This document shows, piece by piece, positions 1 through 64,000 of a DNA stretch of 64,000 nt. The stretch comes from a virus. The first letter of the stretch is position 1; the number at the start of each line of letters is the position of its first letter. The stretch lies in IMG/VR virus record IMGVR_UViG_3300024999_000068, positions 22,551 to 86,550 of that record, one strand, 5' to 3'. The position numbers and the translations under genes are program-made. The notes beneath the pieces are model-generated. The model worked only from the letters and a program-made list of their open reading frames with translations, ran no database searches and was not told the origin of the DNA.

Positions 1-2
1 AT

Positions 3-329
3 TTTGATGTAGAAGATGTTTTAGAATTATATGATGAACTTAAAGAGAATTTGGTAATTAATACTATACTAAAATTAATTCCTGAGTCAGAAAAAGAATT
101 TATTGATTATATATTGCGAAAAGAAATTGAACAAATTCAAGTTGTCGATAATAGTTTGGCAACTGTAATTAGTAAACAGTTAAGTAGACTTGTAGAAAAA
201 CTTCCAGATAGTGTAGAAATTAATAAAATGATTCCTAAATTAAGTAAACAAATAAATAAAATATCTCCTGATTCTTTTAAGTTTTTAACAGATGCTATTG
301 GATGGAGTAAAGGAGACAAAAAAGAATAA
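3..329 (+). CDS. Partial gene, C-terminal part of an unknown tail-region protein
   Basis: The frame is open to the left edge of the window, so the true start lies upstream; an internal ATG at 51 has no clear ribosome site and is unlikely to be the start. The visible 108 residues are charged and helical (ends WSKGDKKE), with no membrane segment or cysteine motif. Position, a few genes upstream of the tape measure gene, is where siphophages keep tail tube and tail-assembly chaperone genes, so a chaperone-like role is possible. That is inference from order alone; I do not recognise the family. A terminator follows about 140 bases later. Confidence 0.7.
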   Translation, partial: FDVEDVLELYDELKENLVINTILKLIPESEKEFIDYILRKEIEQIQVVDNSLATVISKQLSRLVEKLPDSVEINKMIPKLSKQINKISPDSFKFLTDAIGWSKGDKKE

Positions 330-467
330 TATTTTATTAAAAGATAAAATCAATATTATTTATATTTTAAGAAAACTTATAGAAATGTAGGTTTATTTTA
401 TTGTGGATTTATAGATTGAATATATTTAACAGATAGTCTTTGGCAACATCTGCAATTGCAATGCAGT

Positions 468-497
468 AGAAGAGGTAAACTCCCCTCTTCTTTTTTG
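468..497 (+). terminator. Rho-independent terminator
   Basis: An 8-bp stem, AGAAGAGG (468-475) with CCTCTTCT (484-491), is followed by a run of T. It closes the unit of the partial gene before the inserted endonuclease gene. Confidence 0.75.
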
Positions 498-553
498 TTG
501 CCTTTTTATAATGTTTTGGATGGAGTAGTTAATAAATTTAAGGAGTGATGGAA

Positions 554-1669
554 ATGTTCGAAGATTTTTATTGGGAAGAAGATAGTATATCTGATTTTAG
601 AAGACTAAATATTATACATAAAAAATTTATTAGGGAGAAAGAAAAATTTATAAATTACAATGGACAATTTCGTATGTGTAGTAAATGTAGAGAAAAATTA
701 CCTTTAAATAGTTATTTCTTTCATTCTGGTGGAAAAGATAAATACCATAGATATTGCAAATTATGTGAAGGGTCTTCATCATACGGATGGGGACGAAAAG
801 AAAATAATTTGTTTAATGAATCTGGACAGCACTATTGTACAAAGTGTGATAGAATTTTGCCATTAAACGAATACTATTTTAGCAAAACAACAGGGCGATG
901 TAATAAAACAGGATTTTCTAGTAATTGCAAGGAATGTAGAAATAAAGATTCTAATTTCCAATTTCATAGTTTAAATAATTATCATGAACTACTTGATATT
1001 AAAAAAGGATTTAAAATATGCTCAGATTGCTTATTAGAATTACCAGATAATGATAATTATTATTTCAATAGAAATGATCGAGAATATGGTCATACTCAGT
1101 GTAAAAATTGTAAGGGTTTTGAATATGGTGTTCATAGAATTAATAGAGTTATGGAAAAACATTTACCAGTAGGATATAAATTTTGTTCAAATTGTTTAGA
1201 TATTTTTAAAGTAGAAGATATGTCTTATGGTATGGTATATTGTCAACCATGTGCAAATGAAAAAAGTGGTGTTTGGTCTAAAACTGACAAGGGCAAACAA
1301 TATAAACGACAATTTAGACAAATCCGTAGGGCTAAACAATTATTTTTACGTAATGATTTAACGGAAGTTCAATGGGATGAAACATTAAAATATTTCGATC
1401 ATTCTTGTGCATACTGTGGAACTACAGAAGAAAAACATAAACAAGAAATAGAGCAGGTACTTCATCAAGAACATGTAATTCCGATATCTAAAGATGGTGA
1501 ATATACAAAAAATAATATTATTCCTGCATGTAGAAAATGTAATTATGCGAAATATACAATGTCTTTAAAAGAATTTTATATAAAAACAAAACATTTTTCT
1601 GAAAAAAGATATAACAAAATATTGAATTTTATACTAGAAAATTCAGAAGTAATTCAAAATACAAATTAG
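554..1669 (+). CDS. Free-standing HNH homing endonuclease with zinc-knuckle repeats
   Basis: About 371 residues. The N-terminal two thirds carries four cysteine modules (starting CSKCREKLP, CTKCDRILP, CSDCLLELP, CSNCLDIF), each a CxxC followed by a second CxxC some 20-30 residues on, as in treble-clef DNA-binding arrays. The C-terminus is an HNH domain: CAYCG, then HQEHVIPIS, then NIIPACRKCN. Such proteins cut a specific DNA site to spread themselves. The start is taken at ATG 554, eight bases after AAGGAG; upstream GTG 545 overlaps that site. It sits between a terminator and a tail gene, an insertion typical of intronless homing. It could also mobilise the ORF-less intron 2 kb downstream (inference). 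Confidence 0.85.
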   Translation: MFEDFYWEEDSISDFRRLNIIHKKFIREKEKFINYNGQFRMCSKCREKLPLNSYFFHSGGKDKYHRYCKLCEGSSSYGWGRKENNLFNESGQHYCTKCDRILPLNEYYFSKTTGRCNKTGFSSNCKECRNKDSNFQFHSLNNYHELLDIKKGFKICSDCLLELPDNDNYYFNRNDREYGHTQCKNCKGFEYGVHRINRVMEKHLPVGYKFCSNCLDIFKVEDMSYGMVYCQPCANEKSGVWSKTDKGKQYKRQFRQIRRAKQLFLRNDLTEVQWDETLKYFDHSCAYCGTTEEKHKQEIEQVLHQEHVIPISKDGEYTKNNIIPACRKCNYAKYTMSLKEFYIKTKHFSEKRYNKILNFILENSEVIQNTN

Positions 1670-1710
1670 TTAATAAGAATCGTCTTAATAATAATATGGG
1701 AGATGACATC

Positions 1711-2127
1711 ATGGATTTTAAAGACTTAAAATCCCTAGAATTGTATTTACAAAAAAAAATATCCGAATCTCTCCAAACCGATGTAGCGTTGGAAAGTAGA
1801 CATCTTATACGTGAAAAAATACAAACAGTGGTGCTAGAGGCATATATTCCCCAAGATTATATTCGCACATATGAAACAATTAATAGTTGCGTATCTATTC
1901 CAATTGGTAATTATACAATTGAATTAAAAAATACAAGAGAAGGAGATAATGGAGAGAATATACCTTATATTTTAGAGAGTGGAGTTGGTTATTCTTGGGG
2001 AAATAATCTAGATGAAAGAATTGGACCAAGACCATTTATGAGAAAAACATATGAAGATTTAGCAATAGGGAAAGCAAGATTATTTATGAAGATTGCGTTA
2101 AAAAAACGAGGTATAAATACTATATAG
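1711..2127 (+). CDS. HK97 gp10-like tail/neck protein
   Basis: About 138 residues. The C-terminal part (YILESGVGYSWG, then IGPRPFMRKTYEDLA) fits the pattern of HK97 gp10/tail-completion proteins, which have a conserved PxPFMxPA-like tail. Members cap or complete the tail at the head-tail junction. Start ATG 1711 is preceded by GGGAGATGAC at good spacing; an upstream in-frame ATG at 1696 lacks one. Just ahead of the tape measure gene, consistent with a tail module. A CCCTAC/GTAGGG hairpin (2138-2159) follows without a T run. Assignment is from motif memory, moderate confidence. Confidence 0.6.
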   Translation: MDFKDLKSLELYLQKKISESLQTDVALESRHLIREKIQTVVLEAYIPQDYIRTYETINSCVSIPIGNYTIELKNTREGDNGENIPYILESGVGYSWGNNLDERIGPRPFMRKTYEDLAIGKARLFMKIALKKRGINTI

Positions 2128-2199
2128 AAAAACAACTCCCTACTCTTTGAAGTGTAGGGTATCTTTATGCCCGAAATTACATAGAGAGGATGATTTAAT

Positions 2200-3606
2200 T
2201 TGGATGATTTAAATATTCTAATCAAAGCTAAACTATCATCAACAGCAACAGAGATTGGAACACAAATAAAGGCATTAAACAAACAGATCACAGAAGTCAT
2301 TTCTGTAAAAATGAAGATTGATGCAAAAGATTTAGCAATTATTAATGATACTTTAGATAATATAAGAAAACCAAAAAACGGTGGTAAGATAACTGTTTTT
2401 AATGAGGCAGATTTAAAAGCACAAGGGGTTAAATATAAGCAAGGTGTAATGAAAACTATTGAAGATGTTGAAAAATATCTTAAAGGTGCTTTTAATGGTA
2501 AGAAATTTGATCTAGGAGCAATTGTAGCAGATTCAAGTGGGAATATCAAATCATTTGAAGCAGGTATTAAATCTGCAAATAATCAATTAGAAAAAGTAAA
2601 ATTTAATTTAGCAGAAATATCAAGAATAAGCAAGAGTGGAGTTGCTAGTACAAATTCAGGATATGTATTAAGTAGTTCTCAATTATCAAGAATAGCAGTC
2701 AAACCTGAACAAATTTTTGATAGGACAAAATTAGAAGCAGAAGGTAGGCAATTTTTTGTTTCTTCGTCTAATATTGTTGAACGAGTTAAAAAAGAATTTA
2801 AATCTCTTGGAGATGTAGATGTTAAATTCTTAAAAAATTCACAACAAGAAATAATTGGTTTTACTGCTAATGTTACTAAGGTTAATGGTGTAATAGAGCA
2901 ATTAAAATTCAATATGGCAAGAATACAATCTGGAAATAGTGTGCAAAGAGGATATGTATTTTCTGGAGAAAATTTAATTGATAAAAATGCAGGTTCTAAT
3001 ATACAAAAATCATTAGATAAATTGCAATTATATGAGAATAAAATTGCTAAATTAAAGGCAGGATTTACATCTCCCACAACTGGAATATCAAACACAGAGA
3101 ATTTAGCGACATTAACTTCCCAATACGATAGAATTAAGGCAACTATAGACCAAACAAGACTAAGTAGCACAAACCTATCTAATGAACAAAGAAGAGGCAT
3201 GATCCAAAGTATAACTAATTTGGAATTAGAAATTTCTAAATATAGAGATTTACAAAGAGTTATGAAAACAAGCACTGGAGGTTCTTCTAGTACTTCTGGA
3301 ACTTTAAGCGATAAAGATATATCTCTATATCAAGATAGTATGACAAATAAATTAGCTAGTTTACAAGTTGGGAAAAGTGCAGTTTTTGCAAGACCAGAAA
3401 TTATAGCAGAAATGAATCGTTTAACACAAAGCGTAGCAAGATTTGGAGAAGTTGGAGGATTATCTGCTAGAGAAGTTAATTTACAATTTGCTCAATTAAC
3501 AACATCTGTACGAAGAGCAACTGCTGAAATCACAAGAATAAATGGTGCTGCAGATAGTGTAGCAACGACCTTCGGGAAGGATATTTTTAAACTCGGAATT
3601 TGGAGT
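2200..3606 (+). CDS. Tail tape measure protein, exon 1
   Basis: TTG start at 2200 after AGAGGATG. This exon encodes 469 residues, rich in coiled coil, and ends FKLGIWS at a codon boundary. Unspliced reading runs 12 codons into the intron and stops at 3642. The exon end GGAGT pairs with an intron guide GCUCC (3667-3671), which fixes the 5' splice site with a U-G wobble. Joined to exon 2 at 4118 the sequence reads IWS-LAATLMYAPFRAL in frame, giving a protein of about 2003 residues. The tape measure sets tail length; at about 0.15 nm per residue this implies a tail near 300 nm (inference). Confidence 0.85.
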
Positions 3607-4117
3607 AATAAGTATTATTTTGTCGAATATATGTATGATTAATTACATATTCTACAAAAACGTAAAGCTCCGCATATAGTGTGAACTGTATGTAGTGATA
3701 GATGACGGATAACAATCTATCCAATATCTCATCAATTGCTGGCAATCGCTAAGAGCTAACTAAACTACAACGTAGGTATGAAATAAGGCCAAGCGTGAAT
3801 GTTGCGAAAGTAGAAAAAATTAGTTAGATGGCATATGGTTAAATCCTAAGTGCTATAAACAATGGGTCTTCAGCATCTTATATCCGAATAGGATACAGTT
3901 CAACGACCATTCCCCTTGAGGGAAGTAGGGCCAAGTGGTGGGCGAAAATCCCTTAAATCGAAATGAGAGACTTTCTTATAAATAAATATAATTTATAAGA
4001 AATGATGATATGGTCTGGGCTTGCATGGAAATCATGCAGAAGTTCATGTTAAATAATAATATATAATTATTTAATTGAGAACTGGCAGAAATTAACGAAT
4101 TCTGTCGAACACTCCGT
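3607..4117 (+). ncRNA. Group I self-splicing intron in the tape measure gene
   Basis: About 510 bases without a protein frame, interrupting one gene. Core helices can be drawn. P1: exon GGAGU with GCUCC at 3667, enclosing a long hairpin. P3: UCUCAU (3727) with AUGAGA (3963). P7: GACCAU (3905, in context UCAACGACCAU) with AUGGUC (4010, in context GAUGAUAUGGUC), matching the conserved R and S elements. P8: 12-bp arms at 3972 and 3991. A GGCAAUCGC segment near 3741 fits P4/J. The 3' end is ambiguous by one base: U at 3606 and at 4117 make cuts at 3605/4116 (last intron base G) or 3606/4117 give the same ligated RNA. It carries no endonuclease gene. Confidence 0.88.
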
Positions 4118-7100
4118 CTAGCCGCTACGCTAATGTACGCGCCATTTAGAGCCTTGAAGGATGGTATTCAATACGTTTACCAGATGGATACAGCTTTGAC
4201 TGATTTGTCGAAAGTTGTCGATTTTTCGTCTAATCAATTAAGTGAAATGGCAGATTCAGCAGTTAATCTTGGAAAACAGCTTGGGCAATCTAGTGTTGAA
4301 ATTATGAAAGGAATGGCAGAATTTGGAAGAGTAGCAAAGAATCAAAAGGATATTATCGAGTTGACTCGCGTGGCTGGGATGGCAAGTAACGTCACTACTA
4401 TGTCAGCCGCAGATGCCGCCAAGAATATTACGAGTAGTATGATTACTTTTGGAATAGAAGCAAAAGATTCTATGAAAATATTAAATTCTTGGAATGAGAT
4501 CCAGAATAACTTCCGTGTTAGTGCTGAAGACCTTGCAGCAAGTATTTCCAAAATTGGGGCAGCCAGCAGGTTAGCAAATACTGATATGCAAGATTTAGAG
4601 GGCATGAGTTCTGCAATCGTGCAATCTTTGGGAATTTCTGGAAATGAAGCTGGAACAGCTTTAAAAAGTTTCATGAGCAGAATATATAGAACTGATGAGT
4701 CTGATCCTGAAGAACTAGGGAAAACTGCAAAAGCATTAAAAAGTATTATGGATATTGATACATCAAAAGCGAACGGAGAACTTAAAAGCTTTAATTCCCT
4801 AATTTCAGAAATTCAAAGTGGATGGGGAAAAATGTCGAAACAAGAACAGTTGGCAGTGGCTCAAAGTATGGGTTCTACGTATCATTACTCGAAATTTGTC
4901 GCATTAATGGAGAATTACCAGATAAAACTTGATGCTGCGGCAATGGCCCGTAACAGCGAAAACAGTGCTTTGGAAGAAAATGCCAAAAAACTTGACTCAA
5001 TTTCAGGTCGTTTAGGATTGTTGAAAGTCGCATCAGAAGAATTTTGGAGATCATTAATTGATTCTAATGCGCTAAAGTCAATGGTATCATCTTTGACTTA
5101 TTTAGTTTCTACTTTTGCTAACTTAAGAACAATCATTATGACTGCAGTCTCCGCACTTCTTATACTTAAAGGAACGCAAATTGCCTCTACTATTTCTACA
5201 TGGTCAAGTTCATTTCTTATGTGGTCTACTTCTGCTAGGACTGCCACCATATCATCGACTTTGTTTAATTCAAGTATAGTTCAGACACAAGCAAGATTAG
5301 CGGGATTGTCATTTGCTGAAATTGGAGCAATGACAACCACTACAGGATTAGGAGTTTCTATTAAATCACTTGGTTTTGCCTTCAAAGGATTATTAGCATC
5401 TATCGGCCCAATTGGATTACTAGTTGGTGCTATTACTGCTGTCTCAATAGGCATGAGTATTTATAATCAAAAACAAGAAGAAAATGCTATGGCATCAGAA
5501 CAAGCATCCCAAAAATTAAATCAAGAACAAGATGCATTAAGCGGATTGTCAGAAGAATATTCAAAAATAATCCAATCAGGAGACAAAACGGCAGAATCAA
5601 AAAGTCGTTTAAAGGGCATTCAAAATGAACTTATAAAAACTTATGGAATAGAGGCCGAAGGTCTAGATTTAGTTAATGGAAAATATACAGACCAAATTGC
5701 TTTAATAAATAAAGTTATATCTGATAAGGCTAAAGAACAATTAGCATCAATGGGCAATTCAGGAGCAGAAGCGTTAGCAAATTCTACAAGGGTTTTAAGT
5801 AGTCAATTTGGCGCAGGAGACTCTAGAGGGAATAGAAGTGTAGTTGACCCTGTTTTTAATTCTATAGTTGGAAAATCTGTTGGAGAATCTACTCAAGGTA
5901 AAGAATTATTCGAAGTTAATGGCACTCTGAAAGAAAGAGTTGCAATATTAGAGAAATTAAAATTATCTTTAGATAAAACAAATGCCAATGACGTATATTC
6001 AAAGTCTGTAATTAAAGATGTTACTGACGAATATAATAAATTAAATAGTGAAATGAAGGCAAATCAAACTGTCCTTGACAAATATCTTGAAAATAAAAAC
6101 ATTGTAGATTTCTATGACTCCTTCAAATCTAATATTGGTGAAGTTTCAGATTTAATGAGTAAATTTTTAAAAAATCCTAATGATACTGGTTTAACTAAAC
6201 AATTGAATGAATTGCATGATAAAATGATAAACTTAGCAGATTCAAAAGGAAGACTTGGAGATTTTCAATCTTTCATTGATGAATTATTTGGGGGAATACC
6301 AAATAAAGCAAATGATGCATCTGATGGCACGAATAATTTTTCAAACTCTCTTAAAACACTTCAAGAAACAATGTCCACATCTGCATCATCTATATCAGAC
6401 ATCCAATCTGCTATGGATGAATATAACGAATCTGGAAAGTTTAACTTGGATACCATCATCAAACTATCTAAAACATATCCAAAACTTCTTGAAATGCTTG
6501 GCAATGAATCAAAAATAAGAGATTTCTTAACTAGTAAAATAAAAGAGGAACAAGAAGTCTCTCGTAGAGCATATGCTCAAATGCTTATGGATAGCGAAGA
6601 ATTCTATAAAGCAAAAGTTCTAGGCAATGCACAAGTAATGGATGCCTTATCTAAATTATATAATGGAGATTTAAGTCAATATAAATCACTGGCCGAAGCA
6701 AAAGCAAAAGTGGATCAAGAACTAATTCAAAGATTAGCATCACTTTGGTCTAATTATTATAGGGCAGGAGCATTGGTAGCTCAACCTTTAGATGGTGGAA
6801 GAACGGTTGTCGGGGCAGATGGTTCAGAGCAGTTCATCACACCTGAAATGAAAGCGCAATTATCTGGATTAAAAGAATATTCAAATCAAATGAGTGCGTT
6901 GGCATCTGCTATGGATGGAATTGCAATGAAAGGCACTTCAGGCATTGACTTCTCAAAAATAGGCATGTCAGGTTCAAAAGCATCTGGTTCAAAAGACAAA
7001 ACAGACAAAACTCAAGATCCATCATACACAGATCCTACGGATGCCTTAATAGCAGAAGCAAATGCACAGTCACTTCTTACAAAAGCAAAATCAGATGCAA

Positions 7101-8722
7101 TACAAAAAGAAATAGATCAAGCAAAATCTGCTAAAGACTATTCTCTAATCTTATTAAAAACGACAGAACTTATTGCTAACCAGAAATTAGAACTTCAACA
7201 ACTCAACGATGCTCGTACAAAAATAAATACGGCAAAAGATACTGCATTATCATCATCTCCATTTGGAGACACGTCACGTTGGTTTAATGATGCAAATGAA
7301 GCATCTTCTAATTATGTTAATGAATTTAACAATTCTACAGCAGAAGTTCAAAAAACTATGGAATCAACTTTTTCAGTGATGCAGAAGTTAAGAAAAGGTT
7401 GGGTAGATAACAAAAAGTCAGTAGATGAACTGACTGATTCACAAGTAAAACTTAAACAATCTCTCCAAGACATAATCACAACCCAAGCAGATGAAGCAGT
7501 AGAAGCATTAAAAGCATCATTAGAAAATCAGAAAAAACTAGATGACGAAGCATGTGACGCAAAAATAAAAAATCTTGATGCAACTCATCAAAAAGTTCTT
7601 GATTATATAGATGAAGAATTATCTGCACAAGAAGATGCAATTAATAAACAAATATCATTAATTGATGAACTTGCAAATGCTGAAGATTATAATAAAAATT
7701 TATCATCTAAACAAACTTCTGCTCAAGAAACACAAAATCAAATTAATATTCTCTCACGAGATACTTCTCCTGAAGGAAAGGCCAAACTAGCAGAACTTCA
7801 AAAAACTCTAGCAACTCAAAATTCTGAAATTGAAGACCTACAAAATAGTCATTCTCGTGAACTTAGGAAACAGAATCTTCAAGATGCTTTAGATGCTATT
7901 AAAAAAGAATCAGAAGCAAAGAAAAATTCTGAAAATGAAAAGTATAATGCCACCAAAGATAGATTATCAAAAGAAAAAGCAGAAACAGACACAAATTATA
8001 CAGCAATGATGGGTAGCGATCAAACTTTTGCGGCATTAAGACAAGCAATTATTGATGGAAATATTGTAAATATTAAGGAAGCTTTATTAACTTTTAATAA
8101 AGATTTTACTAAAGATTTAACAGACAAAGCAGATGCAATTGATAAAAGTTTTCAAGCAATTATTGCTACAATTAAGCAAGTAAAAGATGTTGCTAATACC
8201 ATTCCTGAAATACCTGCAAATGCAAAGGGGACAAAATCATCTGCTAGTGGATTATCCATAGTTGATGATGGAAATGGAAGAGAATTAATAAGAACTCCTA
8301 ATGGCAAAATGTATTTAGGTGACAACAGTGGACCCAAAATAGTAAATTTACCAGAAGGTTCAGAAGTTCTTAACAATAGTGAAACAGAAGATTTTCTAAA
8401 AAAAACATCATCAATTAAAGAAATCCCTAGATATGCTAGTGGAATTGGAAATTTAACCTCTAACACAATCATATCAGACATAATATCAAAATTTGATATT
8501 CCATCACTCTTAAAATCCATATCATTACCAACATTTTCCATGCCATCATTCCAAACTCCACAATTGGCAAATAATATTTCTACAAATACGAACGTCACTA
8601 TCCCTAAAATAGAATTTAATGTAACTGCTGAAAATGGTGAAATATCTAAAAAGAATTTACAAAAAGCAGCAGATTATGTAATCCGACAAATAGAAAAAGC
8701 TCAGACAATTAGAGGAAGATAA
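4118..8722 (+). CDS. Tail tape measure protein, exon 2
   Basis: Encodes 1534 residues; the first internal ATG is 4133 but the frame is open back to 4079, so the exon junction at 4118 is inferred from splicing. The start (MYAPFRALKDGIQYVYQMD, TALTDLSKVVDF) is the conserved TP901-type tape measure core. Two long hydrophobic stretches (about 5110-5200 and 5390-5460) fit the membrane-inserting region used for DNA entry. A long coiled coil (about 7400-8000) follows, and the tail end is low-complexity. No transglycosylase or peptidase motif was noticed. A 9-bp hairpin (8711-8740) overlaps the stop codon. Confidence 0.9.
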   Translation, partial: LAATLMYAPFRALKDGIQYVYQMDTALTDLSKVVDFSSNQLSEMADSAVNLGKQLGQSSVEIMKGMAEFGRVAKNQKDIIELTRVAGMASNVTTMSAADAAKNITSSMITFGIEAKDSMKILNSWNEIQNNFRVSAEDLAASISKIGAASRLANTDMQDLEGMSSAIVQSLGISGNEAGTALKSFMSRIYRTDESDPEELGKTAKALKSIMDIDTSKANGELKSFNSLISEIQSGWGKMSKQEQLAVAQSMGSTYHYSKFVALMENYQIKLDAAAMARNSENSALEENAKKLDSISGRLGLLKVASEEFWRSLIDSNALKSMVSSLTYLVSTFANLRTIIMTAVSALLILKGTQIASTISTWSSSFLMWSTSARTATISSTLFNSSIVQTQARLAGLSFAEIGAMTTTTGLGVSIKSLGFAFKGLLASIGPIGLLVGAITAVSIGMSIYNQKQEENAMASEQASQKLNQEQDALSGLSEEYSKIIQSGDKTAESKSRLKGIQNELIKTYGIEAEGLDLVNGKYTDQIALINKVISDKAKEQLASMGNSGAEALANSTRVLSSQFGAGDSRGNRSVVDPVFNSIVGKSVGESTQGKELFEVNGTLKERVAILEKLKLSLDKTNANDVYSKSVIKDVTDEYNKLNSEMKANQTVLDKYLENKNIVDFYDSFKSNIGEVSDLMSKFLKNPNDTGLTKQLNELHDKMINLADSKGRLGDFQSFIDELFGGIPNKANDASDGTNNFSNSLKTLQETMSTSASSISDIQSAMDEYNESGKFNLDTIIKLSKTYPKLLEMLGNESKIRDFLTSKIKEEQEVSRRAYAQMLMDSEEFYKAKVLGNAQVMDALSKLYNGDLSQYKSLAEAKAKVDQELIQRLASLWSNYYRAGALVAQPLDGGRTVVGADGSEQFITPEMKAQLSGLKEYSNQMSALASAMDGIAMKGTSGIDFSKIGMSGSKASGSKDKTDKTQDPSYTDPTDALIAEANAQSLLTKAKSDAIQKEIDQAKSAKDYSLILLKTTELIANQKLELQQLNDARTKINTAKDTALSSSPFGDTSRWFNDANEASSNYVNEFNNSTAEVQKTMESTFSVMQKLRKGWVDNKKSVDELTDSQVKLKQSLQDIITTQADEAVEALKASLENQKKLDDEACDAKIKNLDATHQKVLDYIDEELSAQEDAINKQISLIDELANAEDYNKNLSSKQTSAQETQNQINILSRDTSPEGKAKLAELQKTLATQNSEIEDLQNSHSRELRKQNLQDALDAIKKESEAKKNSENEKYNATKDRLSKEKAETDTNYTAMMGSDQTFAALRQAIIDGNIVNIKEALLTFNKDFTKDLTDKADAIDKSFQAIIATIKQVKDVANTIPEIPANAKGTKSSASGLSIVDDGNGRELIRTPNGKMYLGDNSGPKIVNLPEGSEVLNNSETEDFLKKTSSIKEIPRYASGIGNLTSNTIISDIISKFDIPSLLKSISLPTFSMPSFQTPQLANNISTNTNVTIPKIEFNVTAENGEISKKNLQKAADYVIRQIEKAQTIRGR

Positions 8723-8745
8723 ATTCATTAGTCTTCCTCTTTCCT
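8711..8745 (+). terminator. Weak terminator-like hairpin at the end of the tape measure gene
   Basis: AGAGGAAGA (8711-8719) pairs with TCTTCCTCT (8732-8740). Only a short TTT follows, so termination may be partial, as expected inside a late operon. Confidence 0.4.
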
Positions 8746-8782
8746 ATTATTCAAATCAATTTTAATTAAATAAGAAAAGTTT

Positions 8783-8848
8783 AAGAGCAGATATATTGGA
8801 GTTATAAACCAATGAAAAGTGTTCCTCAAGCACTCTGCTCTTTTTTAC
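8783..8848 (+). terminator. Terminator with nested hairpin before the endonuclease gene
   Basis: AAGAGCAGA (8783-8791) pairs with TCTGCTCTT (8834-8842) and runs into TTTTTT. A smaller AGTG/CACT helix lies inside the loop. It separates the tape measure from the inserted nuclease gene. Confidence 0.6.
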
Positions 8849-8897
8849 TATGTAATTTTTGAGGTTAATGGTCAATAATTTGAGGAGGTTGAAAATA

Positions 8898-10100
8898 TTG
8901 AATAATTTAGGTAGAAATATTAAACTCACTATTGAAGAAGTTAGAGAAATTATTAAATGTTTGGGGTATATATTAATTAGTAAAGAGTATTTAGGTATTA
9001 GTAAAAAATTAATAATGTGTGATGTATTGGGTTATTATTATACTTTTCGTTTAAATGATATAAATAGTGGAAGATTGCCAAGAAAATTTTCCAAATCGAA
9101 TATATATACTATTCAAAATATAAAATTATGGTGTAAATTAGAAAATAAAGAGTTTGAATTAATTAGTGATATTTATAAAGGTAGTAAAGTAAAATTAAAA
9201 TGGAAATGTCTTAAAGAAGAATGTGGGGAAATATTTGAAGCAGAGTGGGATAATATACAAAGTGGGAATAGAGGTTGTCCGTTTTGTTCTGGGCATAAAG
9301 TGGGTTTATCTAACTGTCTTGCAACTAAAAATCCTAAATTAGCAAAAGAGTGGCATCCTACTTTGAATGGTGATCTAACCCCTTATGATGTAACAGAGCA
9401 TAGTGGTAAATATGTTTGGTGGAAATGTTCTAAAAATTCAAAGCACGAATGGAGGACTATGATAGCAGATAGGAGTGATAATAATTGTCCATATTGCAGA
9501 GGTTATTATCCATCTGAAGATCATAATCTATTATTTAATAACCCTAAACTTTGTGAAGAATGGAATTATGACAAAAATGATAAATTACCTTCGGAATATA
9601 CACCATATACTATGCAATCAGTTTGGTGGAAATGTAGAGATTGTGGGAATGAGTGGGAAGACACTATTAATCATAGAAATAATGATAGAGGTTGTCATCA
9701 ATGTAATAAACCAAAAGGAGAAAACAAATGCAAGGAAGTATTTATTAATTATAGTTTTGTCGAAATAAATCAAAGAGATTATTTTAAATTACCAAATAAA
9801 AATGATAATACATACTTTATTCCACAACAGAAATTTATAGGGCTTGTTGGTATTGGTAATGGCCCATTATCATATGATTTTTATATACCAAAATACAACC
9901 TTCTCATAGAGTATCAAGGAGAATTCCATGATGGGACTGCAAAAATACAAACAAAAGAAGGATTTGAAATTCAAAAAGAACACGATAAACGTAAAAAAGA
10001 ATATGCTCTTTCCAATGGATATAATTTTTTAGAGATATGGTATTACGACTTTGATAGTATTGAGGAAATACTAAATAAATATTTAGGAGGTGAAAAATAA
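8898..10100 (+). CDS. Zinc-finger plus Vsr-like (EDxHD-type) homing endonuclease
   Basis: About 400 residues, TTG start at 8898 nine bases after GAGGAGG. The centre holds three treble-clef repeats of the type LATKNPKLAKEWHPTLNGDL...VWWKC...CPYC, the repeat common in phage and plant Vsr-linked proteins. The C-terminus is a PD-(D/E)XK-like nuclease: YDFYIPKYNLLIEYQGEFHD, then EHDKRKKEYALSNGYNFLEI, as in the I-Bth0305I/Vsr group. Such enzymes nick or cut a target to drive gene spread. It lies between tape measure and Dit, and its last codons contain the ribosome site of Dit, so the insertion is closely fitted into the late operon. Confidence 0.85.
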   Translation: MNNLGRNIKLTIEEVREIIKCLGYILISKEYLGISKKLIMCDVLGYYYTFRLNDINSGRLPRKFSKSNIYTIQNIKLWCKLENKEFELISDIYKGSKVKLKWKCLKEECGEIFEAEWDNIQSGNRGCPFCSGHKVGLSNCLATKNPKLAKEWHPTLNGDLTPYDVTEHSGKYVWWKCSKNSKHEWRTMIADRSDNNCPYCRGYYPSEDHNLLFNNPKLCEEWNYDKNDKLPSEYTPYTMQSVWWKCRDCGNEWEDTINHRNNDRGCHQCNKPKGENKCKEVFINYSFVEINQRDYFKLPNKNDNTYFIPQQKFIGLVGIGNGPLSYDFYIPKYNLLIEYQGEFHDGTAKIQTKEGFEIQKEHDKRKKEYALSNGYNFLEIWYYDFDSIEEILNKYLGGEK

Positions 10101-10103
10101 TAA

Positions 10104-10919
10104 ATGCCAATATCTGAATCAATTTCATTTATGTTTAATAATCAATTATCAACTGATTATGGAGTAATAAATTGTCATGTTGATACTAGTGGACTATATG
10201 AGGAAACTTTTCTCCCATCTAGAGAAATGAAAGAAATAACAACACGTATGTCTGATAAACCATATCTTGTCCAGATAAAATCTTCGCCAAGAATATTAAA
10301 CTTAACAATTGCGTTTTTAAATTCATTTGATGAAAATAATCTTCGCAATGTAAAACGATGGCTAAGTTCTTCCGAATATAAACCAATGTCCTTTGAATCA
10401 ATTCCAGATACAATATTTTATTGCACACTTATAGATAGTACACCATTACTGCATAATGGAAATAATCAAGGTTATATAAATTGTCAAATGCGTTGTAATT
10501 CTCCATACTCATATTCTCCAGTATATCTCGACGATTTAATTGACCTCTCATTAAATCCAATAGAAGGTACTCAAATAATTTTCACTAATCTTGGAGATGT
10601 TCCGTGTCAACCTCAAATATCATTATTAAAGGTAAATGATGGTGATATTAGTATAATAAACAATTCTAATGGAGGAAAAGAATTCAAATTATCCTCATTA
10701 TTAGATGATGAAGGAGCAATAATTCCATTATCTTCTTTAAAAAACAATGAAGATTTGTTCATTGATAATGAGAATGAAGAAATAATATCTTCGATACCAT
10801 TAACTTATCGAATAAATAATCTTACAGGTGATTTTATTTCCCTTGGTAGAGGTATCAACAACCTAATTATAAAGGGAACTTGTAAAATACAATTCAGATA
10901 CCAATTCAAAATGATTTAA
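10104..10919 (+). CDS. Distal tail protein (Dit-like)
   Basis: 271 residues, ATG after AGGAGGTG within the preceding gene. The start (SISFMFNNQLSTDYGVINCHVDTS), the early FLPSREMKE segment and the later LTIAFLNSF resemble the siphovirus-type tail component/Dit family, which forms the hub hexamer between tail tube and tip. Order tape measure, Dit, Tal is the classical siphophage order and supports the call. Two-domain layout expected: N-terminal ring domain (about 1-125) and C-terminal galectin-like domain. Family membership is from motif and context only. Confidence 0.75.
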   Translation: MPISESISFMFNNQLSTDYGVINCHVDTSGLYEETFLPSREMKEITTRMSDKPYLVQIKSSPRILNLTIAFLNSFDENNLRNVKRWLSSSEYKPMSFESIPDTIFYCTLIDSTPLLHNGNNQGYINCQMRCNSPYSYSPVYLDDLIDLSLNPIEGTQIIFTNLGDVPCQPQISLLKVNDGDISIINNSNGGKEFKLSSLLDDEGAIIPLSSLKNNEDLFIDNENEEIISSIPLTYRINNLTGDFISLGRGINNLIIKGTCKIQFRYQFKMI

Positions 10920-10947
10920 AACCATATTCAATGAGAGGAGAATTAAT

Positions 10948-13900
10948 TTGTTTTTAGATATTGACTTATCAAAAACTCCACAACGTCCAAAATTATATCT
11001 ATGTAAACCCAATAAAACAATTATTGCTCCATTACCAGAACACTATGGAGCAAATTTAAAAATCAACCTAACAACTCTGAATGAGTTAACATTTGATTTA
11101 CCATATAAATTAGATATTAACAATAAAATTCAGCACAATATCCATTGTGATTTAATTAAAAATAGATTTCTCATAAAATTAATTTTAGGAGAATATATTG
11201 CATATTTTATAATTAATAATCCAGCACCCAATGCAGATGATAGTTCAGATTTCTATCAAATTAATTGTTACTCTCTTGAATATGAATTAAAGGATAAAGA
11301 AATTAGGGTTTATAAATCTGATTCGGTAAGTTTAAAAGAAGTTATGAATGGATTTTCTCGCGATACAACTATTATAACGGATGGAATATCAACTACTACA
11401 ACAGATGTAACTCCTGGAATTTTAAAAGATACTGCGTGGGTTTTAGGTAATTATCCTGTTGATTTAGATTCAGTATATCGTTCTTTTGATGTTTCAGTAA
11501 AAACTAAACTCGATTTCGTATTAGATGTTGCAGAAAAATTTAATCTAGTTGCCCAATTTGATTCAACAACTAGATTAATTAATTTCTACACAATTGATAA
11601 AATAGGAGTCAATAAGGGATTAAGAATTTCCGACAAGAGATATTTGAAGACAATCGTACAAAATATTGATAGTGAAACTTTTTGCACTCGGTTAAAATTA
11701 TATGGCAAAGATGGATTAACAATTAGTGAGATTAACCCAACAGCTCAAAGTCACATCGAGAATTTTAGTTATTTTCTTTTCCCCTTTGAAAGAGATATAA
11801 ACAGAACAGTAATATCCCACAGTGATTATATGTCAGACGAATTATGTCATGCTATTTTAGATTATGAATTACTATTAGTTCAAAATAAAGGTACTTATCC
11901 TATATTGTTAGCATCATTAGCAATATTGCAGACAGAAATGACAGTTTTAACAAATGAGATGGCAGAATTAGTAATTGTAATGAAAGAAATAGAAGATAAT
12001 ATTGCAACTGCTAGTGGGTCTAAAAAAGCAGGGTATGAAGAAGATAAAATAGCACAACAAATATTAATTAATGCACAGCAAGCATTAATTACAGTAAAAC
12101 AACTATTGATTGACAATCTTAATACTCAAATTACAAATGCAACAACCTCATTATCTTATGAAACTTTTTTTCAAGATATGCCTAAATTATTAGAAGAATT
12201 ACAAGAATCATATATTATTGAAAAAAGTTGGACAAATGATAGTTTAATATCGGCAGAAGATTTATATATCTATGGTTTAGATGAAATGGAGTCAAGAAAA
12301 AATCCTGTAACTATTATCCAAATTAATATTGTTAATTTTCTGGAAATAATAAGTGAACAATATAATTGGAATAAAATTAATTTAGGTGACTCTATTGCAA
12401 TTAAACATGAACAATTAGGTATTGATTTGACAGCTAGAATCATAGAAGTATCATTCGATTTCGAAAGTGCTGAAATACAATTAACAATTTCTAATGTTAA
12501 AAGTAAAAATTCAAAACTAGAAGATATTTTATATCAAACAAGTTCATTGGTAGATATTATTGATGTAAATAAACTCAAATGGGACAAATCACAAATTACT
12601 GCTACGGAATATGTTGACCAGCAAATTCAGGAAATGGTAGGGACGTTACTAAATTTAAGTATTGATATTAGTAGATTTGGAGAAGATGGATTCATAACAA
12701 AGTCAGAAGCAAATGCTTTAAAGTTAACATTAGAACAAGCAATTGCTGAATCTGAAAATGTTATTAAAATTGCAGAGGATCTTGAAATAGTAACTGAAAA
12801 AAATGATTATGTAATTGCTTTAATTGACTTAGAAACAGAATTAAGACAAGATTGGATAGACCAACCAAATTACCCTATTCAAATTATTAGTGATGAGAGT
12901 CCTGAAGATGAAAGAATTATTATAAGCACACTCTTCAAAACAGTAGAAGATACGAAATCAAAACTTATTAATGCAATTGGTCAAGCTAGGCAAGATGATG
13001 GAAAAAGATATGTTGAAACTCAAGTAGCAGAATTAAATACTGCATTATCTGCATTTCAAACTCAAGTTAATGTCTATATTAATGCCAAACCCGTGGGTCA
13101 AATTACTGAAACAGAATCAATAACTCTAAGTGGTTTATTTGTTGATGTTCAACATGAATCTGATGATATTGTTGCAATTGCAAATGGATTGATGGAAATA
13201 ATTGGTGATGATAATGACTTATATAATGATTTGCGCGATGCAAAAAATGCATATTCAAATGTTCAAAGTAGTTCAGGTGCAATTTATGATGTTCTACATG
13301 AAATAGATGATTGGTTTAATAAGTCTAGTTACCCAATCACAATTAAACCAAGTAAAGGAGTGAGTGTCAATAAGAAAATAAAGAATGTTGAGACAAGAAA
13401 AAATACCTTGGTTGATTTAATTACTCAAGTACAAATTGATAATGAATTAACTCTTGTAGATCAACAGTTGTTTGAAGTAAGTGTTGCTATTACTTCTATG
13501 CAAATGGATATTACAACTTTTGCTAAAGACAACTATATTACCTATGATGAATCTGTTTCCCTAAAAGCATCTTTTAATAAGATAAATAGTGAAAGTGAAC
13601 AAATAATTGATATAGCAAATAGTATGTCAATTTCTGCTACAATAATAAATAATTATCAAAATTCTTTAACTGGCACAATTGTATTAAATGGTGTTGATGG
13701 ATTACAAGTAGAATTATTAAAATGGGTTGATTTACCACTAGAAAGCTATGCTGGCAAAGGATTAAAAATAACATCAAAACAAAGGAAAGCACTATTAAAG
13801 AAATTTGATTTAGTTATGAGTACGAAATTAATTTTAAGTAATGCAATTACATTGGCAACACCAGAGTATAGCATAGATGGTGAGATATCTATTCAAGGAA

Positions 13901-16245
13901 CGGGAGCTAATCACAGTGGAAGTAGATTTTTAAAATTAAACAAAAAACAAATTAACGCAAGCAGTTTAAGTAATTCATTAAATAAAGGATTGATGTTAAC
14001 AGTAATTAGTAGGGAAGATTTATCAATAGTATTTACACAATGCTATCACACATTTGATAGTGATGAAGCAGATAGAAATACATTAGCAACAAAATTAAAT
14101 TCATTAGATGATACAGTAATTGTAGTATTAACATCTTATGATTCAATTGGATGGAATCAAACACTTTTAGATGCTATGATTAGATGTGGAGGCACTGGTA
14201 CAAATACAGGAGTAGGTAAATTCCCATTTGCATTTATTGGTATTCCAGGTTTATTCAAAGGTAACGCTTTAGAAGTATTTACAGATAGTGGTAGTCATGC
14301 TCCTTATGCAAATATTACTACAAAAATATTAGATGGTACTCCTCAGGGAATTGCTATTGGGACAACTGTAATTTCAGCAGAAGCTATGTTAGCAGTTCAA
14401 AAGGCAGAATCAGACAAAGATGTAGCAATGATTGATATTAATAAAATTACTAGTAATGTAACATTAACATCCACAGAAAAGAAGACAGCTAAAAAATATT
14501 GGGATGCTATTGTAAATGAAAAGGTAACTGTTGAATTACAATCAAGTTATTGGAATACAGCAGATTATCCAGATGTTGTAAGTACATTGGCAATTTATGA
14601 AACAAAATATTCCGACTTAAGTTCATATATTGTACCAATATTGTCAATCATGACATCAAGTTCTACCATTGTTACTTCTACTTTTATAAGTGCTTTTACA
14701 CAATATTATGATTCTAAAATATCATTATTAAAGGCAATTATGGGTGTTGCTAGAAATTATATTGGAGATGCAATTTCTGGTTTAGCGGAATCCTTAATTG
14801 GATTAGCAAAAGATATTAGTGATGCATTTAGCGATAGCAAGATTGACGCAAAAGAAGCTAGTAAATTTTTTGACGATTTAACATCACTTAATGCAGAATC
14901 TACGCCATTAATAGATCTGGCTTCCACTTTAGGATTAATTGATGCAATTAAACCTGCAACAAATGAAAAAACTGATTATCAAGATGCATTAACCACTCTT
15001 TCTGCTACGTTAGGGTTATATATTGGTAAAGACAACTATCCAATTTCTGTAGATGCTGATGATAAAAAGAAAGTTACAGATGATTATGCAAATGTTCAAA
15101 CAACAAAAACACTTTTAATTACTAAAATATCAACATTACAATTAGATAATGCAAAAACATATTCTAATACCATTTTGACTGATTTTCAAAATAATGTTTA
15201 TAATATTGACAAAGAAGATTTCCAAAGTCAAATTGATGGTAAAATTGAAGTTTGGTTTAGTGGTTATGTTCCAACGCTATTAAATTCTCCTGCAAGTACA
15301 TGGAGTGTAAAAAGCACTACAACTACAAAAACATTGAGAGATGCCCATTTAGGTGATTTGTTTTATCAAACTAATGCTACAAATACTAATAGTGGATTAG
15401 CTTATAAATTTACATTAACTGGAACTACTTACGCATGGACTCCTATAACTGATATTGCTGTCATTGAATCCCTATATCAAGCATCAATTACAGCAGATAC
15501 ATTAGATGGCAATAGGAGGATATTTACAGAATCACCAAGCCCTCCATATGATCTTGGAGATTTATGGAGCACAAATGGAGCAAGTGGAGATTTATTAATA
15601 TGTACAACTAAAAAATCATTAGGAGGAAGTTTTTCTTCTTCAGATTGGACAAAAGCATCTAAATATACAGATGATACATTAGCACAATCTATATTAGATG
15701 ATATTAGTATTGATAATAAATTATCAATATCTGAGAAAAGAATTGTGTCAAGAGAATGGAACATTATTGAAACAGAATATTCATCAATTCTTTCTCAAGT
15801 AGAGATATCTGTGAGTTCTGGAGGATTGTACATAGCTCCATTATATATAATTCCTTATAGTAATGCGTATAATGGATTGGCAAGTTATATTACTACTTTA
15901 GAATTAGGGTCATCTACTACAACTAATATAAACAGAACAGACTTTAATAACTGGTTTGAAGGCTATAATAGTGCAAAATCTCAGATATTAATAGATATTG
16001 CTAACAGTGTAGCAGTTAAAATTGTTTCGTCAAGTGGTTTAGAAGATGCAACATTAGCTTTAAGCACAGCCAATAATGCTCTAACTATTTCCAATGGTGC
16101 TAATTCTACGGCAAATAGTGCAATATCGGCTGCAAATTACGCAACAGTTGTAGCAGGATCAGCAGTTCCTACCTCTAATTCCTATACTGATGCACAAATA
16201 GTTGATCTAAAAGTTTGGATTGATGCAAATTATGTAGCGAAATAA
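10948..16245 (+). CDS. Tail-associated protein (Tal) with an ILEI/PANDER-like insert
   Basis: 1765 residues, TTG start after GAGAGGAG. The first ~530 residues (KLYLCKPNKTIIAPLPEHYG onward) match a prophage tail protein/endopeptidase hub domain. Next come helical repeats marked by similar openings (DISRFGEDGFITKSEANALK; DITTFAKDNYITYDESVSLK; DISDAFSDSKIDAKEASKFF). Residues about 975-1135 look like an ILEI (FAM3/PANDER) domain: GLMLTVISRED, FDSDEADRN, VIVVLTSYDSIGWNQ, IRCGGTG, FAFIGIPGLFKGNALEV. The C-terminus is a low-complexity repeat-rich shaft. Role: tail tip hub and fibre base that contacts the cell. Followed by a terminator. Confidence 0.8.
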   Translation: MFLDIDLSKTPQRPKLYLCKPNKTIIAPLPEHYGANLKINLTTLNELTFDLPYKLDINNKIQHNIHCDLIKNRFLIKLILGEYIAYFIINNPAPNADDSSDFYQINCYSLEYELKDKEIRVYKSDSVSLKEVMNGFSRDTTIITDGISTTTTDVTPGILKDTAWVLGNYPVDLDSVYRSFDVSVKTKLDFVLDVAEKFNLVAQFDSTTRLINFYTIDKIGVNKGLRISDKRYLKTIVQNIDSETFCTRLKLYGKDGLTISEINPTAQSHIENFSYFLFPFERDINRTVISHSDYMSDELCHAILDYELLLVQNKGTYPILLASLAILQTEMTVLTNEMAELVIVMKEIEDNIATASGSKKAGYEEDKIAQQILINAQQALITVKQLLIDNLNTQITNATTSLSYETFFQDMPKLLEELQESYIIEKSWTNDSLISAEDLYIYGLDEMESRKNPVTIIQINIVNFLEIISEQYNWNKINLGDSIAIKHEQLGIDLTARIIEVSFDFESAEIQLTISNVKSKNSKLEDILYQTSSLVDIIDVNKLKWDKSQITATEYVDQQIQEMVGTLLNLSIDISRFGEDGFITKSEANALKLTLEQAIAESENVIKIAEDLEIVTEKNDYVIALIDLETELRQDWIDQPNYPIQIISDESPEDERIIISTLFKTVEDTKSKLINAIGQARQDDGKRYVETQVAELNTALSAFQTQVNVYINAKPVGQITETESITLSGLFVDVQHESDDIVAIANGLMEIIGDDNDLYNDLRDAKNAYSNVQSSSGAIYDVLHEIDDWFNKSSYPITIKPSKGVSVNKKIKNVETRKNTLVDLITQVQIDNELTLVDQQLFEVSVAITSMQMDITTFAKDNYITYDESVSLKASFNKINSESEQIIDIANSMSISATIINNYQNSLTGTIVLNGVDGLQVELLKWVDLPLESYAGKGLKITSKQRKALLKKFDLVMSTKLILSNAITLATPEYSIDGEISIQGTGANHSGSRFLKLNKKQINASSLSNSLNKGLMLTVISREDLSIVFTQCYHTFDSDEADRNTLATKLNSLDDTVIVVLTSYDSIGWNQTLLDAMIRCGGTGTNTGVGKFPFAFIGIPGLFKGNALEVFTDSGSHAPYANITTKILDGTPQGIAIGTTVISAEAMLAVQKAESDKDVAMIDINKITSNVTLTSTEKKTAKKYWDAIVNEKVTVELQSSYWNTADYPDVVSTLAIYETKYSDLSSYIVPILSIMTSSSTIVTSTFISAFTQYYDSKISLLKAIMGVARNYIGDAISGLAESLIGLAKDISDAFSDSKIDAKEASKFFDDLTSLNAESTPLIDLASTLGLIDAIKPATNEKTDYQDALTTLSATLGLYIGKDNYPISVDADDKKKVTDDYANVQTTKTLLITKISTLQLDNAKTYSNTILTDFQNNVYNIDKEDFQSQIDGKIEVWFSGYVPTLLNSPASTWSVKSTTTTKTLRDAHLGDLFYQTNATNTNSGLAYKFTLTGTTYAWTPITDIAVIESLYQASITADTLDGNRRIFTESPSPPYDLGDLWSTNGASGDLLICTTKKSLGGSFSSSDWTKASKYTDDTLAQSILDDISIDNKLSISEKRIVSREWNIIETEYSSILSQVEISVSSGGLYIAPLYIIPYSNAYNGLASYITTLELGSSTTTNINRTDFNNWFEGYNSAKSQILIDIANSVAVKIVSSSGLEDATLALSTANNALTISNGANSTANSAISAANYATVVAGSAVPTSNSYTDAQIVDLKVWIDANYVAK

Positions 16246-16274
16246 AAAAATAAAATAGAATAAACATTATGATT

Positions 16275-16311
16275 AGAGATTAGGTTATTTTTATAATTTA
16301 ATCTCTTTTTT
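16275..16311 (+). terminator. Rho-independent terminator after the Tal gene
   Basis: AGAGATTA (16275-16282) pairs with TAATCTCT (16299-16306), followed by TTTTT. The spike gene then restarts with its own GGAGG site. Confidence 0.7.
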
Positions 16312-16336
16312 ATGATGCTATAAGGAGGTTTACTGA

Positions 16337-18748
16337 GTGGCTTTTGAATTTAATAATCCTTTAGTAATGCAATTAAGAGCAGGTACTATTTCAGATCCAT
16401 ATGTTGATAAATCAGATTTGAGAGTTATAATAAATAATCAGATTACTCTTGATGAGATACCTGATCAATTTAACCACGTTTCAATAGGTGGATATACTGA
16501 AGTTTTTAAATTAGAAGAATTAACATCTTCTAATTTTTATGTAAATTATTTAAATGGTTGTGTGACGTTTTTATCTTCTGAAGAAAGTAAAACAGTGACA
16601 GCAGTTTACAAGGGAAGAGGAATAATTCAATACCCAGGAGAGAGGGTCTATATACCTGATATAAATGGGGGAAATGTATCAACTGCAATTCAAAATATTA
16701 TCAACACAGAACTATCAACCTTAGAAACAATTAATACATTAACAGGTAATATATCATCAATTAGTCAGTCTATGGCAACCCTAGTAAGTGGTCAACTAAC
16801 TATTGATACAACTGCTAAAACCATTACTACTTTGGCAGGAAGTTTATATGCAATATCAAACAAAATTAAAACTTTAACAGGTGGAACATTATCATATTCA
16901 GGACTTGATGGCACAGTTTTTTATGTTTATGTAAATGAGGCAAATATTTATGTATCTTTACAAGGATATGAAACATCTGGAACAACTTATCTGCTAGGAG
17001 TCATAAGAAGTAATCGTTTTTATGCTTTGGATGCTAGGAATATACAAGTAGATGGAAATTGGAATGGTGGAGAAAAAAATTCTACACAGATAGTAGCTGA
17101 AGCATCTTTAGAAGCAGTTGTCGCGAGAAGTGGAGAATTATCTCTAGACGCTAGACTCAGTAAAATTGAAAATGGAGATAGAAATTCTGCAATTAATCCT
17201 GTCTTAATTAGTGGTCAAATAACTATTGATACTGTTGCTAAGACAGCAGTCGTTTTAGCAGGTAGTATGTATAGTTTGAATAAAGCAGTCGTAGTATTAA
17301 ATACACAAACAATAAATTATTCTGCAATTATTGGAACTGTTTTTTATGTTTATGTAAAAGGTGCAGTCATAATTATTAGTGGACAAAGTTATACGGTTGA
17401 TAAAGACACCCATTTATTAGGAGTTATTAGAAACGAACGTTTTTACGCTTTGGATACTAGAAATATAATCGTAAATAATAAATGGAACGGTGGAGAAAGG
17501 AATGCAGATCAAATTATTACAGAAGCAGAAGCAGAAACAATTACAGCTAGAAGTACAGAAACTTCATTAGATGCTAGACTTAGTAAAATTGAAACAGGAG
17601 TAAGGAATGTAGCAATCGTAGCAACATTATTAAGTGGAAGATTCACTGTTAATTCAATTGCAAAAACTTTGGTTGTTTTAGATGGCAGTATGTATAGTTT
17701 GAATAAATCAGTAGTGGTATTACCAGCACAAACTATTGACTATTCGGCAATTGAAGGTTCTGTATTTTATGTTTATGTAAAAAATACTACTGTAATTGTA
17801 AGTGGACAAAATTATGTTTCTTTAGATAAAGATACACATTTTATGGGAGTTATTAGAAGTGGTCGTTTTTATGGACTTGATACTAGGAATATATTAGTTG
17901 ACAATAAATGGAATGGAGGAGAGAAAAGTGCAGAACAAATTGTTGCGCTTTCAATTGTTGGAGCAAAAGCATTAACATCTACTATTGTAACTGTCGGGCA
18001 GAGTGGAGGAGTAGACTTTTCTAATATTCAAGACGCAATTGATAGTATAGTTGATGATAGTGCAATAAAACCTTATGTCATAGCAGTTATGCCAGGGATA
18101 TATCCAAGATTTACACTAATGTATAAACCAGGAGCTTTAAGATATGTGTCTATTATTGGGATAGATAAGAAATCATGTATAGTTAAAGACGATAGTGGTA
18201 ATTATTTAACCCCTCCTGCAAATATAAATACGAATGGCGATATTAAAAAGCTAACATTTATTGCTACTCACGATGTTCCAGTTTGGGAATCGGATACAAG
18301 AAAGGCATATGCTATTCATTGCGACTTCAATACTGAACAGCTAAATATTGAAGATTGTATACTTATATCATATCAAGCTCCTGCCATCGGCATAGGTTTA
18401 CATCCTAACGAAACTATAACACTTAAAAATTGTGAATTATACTCATATGCAACTGCTGATTATGGAAATTTAGTTAATCATGGAGCATTGTTTTGTCATG
18501 CTGCTGAATTGGCTAATACTTTGAATCAAAAATTAATTGTAGATAATTGCAAGTTATATCATGCAAATAGCTTTGGGTTAAGAGTTCAAGATTCTTTGCT
18601 AGAAAACTCAAAGGTTACATTTACAATTACAAGAACTGGAGTTTATTCAGGTGTGCTTGGCAAAGATTGTATTTATACAAACGGAACAACTGACGTTGTG
18701 CCAACACCAGATAGTTTTGGAAATTCACATGTTTCACTAAATCCTTAA
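16337..18748 (+). CDS. Tail spike/receptor-binding protein with three repeats and a beta-helix
   Basis: 803 residues, GTG start after AAGGAGG. After a short virion-anchor segment come three tandem repeats of about 140 residues (near residues 150, 290 and 430), each with SGQ(L/I)TIDTxAKT, a FYVYV strand, (L/M)GVIRSxRFYxLD and WNGGE. From about residue 550 there is a pectin-lyase-like right-handed beta-helix (VTVGQSGGVDFSNIQDAIDS, PGIYPRF, NETITLKNCELYSY, LRVQDSLLENSKVTF). The pectinesterase-like opening is common in depolymerase and receptor-binding spikes. It probably binds or cleaves a surface polysaccharide (inference). A near copy of the beta-helix domain is the next gene. Confidence 0.82.
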   Translation: MAFEFNNPLVMQLRAGTISDPYVDKSDLRVIINNQITLDEIPDQFNHVSIGGYTEVFKLEELTSSNFYVNYLNGCVTFLSSEESKTVTAVYKGRGIIQYPGERVYIPDINGGNVSTAIQNIINTELSTLETINTLTGNISSISQSMATLVSGQLTIDTTAKTITTLAGSLYAISNKIKTLTGGTLSYSGLDGTVFYVYVNEANIYVSLQGYETSGTTYLLGVIRSNRFYALDARNIQVDGNWNGGEKNSTQIVAEASLEAVVARSGELSLDARLSKIENGDRNSAINPVLISGQITIDTVAKTAVVLAGSMYSLNKAVVVLNTQTINYSAIIGTVFYVYVKGAVIIISGQSYTVDKDTHLLGVIRNERFYALDTRNIIVNNKWNGGERNADQIITEAEAETITARSTETSLDARLSKIETGVRNVAIVATLLSGRFTVNSIAKTLVVLDGSMYSLNKSVVVLPAQTIDYSAIEGSVFYVYVKNTTVIVSGQNYVSLDKDTHFMGVIRSGRFYGLDTRNILVDNKWNGGEKSAEQIVALSIVGAKALTSTIVTVGQSGGVDFSNIQDAIDSIVDDSAIKPYVIAVMPGIYPRFTLMYKPGALRYVSIIGIDKKSCIVKDDSGNYLTPPANINTNGDIKKLTFIATHDVPVWESDTRKAYAIHCDFNTEQLNIEDCILISYQAPAIGIGLHPNETITLKNCELYSYATADYGNLVNHGALFCHAAELANTLNQKLIVDNCKLYHANSFGLRVQDSLLENSKVTFTITRTGVYSGVLGKDCIYTNGTTDVVPTPDSFGNSHVSLNP

Positions 18749-18805
18749 GAGATTTATTATTAATTCCTTCAATGATCTTCGATATTGTAAAATTCTAAAT
18801 TATAT

Positions 18806-18832
18806 TGTCGCAAAACAATTATTAATGTCGCA
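18806..18832 (+). repeat. Direct repeat TGTCGCA upstream of the anchored spike copy
   Basis: TGTCGCA occurs at 18806-18812 and 18826-18832, starts exactly 20 bp apart (two helical turns), in an otherwise A/T-rich gap just ahead of a promoter-like sequence. This spacing suits a dimeric regulator, but none is identified. Confidence 0.45.
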
Positions 18833-18848
18833 CGGCAGGAAATTAGAA

Positions 18849-18873
18849 TTGACTCATAGAAATAAAGTATAAT
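18849..18873 (+). promoter_or_regulatory. Promoter-like sequence of the anchored spike copy
   Basis: A consensus TATAAT (18868-18873) lies 24 bases ahead of the TTG start. TTGACT (18849-18854) is present but only 13 bp away, too close for ordinary sigma-A. The -35 function may come from a weaker hexamer or an activator. Confidence 0.45.
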
Positions 18874-18897
18874 AGGAGACAAAGGAGGAATTATATT

Positions 18898-19830
18898 TTG
18901 TCTAAAAGAAATAAGAAACAATTAACATCTAGGTTTATAATATCATCATTTACTGCATTGGCAATTTTTGCAATTATTATAGCAGTAATAACACAATATA
19001 CACAAAAAGAAATAGTTGTGGCATCTAATAATATTGTTGTAGCAAAATCATTAGGTAAAAATCATGATAATCTTATTACTGTTGGTCAAAATGAAAATGT
19101 GGATTATAACAATATTCAGGACGCTATTGATAATGCCAAAGATGATGAATCAAATCCTGTTACAATAACTGTAGATTCTGGAATATATCCAAGATTTTCC
19201 CTTAAACCAAGACCAGGAGTTCTAAGATATGTATCAATAGTTGGAGTGGACAAAAAGACTTGCATCATCAAAGACGATAGCGGGAATTATCTGACGCCTC
19301 CTGCTGAAATATGTACAAATGGAGTCATAAAAAGCTTAACGTTTATTGCAACCCATGAAAAAGAAGTATGGGAGTCTGATAAAAGAAAATCATATGCTAT
19401 TCATTCAGATTTTAATACACAACAATTAATGATAGAAGATTGTATATTGAAAAGTTATCAGGCTCCAGCTATAGGAATAGGATTACATCAAAATGAGACA
19501 ATTACACTAAAAAATTGCGAATTATATAGTTATGCAGAATTAAATTATGGAGGATTATATAATTACGGAGCGTTATTTTGTCATTCAGCAGAATTAGCTA
19601 ATACTTTGAATCAAAATTTAGTATTGGATGAATGTAAAATTTATCATGCAAATAGTTATGCTTTAAGAGTGCAAAATTCATTATTAGAAAATTCAAAGAT
19701 TACATTTACGTCTATTAAAACCAATACTTATTCTGGCGGTTTAGGGGATAAATGTATTTATATGAATGGAATTACAGATGTTGAGCAAACACCAGATAGT
19801 TTTGGTAATTATCATAGTGAATTTAATTAA
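18898..19830 (+). CDS. Membrane-anchored or secreted copy of the spike beta-helix domain
   Basis: 310 residues, TTG start with a strong AAAGGAGG site. Residues 1-10 are basic (MSKRNKKQLTSR) and are followed by one hydrophobic helix (FIISSFTALAIFAIIIAVI), i.e. a signal anchor or signal peptide absent from the virion spike. From about residue 55 to the end the protein parallels the spike beta-helix (TVGQNENVDYNNIQDAIDN, GIYPRF, KDDSGNYLTPP, NETITLKNCELYSY, TPDSFGN), roughly two thirds identical by eye. Own promoter-like region and ribosome site set it apart from the late operon, as in a moron gene. It should act outside the membrane of the host cell, perhaps altering or masking the phage receptor (inference). 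Confidence 0.85.
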   Translation: MSKRNKKQLTSRFIISSFTALAIFAIIIAVITQYTQKEIVVASNNIVVAKSLGKNHDNLITVGQNENVDYNNIQDAIDNAKDDESNPVTITVDSGIYPRFSLKPRPGVLRYVSIVGVDKKTCIIKDDSGNYLTPPAEICTNGVIKSLTFIATHEKEVWESDKRKSYAIHSDFNTQQLMIEDCILKSYQAPAIGIGLHQNETITLKNCELYSYAELNYGGLYNYGALFCHSAELANTLNQNLVLDECKIYHANSYALRVQNSLLENSKITFTSIKTNTYSGGLGDKCIYMNGITDVEQTPDSFGNYHSEFN

Positions 19831-19887
19831 TAATGATAGTAGATGATATAAATCAGGGAGGTAACATATAGTTTTAGGAGGTAACAT

Positions 19888-20202
19888 ATGATCACACGAA
19901 TTGAATTATCTAATGGAGAATCATTTGAAAAAATAATTGAAGTTCAGGAATATATTGATACAACATTGACTACTACAATCGCTAATATAATTATTGGAAA
20001 AAATTCTGAAGGTATTCTGCCTAATATCACAGATATTTATGATGAGTTTTCTGCTTCATTAGAAGATATAAAAATTTATGCCAAAGATAGTGAATTGTTA
20101 GAAGAATATTTAAGTGCTACTCTTACAGGATATATTAATATTCGTTCTGTGAGTAAAAGCTATAATTATAATTCTATATCGGTTGCGTTGACTAAGGTTT
20201 AA
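19888..20202 (+). CDS. Unknown small protein between spike copy and endolysin
   Basis: 104 residues, ATG after GGAGGTAACAT. No family recognised. The sequence is acidic and mixed helix/strand (starts MITRIELSNGESFEKI), without membrane or metal motifs. The segment carrying its ribosome site and the bases before it are repeated just upstream (GGAGGTAACATAT twice, about 20 bp apart), suggesting a small duplication. A terminator lies 40 bases downstream. Position suggests a tail-tip or lysis accessory protein, without direct support. Confidence 0.65.
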   Translation: MITRIELSNGESFEKIIEVQEYIDTTLTTTIANIIIGKNSEGILPNITDIYDEFSASLEDIKIYAKDSELLEEYLSATLTGYINIRSVSKSYNYNSISVALTKV

Positions 20203-20245
20203 TGTTTAAGGTTTTTGGAGATGTTGGAATAGTGATTTAGGGATG

Positions 20246-20282
20246 AGAAGTTGCTTTGAGTGACTTCTTATTTATTTTTATT
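20246..20282 (+). terminator. Terminator before the endolysin gene
   Basis: AGAAGT (20246-20251) pairs with ACTTCT (20263-20268), followed by a T-rich tract. Confidence 0.5.
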
Positions 20283-20302
20283 TTGTTTAGGAAGGTGAAA
20301 GT

Positions 20303-21163
20303 ATGCCGATAAGTGTATTAAATAGTGGGCATGGTGATTCTGATACAGGAGCTATTGCAAACGGGTTAATTGAAAGAGATATTAACATGGTAGTTTCTAA
20401 AATAGCAAAAGAATTAATGGAGTTTAATGGGATTACAGTTCCACCTATTATTAGTGGATCTGATTTAAATGAAGTGATTCGTCAAGTAAATTTAATTAAA
20501 AATGCTAATCTTTGCCACAGTATCCATCATAATGCAGGTGGAGGAGATGGTTCCGAAACAATTCATTCTGTTTTTTATGGTCAGGGTACAGTTTTTGCAA
20601 AAATAATGGAAGAGGAATTTGATAAACTTGGTCAGAACAGACATGGATCGGGGGACTTAATAAAATTAAGTTCAGATGGTGTTCATGATTATTATGGATT
20701 TATTCGCAGTACCAATCCACCTGCAATTATTTCTGAATATGCTTTTATTGATAGTAGTGATTATAAATCTATTGACACTTACGAAAAACAACATGCTGAA
20801 GGTGAGGCGATTGCAAAAGCTCACTGTAGATTCTATGGTATTGAATTTAAGAGTCCTAAAAATACTTCAACTACTCAAACAAAAAATAATAATAAAGGAA
20901 GTGATAATAATATGTTAGACGTTGCAATTTTAAAATATTCTTCAGAAGATGAGTGGTCTGCAAAAGATATAGACGCTAAATTCGGTGGAGTAGCTAATTT
21001 TACTAGACAAGGAACAGATAAAAAAATCCCCTCTGCTTGCTTAAATTCAAAACTTCTAATTATTATTGGTGGATCAGATATTCCAACACATTCAAATCGC
21101 ATTTATCTTTCTGGAAACACAAAATATGACACGGCAATTTTAGTTGGGAAGTATTTAGGATAA
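20303..21163 (+). CDS. Endolysin: N-acetylmuramoyl-L-alanine amidase (Amidase_3) with wall-binding tail
   Basis: 286 residues, ATG after GGAAGGTG. Residues 1-185 fit zinc amidase family 3: the first histidine in LNSGHGDSD, glutamate in GLIERDINM, the second histidine in SIHHNAGG, and the catalytic glutamate in IISEYAFIDS. A Thr/Asn/Lys linker follows, then an ~83-residue C-terminal domain ending RIYLSGNTKYDTAILVGKYL, similar to clostridial cell-wall-binding repeats. It cuts the bond between muramic acid and the stem peptide at lysis. An in-frame second start at 20912 with its own ribosome site could give the wall-binding domain alone. Confidence 0.88.
   Translation: MPISVLNSGHGDSDTGAIANGLIERDINMVVSKIAKELMEFNGITVPPIISGSDLNEVIRQVNLIKNANLCHSIHHNAGGGDGSETIHSVFYGQGTVFAKIMEEEFDKLGQNRHGSGDLIKLSSDGVHDYYGFIRSTNPPAIISEYAFIDSSDYKSIDTYEKQHAEGEAIAKAHCRFYGIEFKSPKNTSTTQTKNNNKGSDNNMLDVAILKYSSEDEWSAKDIDAKFGGVANFTRQGTDKKIPSACLNSKLLIIIGGSDIPTHSNRIYLSGNTKYDTAILVGKYLG
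20894..20914 (+). promoter_or_regulatory. Internal ribosome site and start inside the endolysin gene
   Basis: AAAGGAAGTG (20894-20903) lies about ten bases before an in-frame ATG (20912) at the domain boundary. Translation from here would give an 83-residue wall-binding fragment, as reported for clostridial phage endolysins with secondary translation sites. Confidence 0.6.
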
Positions 21164-21183
21164 AGTAATTTTAAAAACCAAAA

Positions 21184-21214
21184 TTAGAGATACGAAATAA
21201 AATCGTATCTCTAA
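21184..21214 (+). terminator. Strong hairpin after the endolysin
   Basis: A perfect 12-bp stem (21184-21195 with 21203-21214) with a 7-base loop directly follows the endolysin stop. The following run is not T-rich, so it may act as an RNA stabiliser or a weak terminator. Confidence 0.5.
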
Positions 21215-21313
21215 TAATATGATTTAATTGATATTTTAAAAATTAAAATCAAATTATTATTTATTAAATTGTCTATGTATTCGCAAGCCCAGACTTACAT
21301 TCTGAGACTTGCT

Positions 21314-21345
21314 AGACTATACAAAATTGCCCTTTTGTGTAGTCT
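21314..21345 (+). terminator. Hairpin upstream of the first holin-like gene
   Basis: Two 13-base arms (21314-21326, 21333-21345) pair with one G-U, loop of six. It lies in the 218-base gap between endolysin and the lysis membrane genes. No promoter matching consensus was seen in the gap. Confidence 0.4.
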
Positions 21346-21381
21346 TGACGTAACTATATCATAGAAAGGGGCAGAAGTCAA

Positions 21382-21759
21382 ATGGATAATATAATTATGG
21401 AAGAGGTGTTAAATGTGGATGAGAATGATTTTAAAGAGGTTAAAGAGGTGTTGGATAGTCATGGTTGCAGAATTGGTAAACTTGAAATCGATAGTGAAGT
21501 TATGAAAGAACGCTGGGGAAACATAACTTCTCAATTAACAAGAATTGAAAATAGTTCATTGACTGGTAATAATGCCTTGTTAGCAAGCAATAATGCTGTT
21601 TTATCAACTTTAAACAAAGTAATAGAAGGGAAAGCAACTCAATCAACAAATAACAAAGATATAATTATTAAAATAGTAACTATAGGTGGTTCAATTATTA
21701 CTTTATTTATTTTGGGATATTTTGCTTTAAAAGGTGTAGATGTAAGTATTATTAAATAA
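21382..21759 (+). CDS. XhlA-like lysis protein: coiled coil with C-terminal membrane helix
   Basis: 125 residues, ATG after AAAGGGGC. Acidic/coiled-coil N-terminal two thirds, then one C-terminal membrane helix (about residues 92-115, IKIVTIGGSIITLFILGYFA). This layout matches XhlA/hemolysin-type proteins that accompany holins in Gram-positive phages. It directly precedes a holin-like gene, 27 bases away, so joint translation is likely. Role inferred from topology and position. Confidence 0.65.
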   Translation: MDNIIMEEVLNVDENDFKEVKEVLDSHGCRIGKLEIDSEVMKERWGNITSQLTRIENSSLTGNNALLASNNAVLSTLNKVIEGKATQSTNNKDIIIKIVTIGGSIITLFILGYFALKGVDVSIIK

Positions 21760-21785
21760 AAATAAAAATAAGGAAGTGTATTTAT

Positions 21786-22139
21786 ATGGATTACAGTATT
21801 TTTAACCTTGGATTATCTCTTTTAATTTTAGCCACAATTAACATCGTCTTAGGAAGTGTCTCAGGTATTTTTAACCAACAATTTGATAAAACAAAATTCC
21901 TAAAAGGGATTGTAAAAGCATTAATTGTCGTTTTATCATTCGTAGCAGTAATATATGTTGGCTCATTGAACCCAAATATTTTGATGGTAAACGTTGATGG
22001 AAATCAAGTAAATTTATCTAATGCAACATATTTGCTTATGATGTCAGGGTATTTATATTATGGCAAAAATGTTTTGATTAAATTGTCAAGTTTTGTAAGT
22101 GGAAAATATAAAATAGACGAAACCAAAGAGGTGGAATAA
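21786..22139 (+). CDS. Holin-like membrane protein
   Basis: 117 residues, ATG after AAGGAAGTG. Hydrophobic segments near residues 5-30, 45-65 and 80-97, with a charged C-terminus (KYKIDETKEVE), fit a phage holin of the class with two to three membrane helices. It would form membrane lesions that release or activate the amidase. Position after endolysin and XhlA-like gene supports the lysis cassette reading. Exact holin family not certain. Confidence 0.7.
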   Translation: MDYSIFNLGLSLLILATINIVLGSVSGIFNQQFDKTKFLKGIVKALIVVLSFVAVIYVGSLNPNILMVNVDGNQVNLSNATYLLMMSGYLYYGKNVLIKLSSFVSGKYKIDETKEVE

Positions 22140-22144
22140 TAATT

Positions 22145-22261
22145 ATGACAACTATAAAATCGGCATTAGAAAAATTAAACAAATCATACACGAATATTTG
22201 CATTACAATTTATTTTGGGTACAGGAGTATTTTACTAAAACTAAATTTGATTGAAATGTAA
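22145..22261 (+). CDS. Small hypothetical ORF (38 residues)
   Basis: ATG 22145 is preceded by GAGGTGG that overlaps the end of the holin gene. The product starts MTTIKSALEKLNKSYT. It may be a real peptide or the remnant of a longer gene truncated by the following non-coding element. No family recognised. Confidence 0.35.
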   Translation: MTTIKSALEKLNKSYTNICITIYFGYRSILLKLNLIEM

Positions 22262-22303
22262 AATATTACTATCGACCAACAAATAACTCAAAATAAAACC
22301 TTT

Positions 22304-22443
22304 CTAAGTCTCTAAAAAACATAGGTCCTAACAATCTATCACAAAACAAATTTAAACTCAACCTATCATCATTTCTGTACATATCATAATATTACACAAC
22401 CTGAAACCATTGCTATGAGCGTGTTTCAGAGAGTGAAAATATC
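22304..22443. repeat. Copy A of a two-copy intergenic element
   Basis: About 135 bases resembling 46370-46505. Shared blocks in the same order are CTAAG, TCTC, CCTAACAATCT, AAAACAAATT, ACTCAA, TATCAT, CTGT and GTTTCAG. Here CTGAAAC (22401-22407) pairs with GTTTCAG (22423-22429). The rest of the gap 22262-22664 holds two hairpins and no gene that I can see. Confidence 0.6.
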
Positions 22444-22461
22444 ATAAAAATTCCAAAGTTT

Positions 22462-22495
22462 AAGAAGTCATCTTAATGGTGACTTCTTTTTGCTT
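22462..22495 (+). terminator. Rho-independent terminator after element A
   Basis: AAGAAGTCATC (22462-22472) pairs with GGTGACTTCTT (22478-22488), followed by TTTTTG. It ends the lysis transcript. Confidence 0.75.
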
Positions 22496-22587
22496 TTATA
22501 ATATTAAATATAAATCCCAGAAAAGGGCCAATTTAATGGATATTTTGTGATTTTTAGGTTTTGAAAATCAAGATATAGGCTGGTTGT

Positions 22588-22618
22588 AGAGGTTGTCATT
22601 TATTGGCAATCTCTATTT
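22588..22618 (+). terminator. Second hairpin before the accessory region
   Basis: AGAGGTTGTC (22588-22597) pairs with GGCAATCTCT (22605-22614), two G-U pairs, followed by ATTTATT. A weaker backup terminator or leader hairpin. Confidence 0.45.
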
Positions 22619-22664
22619 ATTATGTTAAAAAGTAAAAATATTAAATAAAGGAGATATGAATTAT

Positions 22665-22850
22665 ATGATTACTAAGGAAAAGGAATTTGTTTATATTTAT
22701 AATCAATTTCAATCACAATTCTACTTTTCTAAAGGAATCTTGCCTATCAAAGTTGGAACTGGTAGTAAAGGTGATCCATATACAATGTTTAAAAATAATG
22801 AAGATATAAAATTAGCTTTTACTGAGTGGTGTACTCGTCGTAAGAAATAA
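22665..22850 (+). CDS. Small unknown protein (61 residues)
   Basis: An AAAGGAG site favours ATG 22665 over ATG 22656, which is too close. The product is basic at the end (FTEWCTRRKK) and contains a FYFSKGILPIKVGTGSKGD segment. No family recognised. It leads into the primase gene and could be co-transcribed with it. Confidence 0.6.
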   Translation: MITKEKEFVYIYNQFQSQFYFSKGILPIKVGTGSKGDPYTMFKNNEDIKLAFTEWCTRRKK

Positions 22851-22897
22851 TAATTCTTACATGATATGAAGAGATATGAAAGGAATAGTGAATTTAT

Positions 22898-24445
22898 GTG
22901 GAAGAGGCATCAACAAAGAAAAGTAAAGTCTATGTCAAAGATGGTATTGAAATTGCAAAAAAGATGGGACAACTTTATGTTACATATAGAAAGAAATTTA
23001 TTGAACAATATCAAGACAAAGAAAACAATGATATTAAATGTGCAGAGCGTAAATTTGCATTAAATGATTCTATGATATTAAAACATTTAACTCAAGAAAA
23101 AACGATTGGAGTATTTTCAGGAAGTATAATAACTTCATTCATGTGTTTTGATGTAGATATTAAAGATGATAAATTATGTGAGTGGGCAGTTTATAAAATA
23201 GTTAATGCTTTGCAAGATTTGGGAATAGCAGGTAAATATATTCATATTAGTATAAGTGGTTCAAAGGGATATCATATCGAAATTTTCTTTGACGAACCAG
23301 TTTATCTCAATAATATAGAAACATTATATTTAATGGTTCTTAATGAAACAGATTTACTAAATATTGATTATGGAGAAATAGAACTTAGACCATGCAAAAC
23401 AAAGACTAATAAGGTATTAGGAGTTAAATTACCTTTAGGCAAAAATCTTAAAACTAATAACACTTGTTGGTTTTGTGACTATGGTAAAGGGTTATTGCCT
23501 ATTAAGAAGTATGATTATGTTTTATCAATTGAATCAATGCCAAAAGAAATATTATTGGATATTTTAGAAAAAGAAGATGATATTACAGTAACTCCCGAAC
23601 AACAAGACAAAATTGAAGCAATTACAGAAAAACACAAACCATTATCAGAATACAAAAATAATGTTGATGAGAAATACACAGTAGAACAAATAGAAAATAT
23701 AATAACTAATGGGTTACAAATTAAAGGATCGAGGCATAATGCTTTATTCAATATTATTAAGTATTATAAACACTTAGGAGTGTCCCAAGAAGATAACAAA
23801 GAATGGGTTACTGAATGGATGCATCAACAAGATAAAACAACTTACACAACAAAATGGGAAACTGTATTATTAGATATTGAGGAAATTCTTGAATATGTCT
23901 ATACAAACAATTGTAGTTTTGTAATTAAGAATTTAAACATTGATGTTAGTATGGAAGAAATAATGGAGATTATTAAAATTAAAGGTAAGAATAATCAATT
24001 AACATTATACTCATTGCTTGTCCATAGTAAAAGATATTCTGTAAAGAGTGGGCAATTTTATATGTCTTATAATCAAATGATGGAAGTTACAGGATTAACA
24101 AAAATGACATTAATTAAAATAATACATCAGTTAGAGGATTTAAAATTGATCGTAGTTACAAGAGGAGGTAAAGCGAAATATAATACCAAATTAAATAAAC
24201 CAATCACAGATACTAATAGATATATTATAAACCTATTGGGTATAAAAACAGAAATTGAGAATGAAGTAAGTATTGCTGAATTAAAATCATTTAAAGTATG
24301 CGATAAGAATTGTGTAGGATGTTTTAATGCTTGTTTGTTTAATATGTATTCTAAGAAAGATTTAAAGGTAATATTAAGTGAAAGAAATTATAGTGAAGTA
24401 ATAAAGTATAAGGATTATTGTACTAATATTATGGTTAATGTTTAA
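22898..24445 (+). CDS. Archaeo-eukaryotic-type primase (AEP) with C-terminal winged helix
   Basis: 515 residues, GTG start. Motif I is FMCFDVDIKDD (D85, D87), motif II ISISGSKGYHIEIFF (S/H), then ELRPCKTKTNKVLGVKLPLG. These are the catalytic features of PriS/AEP primases, of the kind seen in mobile elements and TOTE conflict systems. A cysteine pair (NTCWFC) and a late CDKNCVGCFNAC cluster may bind zinc. Residues ~345-420 (LTLYSLLVHSKRYS...GLTKMTLIKIIHQLEDLKLI) form a winged helix. Likely role: primer synthesis or plasmid-mode replication. A DnaG-type primase is also present at 61858-62943, so the genome has two unrelated primases. Confidence 0.8.
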   Translation: MEEASTKKSKVYVKDGIEIAKKMGQLYVTYRKKFIEQYQDKENNDIKCAERKFALNDSMILKHLTQEKTIGVFSGSIITSFMCFDVDIKDDKLCEWAVYKIVNALQDLGIAGKYIHISISGSKGYHIEIFFDEPVYLNNIETLYLMVLNETDLLNIDYGEIELRPCKTKTNKVLGVKLPLGKNLKTNNTCWFCDYGKGLLPIKKYDYVLSIESMPKEILLDILEKEDDITVTPEQQDKIEAITEKHKPLSEYKNNVDEKYTVEQIENIITNGLQIKGSRHNALFNIIKYYKHLGVSQEDNKEWVTEWMHQQDKTTYTTKWETVLLDIEEILEYVYTNNCSFVIKNLNIDVSMEEIMEIIKIKGKNNQLTLYSLLVHSKRYSVKSGQFYMSYNQMMEVTGLTKMTLIKIIHQLEDLKLIVVTRGGKAKYNTKLNKPITDTNRYIINLLGIKTEIENEVSIAELKSFKVCDKNCVGCFNACLFNMYSKKDLKVILSERNYSEVIKYKDYCTNIMVNV

Positions 24446-24606
24446 TATAAGGTAATAAATACTAGTATTTAATCTATATCATTATAATAGTTAATCAATA
24501 GTAATAGTAAAGGTAGTAGTGAGGGACTAGGGTAACGAGGTTACGAAGAACCCAACGTGGGTTTTATATAATAACCTATTGGGTATAATATCGTCGGTTT
24601 TTTCGG

Positions 24607-24630
24607 AGGGGGTTTGCCCCCTTATTTTTA
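24607..24630 (+). terminator. Rho-independent terminator after the AEP gene
   Basis: AGGGGG (24607-24612) pairs with CCCCCT (24617-24622), then TATTTTT. Upstream (24520-24580) smaller hairpins such as AACCCA/TGGGTT and GTAAC/GTTAC crowd the 220-base gap. Confidence 0.8.
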
Positions 24631-24671
24631 TTCCATAAATTAATTAAAGATATGAGGAGATGTGATTAATA

Positions 24672-25235
24672 ATGATAAAGCAAATGGGGATTTATAAGAT
24701 AGAAAATAAAGTTAATAAAATGATTTATATTGGGAGTACAACTAATTTTGATAATAGAAAAAGGAAGCATATAGATGATTTAAAGAATGGCGCACATTGT
24801 AATTTTAAACTACAAAATGACTATGATAAATATGGCGAGAATAATTTCAATTTCTTCTTTTTCAATATGGTAGAAAATAGAGATTCTTTAGAAAGAGAAG
24901 AAGAGGATGAAATTAATGCTTACTTAAAAATAATGGGAAGAGAATATATTTACAATATAAACTTAACTCCTAGTATAGATTTTAAAGATATAGATAGAAA
25001 AGAATTTAATTATCAGATGGTTAAGGATAATTCATGTAAATATTGTGATGATGTTTCAGGAGATGTTCTTGTTTCAAATGAAAATAATATAATTAGAGAA
25101 GATGAAGAATATTGGGTTTATATTCAAGATAATTTAATGATATTGTTGGAAGCAGACGATGGTGGTTCAAGTTATCTTGGGGATAAAGTAATTAATTATT
25201 GTCCAATGTGTGGAAGAAAATTATATAGTAAGTAA
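24672..25235 (+). CDS. GIY-YIG endonuclease fused to a zinc ribbon
   Basis: 187 residues, ATG after GAGGAGATG. The N-terminus is a GIY-YIG nuclease (GIYKIENKVNKMIYIGSTTN, then FDNRKRKHIDDL, KYGENNF). The C-terminal ~80 residues are a separate module: CKYCDD, a beta-rich stretch, then CPMCGRKL, a two-knuckle zinc ribbon of the kind found as a free small phage protein. Such nucleases usually spread as homing genes; the zinc ribbon could aid DNA binding, or the gene may have fused to a neighbouring small gene. A terminator lies just upstream. Confidence 0.8.
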   Translation: MIKQMGIYKIENKVNKMIYIGSTTNFDNRKRKHIDDLKNGAHCNFKLQNDYDKYGENNFNFFFFNMVENRDSLEREEEDEINAYLKIMGREYIYNINLTPSIDFKDIDRKEFNYQMVKDNSCKYCDDVSGDVLVSNENNIIREDEEYWVYIQDNLMILLEADDGGSSYLGDKVINYCPMCGRKLYSK

Positions 25236-25355
25236 GTTCTATGCAAACCAATAAATAAAATTCCACATGACATAAATCTATAAATAATGTTACAATATAT
25301 TTGTAAGTGATTAAGTAATTCACTTTCAACCTCACTTACACTCTCTTTCATCCTA

Positions 25356-25397
25356 AGAGGTAATCTTTTTGTAATGAAAGGATTATCTCTATTTTTC
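25356..25397 (+). terminator. Terminator in the gap before 25472
   Basis: AGAGGTAATC (25356-25365) pairs with GATTATCTCT (25381-25390), followed by ATTTTT. It isolates the next promoter-driven gene. Confidence 0.65.
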
Positions 25398-25409
25398 CAA
25401 CTTTTCCTT

Positions 25410-25438
25410 TTGACTTTGTATGACTTGTACACTATAAT
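25410..25438 (+). promoter_or_regulatory. Sigma-A-type promoter
   Basis: TTGACT (25410-25415), 17-bp spacer, TATAAT (25433-25438), 33 bases before the ATG at 25472. Confidence 0.85.
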
Positions 25439-25471
25439 TATCTAATAAACCAATTAGGAGAGATTATTATA

Positions 25472-25981
25472 ATGGAAAAGATTAAAAATGAATTCTTCTA
25501 TACAGAAGATATGTATAAAGAGTATTGTAAACTTAAATCTAATATAGCGAGTGATGGAAATGGAGTTAAGCATCACTGGATATTATCAAGATGTTCTTTA
25601 AATAAATGGATTAAAAAGAATAAAATATCTGAACATATGCTATTGAGAATGAAAATGCGAATAAAACAAGAACGTGAAGTAAAATTAGAAAAAGTTACTG
25701 AAACCAATACTAAAGAAGACGATGCTGAAATTTATGAATTTGCATTAGAAATCTTTAATATGAAAGTTAATTCTACTATTGATTGGGAATATGGAAAAGT
25801 AGATTCAGATATATTAATGGGAATAAAGAAATTATGGATGTTTGATTGCTTATTGATTATGTCTGCGTCATATGGTGGAGGTTTTGATAGTATTTTATGG
25901 ATAAATAGAGATACCAAACCTAGAGATATTTATAAGTGGTTGATGGACACTTATATAGAACCTGTAATAAATCCAACATAA
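25472..25981 (+). CDS. Unknown protein with its own promoter (169 residues)
   Basis: ATG after AGGAG, behind a near-consensus promoter. N-terminal half is basic and helical (KHHWILSRCSLNKWIKKNKIS looks like a helix-turn-helix-like stretch), the middle is acidic, the C-terminus is aromatic. No family recognised. Together with the next genes it forms a run of small promoter-led units that looks like an early-expressed, host-directed region (inference). Confidence 0.7.
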   Translation: MEKIKNEFFYTEDMYKEYCKLKSNIASDGNGVKHHWILSRCSLNKWIKKNKISEHMLLRMKMRIKQEREVKLEKVTETNTKEDDAEIYEFALEIFNMKVNSTIDWEYGKVDSDILMGIKKLWMFDCLLIMSASYGGGFDSILWINRDTKPRDIYKWLMDTYIEPVINPT

Positions 25982-26002
25982 TTACCTTCTATCTATTACC
26001 TT

Positions 26003-26031
26003 TTGACAATCATATACTCTTCCTCTATAAT
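26003..26031 (+). promoter_or_regulatory. Consensus sigma-A promoter
   Basis: TTGACA (26003-26008), 17-bp spacer, TATAAT (26026-26031): both hexamers perfect. The ATG of the next gene is 24 bases downstream, after AGGAGAG. Confidence 0.9.
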
Positions 26032-26054
26032 TAGTATAATAGGAGAGTGATTAA

Positions 26055-26726
26055 ATGATTATTTTGGATGATAATAAAGTACAATTTACCGTACAAAGAC
26101 AAAAACACATTATTGGAGGTAAACTATTTCCTGTTTCATCAAAAAGTAAACTCCAAGTATTTAACTCTGAATATACAGAAGAATTAGATAAAACTGATCC
26201 TAATATTCTTAGATTTACTAAACTTGTAAATCAATGTAAATTTGAAATGGGAGATGCTTATACAAGTTCTGATATTATTCTTCAAATTGCAGATGCGATA
26301 AATTTAGAAGCAAAATTCTTTTCTGGTTGGTTGATTTATCCTTTTAGCAACACATTCCCTACTCATCATGCTTGGACAGTAATTAATGGGAGTAGAGTTG
26401 TAGATGCGATGCAATTCCCTGAAGAAATTGATATTATGATGAAAACTGATATGACTGATCCTGATTTCAAGAGGAAACTTGCTGTTAAAATTGCTGAAAT
26501 ACGGAAGAAAGAAAAACCTCTTTCTGAATCATGTTTCTTCGGTAAAATTAATTATGATTGGGTTTATTATGTTGGGAGTCCTGATACTTCAGAAAATGCA
26601 AAAAGGATATTTAGAGAATTAATTTCAAAATATCCTAATCATCCTTCTTATATTCGTAAAGGGGTAAGAGAGTCAAATGGCAGAACTGAATTACAAAATT
26701 TAATTAATAAGGAAATGGGAGAGTGA
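26055..26726 (+). CDS. Unknown protein with a transglutaminase-like His-Asp pattern
   Basis: 223 residues under a perfect promoter. The central part (INLEAKFFSGWLIYPF, then FPTHHAWTVINGSRVVDAM) resembles the HAW...VVD half of transglutaminase/NlpC-like folds, but no catalytic cysteine sits at the expected place upstream (DAYTSSD instead), so activity is doubtful. C-terminus has charged helices. No firm family. It overlaps no neighbour and is followed at once by the next gene, so the two are probably one transcript. Confidence 0.7.
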   Translation: MIILDDNKVQFTVQRQKHIIGGKLFPVSSKSKLQVFNSEYTEELDKTDPNILRFTKLVNQCKFEMGDAYTSSDIILQIADAINLEAKFFSGWLIYPFSNTFPTHHAWTVINGSRVVDAMQFPEEIDIMMKTDMTDPDFKRKLAVKIAEIRKKEKPLSESCFFGKINYDWVYYVGSPDTSENAKRIFRELISKYPNHPSYIRKGVRESNGRTELQNLINKEMGE

Positions 26727-26732
26727 GGAAAT

Positions 26733-27203
26733 ATGAACTCTGAAGAACTATGTGAAGAATGCATTGATAAAGAGGATTTAACTATCAAAGTAAACGAGCT
26801 TTCTAAATTGATATATGATGAAACAGTTCAAGTAGTATTTGATTTCGGATATTTACAAATAGAAGATGGAATTGGTGAATGTGAAATCTGTTTATCGGAA
26901 CTATATAGAGATAAATTATATATCCGTATAAAAAGATATGAAGAAGAAACTATGCAACCTTCTTATAAAAACTCTACTATTGAAATTAAAAGTAATCAAA
27001 TTAGTGATATTGATATTCACTCTGAAGAATTTAAAGATGGTTTCAAATGCATAGCAACTATCTATTTAATAAACCCAGATCACGATGTGACATTTTACTT
27101 AGTAGGAGATACTATAAAAGATCAGGAAAAACGTCCCAATAAATTTTATGAGATGTATAAAGAAGATATTATAGAATTTCATAACTCTAAAAATGAGTCG
27201 TAA
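26733..27203 (+). CDS. Unknown acidic protein (156 residues)
   Basis: ATG six bases after the previous stop, with GGAGAGTGAGG as ribosome site. Begins MNSEELCEECIDKEDL (a CxxC near the start) and is strongly acidic, mixed strand and helix. No family recognised. Acidic small early proteins often bind host enzymes or mimic DNA, but nothing here proves that. A short GGGAA/TTCCC hairpin follows at 27221-27245. Confidence 0.65.
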   Translation: MNSEELCEECIDKEDLTIKVNELSKLIYDETVQVVFDFGYLQIEDGIGECEICLSELYRDKLYIRIKRYEEETMQPSYKNSTIEIKSNQISDIDIHSEEFKDGFKCIATIYLINPDHDVTFYLVGDTIKDQEKRPNKFYEMYKEDIIEFHNSKNES

Positions 27204-27280
27204 TGTAGTAATAAGAAGGTGGGGAAGTAACTTTCCCTTTCTCTCTTTTCCTCCATGTAAATATAAAAATAAAATTATAC

Positions 27281-27309
27281 TTGACAATATAAATTGCTAG
27301 TGGTATAGT
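27281..27309 (+). promoter_or_regulatory. Sigma-A-type promoter
   Basis: TTGACA (27281-27286), 17-bp spacer, TATAGT (27304-27309). It drives a leader of about 190 bases before the ATG at 27502. Confidence 0.85.
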
Positions 27310-27340
27310 TAGGACAAGAGAAAGCGAGGTGAGGAAATAT

Positions 27341-27361
27341 ATGATTGTAACCGATACATAA
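27341..27361 (+). other. Six-codon leader ORF
   Basis: ATG 27341 follows GAGGTGAGG and encodes MIVTDT before a stop. Right after a promoter, with a strong ribosome site and a 140-base untranslated gap behind it, it may be a leader peptide. The following bases repeat GATACATAA and ACTACAAACTAC. Confidence 0.4.
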
Positions 27362-27501
27362 CTGATACATAAACTACAAACTACAAAATTCACAAGTGTC
27401 TATAAAGACAAAAATAAAAGTATTACGTTATTAACTCCTTACCTACCAAGGATTAATATAAATAGGGTTGTGACCTACACTAAATTAGAAAGGGGCAAAT
27501 T

Positions 27502-28062
27502 ATGTCTAAAAATATTAATATTGAAACTCAAGTTCAACTCGATGAAAAAAGTCACACTATTCTCAATGAGAAATTAAAAACCTTCAATTTAGACAGTGAT
27601 ATGAATTATGCCGTAGCAGTTCTGAAAATATTTATTACAAATTCAGAATCAAAGAAATATAATAAGTTAGCTGTTAACGTTGTGCCTAAAGTACAATTTG
27701 TTGTACCATTTGTTTCAAAAATATTAGCAACTGAATATATGAAGGAATTGTCTCAGAAAAACAAATTAATGATGTTTCTTCATGTTGAAAAAGGCAATAT
27801 TGTTGTAAAAGATGAAGATATTGATTTAGCTATTAATAATTTATTAAATACATCAACAAGTCCAGAAATAGAATATGAAGAAATATCTAGATTAAGTTTA
27901 TTCAATCTTATTGCCTATAATTGGATGAATTTTTCAGAACAAGAAAAAGATGAATATGCTTATAAGTTGGGAGGATTGAACGGGCATTATCATATACGAG
28001 CATTACTTGATAAGTGGGAGTTTAGTCCTGAGTTTGAGAAAGAAGTAGTAAACTATATATAA
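27502..28062 (+). CDS. Unknown protein (186 residues)
   Basis: ATG after AAAGGGGC. Soluble, with a hydrophobic middle (LAVNVVPKVQFVVPFVSKILA) and a C-terminal part rich in Trp and Glu. No motif known to me. The promoter and leader at 27281-27501 serve this gene, and the next gene follows after 88 bases that contain a weak TACTG/CAGTA hairpin. Confidence 0.65.
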   Translation: MSKNINIETQVQLDEKSHTILNEKLKTFNLDSDMNYAVAVLKIFITNSESKKYNKLAVNVVPKVQFVVPFVSKILATEYMKELSQKNKLMMFLHVEKGNIVVKDEDIDLAINNLLNTSTSPEIEYEEISRLSLFNLIAYNWMNFSEQEKDEYAYKLGGLNGHYHIRALLDKWEFSPEFEKEVVNYI

Positions 28063-28150
28063 AATTTATTAAATATGGTTAGCAATATCTACTGTGGTGG
28101 GCAGTAGATAATATATAAGATTAAATAAATATTAGAAAGAGGTTGTAAAA

Positions 28151-28501
28151 ATGGAATTTACAAAAGTCATTAAGCATGAAATCAGTGGAGTTTATGGAAA
28201 TGTTACATATGGAGATCTTAATTTAAATGGAGAATATTATCCTTCTAGGTATAATTCAGAAGAAAGAAGTATTGATACAGAAGAAACTATTTCTCAAACA
28301 GATGAATTAAATGGGTTGCCAGAAGGTATAAGTATGAATGATTATTTCAATATGGCATTATTACAAAGATTAGATAGTATTGAAAAGAATATTAAGGGTT
28401 TACAAAATGTTTCTGTAAATATTACATTAGATAATATTTCAAATGAACTTCTTGTTAAATTGGCATCACTTATTTGTGGAGAGAGTGTAAAGATAAAATA
28501 G
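28151..28501 (+). CDS. Unknown protein (116 residues)
   Basis: ATG after GAAAGAGG. Acidic; the end (MALLQRLDSIEKNIKGLQNVSVNITLDNISNELLVKLA) is an amphipathic helix pair, possibly an oligomerisation tail. No family recognised. It is the last gene before a 500-base non-coding region and tnpB. Confidence 0.6.
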   Translation: MEFTKVIKHEISGVYGNVTYGDLNLNGEYYPSRYNSEERSIDTEETISQTDELNGLPEGISMNDYFNMALLQRLDSIEKNIKGLQNVSVNITLDNISNELLVKLASLICGESVKIK

Positions 28502-28509
28502 AGTATCTT

Positions 28510-28716
28510 TGACTAACCCATAGCAGAGGGGCTTATACTCTGCTAGTTAATAAAGGCAGACTTAGTGGCCTAAAATCGAAGAAGGGTTTGTAAATCCTTA
28601 TTTATAAGGTTGAATTGCTCTCGATGAGGTAATGGGAGTTATGCGAATGTGAACTATACATAAAAAATATTAAGATATTCGCACCTATTGAAACTGCTGG
28701 CACAAATACCGTCAGC
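28510..28716 (+). ncRNA. Putative structured RNA upstream of tnpB
   Basis: No reading frame. Successive helices: GCAGAG/CTCTGC inside ACTA/TAGT (28512-28546), ATCGA/TCGAT enclosing CCTTA/TAAGG (28574-28625), TGCGAAT/ATTCGCA (28641-28684), and TGCTGGC/GTCAGCA (about 28694-28717). The series ends next to the left arm of a 30-bp inverted repeat. It could be a guide scaffold for the nuclease, a leader RNA, or an unrelated RNA; the usual TnpB guide RNA lies at the 3' end of the gene instead. Confidence 0.45.
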
Positions 28717-28841
28717 ACATCTTATATGTATATGCAAAATTGCAACAATTTAATATGTTCGCACTTTATGCGGTTGCAAGGGTTGGTATGATAGGGAATT
28801 GGTGTTGGATGGTTGCAATTTTGCATATACATATAAGATGT
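28717..28841. repeat. Perfect 30-bp inverted repeat
   Basis: Arms 28717-28746 and 28812-28841 are exact reverse complements, separated by 65 bases. Such length is far beyond a terminator. It may mark a transposon end, an origin, or an RNA hairpin. The rest of the gap up to 29007 holds only A/T-rich sequence and the ribosome site of tnpB. Confidence 0.8.
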
Positions 28842-29007
28842 AATTTTCTTTCAAAATTTATTTTATTGGTTGAATTTTCATATATGTAAAGATGTAAGTG
28901 ACAAGGGATTTTTGACGCTAGTTACCGTAATATTTGTATATATTAAAAATGTAAGTTATATCTTTTGTTTGTCTTTGTATAAAATAATTATAAAAAGGAT
29001 GATATAA

Positions 29008-30327
29008 ATGAACAAATGTGTAAAAATTGAAATAAAGAATTATTTTAATTATAAACAAGTGCTTAGAGATTTAAGATATCAATCTTGGTTAGCTTGTAAC
29101 AAGGCAATGATATATTATTATACATTTAACTTAGAAAAAATAGAGTATAAGAACCTAAACGGTATTAATATAGATGAAAAAAATAAATTTGGTAAATCTT
29201 ATATGACATGGGTAGAAGATCATATGAAAAAAGTTATGAATATACATAATACCAGAAATATATCTCAAACAAATCAATTTGTTTCCAAAAGATTTAAATC
29301 AGATATTAAAAAAGGATTATTTAAGGGGCAAGTGCTCTTATCAAACTTTAAACAAAATATTCCTATACTCTTAAAAAATGATAATTATAAAATTATACAA
29401 GGTAATAAAGGGTTTGAAGTTAAATGTAGTTTATTTAATACATCATATCAAAAAGAAAACGATATAAAACAAGTTAATTTCACTATTAATACATTAGATA
29501 CTAGTAAAAAATCAATCTTAAATAGACTAATATCAGGCGAATATAAACAAGGATCAGCACAAATCATTGAAGATAAAAAAGGGAAGTGGTACTTAATAAT
29601 CAGTTTTAGTTTTGAACCAGTTGTAAGACAGTTGGATATGAATAAAGTATTAGGGGTTGACTTAGGAATTGTAAATACAGCAACAATGCAAGTATTTGAT
29701 ATAGTTACTGAAAAATGGGATAGAATATCATGGAAAGAAAGTAAAATCAATGGTAGCGAGTTAATTCATTATAGGCAAAAGATTGAAGCAAGAAATAAAC
29801 AAATGTATATTGCCAGTAAAATAGTTGGTAATGGCAGGATAGGACATGGTAGAAAAGTTAGATTGAAACCAGTAGAGAAAACTAGAGATAAGGTTAGTAA
29901 ATTTAGAGATACATATAACCATAAAGTTAGCAAAAATATAGTTGATACTGCATTAAAATACAATTGTGGAACTATTCAAATGGAGAATCTAAGTGGATTT
30001 TCTGAACAACAGTCAGAGAAATTTTTAAAAAATTGGTCATATTTTGATTTACAGACTAAAGTTAAATATAAATGTGAAGAAAAGGGTATTAAATTTATCT
30101 TGATTGACCCAAAATACACTAGTCAAAGATGTAGTCATTGTGGATGTATTGATTCTGCTAATAGGGATTGTAAGGGCAATCAGGCTAAATTTAAATGTGT
30201 TACATGTGGACATGAAGAGAATGCAGATATAAATGCTGCAAAGAATATTAGTATTCCAATGATTGATAGTATTATTATAGAGTGGTTGAAGATGATGAGT
30301 AAATTTAAGGATAAGAAGGTTGGTTAA
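29008..30327 (+). CDS. tnpB: TnpB-family RNA-guided nuclease, stand-alone
   Basis: 439 residues, ATG after AAAAGGATG. RuvC motifs are intact: D218 in KVLGVDLGIVN, E326 in TIQMENLSGF, D407 in ENADINAAKN. The zinc finger is also present (C375, C378 in SQRCSHCGC; C397, C400 in FKCVTCGHE). This is the TnpB/Cas12 ancestor fold that cuts DNA guided by an element-encoded RNA. No tnpA transposase lies nearby, so it may be a domesticated or non-mobile copy, or mobilised in trans. The preceding 500 bases contain the structured region and inverted repeat. The gene is followed after 35 bases by RNase H. Confidence 0.88.
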   Translation: MNKCVKIEIKNYFNYKQVLRDLRYQSWLACNKAMIYYYTFNLEKIEYKNLNGINIDEKNKFGKSYMTWVEDHMKKVMNIHNTRNISQTNQFVSKRFKSDIKKGLFKGQVLLSNFKQNIPILLKNDNYKIIQGNKGFEVKCSLFNTSYQKENDIKQVNFTINTLDTSKKSILNRLISGEYKQGSAQIIEDKKGKWYLIISFSFEPVVRQLDMNKVLGVDLGIVNTATMQVFDIVTEKWDRISWKESKINGSELIHYRQKIEARNKQMYIASKIVGNGRIGHGRKVRLKPVEKTRDKVSKFRDTYNHKVSKNIVDTALKYNCGTIQMENLSGFSEQQSEKFLKNWSYFDLQTKVKYKCEEKGIKFILIDPKYTSQRCSHCGCIDSANRDCKGNQAKFKCVTCGHEENADINAAKNISIPMIDSIIIEWLKMMSKFKDKKVG

Positions 30328-30362
30328 TTAATTTTAAATCAAAGAGAATAAGGAGATTTAGA

Positions 30363-30808
30363 ATGATATATTTGGAAGGTTATTTTGATGGAAGTGTAAA
30401 AAATAACAAATCAATTTATGCTTGGATTTACACAGTATACAAAAAGAAAAATTTAAACCAAAAATATTATTAAAAACAGAAAGTGGATGGGATTTTTGCT
30501 TCAATGCTAGTGTTTATGAAACTGAGTATTTAGGATTAATTAGTTTATTAGATTATATTATTCATAATGAACAATATATTGTAGAAAGAATTTTAATAAA
30601 AGGAGATTGTAAAAGTGTTTTTATTACAATTAATCCTGTCAGATACAGATTGAAAAAATCTTTTAATGAATATATATTGTTGGCAAGAGAATTAAAAGAT
30701 AAGTTGCATTTAAAGTATTTAATACCGATTGAACTTAATTGGGTTCCTAGAGGAGGTAATAAACCTGCTGATAATTTATGTAAATATGTTTGGAAGAATA
30801 TAATGTGA
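30363..30808 (+). CDS. RNase H-like protein split over two frames
   Basis: The first frame starts at ATG 30363 (AGGAGATTTAGA before it) and gives MIYLEGYFDGSVKNNKSIYA with the first catalytic Asp (YFDGS), then stops at 30473. The rest, in the -1 frame to 30808, holds Glu (YETEYLGL), Asp (IKGDCKSV) and the final Asp (GGNKPADNLCKY). In the overlap the heptamer T TTA AAC (30452-30458) lies exactly in the zero frame, and a -1 slip there gives a 148-residue protein, normal for RNase HI. Either programmed frameshifting, a real frameshift mutation, or a sequence error. The enzyme would remove RNA from RNA-DNA hybrids. Confidence 0.72.
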
Positions 30809-30840
30809 ATATAAATTTCTAAGTAAGGATGTTGTGTTCT

Positions 30841-31011
30841 ATGAATTCTAAAACTTCCGTAAAAATCAGAAACAAAGGAATGTGGTTTCACAAACATGGT
30901 AAACACAAAGGACTAAAAGAAATATCAATTATATTCAACAAGAGAAGACGATTTATGTATGTGTTTGAACCGATAAATATGAATTGTGGGAATTGGTCTA
31001 GTTTTAGGTAA
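30841..31011 (+). CDS. Small basic unknown protein (56 residues)
   Basis: ATG 30841 is spaced correctly from TAAGGA; an ATG at 30829 overlaps that site. The product is strongly basic (MWFHKHGKHKGLK, FNKRRRFMY). Could bind nucleic acid; no family recognised. Confidence 0.5.
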   Translation: MNSKTSVKIRNKGMWFHKHGKHKGLKEISIIFNKRRRFMYVFEPINMNCGNWSSFR

Positions 31012-31070
31012 TTTTCAAGTAAACAAATTGATAAATAAAACTATACAGGTGAGAACTTGCAAGTTGTAGA

Positions 31071-31100
31071 GCGTAGCTACGCCTCCCTGATCAGGAGGAG
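31071..31100 (+). promoter_or_regulatory. Two palindromes covering the ribosome site of the GIY-YIG gene
   Basis: GCGTAGCTACGC (31071-31082) is a perfect 12-bp palindrome, and CTCC-CTGATCAG-GAG (31083-31097) a second one whose right arm contains the AGGAGGAG ribosome site. RNA folding would hide the site and reduce translation of the nuclease. Confidence 0.5.
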
Positions 31101-31111
31101 AGAAATTAGAG

Positions 31112-32173
31112 ATGGAAGAGAATGAGTTTAGTGTTAAATATATATTAGAAAATTGTTTAGATAAGATTGCTTATGGATTTGTTTACATAACTACAAATAT
31201 GGTTAATAATAAGAAATATATTGGGCAAAGAATGTTTGTTAAGGATTGGAAATATTATCTAGGTAGTGGCAAATATTTAAAACTTGCTTTTAAAAAATAT
31301 AGTAAAGAAAATTTTAGTCGAGAAATAATCGCAATTGCTTATTCAAGAGATGAATTAAACATATTGGAAATAATGTTTATTAAAAAATATAATGCTGTTA
31401 TTGATAATAATTATTATAATATATTGGAAGGAGGAGGTGGATCTCCAACATCTGGAACACATTATTCAGATGAGCTTAAAAAGAAAATTAGTAATGCATT
31501 AAAAGGAAAACGTCTTTCAGAAGAAACAAAAAGAAAGATAGGGGATGCTGAAAGGGGTGAAAAACATTATAATTATGGGAAGAAAATGTCTGATGAGACA
31601 AGATTCAAACTTAGTCAATCTCATATGGGTAAAATTATATCTGAAGAAACCAGAGAAAAAATAAGTAAATCCAATATAGGGAGATTTGTTTCAGAATCTA
31701 CTCGAATAAAAATAGGTAGTAAACATAAAGGTAAAATTATATCTGAAGAAACACGAAAGAAATTAAGTGAAATAAATAAAAAATTTAATGATAAAGATAT
31801 AGTTGAAATAAGGGCAAAATACAGTACGGGGATATATTCTCAATATTCTTTAGCCAAACAATATTTAACATCCCAATCGGTTATAAATAACGTTGTTAAT
31901 TGTAAGGGAGTTTATAAAGATATTTGTTATCGTGAAGACAAAATAAATAAGTTAAAATTTAAAAGATTAACTAGCAATAAAGCTGTAATATGTAGTACAA
32001 CAAATAAGATGTTTCAATCTATTAACGAAGCAAATATCTATTATGGATTGTCATCTAATAATAGAGATATTGGGCAAGTTTGTAAAGGAAAAGCAAAATC
32101 ATCAGGAAGTTTATTAGATGGAACAAGACTTACATGGATGTATTTAGACAAATATTTAGAAAATAATAAATAA
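31112..32173 (+). CDS. GIY-YIG homing endonuclease with NUMOD repeats
   Basis: 353 residues. N-terminus: GFVYITTNMVNNKKYIGQR, the GIY-YIG core, then LGSGKYLKLAFKKYSKENF. Middle: four NUMOD3-like DNA-binding repeats (GKRLSEETKRKIGD, GKKMSDETRFKLSQ, GKIISEETREKISK, GKIISEETRKKLSE). C-terminus: NUMOD1-like helix-turn-helix (KMFQSINEANIYYGLSSNN). A typical intron or free-standing homing enzyme. It lies at the end of the + strand accessory region, facing a convergent gene across a bidirectional terminator, and its ribosome site may be hidden in a hairpin. Confidence 0.9.
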   Translation: MEENEFSVKYILENCLDKIAYGFVYITTNMVNNKKYIGQRMFVKDWKYYLGSGKYLKLAFKKYSKENFSREIIAIAYSRDELNILEIMFIKKYNAVIDNNYYNILEGGGGSPTSGTHYSDELKKKISNALKGKRLSEETKRKIGDAERGEKHYNYGKKMSDETRFKLSQSHMGKIISEETREKISKSNIGRFVSESTRIKIGSKHKGKIISEETRKKLSEINKKFNDKDIVEIRAKYSTGIYSQYSLAKQYLTSQSVINNVVNCKGVYKDICYREDKINKLKFKRLTSNKAVICSTTNKMFQSINEANIYYGLSSNNRDIGQVCKGKAKSSGSLLDGTRLTWMYLDKYLENNK

Positions 32174-32178
32174 TATTA

Positions 32179-32214
32179 TTAGGCATCATCATAATTGATG
32201 ATGCCTAATTTTTT
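32179..32214. terminator. Bidirectional terminator
   Basis: A 13-bp stem (32179-32191 with 32196-32208) with T-runs readable from both strands separates the convergent genes ending at 32173 and 32236. Confidence 0.85.
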
Positions 32215-32235
32215 ACCATTTTAATATCAAACTTA

Positions 32236-33756
32236 TTAACCCAATACCTTAGCCAATAACTGATCCTTCACAAAATCTTGTGTTTTGCTTGTGTTAATTA
32301 ACTTCCCTTCGTTACGAGTGATATTCGTTATCCATAAATCATTATCTCTACTTAAGAAATTACTTGGTTGTGTGAGTTTTTTGAGTTTATCTTTCCAATC
32401 ACTAACAAATTGTAATTCTACTGCAAGTCCAAACAATGCGTGGATGAACATTACTTCACCAATATACGAGTTCATTTTCTCCACTTGTCTAACTTCTGGT
32501 TCTACATTACCATATATTTTAGGATACAATTCGATAATCTCGTCCCAGAACTCACAGAGATAAGAAGATACTTCGTTTGTTTCTGACTTGGTAGCAGGTG
32601 AAAACAATGAGCAACCTTTTAATAGTGTACTAAACGTCATCACGGCAGGACTGGATCTTTTCAACGAATTTGAAATAACCTCAATTTTCCCACGGAAAGT
32701 ATCACTCATAACCTTTTGTGCAATTGCATTTTTAGGGTTGAAAATATCGTGAAATGCAATCCTTGTTTTTGAAATTGGAAGTCCATAAGAATTTAGCTCT
32801 ACGAAGACATTTTTGCAACTGGCGTGATCCAAATTTTCTATTGTTACTGGGAAATAGAAATCATTTGGATTCTTAATTGATAAAACATCCTTTTTGAATT
32901 TAGAATACCATGTCTTGCAGCAATCAATTCTATGAGCACCATCATTTATGGCTAATGCACCATTGCCAGATAAAGTTCTTTCTTCTGGGTCATAAATAAG
33001 TGCATCTGGATAATCCTTGTCGTAGTTCAAATATAGACATCCTCCATTTATATTTCCCTCAAGACATGCTCGCAAGATGGAATCGCTGTGCTTCTTATTG
33101 ATGATCGGTACATCGCCCTTACTGGTAGTATGTTTTAAGCCTCTTTGAATACTATCAATATAGACTATTTTAGGACTTGAACTTAGACTTAATTCTGCCA
33201 ATTGCATTGCTGAAAGGGATAAGTGATACTTATATGGTTTACCGTCACGCATAGTACAAGATACGTCCGAAAACTCAAAAGATTTATCATCTGCACTATT
33301 CAATTTCTCTAATCTTTCCTTCATCTGCTTCTTTAAATCTCTTGCTAATTTCTTCTTTTCCTTCTCTTCTTTTTCTAATCTCTTTGCTTCTAATTCATTC
33401 CTAGTTTCATTAAATTCTTCCACTTTCATTTGTTCACTTAAACTTCCAAACGTAGGCTTTGGTTCTTCCCATATTTTTTCACTCTCAGATTCCATTTCTT
33501 TAGCTAATTCAGTTTCATGTTGTTGAACCATATCCTCATCACCAACAATTTCGTCTAAACTTTCAAATCCTGCACCAGTTTCATTCATTCCGTTTAAAAC
33601 CTCTTCCTTAACTTGATTAACCACACCTACATCCATCTGTGTAACCTTATCCTTATCCTTACCTTTCCTCGCCATATCATTTTCTCCCTTCATAATTTTA
33701 TTGTCATCCATTTCCGCATCTTCCATATGTCCATTTCTATCAAACTTAAAAATCAT
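32236..33756 (-). CDS. DGQHR-domain (DndB-like) protein
   Basis: 506 residues, ATG after AAAAGGGTG. The first ~170 residues are a highly charged coiled coil. The rest matches the DGQHR/DndB-like fold: YIDSIQRGLKH, NKKHSDSIL, GNGALAINDGAHRIDCC (the DGxHR signature), FVELNSYGLPISKTR. DndB regulates DNA phosphorothioation, but DGQHR proteins are also common on plasmids and integrative elements without dnd genes, and no dndA/C/D/E is seen here. So a regulatory or DNA-modification-related role is only tentative. It has its own promoter-like region and a terminator upstream separates it from the FtsK operon. Confidence 0.65.
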   Translation of the reverse strand: MIFKFDRNGHMEDAEMDDNKIMKGENDMARKGKDKDKVTQMDVGVVNQVKEEVLNGMNETGAGFESLDEIVGDEDMVQQHETELAKEMESESEKIWEEPKPTFGSLSEQMKVEEFNETRNELEAKRLEKEEKEKKKLARDLKKQMKERLEKLNSADDKSFEFSDVSCTMRDGKPYKYHLSLSAMQLAELSLSSSPKIVYIDSIQRGLKHTTSKGDVPIINKKHSDSILRACLEGNINGGCLYLNYDKDYPDALIYDPEERTLSGNGALAINDGAHRIDCCKTWYSKFKKDVLSIKNPNDFYFPVTIENLDHASCKNVFVELNSYGLPISKTRIAFHDIFNPKNAIAQKVMSDTFRGKIEVISNSLKRSSPAVMTFSTLLKGCSLFSPATKSETNEVSSYLCEFWDEIIELYPKIYGNVEPEVRQVEKMNSYIGEVMFIHALFGLAVELQFVSDWKDKLKKLTQPSNFLSRDNDLWITNITRNEGKLINTSKTQDFVKDQLLAKVLG

Positions 33757-33854
33757 AATAAAACACCCTTTTCATTATATTTTTGATATTATCACTATTT
33801 TATGAGTTTCGCAAGTTTTAATGCTAGTTTTATTAAAAAATATTAAAAATAACC

Positions 33855-33887
33855 TAAAAAAGAAAAGAGCGAGCAAGTCACTCACTC
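33855..33887 (-). terminator. Terminator of the FtsK/M23 operon
   Basis: On the - strand GAGTGAG (33887-33881) pairs with CTCGCTC (33873-33867), followed by TTTTCTTTTTT. It ends the operon that begins at 37691. Confidence 0.75.
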
Positions 33888-33901
33888 CTTAATCAATCCT
33901 C

Positions 33902-34588
33902 TCACAATGCAAATACTAATACCTTTGCAAATAATATCAACCCACCTAACAATATTGAACCACCAACTATTTTTGTTTTTGCTGTTTTACCTTCCTCTGT
34001 ATCTTCCACATTATCAGGTTGAACTATAGGTGGAAATACAGGATCTTTTATCTCTTGTGTTTGTCCTGCATCAGTTGTTAAATGAGTTTTTACTTTGGAT
34101 ATCAATTTTTCTAAATTGTCATTATCTTTAAAATGTTTTCCAATTTCTACCTCTATTTCATCAGTAACACCTTCTGCCGTGACAGTTCTCCTATACTTAA
34201 AAATATCTTTATCATATCTTCCGTTCATACCAGTATTTTTAATTTTATTTTGCACATATCTTCCAATTCTATCTAATCCACCTAAACTTGCTAATTGCAT
34301 ATTTGAAGGAGTTGCCACAATCATATCTCCATTACTTAATTTTTTATTCCATTCTTGTAAAGTGCCATAGCCTAAACTTGGATTTGATTCTAGCCAGAAC
34401 ATATTATTGTTTTGTGGCATTGGATAAAGATAATATAATTTATGATATGGTTTAGTTACATAATCAGTTGGAGTTGCTTTTGCTACGAATGGATTTATTA
34501 GTGTAATGCCTACTAATATCATCATTATTGATAATGCTAAATTCCTACGAATAGATGATTTTTTCAATACAATCATTCTTAATTTCAT
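33902..34588 (-). CDS. Exported protein with signal peptide and C-terminal membrane helix
   Basis: 228 residues; the ATG at 34588 overlaps the preceding stop as ATGA and has AAAGGGG upstream. A basic start, hydrophobic helix and AKA-TP cleavage-like site form a signal peptide. The outer domain is soluble (YYLYPMPQNNNMFWLESNPS, SLGGLDRIGRYVQ), then a Pro/Glu linker and a final helix (VGGSILLGGLILFAKVLVFA). No family recognised. As last gene of the transfer-like operon it could line the wall channel or contact the partner cell (inference). Confidence 0.65.
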   Translation of the reverse strand: MKLRMIVLKKSSIRRNLALSIMMILVGITLINPFVAKATPTDYVTKPYHKLYYLYPMPQNNNMFWLESNPSLGYGTLQEWNKKLSNGDMIVATPSNMQLASLGGLDRIGRYVQNKIKNTGMNGRYDKDIFKYRRTVTAEGVTDEIEVEIGKHFKDNDNLEKLISKVKTHLTTDAGQTQEIKDPVFPPIVQPDNVEDTEEGKTAKTKIVGGSILLGGLILFAKVLVFAL

Positions 34589-34824
34589 ATAATTACCCCT
34601 TTCTTTTTCAAGAATAAGAATTCTGCGTCTAGAACTTCCATAATATCTTCTCGCGATAATGCGGTTTCCCACGCGATAAAATCAATCAATTCTTGTTCTT
34701 CAATATCAGGAATTTGATCAGTATTAACTAGTAACCATTTTCGATATTCTCTTTCACTTAACCAACGGTTTGAATATTTTATGACAAATTTACGAAACAA
34801 TTCTTTTGCTTTTGTAGTTTTCAT
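34585..34824 (-). CDS. Small unknown cytosolic protein of the FtsK operon
   Basis: 79 residues, helical and charged (WLSEREYRKWLLVNTDQIP, DFIAWETALSREDIMEVLD). It shares an ATGA overlap with the next gene, so translation is coupled. No family recognised. Confidence 0.6.
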   Translation of the reverse strand: MKTTKAKELFRKFVIKYSNRWLSEREYRKWLLVNTDQIPDIEEQELIDFIAWETALSREDIMEVLDAEFLFLKKKGVII

Positions 34825-34845
34825 ATGAACACCTCTTTCTTACAA

Positions 34846-35502
34846 TCATTTTAAATAACTAATTGGATTTACAGTTTTACCATTAATTCTAATCTCAAAA
34901 TGTAAGTGATTTCCAGTAGAACCAAATCCTGAAGATCCTATTTCTGCAATCTTTTCACCGCTAAAAGCCATTTTGCCTTCCGTGACAATAACTTTTGAAC
35001 AATGAGCATATAGAGTTTCATATCCATTACCATGATCAATAATAACGTGTAATCCGTATGGGCCTTCAGAATTAATAATCTTCTCAACTTTTCCTGTTCG
35101 ACTAACTTTTATCACATCTCCTAAGTTTCCAGAAATGTCCAAACCATGATGAGTATCCCCAGTATAATTCTGTGTAATTTTACCCTTAATAGGCCAACTA
35201 AATTTTGCTCCTAAATATCTCTCCCATATATTTTTATAGCCGACATCCATAGTTTCACTATTACTATCAATTCCTAAAACATTATTAATCTTCTCCTTTC
35301 CTCCGCTATAAGTCATAGCAATAGAATGAATATCATCACTAAATTGTTTTAGAGGAGCAAAAGTACATGATATAACCATTAATCCTAAACTAACAACTGC
35401 AAGCCACTTAATTGCTAATGCCATCTCTCTACCAGAAGTATGTCTAACATAAATATAAACCACTAAATATAAAGCACTTAAGCGTACAAGATTGGAAATC
35501 AT
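34846..35502 (-). CDS. M23 peptidase with two N-terminal membrane helices (SpoIIIAD-like start)
   Basis: 218 residues. Helices at about 4-19 and 28-47 with a short basic loop, then an extracellular linker, then a complete LytM/M23 domain: H118xxxD122 in THHGLDISG and HxH (H199, H201) in NHLHFEIR. M23 enzymes cut peptidoglycan cross-bridges. The membrane part follows a SpoIIIAC-like gene and looks like a shortened SpoIIIAD-type segment. ATGA overlap with that gene shows coupling. Likely job: opening the wall for a DNA-transfer channel, or activating it, rather than lysis, because it is far from the lysis genes. Confidence 0.78.
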   Translation of the reverse strand: MISNLVRLSALYLVVYIYVRHTSGREMALAIKWLAVVSLGLMVISCTFAPLKQFSDDIHSIAMTYSGGKEKINNVLGIDSNSETMDVGYKNIWERYLGAKFSWPIKGKITQNYTGDTHHGLDISGNLGDVIKVSRTGKVEKIINSEGPYGLHVIIDHGNGYETLYAHCSKVIVTEGKMAFSGEKIAEIGSSGFGSTGNHLHFEIRINGKTVNPISYLK

Positions 35503-35705
35503 TTGAAAACCTCTGCCACTTTTTTAAGAAAATCTAGAGAAGCATTTAGCACTATAAGAGTTACTAGTATTAAACCAAGGGTATCTGCGTAATACGTCCA
35601 TTCACCTTTCCCAAATATTTTAAGTCCCATTTTTACCACTTGTAAACCCACAGCGATGCCAAGAATAGCTAAAATTGGGGTAGACGCTTGAATTCCTTGG
35701 AACAT
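35499..35705 (-). CDS. SpoIIIAC-like two-helix membrane protein
   Basis: 68 residues, ATG after AAGGAGGAG. Helix 1 (ILAILGIAVGLQVVKMGL), short loop GKGEWTYYAD, helix 2 (TLGLILVTLIVLNASLDFL), then KKVAEVFK. Length, topology and the loop fit SpoIIIAC of the sporulation feeding-tube channel; a VirB2-like pilin is the alternative. It overlaps the upstream gene by 37 bases and the M23 gene by four. Similar small membrane proteins are known on mobile elements beside M23 and FtsK genes (memory, not checked). Confidence 0.6.
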   Translation of the reverse strand: MFQGIQASTPILAILGIAVGLQVVKMGLKIFGKGEWTYYADTLGLILVTLIVLNASLDFLKKVAEVFK

Positions 35706-36427
35706 TTTAACTCCTCCTTTTTTGCTAAATGAAGTTTTGAACAGAAGTTTTTAATTTCATCAAGAGTAAGAAGTTCTATCGAATATGGGAATGCTTTATC
35801 CTTGTTGATTATCTTCTGAATTTTGTTTTTTGCTGTATCACCTCCATCAGTTACAATTAAAACTACAAATGTTTGATTTTTGGACAAGTCTATCCACCAA
35901 TAAGTAGAAATGCCTTGATATTTATCTTTAATTAGTTTTTCTGCCAAGGAGTTGTATTGCTTGATTTTTTTAAATTCATTCCCTGATTCATATCTGGTAA
36001 ATTCATTGAAATATATCTTTTTGTCATTAAATGTATCAAATGTCATAAATTGATCTGGTTTTATAATTGGTAAAAATTGATTTGGTTCATTCTCAAAAGT
36101 AAGATTCGTATAATTACTTGCTCTAGCATTAAGGACAATAAAAGTATAAATCCATGATTTACCTAATGTGTGTTCGATATTCTTAGGTTTTTTCTCATCA
36201 AATAACCAAAAATAATCTTTTTCTAAAAATGAAATTCTATCACCTCTCTTAATCCTATGTTTTTTCTCTAATCTTCTACAACAACGATGTGCCATTTCAA
36301 TTGAAAGACCTTGGAATTCAAGTAAATGGATTTGTGTTGTGTTCAAGCAGATACAACGTTCTAGATGTGTTAACACTCTTAAATCTCGGTAGTAACCCTT
36401 TGTATGATTTGTTTGATTCACAATCAT
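35669..36427 (-). CDS. Replication-relaxation family protein (winged helix)
   Basis: 252 residues. The start region (YYRDLRVLTHLERCICLNTTQIHLL, then AHRCCRRLEKKHRIKRG) is the winged helix of the replication-relaxation family found beside FtsK-like genes in Firmicutes plasmids and ICEs; the rest could hold the restriction-like or relaxase-linked domain (TYWWIDLSKNQTFVVLIVTD). ATG 36427 is preceded by AGGGGAGGT, so the 110-base out-of-frame overlap with the FtsK gene appears real. Likely binds DNA at the transfer or replication origin. Confidence 0.65.
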   Translation of the reverse strand: MIVNQTNHTKGYYRDLRVLTHLERCICLNTTQIHLLEFQGLSIEMAHRCCRRLEKKHRIKRGDRISFLEKDYFWLFDEKKPKNIEHTLGKSWIYTFIVLNARASNYTNLTFENEPNQFLPIIKPDQFMTFDTFNDKKIYFNEFTRYESGNEFKKIKQYNSLAEKLIKDKYQGISTYWWIDLSKNQTFVVLIVTDGGDTAKNKIQKIINKDKAFPYSIELLTLDEIKNFCSKLHLAKKEELKCSKEFKRLPQF

Positions 36428-37691
36428 AGACCTCCCCTTGAATGTCTGTATAAGGCATAGGATATTGAATTAATTTAGATAGTAATTCTTCGTATTTATC
36501 TGGGTCTGATGCAATACTAGGAAAATACATAGACTGTACCTCTATTTCTTCATCCCAATCAAATATTGCTCTACCCTTTGCTTTTTTAGGGATAAATGCT
36601 GCTTTTGAATTTCCTAAAACCATATTGGAGTTCGTCGCATCCTTTACTTTATAAACTAAATTAGCGTTAAACATTGCCTTTAACTCACTGAAGTTTCCTA
36701 TTTTACCAAGACTATTTGCACTCGGTCTCTGAATTGCTCCTACGGAAAAAATTCCTTGGGATCTCCCTTGATGAAGTAATCGATTAAAAGATTCATATGC
36801 ATCGGAAGTGAATTCTGCCATTTCATCACAAAAAATTACTAGTGCTGGCATTTGGTATCCTAGTTTTAAAAACTCTGGGAAATTTCTAGCTCCAGTTTTA
36901 CTAACTATTTGTGCTCTGCGATCATTTTCTACATTAACTTGTTTTAATAATTTCTCTATGTGTGAATGTTCTTTTGCCCACAAAGCACCATATTTTTCAA
37001 AATATTTAAATTCACCAAGTTTAGGATCACATATTACAGGGATCACAGCAGGTTCACTATCAATACCTTTCAAACTGTTTATAAGTAGCATTGTATAAAT
37101 AGCAACATGACTAAAATTTGATTTACCTGAACCCATTTGTCCTACAAGTAAAAGTGTAAGCATATCACACAAATCTTTAACTATTAATCCGTTAATCGAG
37201 TATCCAAAAGGGATAGGAATTACCATACCCCTTTTTAGATATAGTGTCGGATCAAAATTATAAGGATATGTTTTAGTTCTGTTTACATTAGAAATAGTCA
37301 TATGAACTGCCATGCCGTGTTGCTCAATCTGGCAATTGCCTGTTTCTCCTAAAGCGTCTGCGAAAGTTTGTTCTAATTTTTTAAAATTTTCAAAGTTTAG
37401 TCCGGCAGGAAGATTAATTACAAAAAACCAAGTTTCATTATTATGTTCATCTAAACTTTTAATCCTTTGGATTACTTCTTTAATACTTTTAGGTCTACTT
37501 AATTTAGTTTGTTCTGCTACATCTTCATCCTTCGGTTTTACAAGATGCCTTTTGATAATTATAGGACGATAATCTTCTCCATAATGAAACACAATTACAT
37601 CATAAACTTTTGCAGGAATTCCACCACCACGCTCTCTTCCTTTTTTCCATTGTTTAATTGCAAGATCATAAGCATCCATTTTGTTTGACAT
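36318..37691 (-). CDS. FtsK/HerA-type DNA-pumping ATPase (TcpA-like)
   Basis: 457 residues from ATG 37691 (GAAGGTG before it). Walker A LLLVGQMGSGKSNFSH, Walker B ALVIFCDEMAEF, and the FtsK-like GRSQGIFSVGAIQRPSAN sensor. No N-terminal membrane helices are visible. Such ATPases move double- or single-stranded DNA, as conjugative coupling proteins (TcpA, Streptomyces TraB) or segregation pumps. It heads an operon with a replication-relaxation protein, a SpoIIIAC-like channel protein and an M23 hydrolase. This argues for DNA transfer across the envelope rather than virion packaging. Confidence 0.8.
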   Translation of the reverse strand: MSNKMDAYDLAIKQWKKGRERGGGIPAKVYDVIVFHYGEDYRPIIIKRHLVKPKDEDVAEQTKLSRPKSIKEVIQRIKSLDEHNNETWFFVINLPAGLNFENFKKLEQTFADALGETGNCQIEQHGMAVHMTISNVNRTKTYPYNFDPTLYLKRGMVIPIPFGYSINGLIVKDLCDMLTLLLVGQMGSGKSNFSHVAIYTMLLINSLKGIDSEPAVIPVICDPKLGEFKYFEKYGALWAKEHSHIEKLLKQVNVENDRRAQIVSKTGARNFPEFLKLGYQMPALVIFCDEMAEFTSDAYESFNRLLHQGRSQGIFSVGAIQRPSANSLGKIGNFSELKAMFNANLVYKVKDATNSNMVLGNSKAAFIPKKAKGRAIFDWDEEIEVQSMYFPSIASDPDKYEELLSKLIQYPMPYTDIQGEVYDCESNKSYKGLLPRFKSVNTSRTLYLLEHNTNPFT

Positions 37692-37768
37692 AAATTCACC
37701 TTCTTTATAGTGATTATGAATAAGTAACAAAAGTGTGAACATACGTTTGCTGAAACATTATTCACAAC

Positions 37769-37791
37769 GTTTACCGATACAAACGGTTAAC
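37769..37791. promoter_or_regulatory. Operator-like inverted repeat
   Basis: GTTTACCG (37769-37776) and CGGTTAAC (37784-37791) form an inverted repeat with one mismatch between the FtsK operon start and the + strand micro-ORFs. GTTTAC also recurs in the operators at 39882-39943, hinting at one shared regulator. Confidence 0.4.
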
Positions 37792-37848
37792 AAGCTAAAA
37801 ACTGCATGTAGCAAGGAATCTAAAATCAAAAGAAGAGAAGGAGGAACA

Positions 37849-37893
37849 ATGTGCCGACAGATAATGAATCGTATGAAAGAGGACAGTAGATAA
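37849..37893 (+). CDS. Micro-ORF 1 (14 residues)
   Basis: AAGGAGG directly precedes ATG; the peptide is MCRQIMNRMKEDSR. Its TAATG stop-start overlap with micro-ORF 2 implies coupled translation. A strong terminator follows the pair. The strong ribosome site is the main reason to believe it is translated. Confidence 0.4.
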   Translation: MCRQIMNRMKEDSR

Positions 37894-37937
37894 TGTTTGG
37901 TAAATATTATGAGTTAGTGAAAAAAGGGATAAAGTAA
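37893..37937 (+). CDS. Micro-ORF 2 (14 residues)
   Basis: Peptide MFGKYYELVKKGIK, basic and amphipathic, starting in the TAATG overlap. It ends two bases before the terminator stem. Could be a signal, toxin-like or regulatory peptide; no family recognised. Confidence 0.4.
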   Translation: MFGKYYELVKKGIK

Positions 37938-37938
37938 A

Positions 37939-37980
37939 TTAAGGCAGTCTATTATCTTTTATAGACTTGCCTTAATTTAA
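37939..37980 (+). terminator. Terminator after the micro-ORFs
   Basis: Arms 37939-37952 and 37961-37975 pair over 14 bp with one bulge; an A/T-rich tract follows. It also separates the - strand small gene at 38014. Confidence 0.7.
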
Positions 37981-38013
37981 TAAAAATGCCATATATTTAT
38001 TAAATTTAATTGG

Positions 38014-38100
38014 TTATTTTATTAAATGAACTAAACTTACAGAACATGCAATCACTAATGATGATCCAGATATAATACATATAATTCCTATTAATGCCAT
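38014..38100 (-). CDS. Single-span membrane peptide (28 residues)
   Basis: ATG 38100 follows AAAGGGG. Almost the whole product is one membrane helix (ALIGIICIISGSSLVIACSV). It may be a small accessory of the transfer operon or a type I toxin-like peptide. A TATAAT lies upstream on the same strand. Confidence 0.45.
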   Translation of the reverse strand: MALIGIICIISGSSLVIACSVSLVHLIK

Positions 38101-38204
38101 AACTATTCATCCCCTTTGGAAGATTATTATAGATTTAATATTACCAAAGAAAAAACAAATATACATTGAAAATGTTAAACAGTATACATAGACAAATATA
38201 TTTT

Positions 38205-38345
38205 CTAAAACATACTTGTCTACATCAACATACTCACATTTGTAGACAAGTCTACACACTCACAACTGTAGATATATTTACATACAATCACATACCTACT
38301 ATTCCATACCTACACCCGTATACACACAATCGTATACTTGCAAAA
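38205..38345 (+). other. parC: Candidate centromere (parC) upstream of parM
   Basis: An A/C-rich repeat field. ACTTGTCTACA (38214-38224) and TGTAGACAAGT (38241-38251) are a perfect inverted pair; ACTCACAnnTGTAGA occurs at 38232-38246 and 38258-38272; CATAC/GTATAC motifs recur up to 38343. ParR-type proteins bind such clusters just ahead of the parM gene. Confidence 0.6.
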
Positions 38346-38403
38346 ATCTACAATAGATGATACACTTACCTCATATAAAATACAATCAGGGAGGGCATTT
38401 ATA

Positions 38404-39381
38404 ATGAATGAAATGAATGAGGAAGTAATTTTAGGGCTTGATGCAGGAAATTCTTATTACAAAACCAGTAAAGGGATAGTATTAAGAGCAAGAATTAAGT
38501 TTAATACTGAGGGCGATGGTTTACTCAAAAGTAATACCTATCTGGTTAAAAAAGATGGTTTAAGTCATCTCGTAGGTGATCCAGAAGGAAAAACTTACAT
38601 CAATCCAGATAAGTACACTACACCACATTTTGATTTATGCACATTAACTTCAATTGCCTTAAGTTTTCCAAACTGTAAAGATATTAAAGTCAAATTAGTT
38701 GTTGGAACTCCTGCTGGATACTATAAGCAACACGCAACACTATATCTCGAAAAGTTACGAACTATGGGGCCACAAACAATTAATATTGGTGATACTAGAG
38801 GTAATATTAATATTGAAGTCATTGATGCTATTTGCTATATTCAATCAGGTATAATTGATTCTCAAAAAGGAAAATATGAATATCCCCTATTAGTTTTAGA
38901 TTTTGGTGGAGGAACTTTAGATGCTTCATTGTGGCGTAAAGGTGACGATATTAACCCTGAAAATACTGAAGTAATTTTAGATTCTAAAGTTAGTTATACT
39001 CAATTTGGATTTGACCAGATATTAGAACAAATGACAACGACATTTAATTCTAAAAATGGAACTAAATTTAAGCCTCATGAATTATTGCAATATCTTAAAC
39101 GATCTGAAATTACATTACGAAAACAAAGTTATGACTTGCAAAAAACAAAAGATGAAATTCTTTATGATTATATTGACAATGTGATTTCTTCTTTAGAACA
39201 AACATTTGATTTGCAACAAGCATTAGAAACATGTGTCATGGGAGGCCCAGCTGAAATTTTGCTGTCTTATCTTAATATTAAACTAGACAATACAGCAAAA
39301 TTAGCTAGTGAACATCCACAATTAACTAATGCTTTAGTATATCTTGATGGTGGAAAACAATATTGGGAATTGGATGAGTAG
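38404..39381 (+). CDS. parM: ParM-like actin-family partition ATPase
   Basis: 325 residues from ATG 38404, after GGGAGGG. Actin-fold phosphate loops: ILGLDAGNSYYKTS near the start and LLVLDFGGGTLDASLWR in the middle; ETCVMGGPAEILL is the adenosine-binding motif. This is the plasmid ParM/Alp7A/StbA group, which polymerises to push plasmid copies apart. The next gene, three bases on, is ParR-like and a repeat field lies upstream, so the full type II partition set is present. Implies stable low-copy episome maintenance. Confidence 0.88.
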   Translation: MNEMNEEVILGLDAGNSYYKTSKGIVLRARIKFNTEGDGLLKSNTYLVKKDGLSHLVGDPEGKTYINPDKYTTPHFDLCTLTSIALSFPNCKDIKVKLVVGTPAGYYKQHATLYLEKLRTMGPQTINIGDTRGNINIEVIDAICYIQSGIIDSQKGKYEYPLLVLDFGGGTLDASLWRKGDDINPENTEVILDSKVSYTQFGFDQILEQMTTTFNSKNGTKFKPHELLQYLKRSEITLRKQSYDLQKTKDEILYDYIDNVISSLEQTFDLQQALETCVMGGPAEILLSYLNIKLDNTAKLASEHPQLTNALVYLDGGKQYWELDE

Positions 39382-39383
39382 CT

Positions 39384-39758
39384 ATGGGCAGTCTTAGAAA
39401 ATATGTTGGAACAAATCTTAGCTCAAAAAATGATACAATTTTAATTGATTATGTAAATCAAATGGAAGAACAAGGAATTTCTAATTCACAGTTGGTTAAA
39501 ACTTGTTTAAAATTTTATATGGATTATTATCCTAAAAAACTTAAATTGGATGAATTTAATGAGAAAATTACTGACAATATTGTGTCAGGGAATATTAAGG
39601 TGTCTGTGAATAGTGTAAATCCAAGGAAACAGAGAAAGAAAAATGAAAAAGTTGTGAATCAACTTGAGCCTGAACAGTTTGAAACAACTCCTGAAGTAGC
39701 TGATAAAAAGAAAGATAGTATTTTTCTTAAAACTATGAGTAATCTTATGTCTGAATGA
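39384..39758 (+). CDS. parR: ParR-like adaptor
   Basis: 124 residues. The N-terminal half (NDTILIDYVNQMEEQGISNSQLVKTCLKFY) looks like a ribbon-helix-helix domain; the C-terminal half is basic then acidic, ending DSIFLKTMSNLMSE, the sort of short helix that contacts ParM filaments. Sits directly behind parM in the same operon and is closed by a terminator. Assignment rests mainly on position and fold-like pattern. Confidence 0.65.
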   Translation: MGSLRKYVGTNLSSKNDTILIDYVNQMEEQGISNSQLVKTCLKFYMDYYPKKLKLDEFNEKITDNIVSGNIKVSVNSVNPRKQRKKNEKVVNQLEPEQFETTPEVADKKKDSIFLKTMSNLMSE

Positions 39759-39776
39759 TTAATTTCATAATATATA

Positions 39777-39828
39777 AACCTCATCTGATGATACAAATAA
39801 GTATTGTTAGATGAGGTTATTTTTTTTA
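39777..39828 (+). terminator. Terminator of the par operon
   Basis: AACCTCATCT (39777-39786) pairs with AGATGAGGTT (39809-39818), followed by a run of T. Confidence 0.8.
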
Positions 39829-39836
39829 TCCTCCAC

Positions 39837-39865
39837 TTGCCAAACCAATTTTCCCCTGATATAAT
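39837..39865 (+). promoter_or_regulatory. Promoter of the KfrA-like gene
   Basis: TTGCCA (39837-39842), 17-bp spacer, TATAAT (39860-39865). Confidence 0.8.
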
Positions 39866-39881
39866 CAATACAAATATCCAT

Positions 39882-39943
39882 GTAAACAAATGTTTACTCA
39901 TAAACATGGTAAACACAGCATTATTACCACCCAAAATGTAAAC
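39882..39943. promoter_or_regulatory. GTAAAC operator cluster
   Basis: GTAAACAAATGTTTAC (39882-39897) is a perfect inverted repeat; further GTAAAC half-sites lie at 39909-39914 and 39938-39943. Placed just downstream of the promoter, they fit autoregulation by the coiled-coil DNA-binding protein encoded next. Confidence 0.6.
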
Positions 39944-39985
39944 ATTTTCAATCCCTCAAAACTAAAATCAAGGGAGGAATCACCC

Positions 39986-40807
39986 ATGAATGAATCGGAA
40001 GAATTCAAAAAACCATCTTCCTCTACCCTTTCTATACGTTTAGATAATGAAGATGGTAAAACTGAATGGGCCTCACTTCAAAATCGTACAGGATTAAATT
40101 CAAAAGATTTATTCTTAGACATAATCAGACTGAAGAAAGACCAACTAGAATCTGAATCAGGTGGGATATCAGAATTAATAACACCACAAATGATTAAGGT
40201 CAAAGAGCACACAGAGCGCATTATTCAGATGTTTACTGAGATTACTAGAAGTGAAGCAGATCAAAAGAAATTCCATATGGAAACAGTCCAAACATTAACC
40301 AATGATTTTAAAATTACTTTAGATTCCCTAAGAGAAAGAATTGATATTACTGAAAATAACAAAAAAGATTCTGATAAAGCAAAGAAAGAAGCAGAAGATA
40401 AGTCGGAGACTTTATCTAAAAGAAATATTGAGTTAGAAGGAACACAAAACAATTCAAATTATTTGATTGAGACATTAAGATTAGAAAATGATGAAATGAG
40501 AAAAAGAATTGGGTCTGTAGATGAATTAGAGTTTTCTATTGGAGAGGCAGAAGAATCCAATAAATATTTACAACTTCAACTTAAAGAATCTGAAAATAGA
40601 TCAGTATTTTTAGAGAGACAATTAGGTGAATCAAAACAAGATAGATTAAAGGAAATTAATGAGTTGAGAGAAAATTATATATTGGAATTGAAGGCAATGA
40701 GACAGGAATTGAAAGATGAGTGCGATAAGAGGATTAATGAGATAAAAAAAGAGAATGAGAGATTGGAGATTAAGGAAAAGATATGGTTGCCAGTTAATGT
40801 TAGGTAA
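39986..40807 (+). CDS. KfrA-like DNA-binding coiled-coil protein
   Basis: 273 residues from ATG 39986 (GGGAGGAAT before it); upstream in-frame starts lack a ribosome site and would run through the operator cluster. Residues ~10-50 (TLSIRLDNEDGKTEWASLQ, then TGLNSKDLFLDIIRLKK) may form a ribbon-helix-helix. From about 75 on it is one long coiled coil. This resembles plasmid KfrA/partition-accessory proteins, which bind their own operator and organise plasmid DNA. Closed by a terminator. Confidence 0.6.
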   Translation: MNESEEFKKPSSSTLSIRLDNEDGKTEWASLQNRTGLNSKDLFLDIIRLKKDQLESESGGISELITPQMIKVKEHTERIIQMFTEITRSEADQKKFHMETVQTLTNDFKITLDSLRERIDITENNKKDSDKAKKEAEDKSETLSKRNIELEGTQNNSNYLIETLRLENDEMRKRIGSVDELEFSIGEAEESNKYLQLQLKESENRSVFLERQLGESKQDRLKEINELRENYILELKAMRQELKDECDKRINEIKKENERLEIKEKIWLPVNVR

Positions 40808-40826
40808 AAACAATTGAAAATATTTA

Positions 40827-40868
40827 AAGCACTATCCAAAATCAAATGGATAGTGCTTATTTTTTTCG
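40827..40868 (+). terminator. Strong terminator
   Basis: A 12-bp stem (40827-40838 with 40847-40858) followed by ATTTTTTT. Confidence 0.9.
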
Positions 40869-40889
40869 TTTTATTATTCGGCCCAATAC

Positions 40890-40940
40890 TTATCAACATG
40901 TGGATAAGAAAATTTCAGAAAACTATATACCTGTGGATAA
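40890..40940. other. DnaA-box cluster, left part of the putative origin
   Basis: TTATCAACA (40890-40898, one mismatch) is followed without gap by TGTGGATAA (40899-40907), and another TGTGGATAA lies at 40932-40940. The consensus DnaA box is TTATCCACA. Confidence 0.7.
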
Positions 40941-41021
40941 ATTTGTTGTACACTTAGAAGGAGATTTGTATTACCCTGTCGAATATATCTAATTAGTCAA
41001 ACAAACTCAATAAAATAAGCG

Positions 41022-41059
41022 AAGCCCATCAGGTCTTGCAAGGACTTGACAGGCTTTTA
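41022..41059 (+). terminator. Terminator-like hairpin in the origin region
   Basis: AAGCC (41022-41026) with GGCTT (41052-41056), inner GTC/GAC pairs, then TTT. The 41060-41170 stretch shows nothing else that I recognise. Confidence 0.45.
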
Positions 41060-41170
41060 ATCAAGTAATGTTCCAACACAACATTTACTTAACGCTCTTG
41101 ATATTAATTATAGTCAGATATAGAAAAAAATCAAGTCTATATTTTGGTAATAATTTAGTAAAGGAATGTC

Positions 41171-41211
41171 AAAAGTTGGTAGTGTGTAATGAAACATACT
41201 GCCAACTTTTT
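41171..41211 (+). terminator. Terminator-like hairpin upstream of rep
   Basis: AAAAGTTGG (41171-41179) pairs with CCAACTTTT (41202-41210), extended inside by AGT/ACT, followed by a T run. Confidence 0.65.
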
Positions 41212-41246
41212 ATTGAGTAAGATTAACTTAATTAAGCAAATGAAAA

Positions 41247-41291
41247 ATCTCCTAAAGCGTAGAGTTTTGCCGACACATCGCTTTAGGAGAT
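41247..41291 (+). promoter_or_regulatory. 13-bp perfect hairpin in the rep leader
   Basis: Arms 41247-41259 and 41279-41291 are exact reverse complements, loop 19 bases, in the 190-base leader before the Rep-like gene. It could be a regulatory RNA hairpin or attenuator that controls initiator synthesis. Confidence 0.55.
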
Positions 41292-41400
41292 CCAGAAGAC
41301 TAGATGAAATTTCTAATACAAGTATATTGTATCAAATTTTTAGAAAATGTCAACTAGTTCTTCTAGCTTTGCTGTGCAATGTTAGAAAGAAGGAATTAAT

Positions 41401-41805
41401 TTGTTCAGATTGCCAAAACCTCAGAAAAATTATATGGAAGTCCCAAATATTGTATTTGATGAATTAATACCTAGAATTAGTAATCTATCAGCTTTAAAAT
41501 GTTACTTACTCATGTTAAGAAAGTGTTGGGGTTTCTCTAAGACAGGTGACTGGATAAGTATATCGCAATTAACAAAACTCACATTATTGTCAAAACCAAG
41601 CGTAATAACTGGAATGAAATGGTTAGAAGAAGAAGGGTATTTATGGTCTGCTCAATTTGGCGATTTAGGAAATATTAAAAAGATGTATTTTTTATGTTCG
41701 GAAGAAACTGAGGAGGTAGAAAATATGTATAAAACTGGAATGATTAGTGCAGAAAAATTATATGAAATTATGATGGAAGAAAGGGAAAACTCAAATGTCA
41801 AGTAG
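41401..41805 (+). CDS. Replication initiator-like winged-helix protein
   Basis: 134 residues, TTG start after GAAGGAATTAAT. The domain (VPNIVFDELIPRISNLSALK, LMLRKCWGFSKTGDWISISQ, LLSKPSVITGMKWLEEEGYL) fits the RepA/phage O/DnaD-N winged helix that binds origin repeats. The iterons and DnaA boxes directly behind the gene, and DnaA boxes in front, strongly support an initiator role. Short for a full Rep; it has no visible helicase-loader domain, so partner proteins are likely. Confidence 0.7.
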   Translation: MFRLPKPQKNYMEVPNIVFDELIPRISNLSALKCYLLMLRKCWGFSKTGDWISISQLTKLTLLSKPSVITGMKWLEEEGYLWSAQFGDLGNIKKMYFLCSEETEEVENMYKTGMISAEKLYEIMMEERENSNVK

Positions 41806-41977
41806 TCAAAATTCTTTACTAGAAAAACGGTACTTATCCACAGAAAATAGTAGTAAAGAATTTTAACTAGTAAAGAATTTTGACTAGCGACTAGTAAAGA
41901 ATTTTGACATACAAAAGAAACCAATACAAGGTTTATATATCTTAATATTAATACGCGCGAGAGTAAAGTTATCCACA
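41805..41977. other. Iterons and DnaA boxes, right part of the putative origin
   Basis: Iterons: inverted copy GTCAAAATTCTTTACTAG (41805-41822) and direct copies of AGTAAAGAATTTTnAC at 41852-41867, 41869-41884 and 41893-41908. Perfect DnaA boxes TTATCCACA at 41834-41842 and 41969-41977. The combination with an adjacent initiator-like gene is the signature of an iteron plasmid origin. Confidence 0.8.
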
Positions 41978-42006
41978 GGCAACAAAAGAAAGTCAAAGGT
42001 GACATC

Positions 42007-42795
42007 ATGTTTGAATCAGAGCAACCAGAATCAGAAATATCACGTATGTTAAAAGCAGATATTCAATCTCAAAAGAAAACTGCATTAGGTATTCATGGTA
42101 GAGCACTACGTCTTAGAAAACATGAATGCGTAAGAATGCCAAGTGATTGTTTGTCAGGTTTGGCTAAGAAAATAGTTACTCTACCATCCATTTTAAGAAT
42201 AACAACAATTGGAGTGATAGCAATGGAAACACTTATTAATCGCATAAAAACAGGTGAAATTCCTCTCAAATCAGAATTTGAAGAATTAGATTTTGAGAAC
42301 AACCAAAATGCTATAGCAGAATTAAGAAGATTGCATACGAATCATGAAATTATGGGTGTTTGGAAATGTTCTAGTGGTACTCTTTCAAATTATTTTGAGA
42401 AGGTTCAAGTTGCAAAAAGTAAGGGAAACAATATACTCACAGGAAAACCTGCTGTTGATTATTTAAACAAAAATCGAGTATCAAAAGGTTTACCCAAAAT
42501 TGAAGAAGAAAAAGAGAAGCGTCCATATCATAGAACTGCTCCTCTTACTGATAAATCTAATCTAAATGAAAATATTATTTTGGATGATAAAATTATTAAT
42601 GATATTCATGTTCCTGTACAGAAAGTAGTAGAAGTTAAATCATTTGCAATAGAGAATAATTATTTAATTAATGTTAAACGAAAGTTTAAAACTAAAGAGT
42701 TAGAAAGTTTCTTAGAAAGATTGTCTCTGTTTCTCAGTGAGGATGGTCAAGAATTTCTAGTTGAAATTAAAGTTACTGAAGTTGTAAGTAAGTAA
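42007..42795 (+). CDS. Plasmid-type protein of unknown function
   Basis: 262 residues, ATG after AAAGGTGACATC. The first 130 residues include a short helix-turn-helix-like end (HEIMGVWKCSSGTLSNYFEKV); similar openings are known to me from large Bacillus plasmids, function unknown. The middle is basic and linker-like (KEKRPYHRTAPL), and the C-terminal ~60 residues form a compact alpha/beta unit (YLINVKRKFKTKELESFLER). Directly behind the origin, so a role in replication or its control is plausible, not shown. Confidence 0.6.
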   Translation: MFESEQPESEISRMLKADIQSQKKTALGIHGRALRLRKHECVRMPSDCLSGLAKKIVTLPSILRITTIGVIAMETLINRIKTGEIPLKSEFEELDFENNQNAIAELRRLHTNHEIMGVWKCSSGTLSNYFEKVQVAKSKGNNILTGKPAVDYLNKNRVSKGLPKIEEEKEKRPYHRTAPLTDKSNLNENIILDDKIINDIHVPVQKVVEVKSFAIENNYLINVKRKFKTKELESFLERLSLFLSEDGQEFLVEIKVTEVVSK

Positions 42796-42839
42796 AAAGT
42801 CTACCATAGTTTATTAACTTGAAAGGATTTGTATCAATA

Positions 42840-43061
42840 ATGCAAAGACAAAAAACATGGGAATTACAAGAATGTAAAGATTCTTACACAGAATTAATTG
42901 AGTCAGTTGAATCATTAGAAATTAAAATGAGTGAAAGAATGAAGATTATCGCTAAAGAGATAGTGATAACTTCATTCCTGAATAATTTAAAACCTAATTT
43001 AGAAAATTTTAAGAACAGAGTTATGCGTGAGAATAGAATTATGAATCATAATATTTATTAA
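42840..43061 (+). CDS. Small helical unknown protein (73 residues)
   Basis: ATG 42840 is chosen over an upstream in-frame TTG because AAAGG lies at proper distance. Charged helices (SYTELIESVESLEIKMSER). No family recognised. Last + strand gene before the convergent - strand block; only 10 bases separate it from the facing stop. Confidence 0.5.
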   Translation: MQRQKTWELQECKDSYTELIESVESLEIKMSERMKIIAKEIVITSFLNNLKPNLENFKNRVMRENRIMNHNIY

Positions 43062-43071
43062 TAGACCATCA

Positions 43072-43428
43072 TCAACCCTTTACAATCTCAATATAGAATT
43101 CGCCACCTCCCTCATTATCAAGCACTCCGTCAATTCTAGCTATCAATTCCGTTCCATCCTCATATTTAGCAGATTCATAATTACATCCACACTCACATTT
43201 TAAATCACTAATCATAATTAATTCGCCACATTCTGCATCAGGAAACATTCCTTTAATTGCTGAATTATATGTTTCATACAGTTCTTTCTTGGCATCCTCA
43301 ATTGTATTAAATGATGTAGGTTTACCAAAAACTCCTGATTTACCTTCTTCAAATAGATTTACTCCGAATCTAACTTGATATTTAATATTATTAGTATTTT
43401 TGCATTTGAATTGTTTAATCTTTCCCAT
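43072..43428 (-). CDS. Unknown protein with a Cys pair (118 residues)
   Basis: Starts MGKIKQFKCKNTNNIKYQVRFG; a CECGC pair near residue 80 may bind metal. Beta-rich. Overlaps the tiny gene upstream by 14 bases. No family recognised. Last gene of the - strand metabolism operon. Confidence 0.6.
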   Translation of the reverse strand: MGKIKQFKCKNTNNIKYQVRFGVNLFEEGKSGVFGKPTSFNTIEDAKKELYETYNSAIKGMFPDAECGELIMISDLKCECGCNYESAKYEDGTELIARIDGVLDNEGGGEFYIEIVKG

Positions 43429-43570
43429 TTTTAATTCCTTCTTTCAATTGTTTTATTTGTTTTATTAAATATTCTTCATCTTCACTATGAAAACACGTTT
43501 CACAAGTTAATCCATATTCTTTTGATGAGCAATTGTTTATATTGTAATTTACTGGACATTTGAATTTCAT
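43415..43570 (-). CDS. Tiny Cys-containing protein (51 residues)
   Basis: ATG 43570 after GGAGAATA. Cysteines at CPVNYNINNC and CETCFH suggest a small zinc-binding fold. Overlaps the next gene, so coupled. No family recognised. Confidence 0.5.
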   Translation of the reverse strand: MKFKCPVNYNINNCSSKEYGLTCETCFHSEDEEYLIKQIKQLKEGIKNGKD

Positions 43571-43579
43571 ATTATTCTC

Positions 43580-43984
43580 CTATCCACCACACCTAGTACA
43601 AACCATCATTCTCTCTTGACATTCTCTACCGAAATGCTCACCTCTTGATTCTTTTACTTCTACTAATTCACTTCTGCAAGTCTCACATAAACCTTCTTCC
43701 TTGCAGAATTCTTCATTCTTTTCGCTCATATAATCAAGCAATAATCTGAAGTTAATAGCATCGCTTGGCATTCTTAATCTATTTACTATTTCTAAATATG
43801 ATGGATCTGAAACATCATATACGAGAACATCTTTAATATCGTATGTGTCATAATTGTTCATATTATTAATCTCCTTTTTAATTTCTATATTTAATGATTG
43901 ATTAATTATGTAGTCGGTATATTGTTCACAAGGATAATCACATGAAGAAATACGATTGCATTTTGTTTCATTACAATATCTCAT
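43580..43984 (-). CDS. Putative zinc-binding protein (134 residues)
   Basis: ATG after AAAGGAGAC. N-terminal cysteines (CNETKCNRISSCDYPCEQY) and a C-terminal set (LCETCRSEL, then MMVCTRCGG) look like two metal sites around a soluble middle. No family recognised; could be a small nucleic-acid-binding protein. Confidence 0.6.
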   Translation of the reverse strand: MRYCNETKCNRISSCDYPCEQYTDYIINQSLNIEIKKEINNMNNYDTYDIKDVLVYDVSDPSYLEIVNRLRMPSDAINFRLLLDYMSEKNEEFCKEEGLCETCRSELVEVKESRGEHFGRECQERMMVCTRCGG

Positions 43985-43999
43985 TTTGTCTCCTTTATT

Positions 44000-44431
44000 T
44001 TATATTTTAAAGTTATTTTGGTCAAACATATTTTCTAACAGCTCTATTACATCGTCCAATGTATCGCAATAATTACTAATACAACAATTAATATGTGGAC
44101 TCCAATGTTTACCTTGCTCTCCAAATGCTATTACTGGTTTGCCTAATTCTTTAAATCTAGTTAATTCAAATATGGTTCCTGGTGAGTAATCTATATCATT
44201 GATACAAACAACACAAATATCTGATTTGTTAATATAATAATTATTTTGATCAACTATTATTTTTTCACTATATGTATGATTCATTTCTTTTAAGAATGTT
44301 TTTACAGGGTTAAATGTTTGAATATTATTGCTGTATGCCCATTTGTCTAAGATTTCTCTCCATTCAATAGCTTTGTGTAATTCATTGTTGCGATGATAAT
44401 ATGTCATGCAACTTGCTTCGTAAATATACAA
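44000..44431 (-). CDS. Nucleoside 2-deoxyribosyltransferase-like protein
   Basis: 143 residues, TTG start one base after the previous stop, AAAGGAG before it. SDICVVCINDIDYSPGTIFEL followed by GKPVIAFGE is the nucleoside deoxyribosyltransferase (NDT/MazG-neighbour) pattern; the Glu in GTIFEL is the nucleophile position and D in the N-terminal third aligns with substrate binding. It moves deoxyribose between bases or cleaves deoxynucleotides. With thymidylate synthase and a GMP-kinase-like gene upstream it forms a nucleotide-supply set. Confidence 0.7.
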   Translation of the reverse strand: MYIYEASCMTYYHRNNELHKAIEWREILDKWAYSNNIQTFNPVKTFLKEMNHTYSEKIIVDQNNYYINKSDICVVCINDIDYSPGTIFELTRFKELGKPVIAFGEQGKHWSPHINCCISNYCDTLDDVIELLENMFDQNNFKI

Positions 44432-44950
44432 TTAAGCAACTCCTTTAATTTTATTTAATACTTCTTGTAAGCAATCATTAATAGCAATATTATTTACAAC
44501 ATAATCAACTTCTTTATCAATGAATTGAAATAATCCTTGATCTGAAAATATCCTTCTAAATACTTCCATAAGATTATCTCCCCTATCTACCATACGTTTT
44601 AATCTTACACGTTCAGGGACTTTGATATAGAATGATTTAATATGTAAATTAGGAATCTTTAATAATTGTCTAAGGCCGTGAGGCTCAACAACTACACAAG
44701 AATTATCTAAGCAATCTTCACGAGCAATTCCATAATACCATCCATTATACATTGTATATTCTGCAAAGAAATTAATTTTTAAATGATATAGAAAATCCTC
44801 TTTTGATATATAGTGATAATCTACTCCATCAATTTCTCCATCTCTTATTGGTCTTGTTGTATAGCTAATTATTTTGTTTAGTCCATTTTTCACTAATTCT
44901 TTTTCTATGGTTGATTTTCCACTTGCTGATTCGCCCACTAGTATAATCAT
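44432..44950 (-). CDS. Guanylate-kinase-like nucleotide kinase
   Basis: 172 residues. P-loop VGESASGKST at the N-terminus, then IISYTTRPIRDGEIDGVDYHYIS, the GMP-binding block of guanylate kinases, and YGIAREDC. Shorter lid than host Gmk. Phosphorylates (d)GMP or a modified dNMP for phage DNA synthesis. Stop is followed at once by the deoxyribosyltransferase start. Confidence 0.85.
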   Translation of the reverse strand: MIILVGESASGKSTIEKELVKNGLNKIISYTTRPIRDGEIDGVDYHYISKEDFLYHLKINFFAEYTMYNGWYYGIAREDCLDNSCVVVEPHGLRQLLKIPNLHIKSFYIKVPERVRLKRMVDRGDNLMEVFRRIFSDQGLFQFIDKEVDYVVNNIAINDCLQEVLNKIKGVA

Positions 44951-45586
44951 TTATTTAATCACTCTCCCACAACTATTTTTTTCATTGCAATATCCAAGTA
45001 TTTCACATTTTACTTTTGCATAACTTATAATTGTTTCCCATTCACTATTCAAACTACCAACAACACTTTTTAGATCCTTAACAAATTTTCTAAACTCCCA
45101 ATATGCCCTATTGCATTCTCTAACCTCTACCATATGTAAAATAGCTCTAGCATTAATTTTTAATACAATTTTACTTTCCATGGCTAGTGGAAGGATATTA
45201 GCAATATCTTCTTTTGGAATATCTAAGCTTTCTAATTCTTTGTAAGAATTTTGAATTGATAGCATAATTCTTTGATACACACTAAGGGCTATAATATTTT
45301 TTGAAATAGATTCTGGAGTAATATAATCAAATTCTCCATATTTAATATATCTTGTCGAAGCTTGAAGTCTTGATGTTCCAATGATATGGGTATATATTTC
45401 ACGAATAACTTTTGCAGAGTAACCACTTATTTGTAAAGTAACATCTGCATATTCTAGAACTCTACCATGATTTGATTCAATGCAATCAACTCCTATTTGT
45501 GGAGATGGCTTTGAATCCCAACAATAACTAGCACATTCGCCCATTAGTGACAATGGGTTTTGTGTATAATCAATAACTTTAATCAA
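44951..45586 (-). CDS. thyX: Flavin-dependent thymidylate synthase
   Basis: 211 residues from TTG 45586 with AGGAGG nine bases before (a longer frame starts inside that site). SRLQASTRYI corresponds to the ThyX RHRxxSxNxxSxRY signature in a diverged form, and MESKIVLKINARAILHMVEV, RECNRAYWEFR is the conserved substrate block. It makes dTMP from dUMP with FAD, NADPH and folate. The start lies inside the preceding gene's last codons, so coupled. The altered signature (no RHR) is unusual; activity on a different pyrimidine is possible. Confidence 0.82.
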   Translation of the reverse strand: MIKVIDYTQNPLSLMGECASYCWDSKPSPQIGVDCIESNHGRVLEYADVTLQISGYSAKVIREIYTHIIGTSRLQASTRYIKYGEFDYITPESISKNIIALSVYQRIMLSIQNSYKELESLDIPKEDIANILPLAMESKIVLKINARAILHMVEVRECNRAYWEFRKFVKDLKSVVGSLNSEWETIISYAKVKCEILGYCNEKNSCGRVIK

Positions 45587-45920
45587 TCTTATCTTCCTCC
45601 TCAATTACTTCTATTTCTATTTCTATTTCAACTTCTTTTTCTTTAAAAACTTCCATAATACTTTCCAATAGTAAACCATCTTCAAATTCAACTTTATAAT
45701 ATTGTTTACCGTTTCTGGTTTTACTTCTACCAATTATTTCACAAACAGCAGATTCTTTACCTTTGCATAAACCTCCTTCATATGTGACAATAGTTCCAAT
45801 CTCAAATTTATAATCGTTTTTATTAATTGATGATTTACTAATCTCGCTATATTTATTTTGCTTTTTTGGTTTAGTTCTGGGATTTAAGTTTATTGATTTA
45901 CCCTTCGCTATAATTCTCAC
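45579..45920 (-). CDS. Unknown beta-rich protein (113 residues)
   Basis: GTG start. A basic tail at the front, then a compact beta unit (FEIGTIVTYEGGLCKGKES, KQYYKVEFEDGLLLESIM) like an SH3/KOW barrel, then a run of Glu/Ile. First gene behind the promoter at 45961-45989. Confidence 0.6.
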   Translation of the reverse strand: MRIIAKGKSINLNPRTKPKKQNKYSEISKSSINKNDYKFEIGTIVTYEGGLCKGKESAVCEIIGRSKTRNGKQYYKVEFEDGLLLESIMEVFKEKEVEIEIEIEVIEEEDKID

Positions 45921-45960
45921 ATCCTTTATAATTTATTTTATTATATGTACTTATAAAAAC

Positions 45961-45989
45961 ATTATATCTTACTTTAACAATAATATCAA
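45961..45989 (-). promoter_or_regulatory. Sigma-A-type promoter of the thyX operon
   Basis: On the - strand TTGATA (45989-45984), 17-bp spacer, TATAAT (45966-45961), 41 bases before the GTG at 45920. Confidence 0.85.
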
Positions 45990-45998
45990 CATATAGTA

Positions 45999-46334
45999 TC
46001 AATACTTTATAAATCCAATAACCCTATCATCTTCCCAACATTCACCTTCAGGCAAACTAATCTCAATTAAATCATCATCATCCCTATACATATGTAAAAT
46101 ATGACTACACTCTTCAAGTTTATCTTGTTTATAATCATCAAAATAAATAACTATATTACCATTATTTATTTTAAGTTTGTATCCACCACACCATTGAGTA
46201 TTTTCAATTTCTGCATCATTTACAACTAATTTTACTCTAACCCCTATTAATCCATTGTCTGTATGTACTGATTCAATTTTAATTTGCTTGTCTTTTGTTT
46301 TATCACAAAACCACTCTAAATCAAATTCTTTCAT
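45999..46334 (-). CDS. Unknown acidic protein (111 residues)
   Basis: ATG 46334 after GGAGGAATTATT. Starts MKEFDLEWFCDKTKDKQI; beta-rich, acidic C-terminus. No family recognised. The two-copy element B lies 35 bases upstream and could be its leader if read on this strand. Confidence 0.6.
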   Translation of the reverse strand: MKEFDLEWFCDKTKDKQIKIESVHTDNGLIGVRVKLVVNDAEIENTQWCGGYKLKINNGNIVIYFDDYKQDKLEECSHILHMYRDDDDLIEISLPEGECWEDDRVIGFIKY

Positions 46335-46369
46335 AATAATTCCTCCTAATTTCAATCAATTTTAGTCAT

Positions 46370-46505
46370 CTAAGCGTCTCAAAAACACAGCACCTAACAA
46401 TCTTACCTAAAACAAATTCTGACTCAAACTTGCTATCATTCTGTTGACTATGTAATTACCTGATTCTACAATCGGCCTGTAGCAATTGTTTCAGAATGTG
46501 ATATT
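46370..46505. repeat. Copy B of the two-copy intergenic element
   Basis: Matches 22304-22443 in order and orientation (shared CCTAACAATCT and AAAACAAATT blocks, GTTTCAG end). Here CTGA/TCAG (46460, 46491) encloses CTACA/TGTAG (46466, 46478). Remaining bases to 46545 show nothing else. Confidence 0.6.
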
Positions 46506-46545
46506 TAGCTAAAAATTTTAATTGTCAATAGATGAATCAACATAT

Positions 46546-46701
46546 TCAATACACTCCTAACTTTCTTAATATTTTCTTAAACTTTCCACATTTCAAACAA
46601 ATATAAGATTTAATTTTATATATTGCTTTATATTCAGATTTGAGATAAGTATAATCATGTCTGCAAAACAGTTGTTTTAAAAATTTATTTATTAATTTCA
46701 T
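46546..46701 (-). CDS. Tiny zinc-finger-like protein (51 residues)
   Basis: ATG 46701 overlaps the preceding stop as ATGA. FCRHDYTYLK, then YICLKCGKFKK: a Cys/His pair and CxxC like a mini treble clef, basic throughout. Probably coupled to the gene before it. Confidence 0.5.
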   Translation of the reverse strand: MKLINKFLKQLFCRHDYTYLKSEYKAIYKIKSYICLKCGKFKKILRKLGVY

Positions 46702-46907
46702 TGTGTTTCTCTTTTTGCAAATAATGGTCTATGTTCAAATCTTCTAGTGCTAGTAGGATCATAACAATTACAGTCTCCACAAGGACAATTTATATCACCT
46801 TTATTATTTAAACATTCTGTTCGACATCCAAAATAGTCTTTTTGTCTTTCTTTAACTAAATCCCAATTAACACAATCTGTACAAGTGACGCGAGTGTCTT
46901 TATCCAT
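46698..46907 (-). CDS. Small cysteine-rich protein (69 residues)
   Basis: ATG 46907 after AAAGGAGTG (an upstream in-frame ATG at 46928 lacks a site). Nine cysteines, e.g. CTDCVNWD, GCRTECLN and CPCGDCNCYDP, suggest one or two metal sites. No family recognised. Confidence 0.6.
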   Translation of the reverse strand: MDKDTRVTCTDCVNWDLVKERQKDYFGCRTECLNNKGDINCPCGDCNCYDPTSTRRFEHRPLFAKRETQ

Positions 46908-46924
46908 TTTATTTTTCACTCCTT

Positions 46925-47074
46925 TCATTCAAATTCATTATGATAATACATTTCTGCCAAACCTCTTCTGGCATCCTCTTCTGATACGTTATATTCTTTC
47001 ATAAATTCTTCTGTCAATCTATCATTCATTTTATCCATTGCTACTAAAATCCATTGTTCTTTATTTACAATCAT
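46925..47074 (-). CDS. Tiny helical protein (49 residues)
   Basis: ATG right behind the methyltransferase stop. MIVNKEQWILVAMDKMNDR... acidic helices, seen as small accessory peptides in phage operons. No function assigned. Confidence 0.45.
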   Translation of the reverse strand: MIVNKEQWILVAMDKMNDRLTEEFMKEYNVSEEDARRGLAEMYYHNEFE

Positions 47075-47854
47075 TTATTTATTCATTCCTTTCAACCTAT
47101 TCTTTGTCACCTCAACATATTTTAAATCAAAATCATTTACAATAAAATTCCTACCAGTATTTTCACAAGCAATTGCTGTAGTTCCACTTCCTACACAACA
47201 ATCAACTACAACATCATTTTCATTTGTATATGTATTAATTAACATTTCAAATAGTTTTACGGGCTTTTGAGTAGTATGTAACCCTTTTTCAACATTAAAC
47301 TTCTGTACACTTCTTGGATATCTTTTTCCATCATACTCACCACTTGTACGCTCATACCCTTCACTTGTAGCAAGATTTTCTGTCATGCCTTTTCTTTTAA
47401 CTTTATATGGTTTCCCTTCAGTGAATTGAGGATTATAAAGCATATTATTTCCACTCTTAGTATAGGTTGTAGCAGATTTTCCAAATACTAATATTTGTTC
47501 ATGAACTTTAAATGGCTGATGTTTTACATGGACAAAATTACTGCCATTATCTTTCTCCCATATCCATTCATATTTGAACATGTCAAGATGATTAATGACT
47601 AAATAACTAGCAAATGGATTTGTAGCAGTTAATACAATTGCACCTGAAGGAGTTAGCATTTTAGTTGCTAATTCAAATAATTTTTTTTCATCAATTGGTA
47701 AATCCCATTTATTTGCTGTGACACGATTTTTGCCTTTGAATGTGTATGGAAGATCACATAGGAATAGATTGATTGATTCATCTCCGAATGATGAATGGAG
47801 TTTTTCTAGGAATGTGATAGCGTCTAGATTGTAGATTTGATTTAGTTTTATCAA
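47075..47854 (-). CDS. DNA N6-adenine/N4-cytosine methyltransferase
   Basis: 259 residues, TTG start after AAAGGAGC. Motif IV is LCDLPYTF (DPPY variant with Leu), the C-terminal FxGxG motif is DCCVGSGTTAIACE, and HTTQKPVKLFEML precedes it; motif order IV then I means class beta. It methylates A or N4-C in a specific site, probably to protect phage DNA or mark it. No restriction partner nearby, so an orphan enzyme. Confidence 0.88.
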   Translation of the reverse strand: MIKLNQIYNLDAITFLEKLHSSFGDESINLFLCDLPYTFKGKNRVTANKWDLPIDEKKLFELATKMLTPSGAIVLTATNPFASYLVINHLDMFKYEWIWEKDNGSNFVHVKHQPFKVHEQILVFGKSATTYTKSGNNMLYNPQFTEGKPYKVKRKGMTENLATSEGYERTSGEYDGKRYPRSVQKFNVEKGLHTTQKPVKLFEMLINTYTNENDVVVDCCVGSGTTAIACENTGRNFIVNDFDLKYVEVTKNRLKGMNK

Positions 47855-47898
47855 TAGTGGATGCTCCTTTCGTTTAAACCATAATTTTTAAATGCTAA

Positions 47899-48123
47899 TT
47901 ACTTTTTATTTATTAAACTTATCATAAATTCATAGAATAAATCCCTTTTATCCTGAACTGTTTGTTTAAACATTTCATTTGGTTCTCCACACCCTCCAAC
48001 ATCTACATAACTGTCTTCCCATTTTCTTGTGTCTATAATCTCAAAAATAAATTCAATTATATCCTCTTCTGTTTGGAAACTTCCTCTAAACACATTCCAC
48101 CAATCGTCATTTAATTTTGCCAA
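47899..48123 (-). CDS. Small unknown acidic protein (74 residues)
   Basis: TTG start after GAGGGG. Acidic and aromatic (NDDWWNVFRGSFQTEEDIIE). No family recognised. Confidence 0.55.
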   Translation of the reverse strand: MAKLNDDWWNVFRGSFQTEEDIIEFIFEIIDTRKWEDSYVDVGGCGEPNEMFKQTVQDKRDLFYEFMISLINKK

Positions 48124-48180
48124 TTTTTATACCCCCTCTTCTAAAAATTATTTCTAATCCTAGCAAATTTCACTTTTATG

Positions 48181-48378
48181 CTAATATAATTTTTCGCTTA
48201 ATTCTTCTAAGAGTTTAAATATTGTATTAATTTCTGTCAGATTGGTATAATCTTGAAGCATGTCTTTAATTAGATTTACATCTTGCTCAATAATATCTAA
48301 CATATCTATTGCCTCAGATAGTTCTACTTTATTATCTTCAGAATTATATTCTAATCTTTTTCTGTATTCGCTTTTCAT
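48181..48378 (-). CDS. Small coiled-coil unknown protein (65 residues)
   Basis: ATG after AAAGGAATTG. Predicted as one or two long helices (AIDMLDIIEQDVNLIKDMLQ). No family recognised. Confidence 0.55.
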   Translation of the reverse strand: MKSEYRKRLEYNSEDNKVELSEAIDMLDIIEQDVNLIKDMLQDYTNLTEINTIFKLLEELSEKLY

Positions 48379-48462
48379 TATTAATCAATTCCTTTCTTAT
48401 CCCAAGAAATACAAATTTTATATGGGTTAGGAAAGGCAATTAAGCCTTCCCTATATTCAATA

Positions 48463-49079
48463 TTATCTAGGTGCAAATTCACCAAAGTATTTTATTTCTT
48501 CTTCTTTACGAATTTTTATTGCATCGTCTATATTGTTAAAATAACCTAAATTAATATGCTTTCTGTTAACCATTATCTGTGCCACCCATTTATACCAACC
48601 CACTCCAGTAACTCCTGAAGTATTATTTATTGCTAAGCTTAAATTTCTAGAGTTTTCTTTAGATTTGCATATTCTTAAATTATCGTTTGTACAATCTAAT
48701 GGATCTCTATTTATGTGGTCTACAATAAATCCTTCTGGAGTATCCATAATAAGATTATGTAGTCTAAATTGATTTTTCTCTATATTTGTAGTAGCATATC
48801 CAGTATTACTTAATCTCCATTTATAATCTTTTGCCTTATCTAATTTATCAAAAGAAATTTTAACCCTTGCTCTTTCCTTACATTGCCTATCTTCAAGAAT
48901 TATTTCAGCGTAATTTCTAAGATAATTATAATATTTTTATCCTTAGTTGTACGATCTCTTATTTCTCCTTATCTTTCTATGTGGTGTCTATGTTTTGAGC
49001 ATAAGTATTTATTTGATTCTTTATTAAACTGTACATATTTATTGCTTTGACATATTTCACATGTTTTAATATTTTTCAT
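48463..49079 (-). pseudogene. Broken HNH/AP2 homing endonuclease
   Basis: An intact gene can be traced in pieces. ATG 49079 opens MKNIKTCEICQSNKYVQFNK ending HHIER-stop; after the in-frame TAA the same frame goes on GEIRDRTTKDKNIII, then must shift by one base to continue as NYAEIILEDRQCKERARVKI, RLHNLIM, and finally the HNH block VDHINRDPLDCTNDNLRICK with an AP2-like tail (SGVTGVGWYKWVAQIM). One stop plus one frameshift disable it. The last 94 codons from 48747 remain open and could be expressed alone, but lack the zinc finger part. Confidence 0.8.
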
Positions 49080-49089
49080 ATATTCTCCT

Positions 49090-49692
49090 TTACTTAATAA
49101 ATTGCTCTAGTGAAATTTTTGACCATGATTCTAATTCTCCTTCAAAATTAAGCAAATCTTCTTTTGAGGTCCAATCCCCAATTAAGGTTTCCGTTTCTTT
49201 AACACTAACATCTAATCCGTCAACAGTTACAACGTAAATTAAACCAAGATGTGTTGAATCAACTTCTGTATTATTAGAACAAATCATACCAATTAGATCA
49301 ATAGATTTGATGTTTGATTTAATATCCATTTCCTCATCTAATTCTCTCATCATACCTGACTTAATATAGTTACCATCTTCACTATCTACACGCTCTAGAT
49401 GCCCCCCTACGCCCAGAGAATACTTGCCTGTAAGTCTAGCGTCACCTTCAAGTCTACGAGTGATGAAATAGTTGTCAGCACATTTCACCAAACAATATGG
49501 AATGATTTGTCGATTATCAAAATTTAGTTCTGCATCATAACGAGGAATGAATTTGCCAACTGAGTTAAAAATATCACTATATTTATTATCTTTGTCTAAT
49601 TCAACAAATGTGTCAAAATCCTTTGTTAATTCATTGCTTACTACAAATACTTCTATATTACCATATTTAGCTTTTAATTGTTCTTTATTCAT
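49090..49692 (-). CDS. Nudix hydrolase
   Basis: 200 residues, ATG after AGAGGAAATAAAG. The Nudix box is present: GGHLERVDSEDGNYIKSG, RELDEEMDI, with the catalytic Glu cluster in RELDEE. The N-terminal part (EVFVVSNELTKDF, RQIIPYCLVK) matches phosphoesterase-type phage Nudix proteins. Cleaves nucleoside diphosphate derivatives, e.g. to clean the dNTP pool. Neighbours (ribonucleotide reductase upstream) fit nucleotide supply. Confidence 0.8.
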   Translation of the reverse strand: MNKEQLKAKYGNIEVFVVSNELTKDFDTFVELDKDNKYSDIFNSVGKFIPRYDAELNFDNRQIIPYCLVKCADNYFITRRLEGDARLTGKYSLGVGGHLERVDSEDGNYIKSGMMRELDEEMDIKSNIKSIDLIGMICSNNTEVDSTHLGLIYVVTVDGLDVSVKETETLIGDWTSKEDLLNFEGELESWSKISLEQFIK

Positions 49693-49731
49693 CTTTATTT
49701 CCTCTTTTCAATTTATAAATTTGTTTTTAGA

Positions 49732-52700
49732 TTATGAGCATTTGCTATAACCACAGGATTTACAACAAATACACGAACCTTCATTAATCAATGGTTCTTT
49801 ACATTCAGGACAAGAATTTGTGTCATTGATAATTTCTATGCTTTTTAACTCAGTTTTAATCTCTGTGTTTGTATTAATGATTTCAAATTTACTCTTAACA
49901 TCTTTTACTGCTTGTTTAAGAATATTGGCAATAGCATGAGGACAACTAGCACCTTTACTAACTGGTTTTCCTTTAACTCTAGCATTTGTATATGAAGAAC
50001 AAACGTCTACACTTTCTAGTTGGTCGATAATATTCTCAATAGGTATGCCACCACGTAATGAAAGTGAAATTAATCTTGATACTGCTTCTTGATTGCTTTT
50101 ACATGTGCCACTACTACCTTTGTTAGTAAATGTTTGATTGATATTGCCTTTTTCATCCCATGTTACTGTAACATAAGCATTTCCACAACCACTAACAAAT
50201 TTATAGGTTCTACTATCTGCTACAGATGGTGCTTTAATAACATGCCCTCGATCAATTATTTCAATAATTTCTTCGGTTGTATTACTATTCCCTGTGCTTA
50301 ATATTTGGTTTTCTCTACAACCATCTCGATAAACGGTAATACCTTTAACCCCACTCTTTGCTGCCATTATGTATACATTACCTACATCTTCTATTGTAGC
50401 ATTATTTGGCATATTTACTGTTTTTGATATGCTCAAACTTACATATTTTTGAATTTGTGCTAACACTTTCACATGCCACTCAGGAGAAATATCATTTGCA
50501 GTTACAAATATACGTTGAATTTCTTTTGTAAAAATATCATCTAATCCTTGAATTGAACCATTATTCTTGGCTATTCTATCTAGAATTTCTTCTGTATATA
50601 ATTTATTTTCCCTCAAATATTTCTCAAAAACAGAATCAAAAGTATAATATTTATCATTGTCATTATCTGTACGAATTGTTCCTAAAGACCATTCTGGTTC
50701 GATTCCACCAGTTGTTTTTGCGATAAAGGCGATAGAACCATTGGGAGCAATACTTGTCATACTTGAGCATCGTACCTCAATATCTTCTTCTTCCCATTTA
50801 CTGCCTTTCCATGCAGGATAAACTCCTCTTTCTTTAGCTAATTCAATATTGTATTTCAATGCTTTTTCACTAATAAATCCATATAATTCATCAATAAAAT
50901 CTAAACATTCTTGTGAATCATAAGGTATTTTAAGAGTATATAATAATTGTGCAAAACCCATAGTTCCTAATCCAATAGGTCTTAACATTTTTGTCATATC
51001 TTCGATCTTTTTAAGGGGAAGTTTATTCATAGTAATCATATTATCTAAGAATCTGAATGTTAGTTTAATATTTTCTTCTAATTTGACCCAATCAATTTTA
51101 TTATTTTTAATCACCTTCATTAAATTAATTGACGCTAGATTACAAGATGAATAAGGTACATTTACAAACTCATGGCAGTTATGAACCACAATACCTCCAA
51201 CTACTCCCCAATGAGTTAATGGTTCTGAAAAGTCATAAACTTTCTTTTTACCTAAATTTTTGATAGTCATTACTTTTGGACTTTTTAATTTAATTAAGTC
51301 TATTAAGTCATTAATCTTATATTGTTGCATGAATCCAATATTTTGATAAAAGAAAATTACATCGTTTAATCTACCAATATTTATATCATAACTTTCTTTA
51401 CACAAATAATCACCATTTGTAAATTTTACTGTAGTTGGTTTGTTTGTAGTGATATATGCTACAATACCGAATTCTTCTAAAGCTTTTTTCAATTGTAATG
51501 AGAATACTTTCGAAGTGGTTTTGTAAGATACTCTATGTGTTTTTATTACACATCCATTGGCAGAAAAACAACCTTTTAAGAAGTCTAATCTTTGTTCTTT
51601 CGTCCAATTAGTATATGTAATAGGGAATACTCTTTCTGGTAAAGAACTACCATCAAATCCATACTTAAGTAAAGTATTATTATATCCAGTTGTATAATAT
51701 GCTCTTTTCCCTTCAATTGGTTCTATATTGAACAGATCAAATACTTCTTTATCCTTATCTCCAATATGTATTTCTAATCCTAGATGTGCCTCAGAATTAA
51801 TTCTTCCAATACCTCCATCTCCTTGTAAAAAACCTAATTGAACAAATAAACTTTTAGACATGTTTGTTTTTCCAAAGTATGGCATTACTCTTTTCTTTAA
51901 TGCATGTTGAATTTCGCATTCTGTACCATTATCCAACATAAATGTGTGATTGGGAGTGCATTTCATTACTTGTTTATTGCTCAATTTTACTTCTATAACT
52001 TCTTTTTCTCCACTACACCAAACATTACCATCAGATACATCGCCATTGAAATTAATAACCTCTACTGTTTTTCCTGTTAATTCTCCAAATGTTTTATATC
52101 CTTCTACCGTTAGTAGTTTCATATCTTCTGTGAAACATGGATTTCCATAAACTTCCAAATTAATATGCGGATTCATATTTCCTTCATCCATATTAGTTTG
52201 ATAGCTAAGACCTGGTTCTCCTGTTTTATGAGCACATTGCATTATTTCATTCCATAAGTCTATTGCTTTAACAGTTTCATATACTAATCCGTTAAATTTT
52301 AAGTCCCAATTACTATTTTTCTCTACTGCTTCGACAAATTCTCTTGTAATACTGACTGAAATGTTCATGTTATTTAGCTCACTGGTATCATCTTTTGAAT
52401 GCACAAAGGAAAAAATTTCGGGATGATCACATGGTAAATCAATTTTAATTGCACCATTTCTTTTATTTCCTTGTTTAACTCTATTAACTACTTCATTAAA
52501 GATAAACATAAATGATACTACACCTGAAGCATTAGATCCAGAAGATTTACAACTTGCTCCATTAGGACGAATTTTTCTCATTGAAAATCCTGCTCCACCA
52601 GACATTTGAAAAATCTTAGCACATTCTGCCACCGTTTGAAAAATTCCTTCAATATTGTCTTCAATGTCAACAATAAAGCAAGAACTTAAAGATTGCGAAA

Positions 52701-52944
52701 GAGTTCCAGCATTAAAGATACATGGAGAAGAAGGAATAAATTCCATATTATTAATTTTTTCGTAAAATATATCTATGTAATAAGAAATATCTTTTTCGTT
52801 TTCAGCTTGAGCAATATTAGTTGCAACTCTTACAGCTATATCTGACCATGAATGTTCAATTAATTGTTTTTCATTATCTCTTAAAAAATATCTTTTTTCT
52901 AATAGTTTTTGTACGTTGTCATCTATTTTAGTCATTTTAGTCAA
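49732..52944 (-). CDS. nrdJ: Class II (B12-dependent) ribonucleotide reductase with intein
   Basis: Precursor of about 1070 residues from TTG 52944 (GGAGG eight bases before; an upstream in-frame TTG has no site). N-terminal half: IPSSPCIFNAGTLSQS, CFIVDIEDNIEGIF, SGGAGFSMRKIRPNG. An intein of 320 residues follows GNP and precedes CHEFVNVPYSSCNLASINL. The C-terminus has the NrdJ zinc ribbon CPECKEPLINEGSCICCKSC. No NrdB subunit is seen, fitting the adenosylcobalamin class. Reduces ribonucleotides to deoxyribonucleotides. After splicing the enzyme is ~750 residues, normal for the family. Confidence 0.9.
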   Translation of the reverse strand: MTKMTKIDDNVQKLLEKRYFLRDNEKQLIEHSWSDIAVRVATNIAQAENEKDISYYIDIFYEKINNMEFIPSSPCIFNAGTLSQSLSSCFIVDIEDNIEGIFQTVAECAKIFQMSGGAGFSMRKIRPNGASCKSSGSNASGVVSFMFIFNEVVNRVKQGNKRNGAIKIDLPCDHPEIFSFVHSKDDTSELNNMNISVSITREFVEAVEKNSNWDLKFNGLVYETVKAIDLWNEIMQCAHKTGEPGLSYQTNMDEGNMNPHINLEVYGNPCFTEDMKLLTVEGYKTFGELTGKTVEVINFNGDVSDGNVWCSGEKEVIEVKLSNKQVMKCTPNHTFMLDNGTECEIQHALKKRVMPYFGKTNMSKSLFVQLGFLQGDGGIGRINSEAHLGLEIHIGDKDKEVFDLFNIEPIEGKRAYYTTGYNNTLLKYGFDGSSLPERVFPITYTNWTKEQRLDFLKGCFSANGCVIKTHRVSYKTTSKVFSLQLKKALEEFGIVAYITTNKPTTVKFTNGDYLCKESYDINIGRLNDVIFFYQNIGFMQQYKINDLIDLIKLKSPKVMTIKNLGKKKVYDFSEPLTHWGVVGGIVVHNCHEFVNVPYSSCNLASINLMKVIKNNKIDWVKLEENIKLTFRFLDNMITMNKLPLKKIEDMTKMLRPIGLGTMGFAQLLYTLKIPYDSQECLDFIDELYGFISEKALKYNIELAKERGVYPAWKGSKWEEEDIEVRCSSMTSIAPNGSIAFIAKTTGGIEPEWSLGTIRTDNDNDKYYTFDSVFEKYLRENKLYTEEILDRIAKNNGSIQGLDDIFTKEIQRIFVTANDISPEWHVKVLAQIQKYVSLSISKTVNMPNNATIEDVGNVYIMAAKSGVKGITVYRDGCRENQILSTGNSNTTEEIIEIIDRGHVIKAPSVADSRTYKFVSGCGNAYVTVTWDEKGNINQTFTNKGSSGTCKSNQEAVSRLISLSLRGGIPIENIIDQLESVDVCSSYTNARVKGKPVSKGASCPHAIANILKQAVKDVKSKFEIINTNTEIKTELKSIEIINDTNSCPECKEPLINEGSCICCKSCGYSKCS
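51178..52137 (-). mobile_element. Intein with LAGLIDADG endonuclease in nrdJ
   Basis: Starts with Cys (CFTEDMKLLTVEGYKTFGEL), block B CTPNHTFM, endonuclease blocks LGFLQGDGG and LDFLKGCFSANG, ends GGIVVHN followed by Cys. All self-splicing residues (Cys1, TxxH, terminal HN, Cys+1) are present. The insertion point is NP|C of the conserved NPC(G/H)E site, whose Cys is the radical Cys in class II enzymes. Confidence 0.92.
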
Positions 52945-53013
52945 TTGTGCTTCCTCCAATATTTTATTTATTATTACTATAATCCAATCAAAAGATTATT
53001 TTATTTACTTTTA

Positions 53014-53319
53014 TCAATCTTCAACAATCTCATATGTCATTTCAAAAATGTCTGCTTTACAAGGATATCTTTCACCTTTTACACCTGTAATAATATAATC
53101 TCCTTTTGTAATTAGGTGTTTTCCTTCCAAAGTATCTATGTATGGAATAGCTCTTTCTTCTTTCTGACATTTATCTCTATATTCTTTACCATTTCTACAA
53201 TTGAATTTGCATTCTGATTCTCCTCTTTCCCCATACGCTAAACATCTAAAACCATCTTCTAGACCATAGCGATAAATTTCTGCTTCAATAATTACTGGTT
53301 TCTTTTTATATCTTGTCAT
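53014..53319 (-). CDS. Phage protein of the KKPVxIEA family
   Basis: 101 residues from ATG 53319 after [26 protein letters not shown] at the start, [20 protein letters not shown] and [14 protein letters not shown] at the end: a widespread small phage protein family of unknown function. The middle holds extra cysteines ([18 protein letters not shown]). Confidence 0.75.
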
Positions 53320-53365
53320 TTTATTTCCTTCTTTCTTGTAAATCATCCAACTATAATTTTAATCT

Positions 53366-53554
53366 TCAAAAACAATCAACTACACTAAAACTACACAACA
53401 CAGGAGTACCATCTTCTCTTTCTGCCAAAAATGTTTCTTTAATTATATCTAATCTTAATAATTTTACTTTATATGTATCACAATAATCTAATACCTTTCT
53501 AGCATCATTATTCGTAACTTTGCTCCTTTCACTTATTACCAATTTATTACGCAC
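53366..53554 (-). CDS. Small unknown protein (62 residues)
   Basis: GTG start with AAGGAGGTG before it. MRNKLVISERSKVTNNDARK; no motif recognised. Confidence 0.55.
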   Translation of the reverse strand: MRNKLVISERSKVTNNDARKVLDYCDTYKVKLLRLDIIKETFLAEREDGTPVLCSFSVVDCF

Positions 53555-53576
53555 TAAACCACCTCCTTAAATCAAT

Positions 53577-53819
53577 TTAACTCCAATGATTATTTTTCCT
53601 CAAAATCTCAACAACATCTTCAGCATAACTCTCATCAACATTAATTACAAAATATTTATTACTAGTGCTTTTACTATCCTCAGACCTTCCCTCTCTAATA
53701 TTCTTAAGTATCCTAGATAAATCAATTTGATCTTCCTGCGAAGTGTATTTATATATGTCTTCATGTTTGATAATTAAATATTTGTTAAAATCAATACCAC
53801 TTAAATCAATATTACTCAA
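53577..53819 (-). CDS. Small unknown acidic protein (80 residues)
   Basis: TTG start. Begins with NIDLSGIDFNKYLIIKHEDI, has a Ser/Asp-rich middle and ends in an amphipathic helix. No family recognised. Confidence 0.5.
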   Translation of the reverse strand: MSNIDLSGIDFNKYLIIKHEDIYKYTSQEDQIDLSRILKNIREGRSEDSKSTSNKYFVINVDESYAEDVVEILRKNNHWS

Positions 53820-53825
53820 ATGTTT

Positions 53826-54050
53826 TTATTCACATCCTTTCTCAACAGTTTCCACAATAATTTCATCATTGATTAAATCAACTTTAATCATTTTATCTCT
53901 ATCGCCATAAAACCATTGATAATTATTTTCAGAATAACAAAGGTTTCGAAATCTAATTTCAACAGGATTGGTAGAACCCTTATTTAAGAATCTATTACAA
54001 ACACTATGTTGTAGGCAGTTGGAATTAGTGCATAAGCAGAAATCGAACAC
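53826..54050 (-). CDS. Small Cys-containing unknown protein (74 residues)
   Basis: GTG start overlapping the previous stop by one base. N-terminal cysteines (CLCTNSNCLQHSVC) might bind metal. No family recognised. Confidence 0.5.
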   Translation of the reverse strand: MFDFCLCTNSNCLQHSVCNRFLNKGSTNPVEIRFRNLCYSENNYQWFYGDRDKMIKVDLINDEIIVETVEKGCE

Positions 54051-54235
54051 TAACTATTTCTCAATCCTTTCATCCTAAAATCTTTTACTTCTTTACCATA
54101 TTCTATTAAGATTTCTTTGCGATAATAACCAATTTTACTTGTATCTTGATCAAAACAATACATAAAGTTTATTTTATCAGTATAATTATTTTCATATTCT
54201 TCTTTACTTACTTCAGCCCAATTAGATCCGTCCAT
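54050..54235 (-). CDS. Small unknown protein (61 residues or more)
   Basis: MDGSNWAEVSKEEYENNYTD... The ATG at 54235 has no ribosome site, while AGAGGTG lies 30 bases upstream; nine more in-frame codons back to an ATA at 54262 read I-H-I-K-I-L-K-D-A. The true start may be a non-standard codon there, or 54235 may use coupling. Confidence 0.5.
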   Translation of the reverse strand: MDGSNWAEVSKEEYENNYTDKINFMYCFDQDTSKIGYYRKEILIEYGKEVKDFRMKGLRNS

Positions 54236-54326
54236 TGCATCTTTTAGAATTTTTATATGTATTCACCTCTTTATATAAAGGGATTATAGTTAATTTTATA
54301 TAACCCCTTTATATATTATTTATGTA

Positions 54327-54428
54327 TTATACGTTGGTATATTTCAAAATACTTGCCACTAATTGTTCATTTGTAGAAGTAAGTTTTTTGACTGTGACTT
54401 TACTAATTAATTCACTAAATTTAAACAT
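54327..54428 (-). CDS. Tiny basic peptide (33 residues)
   Basis: ATG 54428 after GGAAGTGATTAA. MFKFSELISKVTVKKLTS..., amphipathic and basic. A TATAAAGGG-like inverted repeat flanks 54272-54312. No family recognised. Confidence 0.45.
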   Translation of the reverse strand: MFKFSELISKVTVKKLTSTNEQLVASILKYTNV

Positions 54429-54474
54429 TTAATCACTTCCTTAATTTAATAAATTATTTTACAATTTATAATGA

Positions 54475-54621
54475 TTAACCAATTTTTTTGTAGTATGTAG
54501 TGATGTTTGTGTCATTGTTTTTACTGAACATGAAGTTTGATGTGTCAGCAGGATTGTATTCTTGGAAAAAGCATTGTGTCCATTGACCGTCTTTACTATT
54601 GATGATTTTTGTGGGATTCAT
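54475..54621 (-). CDS. Tiny unknown protein (48 residues)
   Basis: ATG 54621 behind a full AAAGGAGGTG site and the promoter at 54651-54679; in-frame starts further up overlap that promoter. MNPTKIINSKDGQWTQ... aromatic, no family recognised. Confidence 0.6.
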   Translation of the reverse strand: MNPTKIINSKDGQWTQCFFQEYNPADTSNFMFSKNNDTNITTYYKKIG

Positions 54622-54650
54622 TTTTGTTTTCACCTCCTTTCTGTATTTAT

Positions 54651-54679
54651 ATTGTAACATGTGGGGAGTTTGATGTCAA
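54651..54679 (-). promoter_or_regulatory. Sigma-A-type promoter
   Basis: On the - strand TTGACA (54679-54674), 17-bp spacer, TACAAT (54656-54651). It restarts transcription behind the helicase gene for the row of small genes and probably nrdJ. Confidence 0.85.
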
Positions 54680-54689
54680 GGAATTTTAT

Positions 54690-56954
54690 TTATTGGTTTG
54701 TTTGGTTTATTAGTAGTAACTCTTTAAGGTAAGTTTTTCTATTGAAATCTGCTTTCTTTTTTATTGCTCTATTTACAGTTTCTTTATCTCCAAAATGAAA
54801 TACTTTTTGCTTTGCCCTTGTTAATGATACATACATCAGATTGCTATTGAGCATAAAAGTATGTGCTTTAGGAGTTATCATTATAACTATTTTGGCTTGC
54901 CCTCCTTGAGATCGGTGAATAGATATACTATATCCAAGCTTAACATTTAATAAATCATTTTTAGTATAAATAACTAATTCATCAAACATTATAATTGCTT
55001 TTCCATATTCTATCTTAACAATTTTCCCAATCTCTCCATTTGCTACAAAAGTTTTATCATCTTCGTCGATATAATTATCATTATATCTTATTGCTTTGTA
55101 ATTATTCACTGACTGAATAACAAGATCATTCTCATAAAATTTTGTATCTCCAATTTGAATATGCATATTTCCTGATAATACATTAGGATTTGCTATAGGT
55201 TGTAAGTGTTTATTTATTGCTACTGTACCATAATCTCCAACATTATATGAAGATAAAATCATGATATCTTCTATAGAATTTCCTGATGATAATAGTTTTT
55301 TATATACTCCCATAACATTTTTCATTATATTTTCTTGCAACATAGGAACAAACATATATCCTTTATCATCACCAAATATTTGTGGATTCTTAGAATCTTC
55401 TAAGAATTTTTCACCATTTCTTGTTTTTGTTGCTACAGTTAATACCCCTCCTTCACCATATCTAAATATTTGAGTAAGAGAAACTATTGGAATTAAATTT
55501 GAATTAATTAAATCATAGAAAACATTACCTGCTCCAACAGAAGGAATTTGGGAAGAATCTCCCACCATCAACAATTTAGTTTTAGAAAAATCAATTGCTT
55601 CTAATAAATGTTTCATTAAAAATACATCTGTCATCCCAAATTCATCGACAATCACTACGCTATATGGTAATTTACTTTCTTCGTTATAACCCCATATTGG
55701 GGGTTTATATAATAATCCTCTGTGTATTGTTGATGCAGATTCTTTAGTAAATTCAGCAAGAACTTTACTCGCTCTGCCAGTTGGAGAAAATAAAGCAAAT
55801 GATCTATTAGTATCCTTCAACATATCAATTACTGATTTAGTTGTAGCACTCTTCCCTGAACCGGCATTTCCATTCAATATACAAACATTAGAATTACATA
55901 CCATAGGTAAAATTTTATGTTGTTGATCCGTAAGAACAATATCACCATTATTCTTATATTTTTCTGTATCTATATTCCATTTATTTGTTAACTTCAAACC
56001 ATCGAGTATTCTTTTAGCAATATATAATTCTGTTTGATATGTTTCTTCTAATGCAACAGTGTTTAAACCTTTATCAAAGTGAATATCCTTATCATTCTTA
56101 ATAATATCAACAAAGTGTTCAATACATTTTTTTGCTAAAGATTCGGATTGTTTTCTTAAAACTTTAATATCAATTTTAGTATTTCCATCATTCTCATTTT
56201 CTTCTAGTAAAAACATAATTGCTGATTTTTGTCTTTGGCTAGAAGTTTGTAAATCAAATGTGAAATCAATTGGTGGTTTTTCTCCCTTGTTTTTCATTGC
56301 TATACAATCTTTATTAAACTCAAGAAGTATTTTATCTGCTGTTTTGAAGGCTATTCTGGATAATCCACACAAACACTTATACGGATTATCTTGTAGTTTT
56401 TCTTTAATCTTATCCACTGAACCATATTTATCATATAATGCTTTTAATATTTTAAATTCAATAAATCCTTTAAATTCCGTAACTAACTCTCCTAATACAA
56501 AGTTTTCAATGATTTTTCTTTTGATTACCTCAAATCTAACTTCTCCAATATTGTATAATTTCTTTAAATCAATATCTTCTAAACGATTATTAATAACTCT
56601 ATCAATAATATCTGGATATTCTCTCATTACTTCATCAACTTGACTAGTGCTGTCTAATATACTTTGCAGAAATAATCTAGTAGAAGTTTCTGTTTTTGGT
56701 ATATCTCTTCCTATATTAATTACTTTATAAGATATACCATTTTTACCTTCTTTTTCTTCTGATTTTATACTGTACTCAATTCCTATCTCAAGATCAGGTA
56801 GATTGCCCAAAATACTAACATTGCCATATGTGTTTTGTGATATATGTGGATATTTAGTTGCGTCAACTTCTAAGGCATATATTTTATAATCATCTGTATT
56901 GTAGGGGTTTGCGACTACAACGCCTTTAAATTCGTAAATTATTTTATTTTTCAA
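54690..56954 (-). CDS. RecD2-like SF1B DNA helicase
   Basis: 754 residues, TTG start. The N-terminal third has a RecD2-type OB and helix-hairpin-helix layout (RLEDIDLKKLYNIGEVRFEV). Walker A CILNGNAGSGKSATTK, Walker B PYSVVIVDEFGMTD, motif III LMVGDSSQIPSVGAG, and at the end GYSISIHRSQGGQAKIVI and YVSLTRAK. It unwinds DNA 5' to 3' in replication or recombination. It follows the polymerase gene with 16 bases between, one operon. Confidence 0.87.
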   Translation of the reverse strand: MKNKIIYEFKGVVVANPYNTDDYKIYALEVDATKYPHISQNTYGNVSILGNLPDLEIGIEYSIKSEEKEGKNGISYKVINIGRDIPKTETSTRLFLQSILDSTSQVDEVMREYPDIIDRVINNRLEDIDLKKLYNIGEVRFEVIKRKIIENFVLGELVTEFKGFIEFKILKALYDKYGSVDKIKEKLQDNPYKCLCGLSRIAFKTADKILLEFNKDCIAMKNKGEKPPIDFTFDLQTSSQRQKSAIMFLLEENENDGNTKIDIKVLRKQSESLAKKCIEHFVDIIKNDKDIHFDKGLNTVALEETYQTELYIAKRILDGLKLTNKWNIDTEKYKNNGDIVLTDQQHKILPMVCNSNVCILNGNAGSGKSATTKSVIDMLKDTNRSFALFSPTGRASKVLAEFTKESASTIHRGLLYKPPIWGYNEESKLPYSVVIVDEFGMTDVFLMKHLLEAIDFSKTKLLMVGDSSQIPSVGAGNVFYDLINSNLIPIVSLTQIFRYGEGGVLTVATKTRNGEKFLEDSKNPQIFGDDKGYMFVPMLQENIMKNVMGVYKKLLSSGNSIEDIMILSSYNVGDYGTVAINKHLQPIANPNVLSGNMHIQIGDTKFYENDLVIQSVNNYKAIRYNDNYIDEDDKTFVANGEIGKIVKIEYGKAIIMFDELVIYTKNDLLNVKLGYSISIHRSQGGQAKIVIMITPKAHTFMLNSNLMYVSLTRAKQKVFHFGDKETVNRAIKKKADFNRKTYLKELLLINQTNQ

Positions 56955-56970
56955 TTATTTACCCTGCTTT

Positions 56971-59900
56971 CTAATATACATCATAGTTGATAAGTATCTC
57001 TTCATCTTCATCTGACTTCATCCACTTGCCACCAACGTTCTTTGTCTTCTTTTGAGTTTTGAATTCATTGACTTTTAAGACATCATACAACTTGAATATA
57101 TTCTCATTAAATATCTTCCTATCTTTAATTTTTGTTTTCATTTCTTTTCCATTATTTATTTGCCTTAAAGTTACGTAAGGTTTTGATTTATCTTTATAGG
57201 TTTCAAATTTAACCACTATATAAAAACTATCCCCTGCTCCTTCATTAATATATTTAGCATATTCTAGATAATCCATTTCAAACTTAACTTGATCTTTAAT
57301 TGACATTGATTTGTCTTCTATTGTTTGAATAATCTCTCTAACATATCCTATCATATCTAATTCTTTATAAAGTGTTTCAGTTGTTTTATTACTATATTTT
57401 TTTAACACATCTTCATTGATATTTAATTTAGCAATATCTTTGAAATTAATTTGTTTACGACTTGCAAAGGTATCATATATATCTATAATTTGTAAAAGTT
57501 TTTTATTCTTACCAAATCTTTTAAAGAAATCTAGTCCAGTTAATATTTTTAGTTGCCTTGAATTAGTTGAAGTATTTTTTATATCTTGCAATAGAGTTAC
57601 AAAATCAGTATATTTAGTTTGTTGTGCTAAATCATATAACTCTCTAGCTACTTGCCCATTGAGAAATTTGATTGAAGTTATAGATTTATATATTGTATTA
57701 GTATTTCTGTCAAATGAATATGTATCTATGGAATTTCCAAATTCAATATCCGATAGTTTTATATTAAAATAAGGCAATTCTTCAAGAATTTTATGAGTCT
57801 TTTCTGTATCAGAATCATATTCATTTAATATAACGGTGTAATATTCTAATGGATAATTCGCTTTTAAATATGCACCATATAAACTATCCCAAGCTACGGA
57901 TAGGCTGTGACTAGCATTAAAACTGTACCGAGATGCCGCCTCCACTACTTGCCATACCTCTTCAAAATTTTCATCATTTCCTACATTTTTTATAAAACCT
58001 GCAATCAATTCGCTTTTAAGTTCTGCTATTTCTTCCTCTTTAAATTTTTTCTTTGCAATCTTTTTGATAATGTCATAAGTATGATCTTCTTTAAGACCAC
58101 ACCATACTAAAAATGCCATAATCGATTCTTGATATAACATAAAATGATATGAAGGTTTAAGAATATCATCAATTTCCTTAGTTCCTGTTGAATATTCATT
58201 TCTCTCTAAAAATGTATTAAGCAAACTTGCAAATCCTGGTCTAATCGCAGCCACAAAACCAGAAATCTCTGCTACATTAATTGGGCAATACCTCTTAACA
58301 AAAGTTGTACTTAAATCAGTGTCCACTTGATTTAATGTTGCAGTTAATCCATTTTTATATAAGTCCCAAACCTTATCATTAAGTAACTTCTTTAATTCTC
58401 GAATATTTGGAATTGGTTTATCAAGTAATTTAAAAGTATCTGATACAATTTTCCAAACTTTAACTGTTAAAAAATCATTTTTCAAGTATTTCCAAACATC
58501 AGAGGTATACCCATCAATACATGCACAAATTTGATCCCCTACTCTTAGTAATCCTAATTCTTTAGATATTGGTTTATTTAACATGACAAAACTACATGGA
58601 CTTGGAGATATGCTATCTATCACACCTATAAATTTTTTCGATTCTTCAATTAAGTCTTTCCATTGTGGATCTTTAGCATATTTCTCTACATCTTTACCAA
58701 CTTCATTGTATTGATCCATTGGCATATCATATGCTCTACATATATTTCTAAAAGCAGATGACTCTTTCATAGTCCCTATGGCATACATATAGTAAACATT
58801 ATCTTCTCCTAAAATATCCTTAGAAGCTTTAATTGGCGCATCTACATCCGACCAATTAAAGTCAATATCTGGTAAAGATTTAGATTCTAGAATTCTTGAA
58901 ACAGTCATAAATCTTGAAGGATAAAGTGGAACTTCAGATTCAAACCGATCTATTTCTGTAAATCCTAAAAGTTTGTTTACATAGAAGCTCACAGCCGATC
59001 CTCTCCCCGTCCGAGTAAGAATGCCATTATATACATTAACTGCTCTATCAATAATTCTCTCATTTAATAAGAAATAATCTGCCATATTTGTATTTTTAAT
59101 TGTATTATATTCAAAAGCAATTCCATCTTGGTATTCTTTATGTCTTTTTAGATCAATATTTTTCTTTTCTTCCTCCCATTTTTCTAAAATAATCGATTTA
59201 AGTTTTTTATTTGAATCTTCATTGGGATAAATGGTTGGCATTTTAACTTCTTTTGTGAAAACCAAATCTTCACATTGATCAAATATTAATGTATTATTTA
59301 GTGACTGGATAATTTGATTACTTGATAAAACATTTTGAACTTTATATCTTTCAACTATAGTATCATAATCAGGATAATCTAAGATAAATCCTTCTTCTTC
59401 TTCATATCTTAAACCCTTTCCTCTTAGAAATAAATCTCTGTCATGTCTTTGTTCTGGATAGATATAATGCGAGTCATTAGCATGAATAATTGGAATATTA
59501 AATTCTCTAGCTAATTTAGTTATTTTTATATTATGTACAACTTGAATTTGATGAGCATGTGCTTGTGTTTCTAGGTAAAAATTATTACCAAAATGTTTTG
59601 CTATAGGTTCTAAAAATATGTTTGTAGTATCATCATCTCTTAATATTCCAGCAACACAAGCAGATGTGATTATGAAATTATTAGGATTTAACAAAAGCAA
59701 TAAGTTTAAATCGATTCTTGGTTTATAGTAAAATCCTGTCTTATTTGATTCGGACATTATCTCATTTAATTGATAAAATGCATCTTGATTTTTACCAATA
59801 ATGATAATATGACTATTTTTATTATCTTTTTCAAATCTATCTTTTACAATGTATAATTCTGCTCCAAAGATCATCTTAATATCATTCTTTTGACATAAAT

Positions 59901-60063
59901 CATACATTTCTAAAAAGTTCCCACCCCACCCATGTTGAGTTGTAAATAGAGTAGTATGATTTAATTCTTTTGCTCTGTCTATGTAGTCTTGTGGTTTTAC
60001 TATACAATCTAATGTTCTTATGTTTGATCCGTGATCGTGGCGATGGAAATTATTATATCTCAA
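56971..60063 (-). CDS. dnaE: DNA polymerase III alpha subunit (DnaE-type)
   Basis: 1030 residues, TTG start after GAGGAGG. N-terminal PHP domain (FHRHDHGSNIRTLDC, GAELYIV), polymerase core with SLPDIDFNWSDVD (two catalytic Asp), RTGRGSAVSFYV and a late SYSFNASHSLSVAWDSL helix-hairpin-type finger. Shorter than host DnaE because the C-terminal OB region is reduced (KFETYKDKSKPYVTLRQ). Copies the phage genome. Phages with their own C-family polymerase are usually large. Confidence 0.92.
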   Translation of the reverse strand: MRYNNFHRHDHGSNIRTLDCIVKPQDYIDRAKELNHTTLFTTQHGWGGNFLEMYDLCQKNDIKMIFGAELYIVKDRFEKDNKNSHIIIIGKNQDAFYQLNEIMSESNKTGFYYKPRIDLNLLLLLNPNNFIITSACVAGILRDDDTTNIFLEPIAKHFGNNFYLETQAHAHQIQVVHNIKITKLAREFNIPIIHANDSHYIYPEQRHDRDLFLRGKGLRYEEEEGFILDYPDYDTIVERYKVQNVLSSNQIIQSLNNTLIFDQCEDLVFTKEVKMPTIYPNEDSNKKLKSIILEKWEEEKKNIDLKRHKEYQDGIAFEYNTIKNTNMADYFLLNERIIDRAVNVYNGILTRTGRGSAVSFYVNKLLGFTEIDRFESEVPLYPSRFMTVSRILESKSLPDIDFNWSDVDAPIKASKDILGEDNVYYMYAIGTMKESSAFRNICRAYDMPMDQYNEVGKDVEKYAKDPQWKDLIEESKKFIGVIDSISPSPCSFVMLNKPISKELGLLRVGDQICACIDGYTSDVWKYLKNDFLTVKVWKIVSDTFKLLDKPIPNIRELKKLLNDKVWDLYKNGLTATLNQVDTDLSTTFVKRYCPINVAEISGFVAAIRPGFASLLNTFLERNEYSTGTKEIDDILKPSYHFMLYQESIMAFLVWCGLKEDHTYDIIKKIAKKKFKEEEIAELKSELIAGFIKNVGNDENFEEVWQVVEAASRYSFNASHSLSVAWDSLYGAYLKANYPLEYYTVILNEYDSDTEKTHKILEELPYFNIKLSDIEFGNSIDTYSFDRNTNTIYKSITSIKFLNGQVARELYDLAQQTKYTDFVTLLQDIKNTSTNSRQLKILTGLDFFKRFGKNKKLLQIIDIYDTFASRKQINFKDIAKLNINEDVLKKYSNKTTETLYKELDMIGYVREIIQTIEDKSMSIKDQVKFEMDYLEYAKYINEGAGDSFYIVVKFETYKDKSKPYVTLRQINNGKEMKTKIKDRKIFNENIFKLYDVLKVNEFKTQKKTKNVGGKWMKSDEDEEILINYDVY

Positions 60064-60723
60064 TTATACGTCCTCCTCTATAAAACCAAATTTCCAATTT
60101 TTATATGTATGACGTTCTTTTCTTAATACAGTTTGAATACCACTGCCAATTAAATCATGTTCTCTTCCAAATTGATTTGAATTATAAAATGTATATCTAA
60201 TGCCTTCTGGTGATAATCCCCAAGCTTCCTTTTTAGATACATGTCTCAAAGAAACAATATTCGATTTAGCTGTGTTTTCTGCTTTGGTTATCCATTCACA
60301 ATTACTTGGTTCATAATTACCATCATTTTCTATTCTATCTATTGTCAACCCCTCTTTATATCCATTATTTAAAGCCCAATCATAGAATTTAATAAATCCA
60401 TTGTTTATATCCATCCATTCATCGCATATAGAAATCCCTCTTGCTCCATAATTTTTATATGGTCTAGATTTGGGGTTATAACACCTATCTTTCATATTAT
60501 GAAATACTGAATATAATTTTATTTCGCTTAATCCATGTGTTTTATTTATACATCCACACGAAGTAGTATGGCCTAGTCTTAAACTTGTTCCATCAACATA
60601 TTTTTCATTACCATCGCATTCACATCTAACTAACCAATGCACTCTTTTTCTTTTTTCACCAACGTATTTATATTTGTTTAATACAGTTAATTTTCCGAAT
60701 ACTCTCCCTTCCATATTTATCAT
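60064..60723 (-). CDS. HNH-like homing endonuclease
   Basis: 219 residues from ATG 60723, which overlaps the upstream stop by one base (TGATG). FGKLTVLNKYKYVG, RCECDGNEKYVDGTSL and HTTSCGC form the N-terminal zinc part; MKDRCYNPKSRPYKNYGARG and GLTIDRIENDGNYEPSNCEW form the nuclease-like part common in phage free-standing endonucleases. Inserted tightly between the Cas4-like gene and dnaE, one base from each, so it must have adapted to the operon. Confidence 0.78.
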   Translation of the reverse strand: MINMEGRVFGKLTVLNKYKYVGEKRKRVHWLVRCECDGNEKYVDGTSLRLGHTTSCGCINKTHGLSEIKLYSVFHNMKDRCYNPKSRPYKNYGARGISICDEWMDINNGFIKFYDWALNNGYKEGLTIDRIENDGNYEPSNCEWITKAENTAKSNIVSLRHVSKKEAWGLSPEGIRYTFYNSNQFGREHDLIGSGIQTVLRKERHTYKNWKFGFIEEDV

Positions 60724-61874
60724 CAATCCATTAGTCCTTCCATCCACGACAAATCATCTTCATCAACCTTATTATTTTTATTTTTAAACATATCTAATTT
60801 CTCAAGATATTCCCTATAAGGTTTATGAATCAAACTGCTATATCCATTCAAATTTGCTAAAAAATAACTTTCTGTATCAGTTACCTCTTGCCACCATATT
60901 TTATTATCCAATGTTTTCTTATATTCAACTTGTTTCTCTTTAATTTCTTCTACTATCTTAACAATATCATTAAGTAATTCTTGAATAGATTCATTATCTA
61001 AAGATATTTCAACATAACAGTCTTTAACCACAAATTTACTTTTAACATCTTCAGGTAAATAATCTATAGAATTATCAACTACCATTTGACTAAGATAATC
61101 ATCAATTTGTTCTTCTGTAAATTTACTATCTGATTTTTTCAACCACATTTTGGCATTTGAAGATAAACTATTTCCTATATCATTTCTTTCAATGATTCTA
61201 CTTTTTAATTTTCCATTTGCTTGCATACATTCCACTTCAACATATTTTAGAAACGCCCATCTAGCTATAATCTGATCCATTGGTATGTTTAGTTTCTTAT
61301 GAACACCATAACTATATAAAATAATTTGGCCTTTTTCCTTATCAATTTTTTTACCTTTATATATACTTGATGTTTTAAAGTCAGTAATTACACATATATC
61401 TTTATCGTTTCTTTTTTCCATATGAATAGCATCTATATAAGCTTGAACTAAAATATTATTTATTTTTATTGGGACAAAAACTTCACACTTTAATTTATAT
61501 GGAATTTTCTGATGATTCTTAAAAAAATGTCTCATACATGCTTCATATTTATTACCTATCTTTTTATTTTTATCCTCGTCACTTCTATCATATTTTAAAC
61601 CACCTATAGTAAATTCAAATAATTTTTCCTCAAATATTTCTATCATATCCTCATATGATATTTCTTTATTATAATATTTCTCTAATATATCATGCGATGC
61701 GTTACCGAATACTCCATAAATTGAATCTTTTCTGTCTTCTGGTATTTTAAGTATGTATTTAAGGTAAAAGGTGTAAGTGTCTCCTTTGTATTGATTGTAT
61801 TTAGACCATGAGTATATCTCATCACAATCTAGTTTATTAGCTATTAATTGAATTTCTTCAAACTGTTTTCTCAA
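60723..61874 (-). CDS. Cas4/RecB-type PD-(D/E)XK nuclease
   Basis: 383 residues, TTG start. GNASHDILEKYY (His motif), LKCEVFVPIKINNILVQAYIDA, then VITDFKTSSIYKGKK (D and DxK) and KEKGQIILYSYGV (Q/Y motif) match the RecB-like exonuclease family. No Cas4 cysteine cluster is apparent. Processes DNA ends in recombination-dependent replication. Overlaps the primase end by 17 bases. Confidence 0.8.
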   Translation of the reverse strand: MRKQFEEIQLIANKLDCDEIYSWSKYNQYKGDTYTFYLKYILKIPEDRKDSIYGVFGNASHDILEKYYNKEISYEDMIEIFEEKLFEFTIGGLKYDRSDEDKNKKIGNKYEACMRHFFKNHQKIPYKLKCEVFVPIKINNILVQAYIDAIHMEKRNDKDICVITDFKTSSIYKGKKIDKEKGQIILYSYGVHKKLNIPMDQIIARWAFLKYVEVECMQANGKLKSRIIERNDIGNSLSSNAKMWLKKSDSKFTEEQIDDYLSQMVVDNSIDYLPEDVKSKFVVKDCYVEISLDNESIQELLNDIVKIVEEIKEKQVEYKKTLDNKIWWQEVTDTESYFLANLNGYSSLIHKPYREYLEKLDMFKNKNNKVDEDDLSWMEGLMD

Positions 61875-62943
61875 GTCTTTTGTCCCTCTCTTTTATATAT
61901 TTTTTCTGTTCTGATTCGTCATAAGTAACTCGATGCTTTAGTAAATATCTATATACTTTCTCAGGTTTATCTGCTGGAGATTCTTTTTCTTCTAGTAATC
62001 CATATTTATCAAATATATAACTTACTGTACGAATCCCATAGAATTTCTCACACATACTTCTAACATGTTGTAAAGAAACATCTTTATCCATACAAATTAC
62101 TATTTCTGTGTTTAATGAAATTAATATTTTTACTTGTTCTTCGGATATATCATGAGATCCTATAGACACGCCAGTTCCATCTTTTCTACTATGTCTTTTT
62201 AATGTTGATTTCTCCGATTCGAATACAACAACTCTATTTTCTTCTTGAATTGTTTTGTAATTTTCTTGTAATCCATACAAATGCATTGACTTAGGAAACT
62301 TTTTCAAAGGAAAATATTTAGGGATGTCTAACATTTTATATTCAGGAATTGTGGTTCTTCCAATCACTCCAACAAAATCATTTTCATCTCCCGACCAAAA
62401 TCGCCACGGAATTATGATTCTTTTCTTTTCTGCACTATAACCTATTTTAAATAACTCACAGGTAAAGGGTAGAATACCATCCTCCTTTATCCAATCAATG
62501 TGAGGTAATGGAATGTACTCTTTAATAATTCCTTCATCATACAACTCAATGTCATCAATGTTTACAATGCATCTTTTTCTTTTGACTTTCTTAAATACGT
62601 TCAATGGATCTTCTTTATCAGATTTATCTTCCTTCGTGGTTTTAAATTTATATTCTAAACCAAATAATTCATGTAAATATTTATTAGCTTTTGAAAATGA
62701 AATATTTTTTATAGTTTGACAAAGAGTAAATATATCTCCTCTGATTACTTCTCCATCAGATTGAAATATTTTAGTAGATAAAGTTTCTTTGTTTATTGCA
62801 ATAGTATTATTAGATGTGTGTCCTGGTAAACCTGCTCTATATTCTTTTGTATATTCCTTAACACCATGACAATCTAGGGATTTTAATATCTCCTGTATTT
62901 TATCATTCTCTAATATGTATTGCTTGAGATCAATATAATTCAT
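61858..62943 (-). CDS. DnaG-like primase (TOPRIM)
   Basis: 361 residues. The TOPRIM part carries VVVFESEKS (catalytic Glu) and EIVICMDKDVS (DxD). N-terminal portion has the GLPGHTSNNTIAINKE and REG-like region without a visible zinc-binding set (one Cys in LDCHG). Makes RNA primers for the DnaB-like helicase encoded just upstream. Start ATG after AAAGGTAGTG. Confidence 0.82.
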   Translation of the reverse strand: MNYIDLKQYILENDKIQEILKSLDCHGVKEYTKEYRAGLPGHTSNNTIAINKETLSTKIFQSDGEVIRGDIFTLCQTIKNISFSKANKYLHELFGLEYKFKTTKEDKSDKEDPLNVFKKVKRKRCIVNIDDIELYDEGIIKEYIPLPHIDWIKEDGILPFTCELFKIGYSAEKKRIIIPWRFWSGDENDFVGVIGRTTIPEYKMLDIPKYFPLKKFPKSMHLYGLQENYKTIQEENRVVVFESEKSTLKRHSRKDGTGVSIGSHDISEEQVKILISLNTEIVICMDKDVSLQHVRSMCEKFYGIRTVSYIFDKYGLLEEKESPADKPEKVYRYLLKHRVTYDESEQKKYIKERDKRLEKTV

Positions 62944-62962
62944 TCAAGTATATTCACTACCT

Positions 62963-63709
62963 TTACTTAACTATTTTTGCATCAAATCCATATTTTTCAT
63001 ATAAATGACTATTGTTAAAATTTTTTATTTTTATCTCCTCATTTAATCTTACTATAATAGCATCATCTAATTCATCAAAATAACCTAAATGTTTTTTCTT
63101 TCCATAAAATATCTGTAAATGCCATTTATTCATCTGTTTGTTAAAATAAACTCCTTGGCAACCACTACTATTATTTATATTTGGGTTCCTATTAACATTA
63201 TTTTGTCTATGATCTGTAGTTCTGAGATTATATTTACGATTATTACTTTTTTTTCTATCGATATGATCAATTTCTATTTCTGGATTATTGACACCCATAA
63301 TAAGCCTATGTATTCTAATTGTTTGTTTTTCGTCTTCATCATTTTCTGATATACTAGAAACAATATATCCTCGTTTGTTTTTATGCCAACAATATACTTG
63401 TATCTTATCATAGTCTTCTAAATCAAATTCAAAGTAATTATTTCTAAAATCATAACCTATACTATATTCACCAGTTAAATCATATGTATTAGTTTTGCTA
63501 CATCTAGCAATATTAACTTCTTTTTGCAAACATCCACAACTTCTAGTATTTCCATTTCTTAAACTAGTTCCATTTACTGTAAATATAGTTTTAAGATGAC
63601 AACTACATTGAACAATCCAATGACACACCCTGTGTTTATTAATGTGAGAAAACTCTAAAACTAATAATCTATCAAATGTTTTCCCTTTTAAATCAATTAT
63701 TTTTCCCAT
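62963..63709 (-). CDS. HNH/AP2 homing endonuclease
   Basis: 248 residues from ATG 63709 (GTAAGGATA before it). N-terminal zinc-like part (HWIVQCSC, GNTRSCGC), HNH core EIDHIDRKKSNNRKYNLRTT, then AP2-like SGCQGVYFNKQMNKWHLQIF. Inserted between replicative helicase and primase genes, a favourite niche of such elements. Same family as the broken copy at 48463-49079. Confidence 0.88.
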   Translation of the reverse strand: MGKIIDLKGKTFDRLLVLEFSHINKHRVCHWIVQCSCHLKTIFTVNGTSLRNGNTRSCGCLQKEVNIARCSKTNTYDLTGEYSIGYDFRNNYFEFDLEDYDKIQVYCWHKNKRGYIVSSISENDEDEKQTIRIHRLIMGVNNPEIEIDHIDRKKSNNRKYNLRTTDHRQNNVNRNPNINNSSGCQGVYFNKQMNKWHLQIFYGKKKHLGYFDELDDAIIVRLNEEIKIKNFNNSHLYEKYGFDAKIVK

Positions 63710-63720
63710 ATATAATATCC

Positions 63721-64000
63721 TTACCAATCCATAGGTATATTAACTATACCTAATTCTTTATATAAATTTCTCGAATAATCATTTTCGCTGATAATCTGAA
63801 ATTCATCTGTACTTCCAAATCTATTCTTAGTGACAAATATAATAGTATAAGACTTATTTTTGTCAAGTTTAAATGGTATGCGAGTAAGTTTATTTTTACC
63901 TTCTAATCTAAAACATTTTAATTCATTTTTACCACCTTCAAATTCATCATCAAATGGTTTTCTTATCATTAAATTTGTTGATGCTACATCTACGATATTC
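63721..64000 (-). CDS. Partial replicative helicase (DnaB-like), C-terminal end
   Basis: The frame is open to the right window edge, reading NIVDVASTNLMIRKPFDDEF, then NELKCFRLEGKN and IIFVTKNRFGSTDEFQI. The last block is the DnaB-type motif (K-N-R-x-G-x-T). It would be the hexameric fork helicase. The N-terminal part lies outside the window. Confidence 0.75.
   Translation of the reverse strand, partial: NIVDVASTNLMIRKPFDDEFEGGKNELKCFRLEGKNKLTRIPFKLDKNKSYTIIFVTKNRFGSTDEFQIISENDYSRNLYKELGIVNIPMDW

What the first reader, a model, noticed from the sequence alone, without database searches (positions are those of the whole stretch)
51178..52137. Intein at the radical-cysteine site of class II ribonucleotide reductase
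The intein lies between NP and the Cys of the NPC(G/H)E motif, so the Cys+1 used for splicing is also the catalytic radical Cys. The enzyme cannot work before splicing, which couples dNTP synthesis to intein activity.
Basis: partly seen in the sequence, partly recalled or inferred. Interest (0 to 1): 0.62.

Follow-up and report, generated by a model that had tools for sequence, protein, structure and literature searches.

The report
Phage ribonucleotide reductase with an intein
A phage gene for the DNA-building-block enzyme ribonucleotide reductase carries a self-removing protein insert exactly at the enzyme's radical cysteine, a favourite and already known landing site for such inserts; the unusual part is that the insert's DNA-cutting domain always has an asparagine where a metal-binding acid is expected.

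Summary
Window 52137..51178 (minus strand) encodes a 320-residue class 1 intein inside a class II (B12-type) ribonucleotide reductase gene of an 86.5-kb virus record, between NP and Cys of the NPC(H)E motif. Alignment to the solved Thermotoga maritima enzyme puts that Cys on Cys322, the thiyl-radical Cys. A relative (L005) with exteins 97% identical to those of another carrier (L004) has the uninterrupted site.

The precursor should indeed be inactive, but that holds for almost any intein in an active site. NP^C is a recurrent site in phage, bacterial and archaeal RNRs, and alleles of this same family sit one codon downstream, where the radical Cys is residue -1; so using the radical Cys as splicing nucleophile is not required. 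I found no sign of redox or temperature control. Best explanation: a mobile intein parasitising an invariant site.

A by-product is more interesting. In 32 compact members (26 distinct sequences), the second LAGLIDADG motif reads ANG, with Asn at a catalytic acid position. Yet in the closest pair the endonuclease domain is the most conserved part (omega about 0.06), and the intein moves horizontally.

The parts
52138..52944 (-). N-extein of NrdJ (class II ribonucleotide reductase alpha), ending ...LEVYGNP; start taken as TTG 52944
   Evidence: start inferred from the ribosome-binding site and from relatives L003-L006
51178..52137 (-). 320-residue class 1 intein (CFTED...VVHN)
52135..52137 (-). 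intein Cys1, nucleophile of splicing step 1
   Evidence: invariant in the 18-member alignment
51946..51957 (-). block B TPNH: Thr61 and His64
   Evidence: Thr61 and His64 invariant; role as defined in PMC4031507
51277..51861 (-). LAGLIDADG (DOD) homing endonuclease domain, intein residues about 93-287
   Evidence: Pfam LAGLIDADG_3, fold match to PI-PfuI, PI-SceI and I-DmoI; limits approximate
51817..51819 (-). Asp107, catalytic acid of LAGLIDADG motif P1 (LGFLQGDG)
51556..51558 (-). Asn194 in motif P2 (FLKGCFSANG), at the position of the second catalytic acid
   Evidence: aligned with the acid in 1dq3 FIAGLFDAEG; invariant Asn in the compact family
51232..51234 (-). block F Asp302 (VYDFSEP)
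   Evidence: invariant; role from PMC4031507
51178..51183 (-). block G His319-Asn320, Asn cyclisation
   Evidence: invariant
51175..51177 (-). Cys+1 of the C-extein = radical Cys of the mature enzyme (T. maritima Cys322)
   Evidence: alignment to 1xje/1xjk
49732..51177 (-). C-extein of NrdJ with barrel remainder, TSCPD domain and Cys-rich C-terminus (stop codon included)
51142..51144 (-). Cys of SCNL, aligned with T. maritima Cys333 (redox pair)
   Evidence: role from general knowledge of RNR

Best explanation
This is a mobile class 1 LAGLIDADG intein in a phage class II ribonucleotide reductase. The NrdJ precursor is made with the finger loop that carries the radical Cys cut by 320 residues. 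Cys1 starts an N-to-S acyl shift, the +1 Cys takes over the N-extein, Asn320 cyclises and releases the intein, and the +1 Cys becomes the radical Cys of the mature enzyme. The site is favoured because its DNA codes for an invariant motif: a homing endonuclease can find it in any RNR, and imprecise loss of the intein kills the enzyme. Shown here: anatomy, site, empty alleles, horizontal movement, conserved splicing residues. Inferred: splicing activity, precursor inactivity, endonuclease-driven homing. No regulatory role is supported.
For: Exact coordinates and intact splicing residues. Cys595 aligns with T. maritima Cys322. Class II family above its cut-off, no R2 or NrdD in the record. Empty site: L005 and L004 have 97.2% identical exteins, with 44/45 and 45/45 nt identical flanks, and only L004 has the intein. 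Movement: window-L003 exteins 68% but inteins 82%; window-L004 exteins 82% but inteins 54%. Site fidelity: 26 of 28 viral loci at NP^C, 2 one codon on. Native inteins lie near active sites in general (PMC3359363). Model pLDDT 93.5 with Hint + LAGLIDADG fold.
Against: No splicing data. Residue -1 is Pro, which is reported to impair step 1 in another intein, NrdJ-1 (PMC13123727), so splicing could be slow in this context. The second LAGLIDADG acid is Asn, so homing by double-strand cleavage is not assured.
Confidence: 0.92

Rival explanations
1. Regulatory intein: splicing is conditional (redox, temperature or B12 state) and serves as a post-translational switch for dNTP synthesis during infection.
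For: The insertion splits the catalytic Cys, so it would be an efficient switch. Pro at -1 could make step 1 slow (effect in NrdJ-1: PMC13123727). In Aquifex R2 an intein was reported to aid iron loading (PMC8772380).
Against: Close relatives lack the intein altogether (L005, L006). Inteins of the same family occur in diverse RNRs of unrelated phages and one codon off. No Cys in the 32 N-extein residues before the splice site, no riboswitch. Patchy presence fits a parasite better.
Confidence: 0.06
2. Decayed intein: splicing is lost and the gene is a pseudogene or makes a dead enzyme.
For: No direct evidence; Asn at P2 and Pro at -1 are the only blemishes.
Against: Single open frame with all class 1 residues and the RNR active-site motifs. 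dN/dS of exteins and intein well below 1.
Confidence: 0.02

Closest known systems
rir1 intein alleles of cellular RNR (e.g. rir1-b, 75 sequences in PMC4071816) and the Mth RIR1 mini-intein
   Same: RNR alpha; cellular NP^C inteins with CGEQP... C-exteins were found here in Bacillota and Asgard archaea. From memory, Mth RIR1 is also at Pro^Cys of a class II enzyme.
   Different: The cellular type is longer (mostly 358-418 residues in the loci measured), begins mostly CVTGD and usually has ADG at P2. Whether rir1-b is this exact site was not verified.
NCBIfam NF006207 (PRK08332), B12-dependent RNR model of 1684 positions
   Same: The window protein aligns from inside the intein through into the C-extein in one stretch (305-724), which implies an intein at the equivalent place.
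   Different: Far below that model's cut-off; the curated protein is much larger.
Intein-containing RNR of Nodularia phages (MK605242 and others)
   Same: Same intein family (39% identity), NP^C, SANG at P2, annotated 'intein-containing RnR' by the depositors.
   Different: Cyanobacterial host, other RNR sequence, 336-residue intein.
NrdJ-1 split intein
   Same: Intein at the NPC motif of NrdJ (native exteins NPC and SEI, PMC13123727).
   Different: Split, inserted one residue downstream with Ser as +1; the radical Cys is residue -1.
PI-PfuI (PDB 1dq3)
   Same: Best sequence match among solved structures and third by fold. From memory it is an intein of P. furiosus RNR.
   Different: P2 reads DAEG (acid present); 454 residues.

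Membership tests
Class 1 intein (Hint) | Cys/Ser1, Thr B:7, His B:10, Asp F:4, His G:6, Asn G:7, Cys/Ser/Thr +1 | tested here: met
   C1, T61, H64, D302, H319, N320 invariant in 18 relatives; +1 is Cys in all 28 viral family loci except L039, where it is Ser; roles per PMC4031507
Class 1 intein (Hint) | Autocatalytic excision with extein ligation | not testable with these tools
   needs expression
Class II ribonucleotide reductase NrdJ | NrdJ family match, NPCxE and SCNL motifs, TSCPD, no R2 partner | tested here: met
Class II ribonucleotide reductase NrdJ | Adenosylcobalamin-dependent activity | not testable with these tools
   biochemistry needed
LAGLIDADG (DOD) homing endonuclease | Two-motif DOD fold inside Hint | tested here: met
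LAGLIDADG (DOD) homing endonuclease | Acidic residue at the end of motif P1 | tested here: met
   Asp107 GDG
LAGLIDADG (DOD) homing endonuclease | Acidic residue at the end of motif P2 | tested here: not met
   Asn194 (ANG) in the window and all 31 full-length compact relatives counted by codon
Conditional (redox-switch) intein | Cys partner near the N-splice site that could trap Cys1 | tested here: not met
   no Cys in the 32 N-extein residues before the splice site; a Cys1-Cys+1 or Cys1-Cys60 disulfide cannot be excluded
rir1-b intein allele | Same insertion site as the published allele | tested here: inconclusive
   PMC4071816 lists rir1-b without the site in the passages read

The most novel reading that the evidence does not exclude
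The compact RNR intein family carries a working homing endonuclease whose second LAGLIDADG active site has lost its metal-binding acid (fixed Asn), so that it cuts by altered chemistry, for example nicking one strand at the radical-Cys codon, and still homes.
Probability: 0.35. Interest if true: 0.55.

Novelty: new member of a known kind. Interest (0 to 1): 0.27.

Why it matters
As found, it is one more intein at a favoured RNR site, and it confirms that parasitic inteins settle in codons that cannot change. What would matter is the by-product. A widespread phage intein family keeps its homing endonuclease under purifying selection although one of the two catalytic acids is always Asn. If it still homes, LAGLIDADG enzymes have a natural one-acid or nickase form, useful for understanding homing and for genome engineering. 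If it does not, something other than homing keeps the domain.

Tried and rejected
(1) Regulatory coupling: considered, not supported (see rivals). (2) Compensating acid for Asn194: Asp251 of the nearly invariant ESYDINI looked like a partner, because Bacteroides, Vibrio and Rheinheimera phage inteins at the same site have DG at P2 and Arg there. But many long cellular NP^C inteins with ADG also have an acid (Glu or Asp) near that place, so it is not specific compensation. (3) Asn as mere decay: judged unlikely for the compact family because it is fixed in members down to about 40% identity, with both AAT and AAC codons (29 and 3). In the long cellular type Asn is sporadic (L081 ANG, its close relative L083 ADG) and may be decay. 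(4) Simple HEN deletion for mini-intein L038 against full-length L021: rejected as a recent deletion; flanks are 95% identical but splicing-domain DNA only 76-78%, so the intein allele was replaced. (5) Co-conversion tract around the window-L003 intein: not seen; flank identity is not raised next to the junctions. (6) Second RNR in the record and cobalamin riboswitch: not found. (8) The genome-contig scan used the ANG motif as one of its two seeds, so its loci are weak evidence that Asn is invariant; the viral scan and the profile searches were not seeded with it.

Full report
WHAT IS THERE. The minus-strand ORF 52959..49732 is one open frame of 1075 codons. G000 is an 86,550-base virus record in which the window is bases 22551-86550. 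The protein is a class II RNR: TIGR02504 NrdJ_Z scores 519 bits against a cut-off of 400, Pfam gives the RNR N domain, barrel and TSCPD, and the record has no detectable class I beta subunit or NrdD.

IS THE CYS THE RADICAL CYS. phmmer aligns the N-part to T. maritima NrdJ (1xje, 1xjk) up to query 275 = Cys322 and the C-part from query 594 = residue 321. The mature motif NPCHE therefore places the +1 Cys on Cys322, and the later SCNL Cys on Cys333. That Cys322 carries the thiyl radical and Cys333 belongs to the redox pair is from general knowledge of the T. maritima structure, not tested here; that all RNRs use a thiyl radical is stated in PMC6370689.

EMPTY SITE. L005 encodes the uninterrupted protein (...EVFGNPCMEY...). 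Its exteins are 97.2% identical to those of L004, which has the intein, and the DNA on both sides of the insertion matches at 44/45 and 45/45 bases. L006 is also empty. So the insert is a clean, precise insertion.

THE INTEIN. All class 1 splicing residues are present and invariant in 18 relatives: C1, T61, H64, D302, H319, N320 (roles in PMC4031507). AlphaFold2 with the family alignment gives pLDDT 93.5. Foldseek finds the full-length LAGLIDADG inteins TliVMA, PI-PfuI and PI-SceI first, then mini-inteins and I-DmoI; whole-chain TM-scores are modest (about 0.4), probably because the two domains are oriented differently.

HOW COMMON THE SITE IS. A viral scan with the intein gave 28 true family loci: 23 full length and 5 endonuclease-less mini-inteins of 125-134 residues; 26 are at NP^C and 2 one codon on. 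Their exteins are diverse RNR alpha sequences. Unrelated inteins occupy the same place in Bacteroides phage SJC03 (ending SQ^C; DAC19 is empty), in Vibrio and Rheinheimera phages (NL^C), and another in a Moorella phage. Profile searches of 398 genomes of one bacterial phylum and 195 of one archaeal phylum, centred on a Syntrophomonadaceae and a Heimdallarchaeota MAG, gave 43 and 61 genomes with intein-like matches (in any protein); of the loci opened, 14 of 20 and 4 of 10 have the intein start at NPC. NCBI has a curated model of a B12 RNR that aligns through this junction, intein included. The finding is thus an ordinary member of a well-populated site.

MOBILITY. Window and L003 have exteins 68% identical but inteins 82%; window and L004 have exteins 82% but inteins 54%. 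L013 shares 71% of the intein although its C-extein (CGEQPLPKDGACNLGSMN) is clearly different. This discordance requires horizontal movement or replacement of intein alleles between phages.

REGULATION. The precursor is very probably inactive because the finger loop is broken, but this is the general situation: native inteins lie on average 8.3 A from active-site residues against 21.1 A for other Cys/Ser/Thr sites (PMC3359363). Members of the same family one codon downstream (L024 and L044 NPC^C, L039 NPC^S) must use another nucleophile, and so does NrdJ-1 (NPC^SEI, PMC13123727). So nothing selects for the radical Cys itself as nucleophile. Pro at -1 is a real curiosity: in NrdJ-1 it compromised splicing, yet it is the native residue at every NP^C intein.

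THE ENDONUCLEASE ANOMALY. Motif P1 is GDG, as expected. Motif P2 is FLKGCFSANG; in PI-PfuI the aligned residues are FIAGLFDAEG, so Asn194 stands where the second catalytic acid is expected. In the codon alignment of 32 compact members (26 distinct sequences once identical and near-identical copies are collapsed) all have Asn (29 AAT, 3 AAC). Part of this set came from a scan seeded with ANG, but the window and the 23 viral full-length loci did not. The long cellular NP^C inteins mostly have ADG or SDG. Between window and L003 the endonuclease domain is 89% identical with dN/dS about 0.06, while the splicing domain is 70% identical with about 0.16; with L013 the pattern is similar by identity (78% against 61%), but for more distant pairs the two domains evolve alike. 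dS is near saturation in most pairs, so the ratios are rough. Mini-inteins in the same family show that the domain is dispensable for carrying an intein at this site, so its retention needs a reason. A working but non-canonical endonuclease is the most novel reading; a domain kept for another reason, or slow decay, is not excluded. In P. horikoshii VMA, loss of the block E acid went with loss of activity (PMC8966425), which argues for caution. I did not find this Asn variant described in the papers searched, but the library is incomplete.

VERDICT. Observation confirmed; interpretation right about the site, overstated about coupling. A new member of a known kind, interest low to moderate, with one testable anomaly in the endonuclease.

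Noticed in passing
window 51556-51558 and loci L012-L034, L042-L047, L050, L060: Fixed Asn at the second catalytic acid position of the LAGLIDADG domain in the whole compact RNR intein family, with the domain under purifying selection.
   Followed up: partly
L004:4214-5443: A second, unrelated 410-residue intein in the same NrdJ gene, between SSP and C of SSPCIFNAG near the N-terminus; absent from the window and from L005.
   Followed up: partly
L005:43-1986: An apparent intein inside a RecD2-like helicase (THK^CIPKD...FN^CQGSG); the RecD2-like helicase in the window (54690-56954) has none.
   Followed up: no
L024, L044 and L039: Members of the same intein family inserted one codon downstream (NPC^C, NPC^S), so the insertion point has slid by one codon within one family.
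   Followed up: partly
L035-L039: 125-134 residue mini-inteins of the same family without endonuclease, candidates for compact splicing tools.
   Followed up: no
L007:1407-2369 and L010: Inteins at the same RNR site in Bacteroides and Rheinheimera phages ending in Gln (SQ^C, GQ^C) instead of Asn.
   Followed up: no
window 48463-48747 and 62963-63727: HNH_3 endonuclease genes near the nrdJ region (the second below Pfam's cut-off), suggesting several homing endonucleases in this phage.
   Followed up: no
window 52944-52959: The first TTG of the ORF lies in a GGAGG ribosome-binding site; the likely start is TTG at 52944.
   Followed up: partly
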